Part shown: piece by piece, positions 1-44,351 of the stretch | Layout: each line of letters opens with the position of its first letter | Position numbering within the stretch: position 1 is the first letter of the stretch | Source of the DNA: Actinokineospora pegani | GTDB lineage: Bacteria > Actinomycetota > Actinomycetes > Mycobacteriales > Pseudonocardiaceae | Direction: 5' to 3' | DNA: 44,351 nt | Assembly: GCF_009745975.1 (NCBI RefSeq) | Contig: NZ_WHOL01000063.1 | Span: forward strand, 1-44,351 | Translations under genes and position numbers: made by a program | Notes under the pieces: model-generated | The model's database searches: none | Seen by the model: the letters and a program-made list of their open reading frames with translations, nothing else | Told to the model about the DNA's origin: nothing

Positions 1-150
1 GGCCGCAGAACCGCCCGATCCGGCACCCCCCGGGCCGCAGAACCGCCCGATCCGGCACCCCCCGGGCCGCAGAACCGCCCGATCCGGCACCCCCCCGGGC
101 CGCACAACCACCCGATCCAGCACCCTCCGGGCCGCGGAACCACCCAAACC
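1..150. repeat. 32-bp tandem repeat, about 4.6 copies
   Basis: Units begin at 1, 33, 65, 98 and 130. The first two are identical, the third has one extra C, the fourth carries several substitutions and the fifth is partial. The unit core reads GAACCGCCCGATCCGGCACC, and in unit four ACAACCACCCGATCCAGCAC. The degenerate units lie nearest the gene, and the last runs straight into the rsmA promoter hexamer. The array may continue left of the window. The core resembles the right arm of the dispersed palindrome found at 19900 and 28277. There are no unique spacers, so this is not a CRISPR array. Confidence 0.9.
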
Positions 151-151
151 G

Positions 152-157
152 TAGGCT
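152..157 (+). promoter_or_regulatory. -10 hexamer of rsmA (TAGGCT), leaderless start
   Basis: TAGGCT lies 7 nt before the GTG start, which places the expected transcription start at or next to the start codon. No Shine-Dalgarno sequence is visible. Any -35 region would fall inside the last tandem-repeat unit. Confidence 0.6.
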
Positions 158-164
158 CCCCAGC

Positions 165-1013
165 GTGATCGTGGACGGAGTCGCCCTACTAGGCCCGGCA
201 GACGTGCGCCGCCTGGCGAACGACCTGGACGTGCGCCCGACGAAGAAGCTCGGCCAGAACTTCGTCCACGACCCCAACATCGTCCTGCGCATCGTCGGCG
301 CCGCGAACCTCGTCGACACCGACCACGTCCTGGAGGTCGGCCCCGGGCTGGGATCGCTCACCCTCGCCCTTCTCCCCGCCTGCGCGAGGGTCACCGCGGT
401 CGAGATCGACCCGGTCCTGGCCGCCCGCCTCCCGACCACGGTCGCCGAGCAGGCCCCGGACCTCGCGGGCAAGCTCACCGTGCTCCAGCGCGACGCCCTC
501 AGAGTGGCCGCGACCGAGCTGGGCGAGCCGACGGCGCTGGTGGCGAACCTGCCCTACAACGTCGCTGTGCCGGTGGTGCTGCACCTGCTGGCGGGCCTGC
601 CCTCGCTGCGCACGGTCATGGTGATGGTGCAGGCCGAGGTGGCCGACCGGATGGCGGCCGGGCCGGGGTCGCGGGTGTACGGGGTGCCCAGCGTGAAGGT
701 GGCCTGGTACGCCGAGGCCAAGCGGGTGGCGATGGTGCCGAGGTCGGTGTTCTGGCCAGTGCCCAACGTGGACTCGGCCCTGGTGCTGATGACCCGGCGG
801 CCGCAGCCCGAGGCGACGCGCGAGGACGTGTTCGCCGTCGTGGACGCGGCGTTCGCGCAGCGGCGCAAGACGCTGCGGGCGGCGCTGGCGGGGTGGGCCG
901 GGTCGCCGACGCGGGCGGCGGAGGTGCTCACCGCGGCCGGGGTCGACCCCGGGGCCCGGGGGGAGCAGCTCGCCGTGGGGGACTTCGTGCGGATCGCCCA
1001 GGCCGCGCTGTGA
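165..1013 (+). CDS. rsmA: 16S rRNA dimethyladenosine transferase RsmA/KsgA
   Basis: Dimethylates the two adjacent adenines in the 3'-terminal hairpin of 16S rRNA using S-adenosylmethionine, a late step in small-subunit assembly. The 282-residue protein has the family's usual length. The SAM-binding motif EVGPGLGS is at about residues 57-64 and the catalytic NLPYN motif at 128-132. The N-terminal KKLGQNF segment is typical of KsgA. GTG at 165 is chosen because it sits 7 nt after a TAGGCT hexamer, consistent with leaderless translation. The gene order (rsmA before ispE) is the conserved actinobacterial one, although here a MetN-like gene with its own leader is interposed. Confidence 0.97.
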
Positions 1014-1021
1014 CCTGAGCT

Positions 1022-1045
1022 ACACCGGCGTTGCTCCGCTGGTGT
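1022..1045 (+). terminator. Hairpin after rsmA
   Basis: A 9-bp stem (1022-1030 with 1037-1045, one G-T pair) encloses a 6-nt loop and begins 8 nt after the rsmA stop. There is no T-run, as is common for actinobacterial hairpin terminators. It separates rsmA from the riboswitch leader. Confidence 0.5.
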
Positions 1046-1123
1046 GATGTGCGGGACGGGCGGTCGGTTCTTGTCCCGGCAGGCTTGCTTCCGATCACCG
1101 CATCAGGTGTACTGCAAGAGCAT

Positions 1124-1209
1124 TCCATCCCGAGCGACTGAGAGACCTGGCTCGCTGAAGTCGCAGCAACCACCCCTCGTGGGCAGGTGCTACCGCCAGG
1201 AGCGATGGA
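1124..1209 (+). promoter_or_regulatory. SAM riboswitch aptamer (SAM-I/SAM-IV clan)
   Basis: The P1 helix pairs TCCATC (1124-1129) with GATGGA (1204-1209). P2 pairs GCGACT (1134-1139) with AGTCGC (1159-1164) and carries a kink-turn-like GAGAGA...GCTGAAG arrangement. A SAM-box-like GCAACC follows at 1165-1170, then a short P3 (CCAC with GTGG) and the GGTGCTA segment at 1187-1193. These match the S-box order recalled from the family. The exact class cannot be fixed by eye. A MetN-like gene downstream supports methionine/SAM control. The 3' strand of P1 overlaps the Shine-Dalgarno sequence (GGAGGA, 1207-1212) of a short ORF, which suggests that bound SAM blocks translation of that ORF. Confidence 0.85.
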
Positions 1210-1219
1210 GGAAAACAGG

Positions 1220-1303
1220 ATGCAGATCCTCACCACGCGCCGGGTCATCGACCAGTGTCGACGTACCTCCACCGGGTGTCGACGCGCGAACGCAACTCGC
1301 TGA
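1220..1303 (+). CDS. 27-residue Cys-containing leader peptide (uORF)
   Basis: ATG at 1220 follows GGAGGA (1207-1212) at a 7-nt spacing and ends in TGA at 1301. The peptide begins MQILTTRRVID, continues QCRRTSTGC, and contains two Cys residues, both encoded by TGT followed by CGA. It resembles, from memory, the short actinomycete leader peptides with an LTxRRHIDL..R..SA.CR pattern annotated ahead of sulfur-metabolism and ABC transport genes. Its Shine-Dalgarno sequence is partly sequestered by riboswitch helix P1. Inference: translation or stalling on this ORF, governed by SAM and perhaps by Cys supply, tunes expression of the MetN-like gene 121 nt downstream. It could also be a fortuitous ORF, but RBS, spacing and motif agree. 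Confidence 0.7.
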   Translation: MQILTTRRVIDQCRRTSTGCRRANATR

Positions 1304-1424
1304 ACCGTCCCCATTCAGTACGCCTTCGCACAATCCCCCGGCCCGCTCCTGCCACCGGTGTGTCCTCAGTAGACATCCGAACCGGTGTGGCGGGTCGCCG
1401 TCGCGCCCGTTGGAGATACCGAAC
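1304..1424 (+). other. Distal leader between uORF and metN-like gene
   Basis: No gene is seen. The 9-mer ACCGGTGTG occurs twice, at 1354 and 1381. A hairpin pairs GCCACCGGT (1351-1359) with 1381-1391, a 9-bp stem with a 2-nt bulge and a 21-nt loop. The metN-like Shine-Dalgarno GGAGA lies at 1412-1416. The hairpin could form part of an expression platform, or part of an attenuator if ribosomes on the uORF alter folding. Confidence 0.5.
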
Positions 1425-2432
1425 GTGATCACCGTAGAGAACCTGTCCAAGTCCTTCCAGGCCGACGGCGGCCCCGTGCACGCGCTGCGGGACGTCACCC
1501 TCGACGTGCCGACCGGCGCCATCACCGGCGTCATCGGCCCGACCGGGTCCGGCAAGTCCACCCTGGCCCGCCTCGTCGCCCTGCAGGAGCGCCCCGACTC
1601 CGGGGTCGTGCGGGTCGACGGCTTCAACGCCTCCACCCTGGACCCGCGCAGGCTGCGCGCCGCCCGCCGCCGCATCGGCGTGGTCAAGCACGACGAGCTC
1701 CTCGACGGTCGCACCGCCGCGGGCAACATCGCCCTGCCGCTCGAGCAGGCTGGCGTCGACGGCCCGCAGCGGCGGCAGAAGGTCGGCAGGCTGCTCGACC
1801 TCATCGGCCTGACCGACAAGGCCGCGCACTACCCCGACGCCCTGACCCCCGGCCAGCGCGCCCGGGTCGGCATCGCCCGCGCCCTGGTCGGCGACCCCGG
1901 CCTGCTGCTGGCCGACGAGCCCACCCGCGGCCTCGACGCCGACGCCGCCGCGGGTGTGCTGACCGTGCTCGACCGGGCCCGCGCCGAGCTGGGCGCGACC
2001 GTCCTGCTGGCCACCGACGACGCGAGCGTCGTGCGCCGGGTCGCCGACGACGTCGCCCTGCTCGAGGACGGCGCGCTCGCCGAGGCGGGCCACCTGCTGT
2101 CGCTGGCCCAGGACCCGACCAGCGCCGTGGCCCGGGCGCTGCTGCCCGCCATCGACGCCCCGGCCGCGGCCAAGGCCAGGCACGACCGGCTCGCCGAGGT
2201 CGTCCTGGTCGGCTTCGCCGCCGTCGGCGCGCTGCTGCCCGAGGCCACCGCGCGCACCGGGGCCAGCATCTCCGTCGTCGGCGGCGGGCTGACCCGCATC
2301 GGCGAGACCCCGGTCGCCCGGTTCCTGCTCGGTGTCTCCGGCGCCCGCTCCGAGGCCGCCCTCGGCTGGATCGCCGAGCGCGGCGGCAGCGTCGTGCGCG
2401 TGGGTCGCCAGCCGCTCGCCGCCTGCGCCTGA
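1425..2432 (+). CDS. MetN-like methionine-type ABC ATPase with NIL domain, orphan and motif-degenerate
   Basis: The 335-residue protein has an ABC ATPase domain (about 1-235) and a C-terminal NIL domain (about 258-335), the architecture of MetN, the ATPase of the D-methionine/methionine importer. Walker A GPTGSGKST (38-46) and Walker B LLLADEP followed by RGLD are intact. Other motifs depart from MetN: the region of the Q-loop reads IGVVKHDELL without Gln, the signature reads LTPGQ instead of LSGGQ, and the switch His is replaced by Asp (ATDDAS). No permease (MetI) or binding protein (MetQ) gene adjoins it. GTG at 1425 is chosen for GGAGA 8 nt upstream. The SAM riboswitch and Cys leader ORF indicate control by sulfur amino acid status. 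Whether it powers transport with a distant permease or has a regulatory role is open. Confidence 0.8.
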   Translation: MITVENLSKSFQADGGPVHALRDVTLDVPTGAITGVIGPTGSGKSTLARLVALQERPDSGVVRVDGFNASTLDPRRLRAARRRIGVVKHDELLDGRTAAGNIALPLEQAGVDGPQRRQKVGRLLDLIGLTDKAAHYPDALTPGQRARVGIARALVGDPGLLLADEPTRGLDADAAAGVLTVLDRARAELGATVLLATDDASVVRRVADDVALLEDGALAEAGHLLSLAQDPTSAVARALLPAIDAPAAAKARHDRLAEVVLVGFAAVGALLPEATARTGASISVVGGGLTRIGETPVARFLLGVSGARSEAALGWIAERGGSVVRVGRQPLAACA

Positions 2433-2440
2433 CCCCCGCC

Positions 2441-2477
2441 GCCGAGGGCCCGTCCCGGTCCGGGACGGGCCCTCGGC
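2441..2477 (+). terminator. Strong hairpin terminator after metN-like gene
   Basis: A perfect 17-bp GC-rich stem (2441-2457 with 2461-2477) encloses the 3-nt loop GTC, 8 nt past the stop codon. There is no T-run. Confidence 0.8.
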
Positions 2478-2542
2478 GCGTGCCGGGAGGCCCATACCGG
2501 GGCCGGGCGGACAGGCCGGGCGGGGCGCGTCAGGCGGGGCCG

Positions 2543-2548
2543 TAGGCT
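2543..2548 (+). promoter_or_regulatory. -10 hexamer of ispE (TAGGCT), leaderless start
   Basis: TAGGCT lies 6 nt before GTG 2555. There is no Shine-Dalgarno sequence and the hexamer follows a terminator, so ispE should begin a new transcription unit. Confidence 0.6.
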
Positions 2549-2554
2549 GGGAGC

Positions 2555-3514
2555 GTGCTCGCAGTCGTCCCGCCGCCGATAACCGTCCGCGTTCCCTCCA
2601 AGGTGAACCTGCACCTGGGCGTCGGGGACTTGAGGGACGACGGCTACCACGACCTGTCCACCGTCTTCCAGGCGCTCTCGCTGACCGACGACGTCACCGT
2701 CGCGGTCGCTGAGGACCCCGGGGTCGAGGTGCACGGCGAGGGCGCCGACTCGGTGCCCGCCACCCAGGACAACCTGGCCTGGCGCGCGGTGCGGGCGCTG
2801 GCCGAGCACGCGGGCCTCGACGCCGACGACCTCAAGGTCCGCGTGGTGATCAACAAGGGCATCCCGGTCGCGGGCGGCATGGCGGGCGGCAGCGCCGACG
2901 CCGCCGCCGCCCTGGTCGCCGCCGCCGCGCTGTGGCGGCTCGACATCGGCCGCGAGGAGTTGACCGCCGTCGCGGCCACCATCGGCAGCGACGTCCCGTT
3001 CGTGCTGCACGGTGGCACCGCGCTGGGCACCGGGCGCGGCGAGCGGCTGGTGCCCGTGCTGACCAGGCACACCTTCCACTGGGTGCTGGCCTTCGACCGC
3101 GGCGGGCTGTCCACCCCCGCCGTCTACGGCGAGCTCGACCGGCTGCGCGCCGAGGGCGACCCGCCCCGGCTCGGCGCGGTCGAGCCGCTGCTGGAGGCGC
3201 TGGCCTCCGGCGACCCCCGGCGGTTGGGCGGGTTGCTGGGCAACGACCTGCAGGCGGCCTCGGTGTCGCTGCGACCCGCGCTGCGCCGCACCCTGCGCGC
3301 GGGCGTGGAGGCCGGGGCGCTGGCCGGGATCGTGTCCGGCTCCGGGCCCACCACCGCGTTCCTGTGCGAGGACGCCGACGCCGCGCTGCGGGTGGCCGCG
3401 GAGCTGTCCGGCGCGGGCGTGTGCCGCACCGTGCGGGTCGCGCACGGCCCGGTCCCCGGGGCCAAGGTGGTCAGCGACGACACCGCCCCGCGCCCGACCA
3501 CCCCGCCCGACTGA
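2555..3514 (+). CDS. ispE: 4-diphosphocytidyl-2-C-methyl-D-erythritol kinase IspE
   Basis: ATP-dependent kinase of the MEP isoprenoid pathway that phosphorylates the 2-hydroxyl of CDP-methylerythritol. It is a GHMP kinase: the substrate-binding [11 protein letters not shown] segment is near residues 14-24, and the glycine-rich ATP loop with [14 protein letters not shown] is at about 107-120, including the catalytic Asp115. The C-terminal GSGPTTAF motif is present. The 319-residue length is normal. The start is GTG at 2555, 6 nt after a TAGGCT hexamer. The ABC-F gene follows after 19 nt with its own ribosome binding site, so the two are probably cotranscribed. Confidence 0.96.
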
Positions 3515-3533
3515 GCCAAGAAGACCGGAGAAC

Positions 3534-5309
3534 ATGGTCAACCTCGTCAACCTCGAGAACGTCAGCAAGAGCTTCGGCGTCAAGCCGCTGCTCGACTCGG
3601 TGTCCCTGGGCGTGAGCCAGGGCGACCGGATCGGCGTCGTCGGCCTCAACGGCGGTGGCAAGACCACGCTGCTGGAGGTCCTCGCCGGGCTGGAACCGCC
3701 GAACGAGGGCCGGGTCAGCCGCAACCGCGACCTGCGGATGGCCGTGGTCACCCAGCGCACCGAGCTGCCCAGGGGCACCACCGTGCGCAACGCCGTGCTC
3801 GACCCGCTGGGCATCACCGAGGACCACCAGTGGGCCGCCGACGCGCGCGCCCGCTCCATCCTGGTCGGCCTGGAGATCATCAACCTCGGCCTGGACAGCA
3901 CCGTCGACACCATGTCCGGCGGCGAGCGGCGGCGGGTCGCGCTGGCCGCCGCCCTGGTCCAGGAGCTGGACCTGGTGGTGCTCGACGAGCCGACCAACCA
4001 CCTCGACATCGAGGGCGTGCGCTGGCTGGCCGACCACCTGACCTCGCGCGGGTCGGCGCTGGTGGTCGTCACCCACGACCGCTGGTTCCTCGACACGGTG
4101 TGCACCACGACCTGGGAGGTCGTCGGCGGCCGGGTCGAGCAGTACGAGGGCGGCTACGCGGACTGGATCTTCGCCAGGGCCGAGCGCGCCCGGCTGGCCG
4201 ACACGCTGGAGGAGAAGCGGCGCAACCTGGCCCGCAAGGAGCTGGCCTGGCTGCGCCGCGGCGCCCCGGCCCGCACCTCCAAGCCCCGCTACCGGATCGA
4301 GGCCGCCGAGGCGCTGATCTCCGACGTGCCCTCCCCGCGCGACTCGGTGGAGCTGCTGGCCTTCGCCAAGCGCCGCCTGGGCCGCACGGTGCTGGAGCTG
4401 GAGGACGTGTCGGTCGCCGCGGGCGACAAGCCGATCCTGGACACCGAGACCTGGCGGATCGGCCCCGGCGACCGGGTCGGCCTGGTCGGGGTCAACGGGT
4501 CGGGCAAGACGACCGTGCTGCGGCTGCTGGCCGGGGAGACCGAGCCCAGCGCGGGCAAGCGCGTGCAGGGCCAGACCGTGCGGCTCGCGCACCTGAGCCA
4601 GGAGTTGGTCGAGCTGCCGCCGACCAAGCGGGTGCTGGAAGCGGTCGAGGAGGTCGCCGGGCGCGTGCAGTGGGGCAAGTACGAACTGTCGGCCGGGCAG
4701 CTCGCCGAGCGCTTCGGCTTCCCCGCGGCCAAGCAGTGGACCCCGATCGGCGATCTGTCCGGCGGTGAGCGCAGGCGGTTGCAGCTCGCCCGGCTGCTGA
4801 TGGCCGAGCCCAACGTCCTGCTGCTCGACGAGCCCACCAACGACCTGGACATCGACACCCTCCAGCAGCTCGAAGACCTCCTCGACTCCTGGCCGGGCAC
4901 CATCGTCGTGGTCTCCCACGACCGGTACCTCATCGAGCGCGTGTGCGACCGGGTCGTGGCGCTGTACGGCGATGGCAAGATCGCCGACCTCGTCGGCGGC
5001 ATCGAGGAGTACCTCACCGTCCGCGCCGCCGCGGGCTCCTCCCCCTCGGCCAAGGGGGCCAGGCCCGCCGCGGTCGAGACGAGCAAGGTCAGCGCCGCCG
5101 AGCGCAGGCTCGCGCAGAAGGAGCTGTCCCGGCTCGAGCGCCAGATCGCCGCGCTCGACGCCAAGGAGGCCAAGCTGCACACCGCCCTCGCCGAGGCCTC
5201 GACCGACAGCGGCAAGCTGCTGGAGCTGGACGCGGAACTGCGCAAGGTCGTCGCGGAGAAGGAAGACCTGGAGGGCCGCTGGCTCGAGGTCGCCGACGCC
5301 GCCGAGTAG
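3534..5309 (+). CDS. ABC-F family ATPase
   Basis: A 591-residue protein with two ABC nucleotide-binding domains and no membrane segment, the hallmark of ABC-F translation factors that act on the ribosome. Domain 1 has Walker A GLNGGGKTT (about 38-46), the signature MSGGERRR and LDEPTNHLD. Domain 2 has GVNGSGKTT, LSGGERRRLQLARLL and LDEPTNDLD. The inter-domain linker (about 215-260) is charged, and a C-terminal coiled coil (about 520-585) begins at AAERRLAQKELSRLE, as in Uup-type members. ATG at 3534 follows GGAGA closely. It lies directly behind ispE. Whether it is a housekeeping factor or gives antibiotic protection cannot be told from sequence. The location in a housekeeping block favours the former. 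Confidence 0.93.
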   Translation: MVNLVNLENVSKSFGVKPLLDSVSLGVSQGDRIGVVGLNGGGKTTLLEVLAGLEPPNEGRVSRNRDLRMAVVTQRTELPRGTTVRNAVLDPLGITEDHQWAADARARSILVGLEIINLGLDSTVDTMSGGERRRVALAAALVQELDLVVLDEPTNHLDIEGVRWLADHLTSRGSALVVVTHDRWFLDTVCTTTWEVVGGRVEQYEGGYADWIFARAERARLADTLEEKRRNLARKELAWLRRGAPARTSKPRYRIEAAEALISDVPSPRDSVELLAFAKRRLGRTVLELEDVSVAAGDKPILDTETWRIGPGDRVGLVGVNGSGKTTVLRLLAGETEPSAGKRVQGQTVRLAHLSQELVELPPTKRVLEAVEEVAGRVQWGKYELSAGQLAERFGFPAAKQWTPIGDLSGGERRRLQLARLLMAEPNVLLLDEPTNDLDIDTLQQLEDLLDSWPGTIVVVSHDRYLIERVCDRVVALYGDGKIADLVGGIEEYLTVRAAAGSSPSAKGARPAAVETSKVSAAERRLAQKELSRLERQIAALDAKEAKLHTALAEASTDSGKLLELDAELRKVVAEKEDLEGRWLEVADAAE

Positions 5310-5326
5310 GCGTGTGATCCACGTCC

Positions 5327-5332
5327 TAGGCT
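5327..5332 (+). promoter_or_regulatory. -10 hexamer of the acyl-AMP ligase gene (TAGGCT), leaderless start
   Basis: TAGGCT lies 6 nt before ATG 5339, in the 29-nt gap after the ABC-F stop. There is no Shine-Dalgarno sequence. Confidence 0.55.
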
Positions 5333-5338
5333 AGCCGC

Positions 5339-6997
5339 ATGAGCCGGTTCGTCGACCTGATGTTGGAGACCGCCCGCACCAGGGGCGGGCACCGCGGGAT
5401 CACCACGGGCGAGCCCGCGCAGCCGGTGCGGACCACCTGGGGGCAGGTGCACGAGCGGGCGCTGAGGATGGCTGGCGCGTTGGTCGCCGCGGGTCTGCGG
5501 CGCGGGTCGGCGGTCGCGGTGCTGGCCGCCGAGCCCATCACCATCGCCCCCGCCGTGCAGGCGGTGTGGCTCGCGGGCGGCAGCGTCACCATGCTGCACC
5601 AGCCGACTCCGCGCACGGACCTGGGCGAGTGGGCCGAGGACACGGTCAAGGTGCTGGCGATGATCGGCTCCGAGCTGGTGCTGCTCGGCGCCCCGTTCGA
5701 CCAGCTCGCCCCGGTGCTCGACGAGCGCGGCATCCGGCACCTGGCGCTGACCGACCTGGCCGACGGCGAACCGCTGGCCGAGGTCGTCGAGGTCGGCGAG
5801 GACCAGCCCGCGCTGCTGCAGCTCACCAGCGGCTCCACCGCCGAACCCAAGGCCGTGCGCATCCAGCACGGCAACCTCTACGCCAACCTGACCTCGATGG
5901 CCGCCGCGTCCGCACTGGACACCGAGAACGACATCATGGTGTCGTGGCTGCCGCTGTTCCACGACATGGGGATGGTCGGCTTCCTGACCGTGCCGATGGC
6001 CGTTGGCATGGAGCTGGTCAAGGTCACCCCGGTCGAGTTCCTCAGAGGCCCGCTGGTGTGGGCCGAGCTGATCTCCCGCCACCGCGGCACGATCACCGCG
6101 GCGCCGAACTTCGCCTACGCCCTGCTCGGCCGCCGTCTGTCCCAAGAGGACGACGCGGGCAAGTACGACCTGTCCTCGCTGCGGCTGGCACTCAACGGCG
6201 CCGAGCCCATCGATGAGAAGGCGGTCGAGGCGTTCCAGACCGCGGGCGCCCGGTTCGGGATGCGCCCGGAGTGCGTCTTCCCGGCCTACGGCATGGCGGA
6301 GACGACACTCGCGGTGTCGTTCCCCCCGCTGCTGTCCGGCCTGCGCCTGGACGTCGTGGACGCCGACGAGCTCGAATCCGGCCAGCGCGCCGTCCCCGCC
6401 GCCGAGGGCCGGTCGTTCGCCCTGCTGGGCAAGCCGCTGGCGGGCATCGAGGCCAGGATCGTGTCCCAGTCGGACGGTTCCACCCGCGGCGAGCGCGAGG
6501 TCGGCGAGATCCAACTCCGCGGCGAGGCCGTCACCCCCGGCTACCTCACCGTCGACGGCCCGGTCTCCACCCTCGACCCCGAGGGCTGGCTCGCCACCGG
6601 CGACATCGGCTACACCGTCGACGGCGAACTCGTCATCTGCGGCCGGGCCAAGGACGTCATCATCCTCGCGGGCCGCAACATCTACCCCACCGACATCGAA
6701 CGAGCCGCCGCCACCGTCCCCGGCGTCCGCGCGGGCAACGCCGTCGCCGTCCGCCTGGCGGCGGGCACCCGCCGCGAGCGCTTCGCCGTCGTGGTGGAGT
6801 CCAAGCACGCGGGCGAGGACGACCAGGACAAGCGCATCCGCAAGGACGTGGCCGCCCGCGTCTTCGAGGCCGTCAACGCCCGCCCGTCGTCGGTCGTGGT
6901 GCTGCCCCCGGGCACCCTGCCCAAGACCCCATCGGGCAAGCTCCGCCGGGCGGCGGCGGGCGAGCAACTGGCCGCCCGCATCCGCGAGAACGCCTAG
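5339..6997 (+). CDS. Fatty-acyl-AMP ligase (FAAL/FadD family)
   Basis: A 552-residue adenylate-forming enzyme expected to activate fatty acids as acyl-adenylates. The AMP-binding loop [10 protein letters not shown] lies at about 162-171. Further family motifs are [11 protein letters not shown], the adenine-site [18 protein letters not shown] and the hinge [19 protein letters not shown], with the catalytic Lys region [10 protein letters not shown] near the C terminus. The AYGMAE..TLAVS and [10 protein letters not shown] forms are typical of FAALs (acyl-AMP, delivered to carrier proteins) rather than acyl-CoA ligases. It occupies the place of mycobacterial pks16 in the conserved block. No polyketide synthase or carrier protein is adjacent, so its acceptor is unknown. 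Its stop overlaps the stop of the convergent DivIVA-repeat gene within the palindrome CTAG. Confidence 0.88.
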
Positions 6998-7521
6998 CGC
7001 CTGCGGCGGGTCAGTTCGGCGGCGATGGCGTCGAGGAAGGCGTCGACTTCTGACTCCCGGTAGCCGGGGCCCAGGCGGGGGGAGGCGCCGAACTTGGTGT
7101 CCCGGACCTCCTGGGCGGTCAGGGGGTGGGCGTTGTTGAGGGCTTGTTCGACTTTGAGGAGGAAGGCGTCCACCTCGGTGGCGTCGTAGCCGCGGCGGCC
7201 GAAGGGCGTTGAGGGGAAGCGGACGGTGCGGATGTGCTGGGCGGTGAGGGGGGAGTCGGCGGTGTTCGTGGGGGCGCTGGCGCCCAGGTGGGCTATGACG
7301 CGGTCCAGGAAGGCGTCCACCTCGTCCTCGCTGTAGCCGCGGCGGCCGATGGCGGGCTTGCCGAAGGCGATCTCCTCCACTTCGGAGGGAGCCATCGGGG
7401 TGCGGCCCTCCAGGTGGGCTATGACGCGGTCCAGGAAGGCGTTCACTTCGTCCTCGCTGTAGCCGCGGCGGCCGATGGCGGGCTTGCCGAAGTGGACGGC
7501 GCGCACCTCTTCGGGGGTCAC
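6994..7521 (-). CDS. Short protein of four DivIVA-type repeats
   Basis: A 175-residue protein made almost entirely of four units of about 42 residues carrying the RRGYxExxVDxFLD pattern of the DivIVA-domain repeat: about 1-40, 41-85, 86-130 and 131-170. Units 1 and 2 share the identical core [16 protein letters not shown] and nearly identical DNA. The fourth is the most divergent ([14 protein letters not shown]). Authentic DivIVA proteins carry one such motif ahead of long coiled coils. This protein has no coiled-coil tail. GTG at 7521 starts 4 nt after the stop of the upstream repeat protein, so the two should be translationally coupled. Function is unknown; a scaffold or polar/septal membrane-curvature role is only an inference. 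Confidence 0.85.
7284..7492 (-). repeat. 83-bp direct repeat inside the DivIVA-repeat gene
   Basis: Segments 7284-7366 and 7410-7492 match except for two positions. The offset is 126 bp, exactly 42 codons, so the reading frame is kept. This is a recent in-frame unit duplication, or one kept homogeneous by gene conversion. Confidence 0.9.
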
Positions 7522-7525
7522 CCGG

Positions 7526-9016
7526 TCAGAGCTCCCGGCCGCGCAGGGCGTCCAGCCAGGCGACGACGAGGGCGTCGACGGCCTCCTGGTGGTAGCCCTG
7601 GCCGACGAAGAAGGTCAGGCCGGGGCGGGCCTGCTCCAGCTCGGCGGCCGAGGGCACGTCGTCGAGCGCGGTCGCGGCCCTGGTGAGGATCTCCACCAGC
7701 CGCTCGACGTCGCCGGTGCGGTAGCCGCGTTGGCCAGCGGGGGCCGGGGGCAGCGGGAGGAACGGCACGTCGGACTCGGTCGGCAGCCGTTCGGGGACCG
7801 CGTGCCGGGTCGGCGGGCGGTGCTGGGCGGGCGGGTGGACCACCGGCTGCTGCGGCTGCGCCTGCGGCGGCTGGTGCGGGGCCTGGTGGGCGGGCTGGTG
7901 CTGGACGGGCTGCTGCTGGTGGTGCGCCTGCTGCTGGTGCTGGGCCTGCTGGTGCTGCGTCTGCGGCGGGGCGGGCGGGGGAGCGGCCTGCGGCGCGTAC
8001 TGCTGCGGCGCGGGCGCCTGGTCGTCCGTGGGCACTGGTGGGAACCCCTGGGGCTCGGTGAACCACTCGGGGGCTCCCCGGTCCTCGGACTGCGGCCCGC
8101 CGGGCCTGCCCTGCTGCGCCGCCTGCGGTGGCTGGCCGTTGGCCGCGGTCGCGCCCGGCGGCAGGAACACCCGCCGCTGGTCGTTGACCTGCGGCTGCCT
8201 GCGGGCCTGCTGCTGGTGCTGGGCGTGCTGCTGGTGCTGGGGGTGCTGCGGGGCCTGCTGGCGCTGCTGCGCGGACTCCGGTGGGCGCTGCGGCTCGGGC
8301 GCCCGCTGGGGCTCCGCCGCACGGGCGCGGGTGGGGCGCTTGTCGCCGGGCAGGTCGTCGGACAGGATGAACGGCTCGAAGTCGGCGGGCGCCGACGCGG
8401 CGGTGGCCGCGGGGACCGATGTGCCGGTCACGGCGGGGCCGGTGACCGGCGGCGCGGGGCGCTGGGGCTCCGGCCGCGGTTCGGCGCGGGCCGCGGGCCT
8501 GGGCTCCGACCGGGTTTCCGGCCGCTGCTCGCCCTTGGCGATGACCCGGCGGCGCGGCGGCGGGGTCGGGTCGGCGTCCATCCCCGGCGGCAGCTCCAGC
8601 GGGGTCCGGCCCGGCTGGGTCGGCGGCAGCGACACCCGGGGGCTGCTGGTCTGGCCGACCTGGCGCGGGGCGTCGTCGTGCAGGTCCTCGTCGCCCAGGT
8701 CGTCGTCGTAGTCGTCGCGGTCGAGCTCGTCGTCGGCGAACTCGCCGCGCTCGGCCCGCTCGAAGTGGTCGGCGACCTGGTCGAGGAACTCGTCGACCTG
8801 GCCCTCGTGGTAGCCGCGGCGCACCAGGGGGGCCGCGTCGAACTCGGCGTCGAGCACGTCGGCGGCGGTCATCGGCTCGCCGCCGCTCAGCGCGTTCTCC
8901 ACCCGGTCCAGGAAGCTGTCGACCTGGTCCTCGTGGTAGCCGCGCCTGCCGAAGGGGGCCTTGTCGAAGGTGACCGCCTGCACGGCCTCCGGGGTCAGCG
9001 GCATGTTCGGCTGCAC
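7526..9016 (-). CDS. DivIVA-repeat protein with Q/P-rich linker
   Basis: A 496-residue protein. Two clear DivIVA-type repeats lie at the N terminus (about 5-46, [16 protein letters not shown]; about 47-92, [15 protein letters not shown]). A long low-complexity linker (about 120-400), acidic first and then rich in Gln, Pro, Ala and His, separates them from two weaker repeats at the C terminus ([15 protein letters not shown] and [15 protein letters not shown]). No signal peptide or membrane segment is seen. The start is GTG 9016, 7 nt after TACCGT, as in other leaderless genes here; ATG 9004 is an alternative. It lies just downstream of pth and is coupled to the 175-residue repeat protein. The Gln-rich linker suggests a flexible spacer between two binding modules (inference). 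Confidence 0.85.
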
Positions 9017-9023
9017 TCCTCAG

Positions 9024-9029
9024 ACGGTA
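9024..9029 (-). promoter_or_regulatory. -10 hexamer of the long DivIVA-repeat gene (TACCGT)
   Basis: On the minus strand TACCGT is followed after 7 nt by GTG 9016, the leaderless arrangement seen elsewhere in the window. It lies in the 21-nt gap after pth. Confidence 0.5.
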
Positions 9030-9037
9030 GCGGCGAC

Positions 9038-9619
9038 TCAGGTCGCGTGGAAACTGTTCTGGGCGGCGACCAGACCCTGACCGACGAGGGCCTCCACCGC
9101 GTCGGCGCACCGGTCGATCTCCAGCGCGAGCTCCTTGCGCTCGGTGCTGGAGAAGTCGCGCAGCACGAAGTCGGCCGGGTCCTGCCGACCCGGCGGCCTG
9201 CCGATGCCGAACCGGACCCGGTGGTAGTCCTTGCTGCCGAGCGATTTCGTGATGGACCGTAGCCCGTTGTGGCCGTTCTCGCCGCCGCCGAGCTTGAGCC
9301 GGACCGTCCCGAAGGGCAGGTCGAGCTCGTCGTGGATGACGGCGAGGCGGTCCAGCGGCGCCTTGAAGAACCGGACCGCGCCCGCGACCGGGCCGCCCGA
9401 GACGTTCATGAACGAGCGCGGCTTGACCAGCACGACGCGCTCGCCGCCGAGCCTGGCCTCGAGCACCTCGGCGCCGGACTTGTGCGCCTTGAACCTGCCG
9501 CCCACCCGCGCGGCGAGCTCGTCGGCGACCAGGAAGCCGATGTTGTGCCGGTTGCCCGCGTACTGCGGTCCCGGGTTGCCCAAGCCCACCACGACCTGCG
9601 GCGACTCGCTGTCGGCCAT
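9038..9619 (-). CDS. pth: Peptidyl-tRNA hydrolase
   Basis: Releases peptides from peptidyl-tRNA that drops off the ribosome, recycling tRNA. The 193-residue protein has the conserved [15 protein letters not shown] motif with catalytic His25 and an HDELDLP segment with Asp97. [10 protein letters not shown] and the substrate-binding [11 protein letters not shown] are also present. ATG 9619 is chosen because GAGGA lies 7 nt upstream and the family starts close to GLGNPG; a longer in-frame extension exists but lacks support. It lies downstream of rplY, the conserved actinobacterial pair, with a strong hairpin between them. Confidence 0.97.
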
Positions 9620-9650
9620 CGCTGTCCTCGTTCCGCCCTCGGCCCTACGC

Positions 9651-9686
9651 CCCGATGCCCCGGTCCGAGGGGACCGGGGCATCGGG
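9651..9686 (-). terminator. Hairpin between rplY and pth
   Basis: A perfect 16-bp stem (9651-9666 with 9671-9686) has a 4-nt loop, about 30 nt ahead of the pth start and 35 nt after the rplY stop. It is read on the minus strand as a terminator or attenuator that would leave pth with partial readthrough. A separate promoter for pth is not obvious. Confidence 0.75.
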
Positions 9687-9721
9687 ATTGTGCCAAACCC
9701 GCCGTTACGGCGCCGTTATGC

Positions 9722-10345
9722 TCAGGACTCGTTGGCGGAGTCGGGGGCCTCTTCGACGACGCCCGCACCCTCGGCGTCGATCTCGGACTCCATCTGCTCC
9801 GCGGTCGGGGAGGCGTTGACCGCGACGACCAGGGCGTCGGGGTCGGTCACCAGGACCGAGCCCGCGGGCAGCGTCACGTCGGAGGCGTTGATCTGGCTGC
9901 CGACGGCGACGCCCGCGATGGAGACCTCGACCTGGTCGGGGATGTTCATCGCGTCGACCTCGACCTGGACGTTCGACAGGTCCTGGGTGATCAGGGCGCC
10001 GGGCACCGGGTCGCCGACGATGATCACGGGGATCTCGACGGTGACCTTCTCGCCGCGCTTGACCAGCAGCAGGTCGACGTGCTCGATGTAGTTCTTCAGC
10101 GGGTGGGTGGTGACCGTCTTGGTCAGCGCCAGCTCGGCCGCACCGCCGATGGCGAGGGTCAGCACCGCGTTCAGACCGTGCTCACGCACGACGCGGGCGA
10201 ACTCCAGGGCGGGCAGGGCCAGGTGCTGCGGGTCGGAACCGTGTCCGTACAGCACCGCGGGGATCTTGCCCGCACGTCGGGTGCGACGGGCCGCGCCCTT
10301 GCCAAACTCGGTGCGCTGCTCGGCGGCCAGCTTTACCTCGGACAC
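9722..10345 (-). CDS. rplY: 50S ribosomal protein bL25, CTC/TL5 form
   Basis: Binds 5S rRNA in the large subunit. The 207-residue protein has an N-terminal L25 domain (about 1-93, with EQRTEFGKGAARRTRRAGKI and VLYGHG) and the C-terminal TL5/CTC beta domain (about 95-190), then an acidic tail rich in Glu and Ala. GTG 10345 is supported by AAGGAG 9 nt upstream and by homology beginning at SEVKLAAEQRTEFGKG. It lies between prs and pth on the minus strand, matching the mycobacterial order except that no lpqT-like gene intervenes. Confidence 0.95.
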   Translation of the reverse strand: MSEVKLAAEQRTEFGKGAARRTRRAGKIPAVLYGHGSDPQHLALPALEFARVVREHGLNAVLTLAIGGAAELALTKTVTTHPLKNYIEHVDLLLVKRGEKVTVEIPVIIVGDPVPGALITQDLSNVQVEVDAMNIPDQVEVSIAGVAVGSQINASDVTLPAGSVLVTDPDALVVAVNASPTAEQMESEIDAEGAGVVEEAPDSANES

Positions 10346-10584
10346 GGCGGAACACTCCTTGCGATCTACAACGGCGGCGGGGGCGCGACTGCACAAAGTC
10401 TCGCGGCGGTTGTCCGGTGAGGGGCACGAGGAGGCCCGGGGACCACGACAGCGATCCCGAGAACCGCCACGTCGATCACGCCAGGCGCGATGCCCGCCTC
10501 GCCGAGGCAACTCGGAAGATATTACGCGCCGCCCCAGCGGGGGCCCAACCCGGGGTCCAACCGGGGCTTTCCCGGCCGAGACGG
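10346..10584 (-). other. rplY upstream region, no gene seen
   Basis: About 240 bp between the prs terminator and rplY. On the minus strand a TAATAT hexamer at 10524-10519 is the only AT-rich -10 candidate and would give an rplY leader of roughly 170 nt. A small GCCTC/GAGGC hairpin lies near 10495-10507. No ORF with a convincing ribosome binding site was found. Confidence 0.35.
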
Positions 10585-10618
10585 CGCTGCCCGCCCCCGG
10601 GGGCGGGGGCGGGCAGCG
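10585..10618 (-). terminator. Terminator hairpin after prs
   Basis: A perfect 15-bp GC stem (10585-10599 with 10604-10618) has loop GGGG. It lies 13 nt past the prs stop on the minus strand and has no T-run. Confidence 0.8.
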
Positions 10619-10631
10619 ACAGCGGTGGTGC

Positions 10632-11615
10632 TTACGCGTCGCCGTCGAACAGGGAGGTGACGGAGCCGTCCTCGAAGACCTCGCGGATGGCCCGCGCCAG
10701 CAGCGGGGCGATCGACAGCACGGTCATGCCGGGGAAGCGCTTCTCGTCCGGGATCGGCAGCGTGTTGGTGAACACGATCTCCTTCGCCCCGCAGCCCGAG
10801 AGCCGGTCGCGGGCCGGGCCGGACAGCACGCCGTGGGTGGCGGCCATGACCACGTCCGCCGCGCCCTCGTCGAGGAGCTGGCTGACCGCCTTGGCGATGG
10901 TGCCGCCGGTGTCGACCATGTCGTCGATGACGACGCAGAGCCGGTCCTTGACCTCGCCGACCACCCGGTTGGCGACGACCTCGTTCGGCCGCAGCGGGTC
11001 GCGGGTCTTGTGGATGAAGGCGATCGGCACGCCGCCGAGGTCGTTGGCCCACTTCTCGGCCAGCTTGGTGCGGCCCGCGTCGGGGGAGACGACCGTGATG
11101 TTGCCGCTGGAGTAGTGCTCCTTGACGTAGCCCGACAGCAGCGTCTGGGCGAACAGGTGGTCGACCGGGCCGTCGAAGAAGCCCATGATCTGCGCCGTGT
11201 GCAGGTCGACGGACATGATCCGGTCGGCGCCCGCGGTCTTGAACAGGTCGGCGATCAGCCGCGCGGAGATCGGCTCGCGGCCCTTGTGCTTCTTGTCCTG
11301 CCGCGCGTACGGGTAGAACGGCATGATCACGGTGATCCGCTTCGCGCTCGCCCGCTTGAGCGCGTCCACCATGATGAGCTGCTCCATCACCCACTGGTTG
11401 ATGGGCGCGGCGTGGCTCTGGATGACGAACGCGTCGCAGCCGCGCACCGACTCCTCGAACCGCACGAACGTCTCGCCGTTGGCGAAGTCGTAGGCGGCCT
11501 GCGGGGTGATCTCGACGTTGAGGTGCTTGGCCACCTCTTCCGCCAACTCGGGGTGGGCGCGGCCGGAGAACAGCATCAGGCTCTTCTTCGGAATGCCGCC
11601 GGTCTTGGTGCTCAT
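10632..11615 (-). CDS. prs: Ribose-phosphate pyrophosphokinase
   Basis: Makes PRPP from ribose 5-phosphate and ATP for nucleotide, His and Trp synthesis and, in actinobacteria, for the decaprenyl-phosphoryl-arabinose precursor. The 327-residue protein has the expected N-terminal [11 protein letters not shown], the ATP-loop region around [12 protein letters not shown], the divalent-metal motif [18 protein letters not shown] and the PRPP-binding loop [15 protein letters not shown] 11615 overlaps the glmU stop by 4 nt (ATGA on the minus strand), so glmU and prs form a translationally coupled pair. This order is conserved in actinobacteria. Confidence 0.97.
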
Positions 11616-13126
11616 GCGCGTTCCTCGTCCTCGGTGTCCGGTGAGTCGGTCCGTGTCCCCGCGGTGATCCCCTTGGCCCTGCGCGCGGCGGCCGCCGACG
11701 CGGTGTCCGGCCTGCGCCGCAGGACCCAGTCCTCGATGGTGCGCTGGGCGCCCGCCGAGACCGCGAGCGCGCCGGGGGGCACGTCCTCGCGGATCACCGT
11801 GCCCGCGCCGCTGTAAGCCCCGTCGCCGACGGTCACCGGGGCCACGAACATGTTGTCCGACCCGGTCCGCACGTGCGATCCCACGGTGCTGCGGTGCTTG
11901 TCGACGCCGTCGTAGTTGACGAAGACGCTGGCCGCGCCGATGTTCGAGTGCTCGCCGATGGTGGCGTCGCCCACGTAGGACAGGTGCGGGACCTTCGAGC
12001 CCGCGCCGATGTCGGCGTTCTTGGTCTCGACGAAGGTGCCGATCTTGCCCTCGGCGCCCAGCCGGGTGCCGGGGCGCAGGTAGGCGAACGGGCCGACGGT
12101 CGCGCCGTCGCCGATGACCGCCCCGGACCCGTGCGCGCGCACGACGCGGGCGCCCGCGCCGACCTCGACGTCGGTCAGCGTGGTGTCCGGACCGACCACC
12201 GCGCCCTCACCGACGGTGGTGCGCCCGCGTAGCTGCACGCCCGGCTCGATAACGACGTCGCGGGCGAGCTCCACCTCGAGGTCGACCCAGGTGCTCGCCG
12301 GGTCGACCACGGTGACGCCCGCGCGCATCCAGCGCTCGACGGTGCGCCGGTTGAGCTCGGCGCCGAGGCGGGAGAGCTGCACCCGGTCGTTGACGCCCTC
12401 GGTGAGCCACGGGTCGGCGCAGACCAGCGCGCCGACGCGGCGGCCGTCGCCCGCGGCGATGCCGAGCACGTCGGTCAGGTACAGCTCGCCCTGGGCGTTG
12501 TCAGTGGACAAACGGGACAAACCGTCGAGGAGCACCCGGGCGTCGAACGCGTAGACGCCGGAGTTCACCTCGGTGATCGCCCGCTGGTCGGCGCTGGCGT
12601 CCTTGTGCTCCACGATCTCGGCGACGGTCCCGTCGGCCGCGCGCACGATCCGGCCGTAGCCGGTGGGGTCGGCCAGCACCGCGGTCAGCACCGTCGCGGC
12701 GTTGCCGCGCCCGGCGTGCTCGGCGAGCAGTTCGCGCAGCGTCGCGGTGTCCAGCAGCGGCACGTCGCCGTAGGTCACCAGGACCGTCCCGGTGAGACCG
12801 GTGGGCAGCGGGGCCAGCCCGCACGCCACCGCGTCGCCGGTGCCGTTCTGCTCCTCCTGCACCGCGGTGGCCACGGTGCGGTCCAGCCGCCGCGCCACCT
12901 CCGCCAGGTGCGCGCCGACCGCCTCTCGGCCGTGGCCCAGCACCACCACGAGGTGCTCGGGGTCCAATCCGGCCGCCGCCCGCACGGCGTGCTCGACCAG
13001 CGGCCGACCGGCCACCGGGTGCAGCACCTTGGGGGTGGTCGAGCGCATCCTGGTGCCCTCGCCCGCGGCCAGCACGACCGCGCTCACCCGCCCTGGCTCG
13101 CCGCGGTCGGTGTGGTTGGCGGGCAT
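11612..13126 (-). CDS. glmU: Bifunctional GlmU: glucosamine-1-P acetyltransferase / GlcNAc-1-P uridyltransferase
   Basis: Makes UDP-GlcNAc, the entry precursor of peptidoglycan (and mycothiol). The 504-residue protein has an N-terminal pyrophosphorylase domain with the [11 protein letters not shown] signature and [13 protein letters not shown]. The C-terminal half is a left-handed beta-helix with hexapeptide repeats and acetyltransferase motifs such as [29 protein letters not shown] and [13 protein letters not shown] 13126 is supported by GGGAG 4 nt upstream. It overlaps prs. Its leader of roughly 210 nt is unusually structured, in contrast to the leaderless genes around it, which suggests post-transcriptional control of amino-sugar supply. 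Confidence 0.97.
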
Positions 13127-13152
13127 CGCACTCCCTGTCGCTGGACGGACAT

Positions 13153-13307
13153 AGGTCGTGTTTCGAAAGCCGCTGTTCGCGATAGCCGCGCCGGAGCGGC
13201 CCCTGGCGGTGCGGGGCGAAGGCACCGGTACCGGCACCTCCACCCCGCACCGCCGGGAACCACCCCGATCACGACTCTCATCGAACGGACTCGGCGAAAC
13301 ACGACCT
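13153..13307 (-). ncRNA. Candidate structured RNA leader of glmU
   Basis: On the minus strand a perfect 13-bp helix (13307-13295 with 13165-13153; AGGTCGTGTTTCG and its complement) closes a multibranched region. Inside are a hairpin with a GAGA tetraloop (CGAT 13283-13280 with GTCG 13275-13272), a long 12-bp hairpin (13254-13243 with 13216-13205) extended across a 4x4 internal loop by seven pairs capped with GTAC, and a short GCCGC/GCGGC hairpin (13200-13185). Three pairs are G-U only if the minus strand is the RNA; they would be C/A mismatches in RNA of the opposite sense. The closing helix ends 26 nt before the glmU ATG. A further 7-bp hairpin (13336-13312) lies 5' of it. No known riboswitch was recognised. 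Confidence 0.55.
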
Positions 13308-13344
13308 GGGCGGCCGCGATCCGGCGGGACGCGGCCGGGAGCCG

Positions 13345-13350
13345 ATCCTA
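13345..13350 (-). promoter_or_regulatory. Candidate -10 of glmU (TAGGAT)
   Basis: TAGGAT on the minus strand overlaps the TAG stop of the GGDEF gene. Initiation about 7 nt downstream would give a leader of roughly 210 nt containing the structured element. The -35 region is unclear. Confidence 0.4.
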
Positions 13351-15108
13351 CGTTGTCTCCGGCAGCACCCACGCGCGGTCGGCGGCCGCGGCCGGGACCG
13401 CGCCGTCGGCCTGCTCCTGGCCCGATCCGCGCGGCGCGGTCGAGTCCACCGCGGACACCGCCGTGATGCGGTTCCCGCCGCCGCGCTTGGCCTGGTACAT
13501 CGCCGCGTCGGCGCGGGCGAGCGCGCGGGCGGCGGACTCCTGCGGGCGCAGGGACACCACGCCGACCGACAGCGTCACCCCGTGCGACAGGTCACGCGGG
13601 AGGTTCGCCACGGCGGTCACCGCGCGGTGCAGCGCGGCCTCCGCGGCGGGCAGCGGCGCGCCGGGCAGCAGCACGATGAACTCGTCGCCGCCGTAGCGGG
13701 CCACCATGTCCCCGCCGCGCAGCGCGTCGCGCAGGGTGGCGGCCACGACGCGCAGCACGGAGTCGCCCTCGGCGTGGGACATGCGGTCGTTGACGCTCTT
13801 GAACCCGTCGAGGTCCACCAGCGCGATCGCCAGCGGGTGGTTGGCGGGCGAGGAGGCCAGCGCGTCGAGCCGCTCGTCGAGCGCGCGCCGGTTGGGCAGG
13901 CCGGTCAGCGGGTCCTGCAGCGCCTGGCGGGCGATCGAGGAGTGCATCCGGGAGAGGCGCTCGTGCTCGCGGCGGGTGTTGAGCGTGGCGATGCGCGACT
14001 CGCGCATGTCCCAGAGCTGCGCCTCGAGCTCGGAGGCGTAGTGCTCCAGCGCCGAGGTCGTGCGCTCGCCGCCCTCCGGGCCCGACAGCCGGGCGAACTC
14101 GCGGATCAGGCACAGCCGCAGCGTCGGCTCGGCGGCGACGTCGTACATCCGCGCCCGGGCCGCGCCGAGCACCTCGACCGCCTCGTCCTCGCGGCCCTCG
14201 TGCTCCAGGCAGCGGGCCAGCGCGGTGGCGACGATGACCAGCTCGCGCGGGTAGCGGCTGGAGGACTGCAGCGCGCGCAGCCGGGCGATGTGCGCCTCGC
14301 CGGGCTGGGCCAGCGCCAGCGCGGCGCCGATGATCGGGTTCTGGTCCGCGGCCGCGGTGTCGGGGTCGCGGGGGAACAGCGACTCGCGGAACGGGGCCTC
14401 CACCGCGATCGCGATGGCCGCCGCGGTGGCGAACCGCTCGGCGGCGCGCTCGTCCTCGCCGATGCGCTCGAGCCGCAGGCCCCAGCCGACCAGCAGCCGG
14501 GCCCGGTTGATCAGGTGCACGGCGATCAGGTGCGGGCCCGCGCTGGCCCGGATGCACTTGTGCGCGCGGGTCATCACCTGGTCGGCGACCTCGTAGACGC
14601 CGAGCTGGGTCAGCACGGTGCCGATGTCCATCAGCGTGGCCGCCATGATCATGTCCCAGGTGCGGCCGCCGAGCATGACGTCGGGGGTGATGTCCTCGTC
14701 GAGCATGGCCAGCGCGATCGCGGCCTCGGTCAGCGCCGCGTCCTCGGCCCCGGCCAGCAGCAGCCTGCGCCCGCGCAGCGCGTGCGCGTCGGCCTGGAGC
14801 ACGACCAGGCCGTGGCGGCGGGTGTGCGCGAGCATCTCGTCGAGCAGCGACTCCGCGGAGTCGGCCAGCTCGTCGTTGACCACCCGGACCGCGACCGCCG
14901 AGCGCAGGAGCTGGGCGACCATCCGCGGCTCGCCGCGGCTCTGCGCCTCGCTGAGCAGCCGGTCGACCTCGTCGGTGTGCCTGGCGCGCTCGCCGACCGG
15001 GCTGGTCTGGATCACCGCGAGCAGCTCGCGGGCGCGGCCGACCAGCCAGGCGTCGGAGCGCTCCTCCAACGCGGGCAGTTCGCCCTCGTCCCGCTGCTCG
15101 TCGTCCAC
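13348..15108 (-). CDS. Diguanylate cyclase (GGDEF) with TPR-like sensor region
   Basis: A 586-residue soluble protein. Residues about 1-380 are alpha-helical, Ala/Leu/Arg-rich and TPR-like with no membrane segment. A helical linker leads into the GGDEF domain (about 410-560). The active site motif GGDEF is intact, with the substrate-site [12 protein letters not shown] before it. RGGD stands five residues before GGDEF, matching the RxxD inhibitory I-site, so product feedback is likely. Expected product is cyclic di-GMP. GTG 15108 is chosen because upstream extension would run into the tRNA gene; its Shine-Dalgarno is poor, so the start is uncertain. The gene lies 50 nt behind tRNA-Gln on the same strand. 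Confidence 0.9.
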
Positions 15109-15158
15109 GTGCGCCCGCGCACCCCTTCGCTGTCGGGTGTGTTCGGTTGTCGAGCCCG

Positions 15159-15229
15159 CTCCGCCGCCAGGATTCGAACCTGAACCATTGGAACCAAAAT
15201 CCAAGGTGCTGCCTTTACACCACGGCGGA
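15159..15229 (-). tRNA. tRNA-Gln (anticodon TTG)
   Basis: The 71-nt cloverleaf reads on the minus strand. The acceptor stem TCCGCCG (15229-15223) pairs with CGGCGGA (15166-15160), and the discriminator is G at 15159. The anticodon stem TTGGA/TCCAA encloses loop TTTTGGT, giving anticodon TTG. The T-arm has GGTTCGAATCC. The 3' CCA is not encoded, as usual in this group. Its reads-through direction is toward the GGDEF gene. Confidence 0.95.
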
Positions 15230-15486
15230 CCGGTCGGCCGCGCTGGCCGACCGCGGTGACATCGTGGCACGACCGGTGGTGCCAGGGCACCGGCACCCGG
15301 GGGATTGCCCCGCGCGCGCGTCCGATCGGGTGTTACCTGAATCACTGATTGATCATGCTGGTCACTCACGGCACGCGCATCGGGACTGAATGTTTCCTGC
15401 CATCGCGACAGTGGGGCGTCCGCTGTGTGGCGTCGCGGGGAATACCGCCCGTCTGCACTGGCGTGCCGCTCGGGTCAGTCCCTACG
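15230..15486. other. Intergenic region upstream of tRNA-Gln and the desaturase
   Basis: No gene is seen. It is less GC-rich than its surroundings around 15330-15400. A small palindrome AATCACTGATT lies at 15340-15350. The region must hold the tRNA promoter (minus) and part of the desaturase promoter (plus), but no clear -35/-10 pair was found. Confidence 0.5.
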
Positions 15487-15510
15487 CTTACGTAAGTTAC
15501 GGCACCGTAA
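15487..15510 (+). promoter_or_regulatory. Paired palindromes upstream of desaturase, likely operator
   Basis: Two abutting inverted repeats are present: CTTACGTAAG (15487-15496) and TTACGG-CA-CCGTAA (15497-15510). The 7-mer CGTAAGT recurs at 15491 and 15506. They lie about 40-65 bp before the desaturase ATG. Tandem palindromes of this type suit cooperative binding of two TetR-family dimers, and a TetR gene follows the desaturase. Binding is inferred, not shown. Confidence 0.6.
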
Positions 15511-15550
15511 GTGAGCCTGACCTAACTCGGCTCAGAAATGAGGTACGACC

Positions 15551-16501
15551 ATGACGAGCACTCTCGACGCCGAGGCGTCGGGCGACTCGAACCGGGGCCC
15601 CAAGCCGATCCTCGTCGGGACCCGGCCCCCGTTGACGCGGTTCGGCGTGTACCTGTTCATCCTGGTGCCGTTCGCCGCGCTGGTCGCCGCCGTGCCCCTG
15701 CTGTGGGGCTGGGGGCTGGGCTGGGTGGATGTCGCGCTGGCGGTTTTCTTCTTCTACTTCACCGGCCTGGGCATCACCGTCGGCTACCACCGGCTGTTCA
15801 CCCACGGCTCGTTCCGCGCCAACCGCGCGCTCAAGATCACCCTGGCGATCATGGGCTCGATGGCCCTGCAGGGCCCGCCCATCGTCTGGGTCGCCGACCA
15901 CCGCCGCCACCACGCGTTCTCCGACAAGGAGGGCGACCCGCACTCCCCGTGGCTGCACGGCACCACCCCGCTCGGCCTGGCCAAGGGCTTCTGGCACGCG
16001 CACATGGGCTGGATCTTCGAGCACGAGCTGACCAACCGGCAGCGGTTCGCCCCCGACCTGGAGGCCGACCCGGACATCAAGCGCATCAACGACCTGTTCT
16101 GGCTGTGGACCACGCTGACCCTGGCGCTGCCCGGCGTCCTCGGCGGCCTGATCACCTGGTCGGTCTGGGGCGGGATCACCGCGTTCTTCTGGGCGGGCCT
16201 GGTCCGCGTCGCGGTGCTGCACCACGTCACCTGGTCGACCAACTCGATCTGCCACATGATCGGCTCCCGCCCGTTCACCAGCCGGGACAAGGCGGCCAAC
16301 TTCTGGCCGCTGGCCATCCTCAGCTTCGGCGAGAGCTGGCACAACCTGCACCACGCCGACCCCACCTGCGCCCGCCACGGCGTCAAGCGCGGCCAGATCG
16401 ACACCTCGGCCCGGCTCATCTGGGTCTTCGAGAAGCTCGGCTGGGCCACCAACGTCCGCTGGCCCACCCCGCAGCGCCTGGCCAAGCTCGCCGCGGAGTG
16501 A
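15551..16501 (+). CDS. Acyl-CoA desaturase (delta-9 type, membrane di-iron)
   Basis: Integral membrane fatty acid desaturase that should introduce a cis double bond into long-chain acyl-CoA, setting membrane fluidity. The 316-residue protein shows the three histidine boxes of the family: HRLFTH (80-85), HRRHH (117-121) and HNLHH (264-268). Hydrophobic segments lie at about 33-55, 60-78, 95-112, 183-203 and 207-224. ATG 15551 has GAGGT 7 nt upstream. The partner reductase is not nearby. Paired palindromes in the promoter and a TetR regulator immediately downstream suggest local, probably acyl-CoA-responsive control (inference from similar desaturase/TetR pairs). Confidence 0.93.
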   Translation: MTSTLDAEASGDSNRGPKPILVGTRPPLTRFGVYLFILVPFAALVAAVPLLWGWGLGWVDVALAVFFFYFTGLGITVGYHRLFTHGSFRANRALKITLAIMGSMALQGPPIVWVADHRRHHAFSDKEGDPHSPWLHGTTPLGLAKGFWHAHMGWIFEHELTNRQRFAPDLEADPDIKRINDLFWLWTTLTLALPGVLGGLITWSVWGGITAFFWAGLVRVAVLHHVTWSTNSICHMIGSRPFTSRDKAANFWPLAILSFGESWHNLHHADPTCARHGVKRGQIDTSARLIWVFEKLGWATNVRWPTPQRLAKLAAE

Positions 16502-16506
16502 GTCTC

Positions 16507-16512
16507 TAGGGT
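16507..16512 (+). promoter_or_regulatory. Candidate -10 of tetR (TAGGGT)
   Basis: TAGGGT begins 5 nt after the desaturase stop. It would give a short leader (about 30 nt) containing the GGAG at 16540-16543. Readthrough from the desaturase is equally possible. Confidence 0.3.
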
Positions 16513-16549
16513 TGGGCGATCTCTTCGACACCCCCCCTTGGAGCAGCGC

Positions 16550-17158
16550 GTGCGCATGACGGGCAAAGAACGCCGGCAGCAACTGCTGGACGTGGCCCGC
16601 GCCCTGTTCGCCGAGAAGGGGTATGACAGCGCCTCGGTCGAGGAGATCGCCCACCGCGCGGGTGTCAGCAAGCCCGTCGTCTACGAGCACTTCGGCGGCA
16701 AGGAGGGCATCTACGCCGTCGTCGTGGACCGGGAGATGTCCGCCATGCTCGCGGGTGTCACCCAGGCCCTGGCCGAGGACGACGCGCACCCCCGGGTGCT
16801 GCTCGAACGCGCCGCCTGCGCCCTGCTGGACTACATCGATGGCTCGACGGACGGGTTCCGGATCCTGGTCCGGGACTCGCCCGTGGCCACCGCGTCCGGG
16901 ACCTTCTCCAGCCTGCTCAACGACATCGCCACCCAGGTGGAGCACATCCTCGGCATCCAGTTCGCCAAGCGCGGCTACGACTCGAAGCTGGCGGCCCTCT
17001 ACAGCCAGTCCCTGGTCGGCATGGTGGCGCTGACCGCCCAGTGGTGGCTCGACGCCCGCAAGCCGAAGAAGGCCGAGGTCGCGGCGCACCTGGTCAACCT
17101 GGCGTGGAACGGGCTGTCCCACCTGGAGGACAAGCCCGCCCTGCGCAAGCGCCGCTGA
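16550..17158 (+). CDS. TetR/AcrR-family transcriptional regulator
   Basis: A 202-residue regulator. The N-terminal helix-turn-helix (about 5-50) has GKERRQQLLDVARALFAEKG and VEEIAHRAGVSKPVVYEHF, the standard TetR pattern. The C-terminal ligand and dimer domain is helical and ends in a basic DKPALRKRR. GTG 16550 is chosen because GGAG lies 6 nt upstream; ATG 16556 is the alternative. It sits 48 nt behind the acyl-CoA desaturase and probably controls it through the palindromes at 15487-15510. A TetR gene also occupies this position between glmU and mfd in mycobacteria. Ligand is unknown. Confidence 0.9.
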   Translation: MRMTGKERRQQLLDVARALFAEKGYDSASVEEIAHRAGVSKPVVYEHFGGKEGIYAVVVDREMSAMLAGVTQALAEDDAHPRVLLERAACALLDYIDGSTDGFRILVRDSPVATASGTFSSLLNDIATQVEHILGIQFAKRGYDSKLAALYSQSLVGMVALTAQWWLDARKPKKAEVAAHLVNLAWNGLSHLEDKPALRKRR

Positions 17159-17176
17159 GCCCGCAGAAGTTGGCCC

Positions 17177-17944
17177 TCAGAACCGGGGGGAGCGCTTCTC
17201 CAGGAAGGCGGCCACACCCTCGGCGTAGTCCTCGCTCGACACCGCGTCGACGATCAACTGGTCCACCTCGGCGTCGGTGCGCGTCGCGCCGTTGGTGATG
17301 CGGGTGACGATGTCCTTCGCGCCGCGGATGGTGACCTGGGAGCGGGTGGCCATGAGGGTGGCCAGCTCCTCGGCGCGCTTGGGCAGGTCCTCGGCCGGGT
17401 GCAGCTCGTTGACCAGGCCGATCCGCAGGGCGGTGGCGGCGTCGAGGATGTCGCCGGTGTAGAGGATCTGCTTGGCCCAGGCGGGGCCGACGGCGTCCAC
17501 GAGCTGCTTGGTGCTGGGCAGGTTGAACACGATGCCCAGCTTCGACGGCGTGATGCCGAACTTGGCGTCGTCGGTGGCGATGCGCAGGTCGCAGGCAAGG
17601 GCCACCTCGCAGCCGCCGCCGATGCAGAAGCCGGTGATGGCGGCGATGGTGGGCTTGGCCAGGGTGGTCAGCGCGGTGGTGGCCGCCGCCACGGCCTCGC
17701 CGTACTTGACCGCCCCCGCACCGTCCTTGCGCAGCGTGGTGAACTCGCTGATGTCCGCCCCGGCCGAGAACGTGTCGGTGCCGCGGATGACCAGGACCCG
17801 CACCGAGTCGTCGGCGGCGACGGCGGCGGCGTGGCCGGGGATGGCCGTCCACATGTCGTAGCTGAGCGCGTTGCGCTTGGCCGGGCGGTCGATGGTCAGG
17901 GTCGCCACGGGGCCGTCGACGGTCAGGCGCAGGTGTTCGCTCAC
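17177..17944 (-). CDS. Enoyl-CoA hydratase/isomerase (crotonase) family protein
   Basis: A 255-residue crotonase-fold protein. The oxyanion-hole motif GTDTFSAGADISEF (about 56-69) and the GGGCEVALACDLRIAT segment with the first catalytic Glu are present. At the position of the second catalytic Glu (usually QPEI.LG) it reads TPSKLGIVF, so that Glu is replaced by Ser. Straight hydration is therefore doubtful, and isomerase, hydrolase or another crotonase activity is possible. GTG 17944 lies 7 nt after a TACCGT hexamer on the minus strand. It is convergent with tetR at an 18-nt gap and divergent from the sugar dehydrogenase. Confidence 0.88.
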   Translation of the reverse strand: MSEHLRLTVDGPVATLTIDRPAKRNALSYDMWTAIPGHAAAVAADDSVRVLVIRGTDTFSAGADISEFTTLRKDGAGAVKYGEAVAAATTALTTLAKPTIAAITGFCIGGGCEVALACDLRIATDDAKFGITPSKLGIVFNLPSTKQLVDAVGPAWAKQILYTGDILDAATALRIGLVNELHPAEDLPKRAEELATLMATRSQVTIRGAKDIVTRITNGATRTDAEVDQLIVDAVSSEDYAEGVAAFLEKRSPRF

Positions 17945-17951
17945 GGACTAG

Positions 17952-17957
17952 ACGGTA
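17952..17957 (-). promoter_or_regulatory. -10 hexamer of the crotonase gene (TACCGT), leaderless start
   Basis: On the minus strand TACCGT ends 7 nt before GTG 17944. No Shine-Dalgarno sequence is present. Confidence 0.5.
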
Positions 17958-18052
17958 ACGGTGCGAGCCGCTTGAACCGCCGAGACACCGATCACTCACC
18001 GCGGCGCCCTGGCCGGACTCCCCCTTGTGCGGCGAATCCGCCCACGCGAGGG

Positions 18053-18058
18053 CACTCT
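18053..18058 (+). promoter_or_regulatory. Weak -10-like hexamer of sugar dehydrogenase (CACTCT)
   Basis: CACTCT lies 6 nt before ATG 18065, the same spacing as the TANNNT hexamers of leaderless genes here but with C at the first position. No good Shine-Dalgarno sequence is seen. Confidence 0.3.
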
Positions 18059-18064
18059 GGACAC

Positions 18065-19261
18065 ATGCCCAGGTCCCGTGCGCTCGCCGCCTCCGCCGCT
18101 GTCGCCGCCATCACCGCGGCGGGCTGCTCGTCCGCCCCCGTCGGCCAGGTTCCCGCGAGCGGGACCCGGGCGGCGGCCACCCCCAGCTCGGCCTCGGCGC
18201 CCGCGTTGGCCGTCGAGACGGTGGCGGGCGGGTTGACCCACGGCTGGGACATCGGGTTCCTGCCCGGCGGCAAGGTGCTGGTCAGCCAGCGCCCCGGGCA
18301 GTTCGCGCTGCTGTCCTCGACCAAACCCGGCGCCACCGTGACCCAGGTGCGGGCCGACACCGCCGACATCCAGGTGGGCGGCGAGGGCGGGCTGATGGGC
18401 ATGGTCGTGCACCCCGACTTCGCCACCAGCCGCGAGTTCTCCTCGTGCCAGACGCACGAGGAGAACGGCTCGCCGGTCGACGTCCGCGTGGTCACCTGGA
18501 AGCTGTCCGACGACGAGAAGTCCGCGACCAAGGTCAAGGACCTGCTCACCGGCCTGCCGCTCAACGCCAGCGGCCGCCACTCCGGCTGCCGCCCCACGAT
18601 CGCCGCCGACGGCGCGCTGCTGGTCGGCACCGGCGACGTCGCCGACGGCTCCGCCGCCCAGGACAAGGCCAACCTCGGCGGCAAGGTGCTGCGGGTCGAC
18701 CTCGAGACCGGCGCCCCGCTCGCCGACAACCCGGACCCCCGGTCACCGGTCTACACCTACGGCCACCGCAACGTGCAGGGCGTCGCGGTCCGCCCCGGCA
18801 CCGGCCAGGTCCTCACCGCCGAGCACGGCCCGGACAAGAACGACGAGGTCAACCTCCTGCGGGCAGGCGGGAACTACGGCTGGGACCCGGCGCAGGGCGG
18901 CACCGTCCCCGGCTACGACGAGGACGTCCCGATGACCGACCTGGAGCGCTTCCCCGACGCCGTCCCGGCCAAGTGGGAGTCCGGCGAGACCACCGAGGCC
19001 ATCTGCGCGGCGGCCTTCCTGGAGGGCGACCAGTGGGGCGCGCTCGAGGGCACCCTCGTCCTCACCGCCCTCAAGGGCGCCAAGCTCCTCCTGCTGTCCC
19101 TCGACGGCGACGCCAACGTGACCTCGGTGGCCATCCCGCCCGAGTTCGACGACCGGTTCGGGCGCCTCCGCGCCGCCCGCACCGGGCCTGACGGCGCCCT
19201 GTACGTCACCACCTCCAACGGCGACGACGACAAGCTCCTGCGGATCACCCCCCAGGCCTGA
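18065..19261 (+). CDS. PQQ-dependent sugar dehydrogenase-type lipoprotein
   Basis: A 398-residue exported protein with a lipoprotein signal: a hydrophobic stretch ends in the lipobox ITAAGC, with Cys21 the expected lipidated residue. The mature part (about 50-398) has the six-bladed propeller motifs of the soluble glucose dehydrogenase/YliI family: GLTHGWDIGFLPGGKVLVSQR, GGEGGLMGMVVHPDF, RHSGCRP with a catalytic-type His, GGKVLRVD, YGHRNVQG, TAEHGPDKNDEVN and GGNYGW. It should act outside the membrane on sugars, if PQQ is available. No PQQ synthesis genes lie here, and many homologues have unproven substrates. Its 3' end overlaps the convergent HD gene by 17 bp. Confidence 0.88.
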   Translation: MPRSRALAASAAVAAITAAGCSSAPVGQVPASGTRAAATPSSASAPALAVETVAGGLTHGWDIGFLPGGKVLVSQRPGQFALLSSTKPGATVTQVRADTADIQVGGEGGLMGMVVHPDFATSREFSSCQTHEENGSPVDVRVVTWKLSDDEKSATKVKDLLTGLPLNASGRHSGCRPTIAADGALLVGTGDVADGSAAQDKANLGGKVLRVDLETGAPLADNPDPRSPVYTYGHRNVQGVAVRPGTGQVLTAEHGPDKNDEVNLLRAGGNYGWDPAQGGTVPGYDEDVPMTDLERFPDAVPAKWESGETTEAICAAAFLEGDQWGALEGTLVLTALKGAKLLLLSLDGDANVTSVAIPPEFDDRFGRLRAARTGPDGALYVTTSNGDDDKLLRITPQA

Positions 19262-19862
19262 GCCCGGCCTCCCGCAGTCGCGCCAGTTCGCGCTTGAGGT
19301 TCGCCCGCGCCCGCTCCTCCCAGAGGGCGCGGGCGCGTGGCGTTCGGAACAGTGATCGCAGGCCCAGCAGATCCCGCAGCACCTGCGACCGGCCCACCCG
19401 GAAGTCCGCGTCGCTCACGTGGCTGTACTCCGCTCGCACGGCGGCGGTGTAGGCGTCGTAGGCCGTTTCGGTGCTGCCGAGGACCGCCAGGTCCGCGTCG
19501 CACAGGACCTCGCCGTTGGGGTCGTCGCCGGTGGTGCGGTGGTCCTTGGTCACCAGCACCAGCCGGACGACCTCGTCGACGGCCTCGGTGGGCAGGTGCC
19601 AGGTGAGTTCCTGCTCGGCCAGGTGGGCGCTGGCTTCCTCGTCGTCGGGGCGTCCCAGGTGCACGGCGTCGTGGTAGTAGGCGGCCAGCACGACCAGGTC
19701 GGGGGTGGTGGCGTGGTCTTTCAGCGTTTCGATGTGGGCCAGGACGGCGGCCAGGTGCAGGGGGCCGTGGTAGCTGCGGTGGGGTTCGGCCCAGCGGGCT
19801 AGGAGGGGGCCTAGCAGTTCGGGGGGTAGTCCGAGGCGGTTCCAGGCTGGTGGCGTGTGCAC
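19245..19862 (-). CDS. HD-domain metal-dependent phosphohydrolase-like protein
   Basis: A 205-residue cytosolic protein of the predicted HD-superfamily hydrolase group. Metal-ligand candidates are His in RSYHGPLHL (about residue 32), the HD pair in AAYYHDAVH (about 67-75) and Asp in CDADLAVLG (about 132-140). GTG 19862 lies 7 nt after TAGCGT on the minus strand, so it is likely leaderless; the longer open frame upstream runs through the dispersed palindromic repeat and is rejected. Substrate is unknown. It is convergent and overlapping with the sugar dehydrogenase. Confidence 0.85.
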   Translation of the reverse strand: MHTPPAWNRLGLPPELLGPLLARWAEPHRSYHGPLHLAAVLAHIETLKDHATTPDLVVLAAYYHDAVHLGRPDDEEASAHLAEQELTWHLPTEAVDEVVRLVLVTKDHRTTGDDPNGEVLCDADLAVLGSTETAYDAYTAAVRAEYSHVSDADFRVGRSQVLRDLLGLRSLFRTPRARALWEERARANLKRELARLREAGLRPGG

Positions 19863-19869
19863 TGGGTTG

Positions 19870-19875
19870 ACGCTA
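19870..19875 (-). promoter_or_regulatory. -10 hexamer of the HD gene (TAGCGT), leaderless start
   Basis: On the minus strand TAGCGT ends 7 nt before GTG 19862. The dispersed palindrome begins 25 bp upstream. Confidence 0.5.
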
Positions 19876-19899
19876 GTGGTGCTGTGGGGGCCTGTGGGG

Positions 19900-20086
19900 G
19901 GTGCTGGATCGGGTGGTCCTGTGTGGCCGGGGACCCCTACGACGATCATGTGCGTGAGGGTCAAAAGCGAGGGGAAGGGCACCTTCACCGCCTTCCGAGC
20001 CTTGCACATGATCGCCTCCCCCAACCACACAGAACCACCCGATCCAGCCGTTCCGTAGGCCGGACGCTGGGAGATTTTGGTGGGGG
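19900..20086. repeat. Dispersed palindromic repeat, copy A
   Basis: About 185 bp, aligning along its length with the copy at 28277. The outer arms (19904-19933 and 20018-20047) are near-perfect inverted repeats around ATCGGGTGG/CCACCCGAT. An inner pair CGATCATGTGC (19943-19953) and GCACATGATCG (20004-20014) and a central GGAAGG/CCTTCC stem complete one long imperfect hairpin with a bulge carrying the conserved GTGAGGGTCAAAAG. It lies between the divergent HD gene and mfd. No transposase ORF is present. It is a MITE/REP-like element or structured RNA; a protein-coding reading is rejected. Confidence 0.85.
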
Positions 20087-20152
20087 GTTCCGCTTGCGTC
20101 GATTCAGCCGACGAGGGGGCTGTGTGGCTTCGTGTGCGGCTGCGGTGGTGCG

Positions 20153-20158
20153 TACTCT
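20153..20158 (+). promoter_or_regulatory. Candidate -10 of mfd (TACTCT)
   Basis: TACTCT fits the TANNNT pattern and would give an mfd leader of about 77 nt with GAAGGA at 20226-20231 as Shine-Dalgarno. No -35 is clear. Confidence 0.3.
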
Positions 20159-20241
20159 GGACTAGCCGCTGCTGGGGGTGTTGGTTCCCTGGGCAGGGGT
20201 CTGTCCGCGTCCGTTCTCGATCCGCGAAGGACCGCACCGCT

Positions 20242-23826
<3,585 letters not shown>

Positions 23827-23953
23827 CGCTCACCAACCGCGCGTCCCACCGGGGAGTCGTTCACTATCGGGAACGGCCGCGCGGGCCGCGCCGTCGTAAC
23901 GAGCGGTCGCCGGCTGGCGAACTTGTCTACGTCGAGTGCAGGGGAGGTTCGGT

Positions 23954-24289
23954 GTGTCCGGTTCCGGCTTCCTGTCGGTCGACCCGGCCGCCGCGGAGCG
24001 GGCCGCGGTGGCGTGCCGGGCGCAGATCGCCAGGGTGGACGAGCACCTGCGGGCCGTGCGGGCGCTGGTCGACCCCCAGTTCGGCGCGTGCGCGCTCGGA
24101 CGGGGGCTCAACGAGAAGTTCGCGGGCAAGCGGGTGGCGCCCGACGGGCTGATCGCCCAGCTCGAGCAGGCGCGGACCGGGCTGGACGCGGCGGCCCGGC
24201 ACTTCGAGGCGACGGCGATGGCCTACCGGGACAACGAAGAAGACGCGGTGCGCGCCCTGCGCATCTCCGGCGACCTGGGGTTGGCATGA
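23954..24289 (+). CDS. Small type VII secretion substrate-like protein (PE/WXG100-like helical)
   Basis: A 111-residue, wholly helical protein rich in Ala and Arg. Tyr91-Glu95 (YRDNE) near the C terminus matches the YxxxD/E export signal of type VII secretion substrates. GTG 23954 has GGGGAGG 6 nt upstream. Its stop overlaps the next start (ATGA), and the next gene encodes a larger WxG-containing protein followed by an EspG-type chaperone. This layout resembles mycobacterial PE-PPE-EspG clusters, so it probably forms a heterodimer with its neighbour and is exported by an ESX machine encoded elsewhere. Sequence identity to a named family could not be judged. Confidence 0.7.
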   Translation: MSGSGFLSVDPAAAERAAVACRAQIARVDEHLRAVRALVDPQFGACALGRGLNEKFAGKRVAPDGLIAQLEQARTGLDAAARHFEATAMAYRDNEEDAVRALRISGDLGLA

Positions 24290-25527
24290 GCGACACCGCG
24301 CCCGATCCCGGGCTGCTCGACCGGCTGCACCGCGTGGCCGACTCGTTCGACGTCGCGGGCGCCTGCTTCGACCCGGCCACCATCCAGGCCGCGGACAACT
24401 GGAACGCCTGGCGCCACCAGGACATGGTCGTCCTGCTCGACCAGGTCCTCGCGGGCGTCGGCGGCTCGCCCGGCCAGGAGTGGTCGACCATCGGCGCGCG
24501 GATCGCCGAGGACTTCACCACCTTCGACCGGGAGCTGACCGCCGCCCTCGGCGCGGGCTGGCAGGGCACGGCCGCCGAGACCGCGGCGGGCGCGACGACG
24601 CCGATCGCGGCATGGGGGCAGGCGCTCGGCCAGGTCACCGCCGTGACCGGGCTGCGGATGCTCTCCGCCGACCTGGCCGCCCGCGACGCGCGCGCCAACC
24701 TGCCCGAGCCGCAGGGGTTCGACTGGAAGCGGGCGCTGCTGGCACCGGTCCCCGAGACCGACCTGTTCGCCCAGCACACCGAGCAGGAGAACGCCAAGGC
24801 CGAGGCGGTCCGGGTGATGGACACCTACCTCACCGCGGGCTACCGCGAGGCCGACGGCACCGTCCCCACCTTCCCCGAGCCGCCCGGCCTGGTCCAGGGC
24901 GGCGCCCCGGTCCACTACGGACCCGAGGGGTCCTACGCGGGCGCCCCGGCGCCGGGGACCAGCTATCCGATGTGGACCGGGCTCGGCGTGCCGGTGCCCT
25001 TCCCCGACCAGTCGACCGCGCCGCAGGCGGCGGGGGCCGGGACCGACCAGCCCGCCAGTCCGGCGCCCACCTCGCCCGCCGCCCTGGCCCCGGTCGCGCC
25101 GCGGGCGCCGGTCGCGCCGGTGGTCCCGTTCAGCCAGGAGGTCACCACCCAGACCTCGGCGGCGAGCGTCTTCGGCCCGGGCGCCGGGACGGGCTCCGGC
25201 GGGGGTGCGCACGCGGGAGCGGGCGCCGCCCCGACCTCCCCGCGCGAGGCGCTCGGCAGCGGGGCCGCGGTCGGCTCCACCCGGGGCCCGGCCCAGCCCG
25301 GCCTGACCCAGTCCTTCGCCCGGCCGCTGGCCGAGACCCCGCGGCCCGCCGCGGCGAGCGGGGGCGCGGGCATGGGCCCGGCGGGCATGCCGATGGGCGG
25401 CGGCGCGAGTGGCCGCGGCGACGACGACGCCGAGCACCGCTCCCGCTACACCGTCGACGACGACAAGAACAACCTGTTCAGCCACGGCCTGTCCTCGGTC
25501 ACACCGGTGATCGGGGAGACGCAGTGA
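24286..25527 (+). CDS. PPE/WXG-like putative type VII secretion substrate
   Basis: A 413-residue protein. Residues 1-200 are helical and carry a WQG turn (Trp92) as in WXG100/PPE helical hairpins. Residues about 200-390 are low complexity, rich in Pro, Ala, Gly, Thr and Ser. The end is charged (RYTVDDDKNNLFSHGL), a pattern typical of exported ESX-associated proteins. ATG 24286 overlaps the preceding stop. Its last codons (VIGETQ) are duplicated as the first codons of the EspG gene through a 20-bp direct repeat. Export is inferred from the neighbouring EspG-type chaperone; no ESX core genes occur in the window. Confidence 0.65.
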   Translation: MSDTAPDPGLLDRLHRVADSFDVAGACFDPATIQAADNWNAWRHQDMVVLLDQVLAGVGGSPGQEWSTIGARIAEDFTTFDRELTAALGAGWQGTAAETAAGATTPIAAWGQALGQVTAVTGLRMLSADLAARDARANLPEPQGFDWKRALLAPVPETDLFAQHTEQENAKAEAVRVMDTYLTAGYREADGTVPTFPEPPGLVQGGAPVHYGPEGSYAGAPAPGTSYPMWTGLGVPVPFPDQSTAPQAAGAGTDQPASPAPTSPAALAPVAPRAPVAPVVPFSQEVTTQTSAASVFGPGAGTGSGGGAHAGAGAAPTSPREALGSGAAVGSTRGPAQPGLTQSFARPLAETPRPAAASGGAGMGPAGMPMGGGASGRGDDDAEHRSRYTVDDDKNNLFSHGLSSVTPVIGETQ

Positions 25528-25558
25528 GGGCGGGGGCGCGGTGATCGGGGAGACGCAG
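25505..25558 (+). repeat. 20-bp direct repeat spanning the PPE-like stop and EspG start
   Basis: CGGTGATCGGGGAGACGCAG is identical at 25505-25524 and 25539-25558. The first copy encodes the C terminus of the PPE-like protein; the second supplies the GTG start and first residues of the EspG-like protein. A local duplication is the simplest explanation. Confidence 0.95.
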
Positions 25559-26290
25559 GCCCCCGCCACCCGCGACTGGTCGCTCACCACCGACCAGCTC
25601 GCCCTGCTCTGGGACCGGATGGGCTTGGACGTGCTGCCCTACCCGGTGCAGGTGCGGCGGACCGGGCTCACCGACCTCGAGGCCGCGGTGGCGGCGGAGA
25701 AGGTGCGCGCGGGTCTGCGCGCGGCCGGGCTGCTCGACCGGGCCGGGCGCCCGGGAGCCGACCTCGAGTCGGCGCTGCGACTGCTCGCCGTGCCGGAGCT
25801 GGCGGTCGACTCGGTGTGGCTGGACGCGAACGGACCCGACTCGCCCTACCGCGCGCTGGCCGTGCGCACCGGCCGCCGGGCCGTGGTCGCGTTGCAGGCC
25901 CCTGGCCCGAACGCGCTGACCGGCGGCCAGATCACCCTGCGCGACATCAACGTCTCCGCGCTCGTCGACGCCGTCGTGCGCAGCATCCCGCCCGCCCCAC
26001 CCGGTCGCCGCCCCGGCGGCGGGTGGCCCGCCGACCGCGCCGAGCAGGCCCGGGAGTTCACCGAGGTCGTGCGCGCGCCCCGGCTGCGCGCGGGCCAGTT
26101 CGGCGTGCGCGCCGACCGCAGGCGCGGTCCGGTCGTCTCCTGGTTCGACGTGCCGGGCGACGGCAGGTACGCGCTGCTGCGCACCCCCGGCGACCGGGGC
26201 AGGGGATGGGTGTCTGTCAGCCCGGCGGACGCGGCCGGGCTGCGCGCCCGCGTCGGCGAGGTCCTGGGCCGAACCCGCGCCGCGAACTGA
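25541..26290 (+). CDS. ESX secretion-associated chaperone, EspG family
   Basis: A 249-residue cytosolic protein with features of EspG, the chaperone that holds the tip of PPE-type substrates before type VII export: an N-terminal W.LTTDQLALLWDRMGLDVLPYPV segment in residues 12-35, a central beta region (SPYRALAVRTGRRAVVALQ) and a C-terminal basic stretch ending in RVGEVLGRTRA. GTG 25541 lies within a duplicated 20-bp segment; upstream GAGGG..GGGGG can serve as ribosome binding site. It probably serves the two preceding proteins. It shares mild composition with EspG-like proteins of other Pseudonocardiales, from memory. Confidence 0.75.
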   Translation: MIGETQAPATRDWSLTTDQLALLWDRMGLDVLPYPVQVRRTGLTDLEAAVAAEKVRAGLRAAGLLDRAGRPGADLESALRLLAVPELAVDSVWLDANGPDSPYRALAVRTGRRAVVALQAPGPNALTGGQITLRDINVSALVDAVVRSIPPAPPGRRPGGGWPADRAEQAREFTEVVRAPRLRAGQFGVRADRRRGPVVSWFDVPGDGRYALLRTPGDRGRGWVSVSPADAAGLRARVGEVLGRTRAAN

Positions 26291-26350
26291 ACACTCGCTG
26301 AAACGGGTGCCGGTGCGTCGCCCACGAGGGTTGTGAGAGGGTACGACACT

Positions 26351-27343
26351 GTGACCACTGCCATCCGCCGTCGCCGGGTCGTCGTCGCCGCGCTGTCCGT
26401 CGTGCTGGGACTGGTGCTCGCCGCGTGCGGGTCGGGTCCGAGCCAGGTCAACGCCGCGGCCATCGTCAACGGCAAGGTCATCTCCGTGGGCCAGGTCCAG
26501 CACCTGGTCGAGCGCGCCGTGGAGCTCGAGCCCGCCGCGAAGACCCTCGCCGACCAGCGCAAGCTGGGCGACCTCTCGCGCGAGGTGCTCGGCCAGTTGA
26601 TCACCCACGAGCTGATCGACGCCTACATGGCGCAGAACCCGGTGCAGATCGACCCGGCCCAGGTCTCCCAGCTCGCCGACCAGATCCGCTCCTCGCTGCA
26701 GCCGCTGCCCGAGGGCGGCGCCAGCCCGGAGGCGATCGTCGCCAACGCGACCACGAAGGTGCTCGAGCCGGAGTTCCTGGCCCGCGACTACCTGGCGCTG
26801 GCGCAGATCGGCGGCAGCGAGATCTCCTCGCTCAAGGTCACCATCGACTACGCGGTCATGTCGCCCCAGAACGGCGGCAACGGCTCGCTGCGGGACAAGG
26901 CGCTGGCCAAGGCCGAGCAACTGGCCGCGGGCTACGACGAGGCCAAGCGGGTGCAGCAGCGCGACACCGCCTCCGGTGAGCTGCAGTGGGACACCGGCAC
27001 GTTCGAGCCGCTGCAGATCAACCAGGAGCTGCAGGGCTCGGCGCTGTTCGGCACGCTGCCCGGCAACGTCGTGGCCTTCCAGGCCTCCCCGCAGAACGCC
27101 GCCTGGGTGATCGCGCTGGTGCGCGACCGCCAGGTCGGCCCGCCCACCGCCGACGCGGGCCAGACCCCGCTGGCGGCGACCATCGGCATGGGCCAGCGCG
27201 TGCTGCAGCAGTGGGTGGACAAGGCGGGCGTGAACGTCAGCCCCCGCTACGGCGTGTACGACAAGGTCGCGATGCGCCTGGCCGCCAGCGAGGAGACCTC
27301 CGCGGGCGTGCTGCTGCCGGTCCAGGGCGCTCCCGAGCAGTGA
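26351..27343 (+). CDS. SurA N-terminal-domain-like lipoprotein
   Basis: A 330-residue lipoprotein. The signal segment RRRRVVVAALSVVLGLVLAAC carries lipobox LAAC, with lipidation expected at Cys. The mature chain begins with AAIVNGKVISVGQVQ, typical of SurA/PrsA-type peptidyl-prolyl isomerase N domains, and continues helical. A clear parvulin domain is not evident, so it may be a chaperone without isomerase activity. GTG 26351 is chosen because GAGAGG lies 10 nt upstream; GTG 26333 is an alternative with poor spacing. Its stop overlaps the mazG start (GTGA), so the two are coupled. Between mfd and mazG it is an insertion relative to mycobacteria. Confidence 0.8.
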   Translation: MTTAIRRRRVVVAALSVVLGLVLAACGSGPSQVNAAAIVNGKVISVGQVQHLVERAVELEPAAKTLADQRKLGDLSREVLGQLITHELIDAYMAQNPVQIDPAQVSQLADQIRSSLQPLPEGGASPEAIVANATTKVLEPEFLARDYLALAQIGGSEISSLKVTIDYAVMSPQNGGNGSLRDKALAKAEQLAAGYDEAKRVQQRDTASGELQWDTGTFEPLQINQELQGSALFGTLPGNVVAFQASPQNAAWVIALVRDRQVGPPTADAGQTPLAATIGMGQRVLQQWVDKAGVNVSPRYGVYDKVAMRLAASEETSAGVLLPVQGAPEQ

Positions 27344-28254
27344 GCAGGCAGGCCGTGGTGCAGGTCGCCGGGGGCGTCATCCCCTCGGCGGCCATCGCGT
27401 TCCTGCGCTCCGCCGCGGTCTACGCCACCGACCCGGCCCTGGGCGACCCGCCGCCCGCCGACCTCGCCGAGCGCGACGACGTCGTGCTGCTCACCGAGGA
27501 CCTCGACGCCCCCGAGGCCAAGGCGCTGCTCGCCGCGGGGGCCCGGCTCCTGCGCGCACCGGGGACCGGGCTGACCGCCGCCGCGGCGGTCATGGACACC
27601 CTGCGCTCGCCGGGTGGCTGCCCGTGGGACGCCGAGCAGACCCACCAGTCGCTGCGCCAGTACCTGGTCGAGGAGACCTACGAGCTGCTCGACGCCATCG
27701 ACACCGACGACCGGGTCGCGCTGCGCGAGGAACTCGGCGACGTCCTGCTCCAGGTCCTCTTCCACGCCAGGGTCGCCGAGGAGCACCCCGACGACCCCTT
27801 CACCGTCGACGACGTGGCCGCCGACCTGGTCACCAAGCTCGTCGGCAGGCACCCGCACGTCTTCGCGGGCGGCGACCCGGCGGTCCGCGACGCGGGCACC
27901 CAGGAACGCCGCTGGGAGGAGCTCAAGCAGACCGAGAAGCAACGCGAGTCCTCAGTGGACGGTGTGGCCTCCGGTCAGCCCGCGCTCGCCCTCGCGGCCA
28001 AGCTCGTCCAGCGCACCGCCCGCGCGGGCCTGCCCGCCGACCTGCTGCCCGCGGGCGCCTCGACCGGCGAGCGCCTGTTCGCCCTCGCCGCCGCGGCCAA
28101 GCTCGCGGGCGAGGACCCCGAGGACGCCACCCGCGCCGTCGCCCGCCGCTTCACCGCTGATGTGCGCGCCGCCGAGGTCGCGGCCAAGGCCGCTGGGGTC
28201 GCCCTGGACGCGGAGAACTGGCGCCGGTTCTGGCCGTCGCCCGGCTCCGCCTGA
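27340..28254 (+). CDS. mazG: Nucleoside triphosphate pyrophosphohydrolase MazG
   Basis: Hydrolyses noncanonical or excess (d)NTPs to monophosphates. The 304-residue protein has an actinobacterial N-terminal extension of about 85 residues, then the MazG domain with CPWDAEQTHQSLRQYLVEET, EELGDVLLQVLFHA (metal-binding E-E-x-D type motif) and GRHPHVF. A second, degenerate MazG half (RAGLPADLL to RFTADV) follows, as in full-length MazG. GTG 27340 overlaps the lipoprotein stop. It is followed by a dispersed palindromic repeat rather than the transglycosylase directly. Confidence 0.95.
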   Translation: MSRQAVVQVAGGVIPSAAIAFLRSAAVYATDPALGDPPPADLAERDDVVLLTEDLDAPEAKALLAAGARLLRAPGTGLTAAAAVMDTLRSPGGCPWDAEQTHQSLRQYLVEETYELLDAIDTDDRVALREELGDVLLQVLFHARVAEEHPDDPFTVDDVAADLVTKLVGRHPHVFAGGDPAVRDAGTQERRWEELKQTEKQRESSVDGVASGQPALALAAKLVQRTARAGLPADLLPAGASTGERLFALAAAAKLAGEDPEDATRAVARRFTADVRAAEVAAKAAGVALDAENWRRFWPSPGSA

Positions 28255-28276
28255 GCGGACTCCAAGAGCCGGTGGG

Positions 28277-28462
28277 GGTGCCGGATCGGGCGATTCCGTG
28301 TGGTTGGGGCCCCTACGACGATCATGTGCGTGAGGGTCAAAAGTGAGGGGAAGGCCACCCTCCCCGCCTTCCGAGGCTTGCACATGATCGCCTCCCCCAA
28401 CCACACAGAACCACCCGATCCAGCCTTTCCGTAGGCCGGGCGCCGGGGGACTTGGGTGGGTG
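28277..28462. repeat. Dispersed palindromic repeat, copy B
   Basis: Same element as at 19900, same orientation. Arms are 28281-28309 and about 28394-28423, the inner pair is CGATCATGTGC (28319-28329)/GCACATGATCG (28380-28390), and the central GGAAGGC/GCCTTCC stem is perfect here. It lies 22 bp after the mazG stop and about 150 bp before the tricorn promoter. Similarity to copy A continues about 23 bp beyond the right arm (GTAGGCCGG and following). Confidence 0.85.
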
Positions 28463-28607
28463 GGGGGCTTGGGGGCTGTGGACAACTCGGCCTCGGGGCG
28501 CCGGAACTGTCAGACCCCGTTGATAGCGTGGAAACCGGGGGGCCGAAGGCCACGTTTCCCGGGAATCGGCGCTGTGGAAACCCTGCCGCTGGGGGGCTGT
28601 TGATCGC

Positions 28608-28613
28608 TACCGT
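28608..28613 (+). promoter_or_regulatory. -10 hexamer of tricorn-like gene (TACCGT), leaderless start
   Basis: TACCGT ends 6 nt before GTG 28620. No Shine-Dalgarno sequence is needed. The 145 bp between the palindromic repeat and this hexamer hold no gene. Confidence 0.55.
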
Positions 28614-28619
28614 GGGCGG

Positions 28620-31600
28620 GTGACCGACGCGTACCTCCGCTTTCCCCACCTGCACGCGGACCTGATCACCTTCGTGGCCGAGGACGACGTCTGGTCGGCC
28701 CCGCTCGAGGGCGGCCGGGCCTGGCGGATCAGTGTGGACCAGGTCCCCCCGGACAACCCGCGGTTCTCCCCGGACGGCGCGCTGATCGCCTGGACCAGTT
28801 CGCGCGACGTCGAGCCCGAGGTGCACGTCGCCCCCGTCGACGGTGGGCCGAGCAGGCGGTTGACGCACTGGGGGGACGTGACGACCCAGGTGCTCGGCTG
28901 GACGCCGGACGGGCGGGTGCTCGCCCGGTCCTCCACCGGCAGGCCCTCCACCCGCGGCACGTTCTCCCACGCCGTGCCGGTCGAGCCCGGCGCCCCGGAG
29001 CTGCTGCCCTTCGGGCCGGTCGGGGCGGTGGACGTCGCCGCCGACGGCGCGGTGCTGCTGGGCACGGTCGTCTCCCGCGAGCCCGCGCACTGGAAGCGCT
29101 ACCGCGGCGGCACGGCGGGAAAGATCTGGGTCCGGACCGCCGAGGACGAGCCGTTCACCCGCATTCTGTCCGATGTGGACGGACACGTCGTGTCGCCGAT
29201 GTGGGTCGGCGGGCGGGTGGCGTTCCTGTCCGACCACGAGGGCGTCGGCAACCTGTACTCCTGCGCGCCGGACGGCTCCGACGTGCGCAAGCACAGCCAC
29301 CACGAGGACTTCTACGCCCGCAACGCCGCCAGCGACGGCGCGCGCGTGGTCTACCACCGGGCGGGCGGGCTGTGGCTGCTCGACGGCCTCGACGCCGAGC
29401 CGCGCCGGGTCGACGTGCGGCTCGGCGGCCCGCGGCCCGACCGCGGCGCGCACCCGGTCGACCCCGGGCGCAACCTCGGCTCGGTCGGGGTCGACCGGAC
29501 CGGGCGGGCCAGCGCCGTCGAGGTGCGCGGCACCGTGCACTGGGTGACCCACCGCGACGGCCCGGCGCGGGCGCTGTCCGACGACCCGGCCGTGCGCGCC
29601 CGCCTGCCCCTGGTGCTCGGCACGACCGGCCAGGTGGTGTGGGTGACCGACGCGGGCGGCGAGGAGTCGCTGGAGGTCGGGCCGGTGGAGGGCCGCGAGC
29701 CCGGGGTCCAGCCGCGCCGGATCGGGTTCGGCGGGCTGGGGCGGGTGCTGGAGCTGGCGGCGTCCCCGGACGGGCGCAAGCTCGCCGTGGTCACCCACGA
29801 CCGGCGGCTGCTGCTGGTCGACGTGGACTCCGGCGACCTCGACGAGGTCGCCACCACCGACTCCGGCGACGCCGAGGACCTGGTGTTCTCCCCGGACTCG
29901 GGCTGGCTGGCCTGGTCGCACCCCGGCCCCGACCCGCTGCGCCGCATCCGGCTGCTCAACGTCGCCGACCGCACCGCCGTCGACGTCACCGACCTGCGCT
30001 TCACCGACACCGACCCGGCGTTCACCCTCGACGGCAAGCACCTGGTCTTCCTGTCCCAGCGCAGCTTCGACCCGGTCTACGACACGCACGTCTTCGACGT
30101 CTCCTTCCACTCCGGGGCGCGGCCGTACCTGGTGCCGCTGGCGGCGACCACCCCGTCGCCGTTCGCCCCGGTCCGCGAGGGCCGCCCGTTCGGCGGTGCG
30201 GACGACACCGACGACACCCCCGCCGAGAAGGACGCCCCGCCGCGCACCGCGGTCGACGTGGAGGGCATCGGCGAGCGCGTCATCGCCTTCCCCGTCCCCG
30301 CCGCCCGCTACACCGGGCTGTTCGCGGCCAAGGGCGGCGTGCTCTGGCTGCGGCTGCCGGTCACCGGGCGCCTCGGCGACGACCTGCGCGAGATCGGCCA
30401 GTCCGCGCCGCGGCCCGTGCTCGAGCGCTTCGACCTGGCCAAGCTCAAGACCGACGTGCTCGTCGACGGCCTGACCCGGGCCTGGCCCAGCGGCGACGGC
30501 GCCCGCCTCGTGGTGCGCGACGGCGCGCGGCTGCGCGTGGTGCCCGCCGACCGCAAGGCCGACCCCGAGGAGGGCGGCGAGGACAACGTCGTCGTCGACC
30601 TGGACCGGGTGCGGGTGGTGCCGGACCCGGCCGCGCAGTGGCGGCAGGCCTTCGACGAGAACGGCCGGATCATGCGCGACCACTTCTGGCGCGCGGACAT
30701 GGACGGCGTCGACTGGGCGGGCGCGCTGGCCCGCTACCGCCCGCTGGTCGACGCGGTCGCCACCCACGACGACCTGGTCGACCTGCTCTGGGAGGTGCAG
30801 GGCGAGCTGGGCACCTCGCACAGCTACGTCACCGCGCCCGGCGCCGGGCGCGACCACCGCAGGCGCGTCGGCCTGCTCGGCGCCGACCTGGCCCGCGACG
30901 GCGACGGCGCCTGGCGGGTCGCCGCGATCATCCCCGGCGACAGCTCCGACCCGGCCGCCCGCTCCCCGCTGCGCGCCCCCGGCGTCGCGGTCCGCGTCGG
31001 CGACGCGATCGTGGGCGTCGACGGGCGCCCGGTCGACCCGGCCACCGGCCCGGCCCCGCTGCTGGTGGGCGCCGCCGGGCACCCGGTCGAGCTGACCGTG
31101 CTGCCCGGCGGGGGCGGGGCGGCCCGGCGCGTGGTCGTCGTCCCCCTGCTCGACGACATGCCGCTGCGCTACCAGGCGCTGGTGGCGGGCAGGCGCGCGC
31201 ACGTGCACGAGGCGACCGGCGGGCGGGTGGGCTACCTGCACGTGCCGGACATGATGGCCGCCGGGTGGTCGCAGCTCCACCGGGACCTGCGCGGGGAGAT
31301 GCTGCGCGAGGCGGTGCTGGTCGACCTGCGCGAGAACCGCGGCGGGCACCTGTCGCAGCTTGTGGTGGAGAAGATCGCGCGCAGGGTCATCGGCTGGACC
31401 GTGGCCCGCGACGACTACGTGCTCGAGGCCTACCCGCTCGACGCCGCCCGCGGCCCGGTGGTGGCCCTGGTCGACGAGTTCACCGGCTCCGACGGCGAGA
31501 TCGGCAGCGCGGCGATCCAGCGGCTGAAGGCCGCCCCGGTCGTCGGCGTGCGCACCTGGGGCGGGGTGATCGGCATGGACCGCCGCTACAGCCTCGTCGA

Positions 31601-31841
31601 CGGCACCGCGGTCACCCAGCCCCGCTACGCGAGCTGGATCGAGGGCGTGGGCTGGGGCGTGGAGAACCACGGCATCGACCCCGACGTCGAGGTCGTCGCG
31701 ACCCCCGACGACAAGGCCGCGGGCCGCGACCCGCAACTGGCCAAGGCCATCGAGCTGGCGCTGGCCGGACTGGCGGTCACCCCGGCCGCGACCCCGCCCG
31801 CCCGACCCGCTCCCAAATTCGGACCCGACCCGACAGGATGA
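28620..31841 (+). CDS. Tricorn-type S41 serine protease
   Basis: A 1073-residue cytosolic protease of the tricorn family that degrades peptides released by the proteasome or other ATP-dependent proteases. The first 640 residues are two WD/PD40-like beta-propellers (PRFSPDGALIAW, GNLYSCAPDGS, DPAFTLDGKHLVFLSQRSF). Next come the core domain, a PDZ domain (about 750-830) and the C-terminal S41 domain. Catalytic residues are visible: Ser733-His734 (GTSHS), nucleophile Ser957 in TGSDGE and Glu1015 in GVENHG. No signal peptide is seen. GTG 28620 sits 6 nt after TACCGT. It has no counterpart in the mycobacterial block and overlaps a methyltransferase gene. Confidence 0.95.
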   Translation: MTDAYLRFPHLHADLITFVAEDDVWSAPLEGGRAWRISVDQVPPDNPRFSPDGALIAWTSSRDVEPEVHVAPVDGGPSRRLTHWGDVTTQVLGWTPDGRVLARSSTGRPSTRGTFSHAVPVEPGAPELLPFGPVGAVDVAADGAVLLGTVVSREPAHWKRYRGGTAGKIWVRTAEDEPFTRILSDVDGHVVSPMWVGGRVAFLSDHEGVGNLYSCAPDGSDVRKHSHHEDFYARNAASDGARVVYHRAGGLWLLDGLDAEPRRVDVRLGGPRPDRGAHPVDPGRNLGSVGVDRTGRASAVEVRGTVHWVTHRDGPARALSDDPAVRARLPLVLGTTGQVVWVTDAGGEESLEVGPVEGREPGVQPRRIGFGGLGRVLELAASPDGRKLAVVTHDRRLLLVDVDSGDLDEVATTDSGDAEDLVFSPDSGWLAWSHPGPDPLRRIRLLNVADRTAVDVTDLRFTDTDPAFTLDGKHLVFLSQRSFDPVYDTHVFDVSFHSGARPYLVPLAATTPSPFAPVREGRPFGGADDTDDTPAEKDAPPRTAVDVEGIGERVIAFPVPAARYTGLFAAKGGVLWLRLPVTGRLGDDLREIGQSAPRPVLERFDLAKLKTDVLVDGLTRAWPSGDGARLVVRDGARLRVVPADRKADPEEGGEDNVVVDLDRVRVVPDPAAQWRQAFDENGRIMRDHFWRADMDGVDWAGALARYRPLVDAVATHDDLVDLLWEVQGELGTSHSYVTAPGAGRDHRRRVGLLGADLARDGDGAWRVAAIIPGDSSDPAARSPLRAPGVAVRVGDAIVGVDGRPVDPATGPAPLLVGAAGHPVELTVLPGGGGAARRVVVVPLLDDMPLRYQALVAGRRAHVHEATGGRVGYLHVPDMMAAGWSQLHRDLRGEMLREAVLVDLRENRGGHLSQLVVEKIARRVIGWTVARDDYVLEAYPLDAARGPVVALVDEFTGSDGEIGSAAIQRLKAAPVVGVRTWGGVIGMDRRYSLVDGTAVTQPRYASWIEGVGWGVENHGIDPDVEVVATPDDKAAGRDPQLAKAIELALAGLAVTPAATPPARPAPKFGPDPTG

Positions 31842-31846
31842 CCGGC

Positions 31847-32677
31847 ATGGACCCCACCACCTCCGCCCAGATCGCGGCGATCGAGGCCAACTGGGACGTG
31901 CGCACCCCGGTGCACGTGGCCTCGCAGTTCTACGACGTCGCCCACCGCGACCCCGCCGACTGGTTCGCCCCCTTCGAGTGGGACGACCTCGGCGACCTGG
32001 CGGGCAAGGACGTCGCCCACCTGCAGTGCCACATCGGCTCGGAGACCCTGGCCTTCGCCGCCCGCGGGGCCAGGGTCGCCGGCCTGGACATCTCCGGGGC
32101 GTCGGTCGAGGCCGCGCGCGCCATCGCCGCCGAGGCGGGCCTGGACGTGCGCTACGTCAAGGCCGACGTGCACGAGTCGGTGTCGGCGCTGGGCGGGTCG
32201 GCCTACGACGTCGTCTACACCGGCAAGGGCGCGGTCTGCTACCTGCCCGACCTCGACGCCTGGGCGACCGAGGTCGCCGGGCTGCTGCGCCCCGGCGGCA
32301 CCTTCTACCTCGTCGAGTTCCACCCGCTGCTCAACGCGCTGAGCCCCGTCCCGCCCCCGGACGGCGACGAGTCGCTGCTGCTGCGCCACGACTACCTCGG
32401 CGGTCGCGGCGCGATCGCCCGCGAGGGCACCCACACCTACACCGACGGCCCCGCACTGCCCGAGGCCGTGGAGCACTACGAGTGGGCGCACGGCATCGGC
32501 GAGGTCGTCACCGCGCTGGTCGGGGCGGGTCTGCGGATCACCCTGCTGCGCGAGACCGAGCGGCTGCCCTGGCCGCGCTGGTCGACCATGGCCCCGACCC
32601 CCGGCGGCTGGTTCGCGCTGCCCGACGCCGCCCCCCGCCTCCCGTTCATCTACGCCCTCCGGGCGACCAGGGACTGA
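31847..32677 (+). CDS. SAM-dependent methyltransferase (class I)
   Basis: A 276-residue Rossmann-fold methyltransferase. The SAM-binding motif region runs from KDVAHLQCHIGSETLAFA (about 48-65) through RVAGLDISGASVEAAR (motif II acidic), then YDVVYTGKGAVCYLPDL and LLRPGGTFYLVEFHP. ATG 31847 is preferred because AGGA lies 8 nt upstream; ATG 31838, overlapping the tricorn stop as ATGA, is an alternative adding three residues. It is cotranscribed with the tricorn protease. Substrate is unknown; similar proteins are widespread in actinomycetes, annotated only as class I methyltransferases. Confidence 0.88.
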   Translation: MDPTTSAQIAAIEANWDVRTPVHVASQFYDVAHRDPADWFAPFEWDDLGDLAGKDVAHLQCHIGSETLAFAARGARVAGLDISGASVEAARAIAAEAGLDVRYVKADVHESVSALGGSAYDVVYTGKGAVCYLPDLDAWATEVAGLLRPGGTFYLVEFHPLLNALSPVPPPDGDESLLLRHDYLGGRGAIAREGTHTYTDGPALPEAVEHYEWAHGIGEVVTALVGAGLRITLLRETERLPWPRWSTMAPTPGGWFALPDAAPRLPFIYALRATRD

Positions 32678-32805
32678 CGGAATCCAAGAAAGTCCGCTCG
32701 CCCGCCTGCGCCGTTTCCGCTGGTCGGCGGGGGTGTGGGCACCGTACTCGCGGTATCTGCGCAAACCGGGAGCCGGTAGCGGTCAACGTCACTCGGAAAG
32801 GGACG

Positions 32806-35514
<2,709 letters not shown>

Positions 35515-35517
35515 CCG

Positions 35518-36042
35518 GTGGCCGGACGCGGCGCCGACCGCGGGCGCGGGCGCAGCGCCCCCGCCCGCGGCTCGACCCGCGTCCGGCGCTTCCAACTCGG
35601 CCTGCGCGCCCCGCGCCCGGCCGCCCAGGAGAGCGCGCAGCCCGCGGCGCAGAAGAAGACGCGCGGCGCGCTGTTCGGCCTGTCCACCACCCGCCGCGCC
35701 GCCGTGCTGGCCACGGTCGTGTGCGCCCTGGCGCTGAGCGTCGCGGTTCCGCTGCGCACCTACCTGACCCAGCGCTCCGAGGTCGCCGCCCAGGAGCAGC
35801 GCCAGGCCGAGCTGCGCAGCCAGGTCGAGGACCTCGAACGCCGCAAGGCCGCGCTGGCCGACCCGGCGCGGACCGAGGTCGAGGCGCGTAAGAGACTGCG
35901 GTACGTGAAGCCAGGAGAGACCCCGTACATGGTCGAGCTGCCCAACCAGGGCCCCGGCCAGCCCCCGAGCGCGCCCGCGGCCCCCGCCGCCCCCAGCGGC
36001 CCCTGGTACCAGGACCTGTGGGGATCGGTGAACGGCCAGTGA
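35518..36042 (+). CDS. Septum formation initiator, FtsB/DivIC family
   Basis: A 174-residue bitopic membrane protein with a basic, Arg/Ala-rich cytosolic N terminus (about 1-58), one transmembrane helix (about 61-79, AVLATVVCALALSVAV), then an extracellular coiled coil (about 84-118, QEQRQAELRSQVEDLERR), followed by LRYVKPGETPYMV of the DivIC/FtsB fold and a Pro-rich tail. It corresponds to the mycobacterial Rv1024 position after eno, as recalled, and takes part in divisome assembly. GTG 35518 lies 3 nt after the eno stop, implying coupled translation. Confidence 0.92.
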   Translation: MAGRGADRGRGRSAPARGSTRVRRFQLGLRAPRPAAQESAQPAAQKKTRGALFGLSTTRRAAVLATVVCALALSVAVPLRTYLTQRSEVAAQEQRQAELRSQVEDLERRKAALADPARTEVEARKRLRYVKPGETPYMVELPNQGPGQPPSAPAAPAAPSGPWYQDLWGSVNGQ

Positions 36043-36515
36043 TCGCCCAGACCGACTTCGACACCGTCGCCGAGCAGCTCGGCCGGACCCCGCGCGCCAT
36101 CCGCGAGGTCGCCCACCGCTGCCCCAGCGGCCACCCCTCGGTCATCCAGACCAGCCCCCGGCTGGAGGACGGCACCCCGTTCCCCACCCTGTACTACTCG
36201 ACCTGCCCCAGGCTGAACTCGGCCATCTCCACCCTGGAGACCTCCGGCCTGATGCGGGAGATGACCGACCGCCTGGCCGAGGACGAGGACCTGGCCGCGG
36301 CCTACCTGCGCGCCCACGAGTCCTACCTGGCCGAGCGCGACGCCATCGAACCCCTGGGCACCCAGGTGACCGCGGGCGGGATGCCCGGCCGGGTCAAGTG
36401 CCTGCACGTCCACGTGGCCCACTCCCTGGCCAAGGGCCCCGGCGTGAACCCCTTCGGCGACGAGGCCATCCGCCTCCTGGATGGCCACTGGCCGACGGGC
36501 CCCTGCGCCGCCTGA
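36039..36515 (+). CDS. DUF501 protein
   Basis: A 158-residue protein of a conserved actinobacterial family of unknown function, found between ftsB and ppx in mycobacteria, from memory. Conserved cysteine/histidine-rich segments CPSGHPSV (about 26-33), YSTCPRLN and VKCLHVHVAHSLAKG are visible and suggest metal binding. GTG 36039 overlaps the FtsB-like stop by GTGA. An alternative start at 36018 is less likely. Here ppx is displaced 5 kb away by an inserted transglycosylase, AidB-like and secreted-protein region. Confidence 0.88.
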   Translation: MIAQTDFDTVAEQLGRTPRAIREVAHRCPSGHPSVIQTSPRLEDGTPFPTLYYSTCPRLNSAISTLETSGLMREMTDRLAEDEDLAAAYLRAHESYLAERDAIEPLGTQVTAGGMPGRVKCLHVHVAHSLAKGPGVNPFGDEAIRLLDGHWPTGPCAA

Positions 36516-36520
36516 AGCAG

Positions 36521-36566
36521 ACGCGGAAGAGGCCTCCACCCCTCGGGGTGGAGGCCTCTTCCGCGT
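36521..36566. terminator. Bidirectional terminator
   Basis: A perfect 22-bp stem (36521-36542 with 36545-36566, loop two bases formally) spans the 57-bp gap between the convergent DUF501 and transglycosylase genes, so it can terminate transcription from both sides. Confidence 0.9.
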
Positions 36567-36572
36567 GGAGCC

Positions 36573-37823
36573 CTACTGGGCGGTCGTGCTCGCCGGCAGC
36601 GAGGCCGGAGCCGACGAGGTGGGCGCGGACGAGCCAGGCGCCGACGACTCGGGCGCCGTGGAGTCGGGCGGTGCGCACGGGTCCTCAGCGGGCGGGGTCG
36701 ACGGCGGCGCCGACGGCGTGGTGGTCGGCGTGCTGGTGGGCGGCGTGCACGGCTCCGACGTGGGCGGCGGGGTCGTGGTCGGCGGCGGAGTCGTCGTGGG
36801 CGGCGGGGTGGTCGTCGGCGGGGGAGTCGTGCTCGGCGGCGGGGTGGTCGTGGGCGGCGTCGTCCCCGGCGGCGGCGTGGTGCCGGGCGGCGGGGTCGTG
36901 GTGGGCGGCGGGGCGGGCGGCCCCGGCACCGCCGGGTTCACGACGGGGCCCGGCCTCTGCACGGTGTCCACCGCGGCCACCGGGCTCGTCGCCACCGGCG
37001 TCACGCCCTTGGCGTAGGCCTCGGCCCACACCAGGACGGTGCGCACGTAGCTGTCCGAGTGGTTGTAGCGGAACACGGCCGCCGCGCGGTCCTGGGGCTT
37101 GGCCATGTCCATGCCGCCCGAGCACAGGTACTTGGCCGAGCCGAGCGCGGCGTCGTAGATGTTGTTCGGGTCGGTCTGGCCGTCGCCGTTGCCGTCGGCG
37201 GCGTAGCCGCGCCAGGTGCCGGGGATGAACTGCATGGGACCGACCGCGCGGTCCCACCGCGCGTCGCCGTCCCACTTGCCGCCGTCGGTGTCCGGGATGG
37301 CGGCGAAGCCGTCGCCGTTGAGCACCGGGCCCAGGATCGGGCTGGCCGTCCTGCCCGCGGCGTCGGTGCGGCCACCGCGCGCGTGGTTGGACTCGATGCG
37401 GCCGATGGAGGCCAGCAGCGACCACTCCATGTGGCACGACTCGGCCGAGGCGGCGGCCGCCTGCTGGTAGGCCTGGAGCATGTTGCCCGGGATGCCCAGC
37501 GCGCCGGTCGGCACCGCCACCTCCGGACCCGCGCCGTAGGCGAGCAGGTCCGGGTTCGCGGCCAGGGCCAGCACCTGGGCGCTGAGCTCGATGTCCTCGG
37601 CGGCCGTGCCGTTCGCGCCGATCGTCTTCGGGTCGCTGGGCAGCGTCGAGCCGCTGGCCAGCGCGGCCTCGGCGATGTCGGGGACGCGCTCGCCGCCGAG
37701 TTCGACGGGTTCGCCGTTGGTGACGGCGGGGATCAGCAGCAGCGCGCCCGCCGCGGCCATCACACCCCGGCCCTTCGGACGCTTGACCCTGTGCTTGCCG
37801 ACCCGTGCCTTGCCCGACTTCAC
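36573..37823 (-). CDS. Secreted lytic transglycosylase with Pro/Thr-rich tail
   Basis: A 416-residue wall hydrolase. A short basic N terminus (KSGKARVGKHRVKRPKGRG) and a hydrophobic segment ending before NGEPVEL serve as signal or anchor. The SLT-type domain (about 125-285) has the catalytic-Glu motif SIGRIESNHARGG and GPMQFIPGTWRGYAAD. The C-terminal third is low-complexity TTTPPP-type sequence, with a Cys pair, that would span the wall or be glycosylated. GTG 37823 is supported by GGAG 7 nt upstream. It is a paralogue of the enzyme at 32819 with the same domain and wall-tail addition, and it is convergent with DUF501. Confidence 0.88.
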   Translation of the reverse strand: MKSGKARVGKHRVKRPKGRGVMAAAGALLLIPAVTNGEPVELGGERVPDIAEAALASGSTLPSDPKTIGANGTAAEDIELSAQVLALAANPDLLAYGAGPEVAVPTGALGIPGNMLQAYQQAAAASAESCHMEWSLLASIGRIESNHARGGRTDAAGRTASPILGPVLNGDGFAAIPDTDGGKWDGDARWDRAVGPMQFIPGTWRGYAADGNGDGQTDPNNIYDAALGSAKYLCSGGMDMAKPQDRAAAVFRYNHSDSYVRTVLVWAEAYAKGVTPVATSPVAAVDTVQRPGPVVNPAVPGPPAPPPTTTPPPGTTPPPGTTPPTTTPPPSTTPPPTTTPPPTTTPPPTTTPPPTSEPCTPPTSTPTTTPSAPPSTPPAEDPCAPPDSTAPESSAPGSSAPTSSAPASLPASTTAQ

Positions 37824-38048
37824 AGCGAGACTCCGTCCCTCGTTCTCTCTTGGCGCGACCGCGGTCCGGCCCCGGTCTGGTTGACCTGTTCGATCGACCA
37901 CACTGCCTCATTCATCGCACATAGTCACAGACCCGCAACACACTTGGCGGAGAAAGTTCCAGAACTCATCACCGGCCCGGTAATCGCTCACCGAACACTT
38001 GGCTCCAGCCGACAATTTCTGCCAAGACCTGTCTACGCCACGGGGCGT

Positions 38049-38054
38049 TACCAT
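38049..38054 (+). promoter_or_regulatory. -10 hexamer of the AidB-like gene (TACCAT), leaderless start
   Basis: TACCAT ends 6 nt before ATG 38061. The divergent region upstream (37824-38048) is AT-richer than the flanks and holds the promoter of the transglycosylase gene on the other strand. Confidence 0.55.
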
Positions 38055-38060
38055 CGCGTG

Positions 38061-39701
38061 ATGACCGCGACCGAACCCGCGCGCCGGACCGATTCCCGTC
38101 GGACCCACGAGGTGGCGAACCAGGTGCCGCCGCTGCCCGGCTTCGACCCCCTGGCGTGCGACCCGGCACTGGCGACGGCGGTCCGCGCGTTCGGCTCCGA
38201 TGGCGTGCTGGGGTCGCTGTCGGCGCTGGCGGTGGAGGCCGGTTCGGAGACCGCGCGCGAGCACGGGCGGCTGGCCAACGAGAACCCGCCGGTGCTGCGC
38301 ACGCACGACCGGTACGGCAACCGGGTCGACGAGGTCGACTTCCACCCCTCCTGGCACTGGCTGCTGGGCCGCGCGGTCGACCACGGCCTGCACGCCGCCC
38401 CCTGGGCCCCCGGCGCCGACTCGCACGCGCACCTGCGCCGGGCCGCGGCGTTCACCCTGTGGTCGCAGGTCGAGGCGGGCCACGGCTGCCCGATCTCGAT
38501 GACCTACGCGGCGATCCCCGCGCTGCGGCACAACCCCGAGGTCGCGTCCTGGTACGAGCCGGGGCTGCTCAGCGGCGTCTACGACTTCGGCCTGCGCGAC
38601 CCGCGGGCCAAGGCCGGGCTGCTCGCGGGCATGTCGATGACGGAGAAGCAGGGCGGCTCCGACGTGCGCGCCAACACCACCACCGCCACCCCGCTGGCCG
38701 ACGGCAGCTACGCCCTCGTCGGCCACAAGTGGTTCACCAGCGCGCCGATGAACGACCTGTTCCTCACCCTCGCCCAGGCCCCCGGCGGCCTGACCTGCTT
38801 CGCGCTGCCCAGGGTCCTGCCGGACGGGACCCGCAACCCGATCCGCCTGCAGCGGCTCAAGGACAAGCTGGGCAACAAGTCCAACGCCTCCGCGGAGATC
38901 GAGTACCACGACGCGATCGGCTGGCGCCTGGGCGAGGAGGGCCGCGGCGTGCGCACCATCATCGAGATGGTCACCATGACCCGGCTCGACTGCGTGCTCG
39001 GGTCGACCGCGAGCATCCGCGCGGCGCTGTCGGAGGCCGCGCACCACGCCGCGCACCGCCACGCCTTCGGCGCCCGGCTGGTCGACCAGCCCGCGATGAC
39101 CGCGGTCCTGGCCGACCTGGCGGTGGAGTCGGCCGCGGCGTCGGTGCTGGCGATGCGGCTGGCCGCCGAGGTCGACGCGGGCGCCGGGCCGCTGCTGCGG
39201 ATCGCGCTGCCCGCGGCGAAGTTCTTCGTCTGCAAGCGGGCCCCGGTCCTGGTCGGCGAGGCCCTGGAGTGCCTGGGCGGCAACGGCTACGTCGAGGAGT
39301 CGGGCCTGCCCCGGCTCTACCGGGAGGCGCCGCTGCTGTCGATCTGGGAGGGATCGGGCAACGTCACCGCGCTGGACGTGCTGCGCGCGGTGGCCAAGGA
39401 GCCCGACAGCGTCCAGGCCCTCGTCGACGAACTGGCCACGACCGCGGGCGCCGACCCCCGGCTGGACGCCGCGGTGGCCCAGCTCCGGGCGGAGGTCGCC
39501 GATGCCGAGCCCGCGCGGGCCAGGCGGGTGGCCGAGCTGATCGCGCTGTGCCTGCAGGGCAGCCTGCTGCTGCGCCACCTGCCCGAGGTGGCCGAGGTGT
39601 TCCTGGCCAGCAGGCTCGGGGCGGTCTCGCACGTGCTCGGGGTGCTGCCGCGCGGGCTGGACGTGCGCGGCCTCGTCGACTCGGTGACACCGCGCGGCTG
39701 A
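38061..39701 (+). CDS. AidB-like acyl-CoA dehydrogenase family flavoprotein
   Basis: A 546-residue FAD protein of the AidB branch of the acyl-CoA dehydrogenases. Landmarks are MTYAAIPAL, the flavin-site SMTEKQGGSDVRANTT, HKWFTSAPM, KDKLGNKSNASAEIEY and the C-terminal LYREAPLLSIWEGSGNV with the expected Glu. AidB proteins are linked to alkylation damage and DNA/flavin binding, though their substrate is unsettled. The start ATG 38061 lies 6 nt after TACCAT. Length matches the E. coli member (about 540 residues). It is divergent from the transglycosylase gene. Confidence 0.9.
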   Translation: MTATEPARRTDSRRTHEVANQVPPLPGFDPLACDPALATAVRAFGSDGVLGSLSALAVEAGSETAREHGRLANENPPVLRTHDRYGNRVDEVDFHPSWHWLLGRAVDHGLHAAPWAPGADSHAHLRRAAAFTLWSQVEAGHGCPISMTYAAIPALRHNPEVASWYEPGLLSGVYDFGLRDPRAKAGLLAGMSMTEKQGGSDVRANTTTATPLADGSYALVGHKWFTSAPMNDLFLTLAQAPGGLTCFALPRVLPDGTRNPIRLQRLKDKLGNKSNASAEIEYHDAIGWRLGEEGRGVRTIIEMVTMTRLDCVLGSTASIRAALSEAAHHAAHRHAFGARLVDQPAMTAVLADLAVESAAASVLAMRLAAEVDAGAGPLLRIALPAAKFFVCKRAPVLVGEALECLGGNGYVEESGLPRLYREAPLLSIWEGSGNVTALDVLRAVAKEPDSVQALVDELATTAGADPRLDAAVAQLRAEVADAEPARARRVAELIALCLQGSLLLRHLPEVAEVFLASRLGAVSHVLGVLPRGLDVRGLVDSVTPRG

Positions 39702-40067
39702 TAGACCGGCCGGTTCAACTTCCACCTGATTGACTGATCGACCGCGAGGAGTTGGGTTCCCGCGCGTACCTGACACGGATGGGGTAAGAGGCTGTACCTG
39801 GTGTCATCACGCTGGGTATCGAACAGTTTCTAGTGAAGCCTGGGCGGGTCATATGCCTCTTGACCTGCGCATCTTCGCTAGCGAAACAGTTTCGTCCGTC
39901 AGCTTCGTGAATGGTTGACAAGTTGTTCCGTGCGCTTGTGCCTGCTTCTTGTTTGCGCTTACTCTGGCCAGGTCGGTTAACCGGAGCATTTCCGCAGCCG
40001 CATTCACGAGTCCAGCGCATCGCGCGATTCGGTCTCGTATCAGTGTCGATGCCGAGAAAGGAAGACC
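39702..40067 (+). other. Intergenic region upstream of the DUF6801-like gene
   Basis: No gene is seen in 366 bp, the least GC-rich stretch of the window. A 12-bp palindrome TTCGCTAGCGAA lies at 39874-39885. TTGACA at 39915-39920 is an unusually good -35, but no good -10 stands 17 bp on; an alternative -10 is TACTCT at 39960-39965 with TTGTGC 18 bp upstream. Shine-Dalgarno AAGGAAG precedes GTG 40068. Confidence 0.5.
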
Positions 40068-41318
40068 GTGAGTCCTCGCAAGGTTTCCCGGAAGCTGTCG
40101 GCCGCCATCGCGGCGACTGGCGCGGCGGGCTTGGTGGCTGCTGGGTTGGTGCTCGGCTCGGGCACCAGTGGCGCCGTGCCCGTGTCGCTGAGCCTCACCT
40201 ACACCTGCCCGTTCCCGCTCATCGGCAACCAGCAGGTGGCCGCCACCATCAACGCCGACCTGCCCGAGTCCGTGGCGGTGGGCGAGGAGACCGGCCCGAT
40301 CGCCATCCAGGCCGTCGCCACCGTCCCCGAGACCGCCACCCAGGGCCTGAACCTGGTGGGCGCGAAGAACATCGAGGGCACCGGCGAGGCCCAGGCGGCC
40401 GTTGCCGCCCCCGGTGCCGCCGTGGACGTCAGCGTGCCGGTGACCGTCGAGAAGACGGCCATCCCCGCCTCGGGCTCGTTCACCGTCAACGCCTCGGGTC
40501 AGGCGCCGTCGATCACCTTCCCCCAGCCGGGCACCGCCACGATCGACGTGGGCGACCTCGGCCTGACCCTCACCCCGACCAACGCGTCGGGCGGCGAGAC
40601 CGGCCTGGGCACCTTCGACTCGGCCTGCGTCCTCGACCCGGGCCAGGACACCACCCTGCACACCCTCGAGGTCACCGGGGGCGTCAGCGGCCAGCACGAC
40701 GGGCACCCGCACCCGGAGCCCACCACCCCGCCGACCTCGACGCAGCCGCCTGCCCCGACCACCCCGCCGACCACGACGCAGCCGCCCGCCCCGACCCTGC
40801 CCCCCGGCGGTGGCACGGTGGACGTGGACTTCGGCATCACCGGCTCGTCGACCCTGCCCCGCCTCGGCGGCACGGTCCAGCTCGTCGGCGGCGTGAGCGC
40901 CACGGCCAACCTGGACAACGGGACCTACACCGGCTCGATGACCCTGGAGAAGACCAAGGGCGACTTCCTGATCGTGGGCGCCCTGCCCGCCACGGCCGAG
41001 ATCGACTTCGAGCCGGTCGGCGACATCACCGGCAAGATCACCGACGGCGCGGTGGCCTTCAACACCAAGCTGTACGTCAAGCTCACCAACGTCAGCGTCT
41101 TCGGGCTGCCGATCTACTTCGGCGACACCTGCAAGACCCAGGAGCCCGCCGACATCAACCTCGCCTCCTCGGGTGCCTTCGACCCGGTCGCAGGCGGCCA
41201 GGTGACCGGCAAGTACAGCCTCACCCGGGCTGACGGCTGCGGCCCGCTGAACGACTTCATCGGCCCGTTCGTCTTCAGCCAGAACAACAGCGTGGACATC
41301 ACCCTGTCCGGCAAGTGA
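40068..41318 (+). CDS. Secreted two-domain protein, DUF6801-like
   Basis: A 416-residue exported protein. The signal peptide (about 1-37) ends near SGAVP. The first mature domain (about 38-205) opens with SLSLTYTCPFPLIGNQQV, which resembles DUF6801 sequences of Pseudonocardiales from memory. A repetitive linker (about 215-245) rich in PPTTTQPPAP separates it from a second beta-rich domain (about 246-416). Four or more Cys residues in each half may form disulfides. GTG 40068 follows AAGGAAG. It is a secreted surface or matrix protein; function unknown. The following double hairpin ends the unit. Confidence 0.65.
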   Translation: MSPRKVSRKLSAAIAATGAAGLVAAGLVLGSGTSGAVPVSLSLTYTCPFPLIGNQQVAATINADLPESVAVGEETGPIAIQAVATVPETATQGLNLVGAKNIEGTGEAQAAVAAPGAAVDVSVPVTVEKTAIPASGSFTVNASGQAPSITFPQPGTATIDVGDLGLTLTPTNASGGETGLGTFDSACVLDPGQDTTLHTLEVTGGVSGQHDGHPHPEPTTPPTSTQPPAPTTPPTTTQPPAPTLPPGGGTVDVDFGITGSSTLPRLGGTVQLVGGVSATANLDNGTYTGSMTLEKTKGDFLIVGALPATAEIDFEPVGDITGKITDGAVAFNTKLYVKLTNVSVFGLPIYFGDTCKTQEPADINLASSGAFDPVAGGQVTGKYSLTRADGCGPLNDFIGPFVFSQNNSVDITLSGK

Positions 41319-41377
41319 CCGGCCGGGGGCGCCAGGGCCCCCAGCCACGAGCGAACCGGCTTGAGTGAGCCACTGGG

Positions 41378-41408
41378 CAGCCCCCGCGGTCGACGACCGC
41401 GGGGGCTG
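41378..41408 (+). terminator. Terminator hairpin after the DUF6801-like gene
   Basis: A 15-bp stem (41378-41392 with 41394-41408) is nearly perfect. A smaller GGGGGC/GCCCCC hairpin (41325-41330 with 41337-41342) lies closer to the stop codon. Confidence 0.75.
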
Positions 41409-41496
41409 TCGGTCTCATCGGGACTGTCACAGGCGCACGATGGAGAATTTCCCCGTTCGTCGCCGTGCCGTGGCCGGCGCCGAAGATCGTTGGGCC

Positions 41497-41502
41497 TATG
41501 GT
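41497..41502 (+). promoter_or_regulatory. -10 hexamer of ppx (TATGGT), leaderless start
   Basis: TATGGT ends 6 nt before ATG 41509. Confidence 0.55.
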
Positions 41503-41508
41503 GGCCCC

Positions 41509-42453
41509 ATGAGCAGGGTGGCCGCCATCGACTGCGGGACTAACTCGATCCGCTTGCTGGTCGCCGACGTCGTCGACGGCCGGATCGCCCGCGACGTCCA
41601 CCGGGAGATGCGCGTCGTCCGGCTCGGCGAGGGCGTGGACGCCACCGGCCGGATCAGCGAGGCCGCCCTGGCGCGCACCGAGGCCGCCCTGGTCGACTAC
41701 GTGGCCGTCCTGCGCCGCAAAGGCGTGGAAAAGGCGCGAATGGTGGCCACTTCCGCGATGCGCGACGCGCGGAACAAAGAGGACTTCTTCGCGATGACCG
41801 AGCGGCTGCTCGGATTTCCCGCGGAAGTGATCTCCGGCGACGAGGAAGCGCGGTTGTCGTTCACCGGGGCCGTCGGCGACCTCGACCCCGACGACGGGCC
41901 CTTCCTGGTGACCGACATCGGCGGCGGCTCGACCGAGGTCGTCCTGGGCACCTGGGACGGCACCGCGGCCGTCGTGCTCGCCGCCCGCTCCACCGACATC
42001 GGCTGCGTCCGGCTGACCGAGCGCGCCCTGCCCGCCGACCCGCCCACCCCCGAGCAGGTCGCCGAGGCCCGCCGGATCGCCGACGAGGTGCTCGCCGAGG
42101 CCTTCCAGGCCGTGCCCGTGGCGAGCGCGCGCACCTGGGTCGGGGTGGCGGGCACCGTCACCACGATCGCCGCGGTGGCGCTCGACCTGGGCGAATACGA
42201 TCCGGCGGCGATCCACCTCACCGAACTGCGTCCGGCGGAGCTGGCGGAGACCACCGCGCGGCTCATCGCCGCCGACCGCGCGACCCGGGCCGCGATCCCG
42301 GTGATGCACCCCGGCCGGGTCGACGTGATCGGCGGTGGGTCGGTCGTCGTCGACGCCCTGGCCCAGCAGGTCTTCACCGGTTCGGCGGTACCCGCACTGA
42401 TCGTCAGCGAGCACGACATCCTCGACGGTGTCGCGCTGTCACTGGCCTCGTGA
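41509..42453 (+). CDS. ppx: Exopolyphosphatase / pppGpp phosphohydrolase-type Ppx
   Basis: A 314-residue member of the ASKHA-fold Ppx/GppA family, hydrolysing polyphosphate or pppGpp. The phosphate-1 motif AIDCGTNSIRLLV (about 6-18), GDEEARLSFTGAV and phosphate-2 motif VTDIGGGSTEVVLG (about 135-148) are present, as is GVAGTVTTIAAVAL. The protein is the short actinobacterial single-domain form (the E. coli protein adds a C-terminal half). ATG 41509 follows TATGGT by 6 nt. In mycobacteria it directly follows the DUF501 gene; here 5 kb separate them. Confidence 0.95.
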   Translation: MSRVAAIDCGTNSIRLLVADVVDGRIARDVHREMRVVRLGEGVDATGRISEAALARTEAALVDYVAVLRRKGVEKARMVATSAMRDARNKEDFFAMTERLLGFPAEVISGDEEARLSFTGAVGDLDPDDGPFLVTDIGGGSTEVVLGTWDGTAAVVLAARSTDIGCVRLTERALPADPPTPEQVAEARRIADEVLAEAFQAVPVASARTWVGVAGTVTTIAAVALDLGEYDPAAIHLTELRPAELAETTARLIAADRATRAAIPVMHPGRVDVIGGGSVVVDALAQQVFTGSAVPALIVSEHDILDGVALSLAS

Positions 42454-42470
42454 GCGTCGGTGTTGACCCC

Positions 42471-42571
42471 CCGAACGGGTTCACCCAATTGGGCCATCAA
42501 GTCCAGATTGTTCTCGGCATAATGCCGGTTCTATGACCGCTCTGGCGCAGGCATATTTCCTCCGAACGGGT
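42471..42571 (+). promoter_or_regulatory. Putative regulatory sites upstream of oppA-like gene
   Basis: The 10-mer CCGAACGGGT occurs twice (42471-42480 and 42562-42571). Between them CGGCAT-A-ATGCCG (42515-42527) is a perfect palindrome. These are the only notable motifs in the 238-bp gap before the transporter gene. The gap has no other gene. The oppA Shine-Dalgarno is GGAAGGGG at 42680-42687. Confidence 0.4.
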
Positions 42572-42691
42572 GAGTAATCGGTGATTGTGACGCGTTCGTG
42601 ACGTGTGTTGTGCTCGCCTGATTCACAGCAGCGGTTAACTTCCAGTCACTTTGGCGCGGGTTCTTGGCGCGCCCAGTTTGGAAGGGGTTCC

Positions 42692-44335
42692 ATGCGCAAA
42701 CCACGCTGGATCGCGGCATCGTCGATGTCGCTCGCACTCGCGCTCACGATCGCGGGGTGTGGCGGGGGTAGCAGCGACGACAGTGGCGCGGCCGCCAACG
42801 CGGACGGCGCGCTGTCGATCTTCGGTACCGAACCGGAGAACCCGCTGATCCCCGGCACCACCACCGAGGCGGGCGGCAGCAAGGTCATCAAGGCCATGTG
42901 GACCGGCCTGACCAGCTACGACCCGGTCACCAGCGAGTCGAAGAACGCGATGGCCGAGTCCATCGACACCGACGACTCCAAGGTCTACAAGATCAAGATC
43001 AAGCAGGGCTGGAAGTTCCACGACGGCACCGAGGTCAAGGCGAAGAACTACGTCGACGCCTGGAACTTCACCGCCTACAGCCCCAACGGGCAGCAGGCCG
43101 CCAGCTTCTTCGAGCAGGTGGAGGGCTACCAGGACGTCAACACCGCCGACCCGGACGGCCCCGACGGGCCGCAGCAGGCCCCGGAGCCGGCGGCGAAGAC
43201 CATGTCCGGCCTGAAGGTGATCGACGACTACAACTTCGAGGTCACCCTCGCCGAGCCGTTCTCGGTCTTCCAGGAGAAGTTCGGCTACAACCCGTTCTTC
43301 CCGCTGCCGGACTCGTTCTTCACCGACCAGGCGGCGTTCGAGAAGAACCCCATCGGCAACGGCCCGTTCAAGTTCGTCTCGCGCCAGCCCAACACCAACA
43401 TCGTGCTGGTCCGCAACGACGACTACACGGGCCCGGACAAGCCGAAGTTCAAGGACCTCACGATCCGCATGTTCGAGGGCGCCGAGGCGGGCTACGCCGC
43501 GGTGAACTCCAACGAGCTGGACTTCCTGGACACCGTGCCGCCGTCGTCGCTGGCGGGCGCGGCCTACCAGTCGGACTTCCCCGACCGCAACGGGTCCACC
43601 CCGTACATGGGCAACCAGACGCTGGCCTTCCCGCTGTACCAGCCGCAGTACCAGAACGTCGACCTGCGCAAGGCCATCTCGCTGGCCATCAACCGCCAGG
43701 AGATCTCGGAGAAGATCTTCGAGGGCACCCGCCTGCCCGCCGACGGCTGGGTCAACCCGGCGGTCCCCGGCTACGTCAAGGGCCAGTGCGGCGACCTGTG
43801 CGAGTACAACCCGGAGCGGGCCAAGGAGTTCCTGGCCAAGTCCGGCTTCACCGGGGCGATCACGCTGTCGACCAACGCCGACGGCGGCCACAAGGAGTGG
43901 ATGACCGCGGTCTGCAACAGCGTCAAGAACGCCCTCGGCATCGAGTGCACCTACGAGCCGATCCCGACCTTCGGCGAGACCCGCCAGAAGATCAGCAACC
44001 AGCAGATGAACGCCATCTCCCGCGCGGGTTGGATCGCTGACTACCCGTCGATCGAGAACTTCCTGAACCCGCTCTACCGCTCCAACGCCTCGTCCAACGA
44101 CAGCACCTACTCGAACCCCGCGTTCGACGCGCTGCTGGCCAGGGCCGACGCGGCGCCGTCGGTCGACGAGGCCGACAAGCTGTACCAGGAGGCCGAGCGC
44201 ATGCTGGCCGTGGACATGCCCGTCATCCCGCTGTGGAACCAGACCGCGCAGTACGTCTGGTCCGAGCGCCTGGGTAACGTGCGAATGGGCTCCGACCGCG
44301 AGCTCGACCTGTCCACAGTCACTGTCAACGGCTAA
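42692..44335 (+). CDS. Oligopeptide-type ABC substrate-binding lipoprotein (OppA/DppA family)
   Basis: A 547-residue lipoprotein. Signal MRKPRWIAASSMSLAL is followed by lipobox TIAGC. The mature chain has the SBP family 5 pattern: EPENPLIPGTTTEAGGSK, YKIKIKQGWKFHDGTEVKAKNYVDAW, NGPFKFVSRQPNTNIVLVRNDDYTG, DLRKAISLAINRQEI and NVRMGSDRELDLS at the end. It delivers peptides or nickel-like solutes to a family-5 permease. ATG 42692 is supported by GGAAGGGG 4 nt upstream. The protein is complete and the window ends 16 bp after its stop. Permease genes are expected beyond the right edge but are not visible here. Confidence 0.95.
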   Translation: MRKPRWIAASSMSLALALTIAGCGGGSSDDSGAAANADGALSIFGTEPENPLIPGTTTEAGGSKVIKAMWTGLTSYDPVTSESKNAMAESIDTDDSKVYKIKIKQGWKFHDGTEVKAKNYVDAWNFTAYSPNGQQAASFFEQVEGYQDVNTADPDGPDGPQQAPEPAAKTMSGLKVIDDYNFEVTLAEPFSVFQEKFGYNPFFPLPDSFFTDQAAFEKNPIGNGPFKFVSRQPNTNIVLVRNDDYTGPDKPKFKDLTIRMFEGAEAGYAAVNSNELDFLDTVPPSSLAGAAYQSDFPDRNGSTPYMGNQTLAFPLYQPQYQNVDLRKAISLAINRQEISEKIFEGTRLPADGWVNPAVPGYVKGQCGDLCEYNPERAKEFLAKSGFTGAITLSTNADGGHKEWMTAVCNSVKNALGIECTYEPIPTFGETRQKISNQQMNAISRAGWIADYPSIENFLNPLYRSNASSNDSTYSNPAFDALLARADAAPSVDEADKLYQEAERMLAVDMPVIPLWNQTAQYVWSERLGNVRMGSDRELDLSTVTVNG

Positions 44336-44351
44336 GACGCACTGAGCGGAC

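Follow-up and report, generated by a model that had tools for sequence, protein, structure and literature searches.

A SAM-I riboswitch whose P1 helix carries the Shine-Dalgarno sequence of a conserved leader-peptide ORF upstream of a metN-like gene in Pseudonocardiaceae

Comparison of 102 orthologous loci from the family Pseudonocardiaceae shows that the predicted P1 helix of a SAM-I (S-box) aptamer holds the Shine-Dalgarno sequence (SD) of a conserved leader-peptide ORF, which is followed by a metN-like gene. We analyzed this arrangement in a 44,351-nt stretch of Actinokineospora pegani DNA (the window), which belongs to a genome of 6.44 Mb in 128 contigs. The riboswitch, the leader ORF and the metN-like gene sit between ksgA and an ispE-like gene (Table 1). 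The anatomy of this SAM-I/leader arrangement is well supported by the comparison of sequences.

Table 1. Features of the riboswitch and leader locus, with positions in the window.
Feature	Position	Strand	Basis or remark
ksgA	165-1013		NCBIfam match; gene upstream of the aptamer
GTGTACTGC, possible -10 region (TACT)	1107-1115	+	shortly before P1; inferred from sequence
SAM-I (S-box) aptamer	1122-1211	+	RF00162 covariance match
P1 helix, 5′ strand TTCCATC	1123-1129	+	cmscan alignment
P1 helix, 3′ strand GATGGAG	1204-1210	+	contains the first bases of the leader-ORF SD
Leader-ORF SD, GGAGGA	1207-1212	+	sequence; 7-nt spacer to ATG 1220
Leader ORF, 27 codons + TGA, product MQILTTRRVIDQCRRTSTGCRRANATR	1220-1303	+	ATG 1220, TGA 1301-1303
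Invariant terminal Cys codon TGT	1277-1279	+	102/102 loci
C-rich, G-poor stretch after leader stop, candidate Rho loading region	1304-1353	+	C 0.52, G 0.16
Distal inverted repeat CCACCGGTG (1352) / CCGGTGTGG (1382)	1352-1390	+	no T-run behind
metN-like gene SD, TTGGAG	1410-1415	+	sequence; 1411-1415 predicted paired with 1267-1271
metN-like gene, ABC ATPase + NIL domain	1425-2432	+	GTG start 1425
ispE-like gene	2555-3514		identity by reading

An earlier note on this DNA had proposed a SAM riboswitch at this site. The Rfam model RF00162 matched the aptamer over its full length (model positions 1-108) with 58.9 bits against a gathering score of 44.4, and it was the top of its clan at 1122-1211, where only the best clan member was reported, which supports the proposal. 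The aptamer terminates in GATGGAGGA. The P1 strand GATGGA (1204-1209) and the GGAGGA of the leader ORF have the three bases 1207-1209 in common, which confirms the overlap and the coordinates claimed for it, and in the predicted fold positions 1207-1210 are paired with 1123-1126. Because P1 contains the leader SD, the folded aptamer and a ribosome would compete for the same bases.

By sequence, the aptamer and the SD precede the leader ORF in the window. As a raw count, 86 of the 102 loci have TA...T or TACT in the 25 nt that precede P1; no consensus sigma-70 promoter was present in 1000-1450. Elsewhere in the window, a tRNA gene lies at 15159-15229 on the minus strand.

To collect the loci, we searched 200 genomes of the family with the metN-like protein as the query; 168 of them had a match with an E value of 1e-60 or better. 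We read one locus from each of 102 of these 168 genomes (L107-L208), 30 returned by the search and 72 picked to cover genera; they span 35 of the 46 genera sampled, all within the one family. A separate set of 75 loci held a sole close relative (L003, 75% identity), and the other 74, at 23-37% identity, were left out. In 102/102 loci the core of the aptamer is followed by GATGG and by a leader ORF in frame. The earlier note had expected related leaders to keep both the ORF and the overlap, and among the 102 loci compared there was none that lacked the ORF or carried its SD outside P1. On the 3′ strand of P1, 101 loci read GATGGAG and a single one reads GATGGGA. The helix has 5-7 pairs, and because it is nearly invariant, covariation lends it no support.

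For 94 of the 102 loci, a script took the first in-frame candidate as the start codon of the leader ORF. A strict pattern for the motif [VI]D..R.....C matched 94 of the loci and a looser pattern matched all 102, the variants that needed the latter being L110, L167, L168, L181, L183, L185, L186 and L187. The peptide has the form LT.RR.[VI]D..RR....C, in which R, D and R, together with the Cys at the end, did not vary across the 102 loci; in a wider alignment of 20 sequences, R, R, D, R and C were invariant. Substitution rates in the peptide core, pooled over 20 pairs, were dN 0.040 and dS 0.358, a dN/dS of 0.11, and by this measure the core is under purifying selection. The 27-codon ORF at 1220-1303 that the earlier note had read is very probably real, given its presence at every locus and this ratio.

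We compared the peptide with known families. With E values of up to 10 allowed, the window peptide still had no match among the NCBIfam models, NF042933 and NF042934 included, and the window leader ORF alone was unmatched by Pfam. Among 24 aligned relatives, nine gave weak matches to NF042933, the "Ms5788A family Cys-rich leader peptide" (best E 0.0021), and one matched NF042934 (E 0.045). With the actinomycete Cys leader peptides, that is these two families and the mycobacterial Cys-rich uORFs, the window shares a short ORF with LT.RR.[VI]D..R....C near its stop. The resemblance to actinomycete leader peptides that had been suggested for the window was upheld by the comparison.

The window leader ORF has two separate Cys codons, both TGT, at 1256 and 1277, and no run of Cys codons near its stop. 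The earlier note had pointed to both codons, and both are there, but as a conserved unit only the terminal TGT stood: one Cys was invariant in the 102 loci. At the earlier position (D+2) the residue was Cys in 45 loci, Gly in 53 and another in 4, with TGC used for the Cys in 38 loci and TGT in 7. The terminal Cys, nine residues past the conserved Asp, was encoded by TGT in 102/102 loci, and the Cys codons of the 102 metN-like genes were TGC 184 times and TGT 6 times. Other late Cys codons were TGT 10 and TGC 4 at D+7, and TGT 7 and TGC 1 at D+10. Since TGT and TGC are synonymous, selection on the peptide cannot explain the choice, and a decoding or an RNA constraint can. UGU is decoded by G-U wobble. 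The bases around the TGT vary, which would make a base-paired partner for it less likely.

We also read the 116 best-scoring loci of standalone leader peptides across the class, many of them near-copies and not the full set. Where local GC was at least 0.6, all but one of 87 loci (86), and likewise 71 of 72 distinct peptides, had TGT as the terminal Cys codon; at GC 0.5-0.6 it was TGT in 3 of 5. Below 0.5, TGC was used in 17 of 24 loci and TGT in 7 (8 and 6 of 14 distinct peptides). By these counts the choice of TGT is general in the GC-rich members and not in the GC-poor ones. With TGC 17 times and TGT 7 times, the loci below 0.5 GC do not fit cleanly into an account in which the terminal Cys simply takes the rare codon. 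The low-GC standalone peptides (among L259-L376) mostly had TGC, the opposite of the GC-rich ones.

The reading that we prefer, and to which we would give an even chance, is a two-signal leader in which SAM would gate ribosome loading on the leader ORF, a shortage of Cys-tRNA would stall the ribosomes, and Rho would provide the output. At high SAM, P1 would be closed and the leader ORF untranslated; no ribosome would occupy the C-rich stretch or any other part of the leader, and Rho would stop transcription before metN. At low SAM, ribosomes would load on the leader ORF. With ample Cys-tRNA they would finish and leave, and Rho would still be able to load, while with scarce Cys-tRNA they would stall at the invariant UGU near the stop, the start of the C-rich stretch would be covered, and transcription would continue. 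The metN-like gene would be on only when SAM and cysteine were both low. We infer the sign of this response: with SAM as an OFF switch, leader translation would have to favour metN. Against a sensor of tRNA charging, a single invariant Cys codon gives such a sensor little to work with. The stop codon lies 2-11 codons past the terminal TGT, and therefore a stalled ribosome would cover little of the C-rich stretch.

The base composition after the leader stop suggests Rho. In the first 50 nt, averaged over the 102 loci, C was 0.43 and G 0.21, and C exceeded G in every locus. The mean C-G was 0.224, a value that 4% of the 50-mers of the window attain. Control stretches gave -0.012 after the ksgA stop (positive in 34 of 91 loci; paired p 3e-16 versus the leader) and 0.010 after the metN stop (positive in 53 of 102). 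After the stop of the standalone GC-rich leader peptides the mean was 0.165, positive in 65 of 72. We found no intrinsic terminator, that is a G+C-rich stem with a T-run, in 1000-1450, and TTTTT in 1 of the 102 distal leaders. A classical attenuator of the intrinsic-terminator type was rejected because no G+C-rich stem followed by a T-run was present in that stretch. The distal leader described in the earlier note, 121 nt long (1304-1424) with an inverted repeat of its own at 1352 and 1382, was confirmed; across the 102 loci the distance from the leader stop to the metN-like gene was 60-227 nt. The GTCC..GGAC hairpin occurred in 55 of the 102 loci and was discarded as a universal element for that reason.

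The chief rival to Rho as the output is translational attenuation, in which the SAM gate and the leader ORF would be the same, but the leader would fold over the metN SD and a ribosome on the leader ORF would open it. We regard this as possible though rather unlikely. The fold predicted for the window leader favours it: at minimum energy the metN SD pairs with bases of the leader ORF (Table 1), the terminal TGT contributes two bases to a pairing with 1404-1405, and the SD is predicted to be nearly closed (0.01 unpaired, versus 0.26 in shuffles). Such control is also stated for cysteine genes of M. smegmatis in the accessible part of PMC13236596. Over 51 of the 102 leaders, however, closure of the metN SD did not exceed that in dinucleotide shuffles (0.223 vs 0.228, p 0.82), and with the distal part alone the SD was slightly more open (0.262 vs 0.204, p 0.03). 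The whole-leader fold of the window was not unusual (z -0.99), and the distal hairpin, being present in little more than half of the loci, also speaks against this output. Sequestration of the metN SD as a general output was set aside as unsupported in the 51 leaders tested, although the window's own fold shows it. Because that fold closes the metN SD, we slightly lowered our confidence in Rho and raised that in translational attenuation. We favour Rho because of the C-rich stretch, the lack of a T-run terminator and a metN SD that is not closed above the level of shuffles.

Other explanations change what the leader ORF does. Conservation is not special to Cys, for R, D and R equal it in the 102 loci and R, R, D and R do so in the 20-sequence alignment; this would fit arrest by the nascent peptide, with LT.RR.[VI]D..RR....C jamming the exit tunnel upon some metabolite instead of a shortage of Cys-tRNA and with SAM gating the loading. 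Selection on a peptide leaves the synonymous use of TGT over TGC, 102:0, unexplained, and we consider such arrest unlikely. We judge it similarly improbable that the leader ORF is a mere relay for ribosome loading, with SAM acting on the mRNA through lost leader translation and no second signal. A B12 riboswitch is reported to act on ppe2 through a uORF in the accessible text of PMC11260477, but a relay would need neither a conserved peptide (dN/dS 0.11) nor a fixed TGT, and the stop-start overlap is missing here, with a gap of 60-227 nt in its place. A further view, in which SAM would switch metN alone and the ORF would be spurious, could appeal to the shortness of the ORF and to its lack of a Pfam or NCBIfam match by itself; with the ORF in 102/102 loci, a fixed motif, a fixed SD and that same dN/dS, we hold it to be highly improbable, and a chance ORF was ruled out by the conservation.

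The gene behind the leader had been called MetN-like, which is right as far as its ABC ATPase and NIL domains go. In the window protein the Q-loop (KHDE), the signature (LTPGQ) and the H-loop (TDD) are altered, and Walker A (GPTGSGKST) and Walker B (ADEP) are intact; three of the four catalytic positions checked are changed (Q-loop Gln, signature Gly and H-loop His), and the Walker B Glu is kept. The MetN equivalog model TIGR02314 scored 201.5 bits on this protein, below its cut-off of 499.7. No MetI or MetQ gene adjoins the metN-like gene in the window, and a search for MetQ (PF03180) found none in its genome at E 0.001; the MetQ family had a match in 128 of 200 genomes of the family, 116 of them above the cut-off.

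In 42 of the 102 loci metN is followed by metI and metQ. The pair was not seen in the other 60, though the downstream stretch read was short and some cases may have been missed. All 42 loci with metI and metQ retain the Q-loop Gln, signature Gly, Walker B Glu and H-loop His. Among the 60 without them, 58 had altered ATPase motifs; all four positions were lost in 48 and all four kept in 2 (L167 and L168). The Walker A Lys and Walker B Asp were retained in 60/60 of these loci. Pairwise dN/dS of metN ranged from 0.025 to 0.254 in 13 pairs without metIQ and from 0.074 to 0.199 in 9 pairs with it, and because of these values we take the altered MetN proteins to be still under purifying selection. 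A quick tree calls for four switches between presence and absence of metIQ, and well-supported branches force three of these. The nucleotide site that remains, along with the NIL domain, suggests that the altered MetN may be a sensor.

The other SAM-I site of these genomes lies directly before a threonine-synthase-like gene. We read 60 such loci, the best-scoring matches (30 from the family set and 30 from the class set), and a threonine-synthase-like motif followed the aptamer in all 60. The P1 3′ strand started with GATGAG in 58 of the 60, as identified by script, and GATGAGGAG was present in 37. As in the window, this strand (GATGAG...) enters an SD, but there the first start codon is that of the structural gene, whereas in the window it is that of the leader ORF, with 60-227 nt to follow. 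Because the threonine synthase sites show the same kind of overlap, there is nothing special in an aptamer over an SD; the window stands out in that a leader peptide takes the first start codon.

Twenty genomes of the family without a close metN homologue had 14 SAM-I sites besides the best site of each genome. A leader-peptide ORF of the same kind followed 11 of the 14, and the other three (L396, L397 and L405) were followed directly by an acetyltransferase-like gene. Four of the 11 leader-bearing sites (L402, L403, L408 and L409) scored below the Rfam cut-off, and at L403 the ORF with the motif starts farther from the SD than at the others. The terminal Cys codon of these 11 SAM-linked leaders was TGT in nine and TGC in two. 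Pfam placed a luciferase-like monooxygenase and a DAO-type oxidoreductase among the genes downstream of these leaders; one of two monooxygenase fragments was above the Pfam cut-off, and a lipoprotein-like ORF had no Pfam match. One genome (G004) had six SAM-I sites (L398, L404, L406-L408 and L410), five of them followed by leader-peptide ORFs, which precede monooxygenase-, oxidoreductase- or lipoprotein-like genes.

Beyond the family, we examined 21 of 30 loci from 21 genomes of the class with weak or extra SAM-I matches. At least three genomes, from two further families, carry SAM-linked leader ORFs (L422 and L438; L424; L426), those of L422, L424 and L426 being spotted by eye and that of L438 by script. 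At L396, L397, L405 and L435, the SAM-I P1 directly enters the SD of a gene that reads as acetyltransferase-like, an unexpected SAM target. At L436 and L437, in actinomycetes whose genomes measure about 2.5 Mb, a SAM-I aptamer precedes a gene that reads as peroxiredoxin-like. The leader-peptide family had a match in 234 of 296 genomes of the class at E 0.001, and no SAM-I core was found within 250 nt upstream of the standalone leader peptides (0/116 loci). The genome of the window has a second leader peptide, free of SAM-I (L240, G000:C61:15805), with the product LTRRRAVDFCRVRSSLCR and an ORF downstream that reads as sulfurtransferase-like.

Leader peptides of the tnaC type are linked to Rho. 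The window is like tnaC in having a short ORF beside a possible Rho loading region, and differs from it in signal and peptide; Rho is read here from base composition. Mycobacterial Cys-rich uORFs were reportedly the subject of Canestrari 2020, and from these uORFs the window differs in having an SD of its own inside P1 and no Cys run. They are described as leaderless ORFs with Cys runs in the accessible parts of PMC4633059 and PMC1262725, the latter of which also mentions tna. In Streptomyces lividans, according to the accessible text of PMC8079986, metNIQ is preceded by a leader peptide. SAM-I in Xanthomonas acts mainly on translation and also senses uncharged initiator tRNA through its expression platform, according to the accessible part of PMC7270179. 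The window resembles it in the proposed second, tRNA-related signal; in Xanthomonas the platform binds the tRNA, and that text describes no leader ORF.

The closest precedent is ppe2 of M. tuberculosis. In the portion of PMC11260477 available to us, the B12 ligand partly masks the SD of a uORF and ppe2 depends on translation of that uORF. The uORF and ppe2 overlap in AUGA, its action is mainly through termination-reinitiation, and it is said to be partly conserved. By sequence (GATGGAG, 101/102), the window likewise has a uORF SD inside a helix that the ligand would stabilise, but its aptamer is a different one and a stop-start overlap is absent (121 nt). The earlier note had called it unusual for a riboswitch to gate a regulatory ORF. 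That is so against the threonine synthase sites, which are gated directly, but less so given the B12 riboswitch and uORF of PMC11260477, as far as that text is accessible. The parts are already known, namely SAM-I switches, actinomycete Cys leader peptides and a riboswitch acting through a uORF. For a SAM-I riboswitch joined to a leader peptide, we found no description in the open-access literature, subscription papers being outside the scope of the search.

If the reading is true, a SAM riboswitch would target another sensor rather than a gene, and both halves are small enough to rebuild. The fixed TGT would pose a sharp claim, namely that a leader peptide can be tuned through the choice of a codon. 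We tentatively put forward, with some doubt, that this may be a portable two-input module of actinomycetes, in which SAM-I would meter ribosomes onto a Cys leader ending in UGU with Rho as the output, spread over different genes and in 58 of the 102 loci driving a MetN relative with a decayed ATPase, a possible sensor of sulfur status. The leader-peptide family is wide in the class, and therefore many sulfur genes may share such control.
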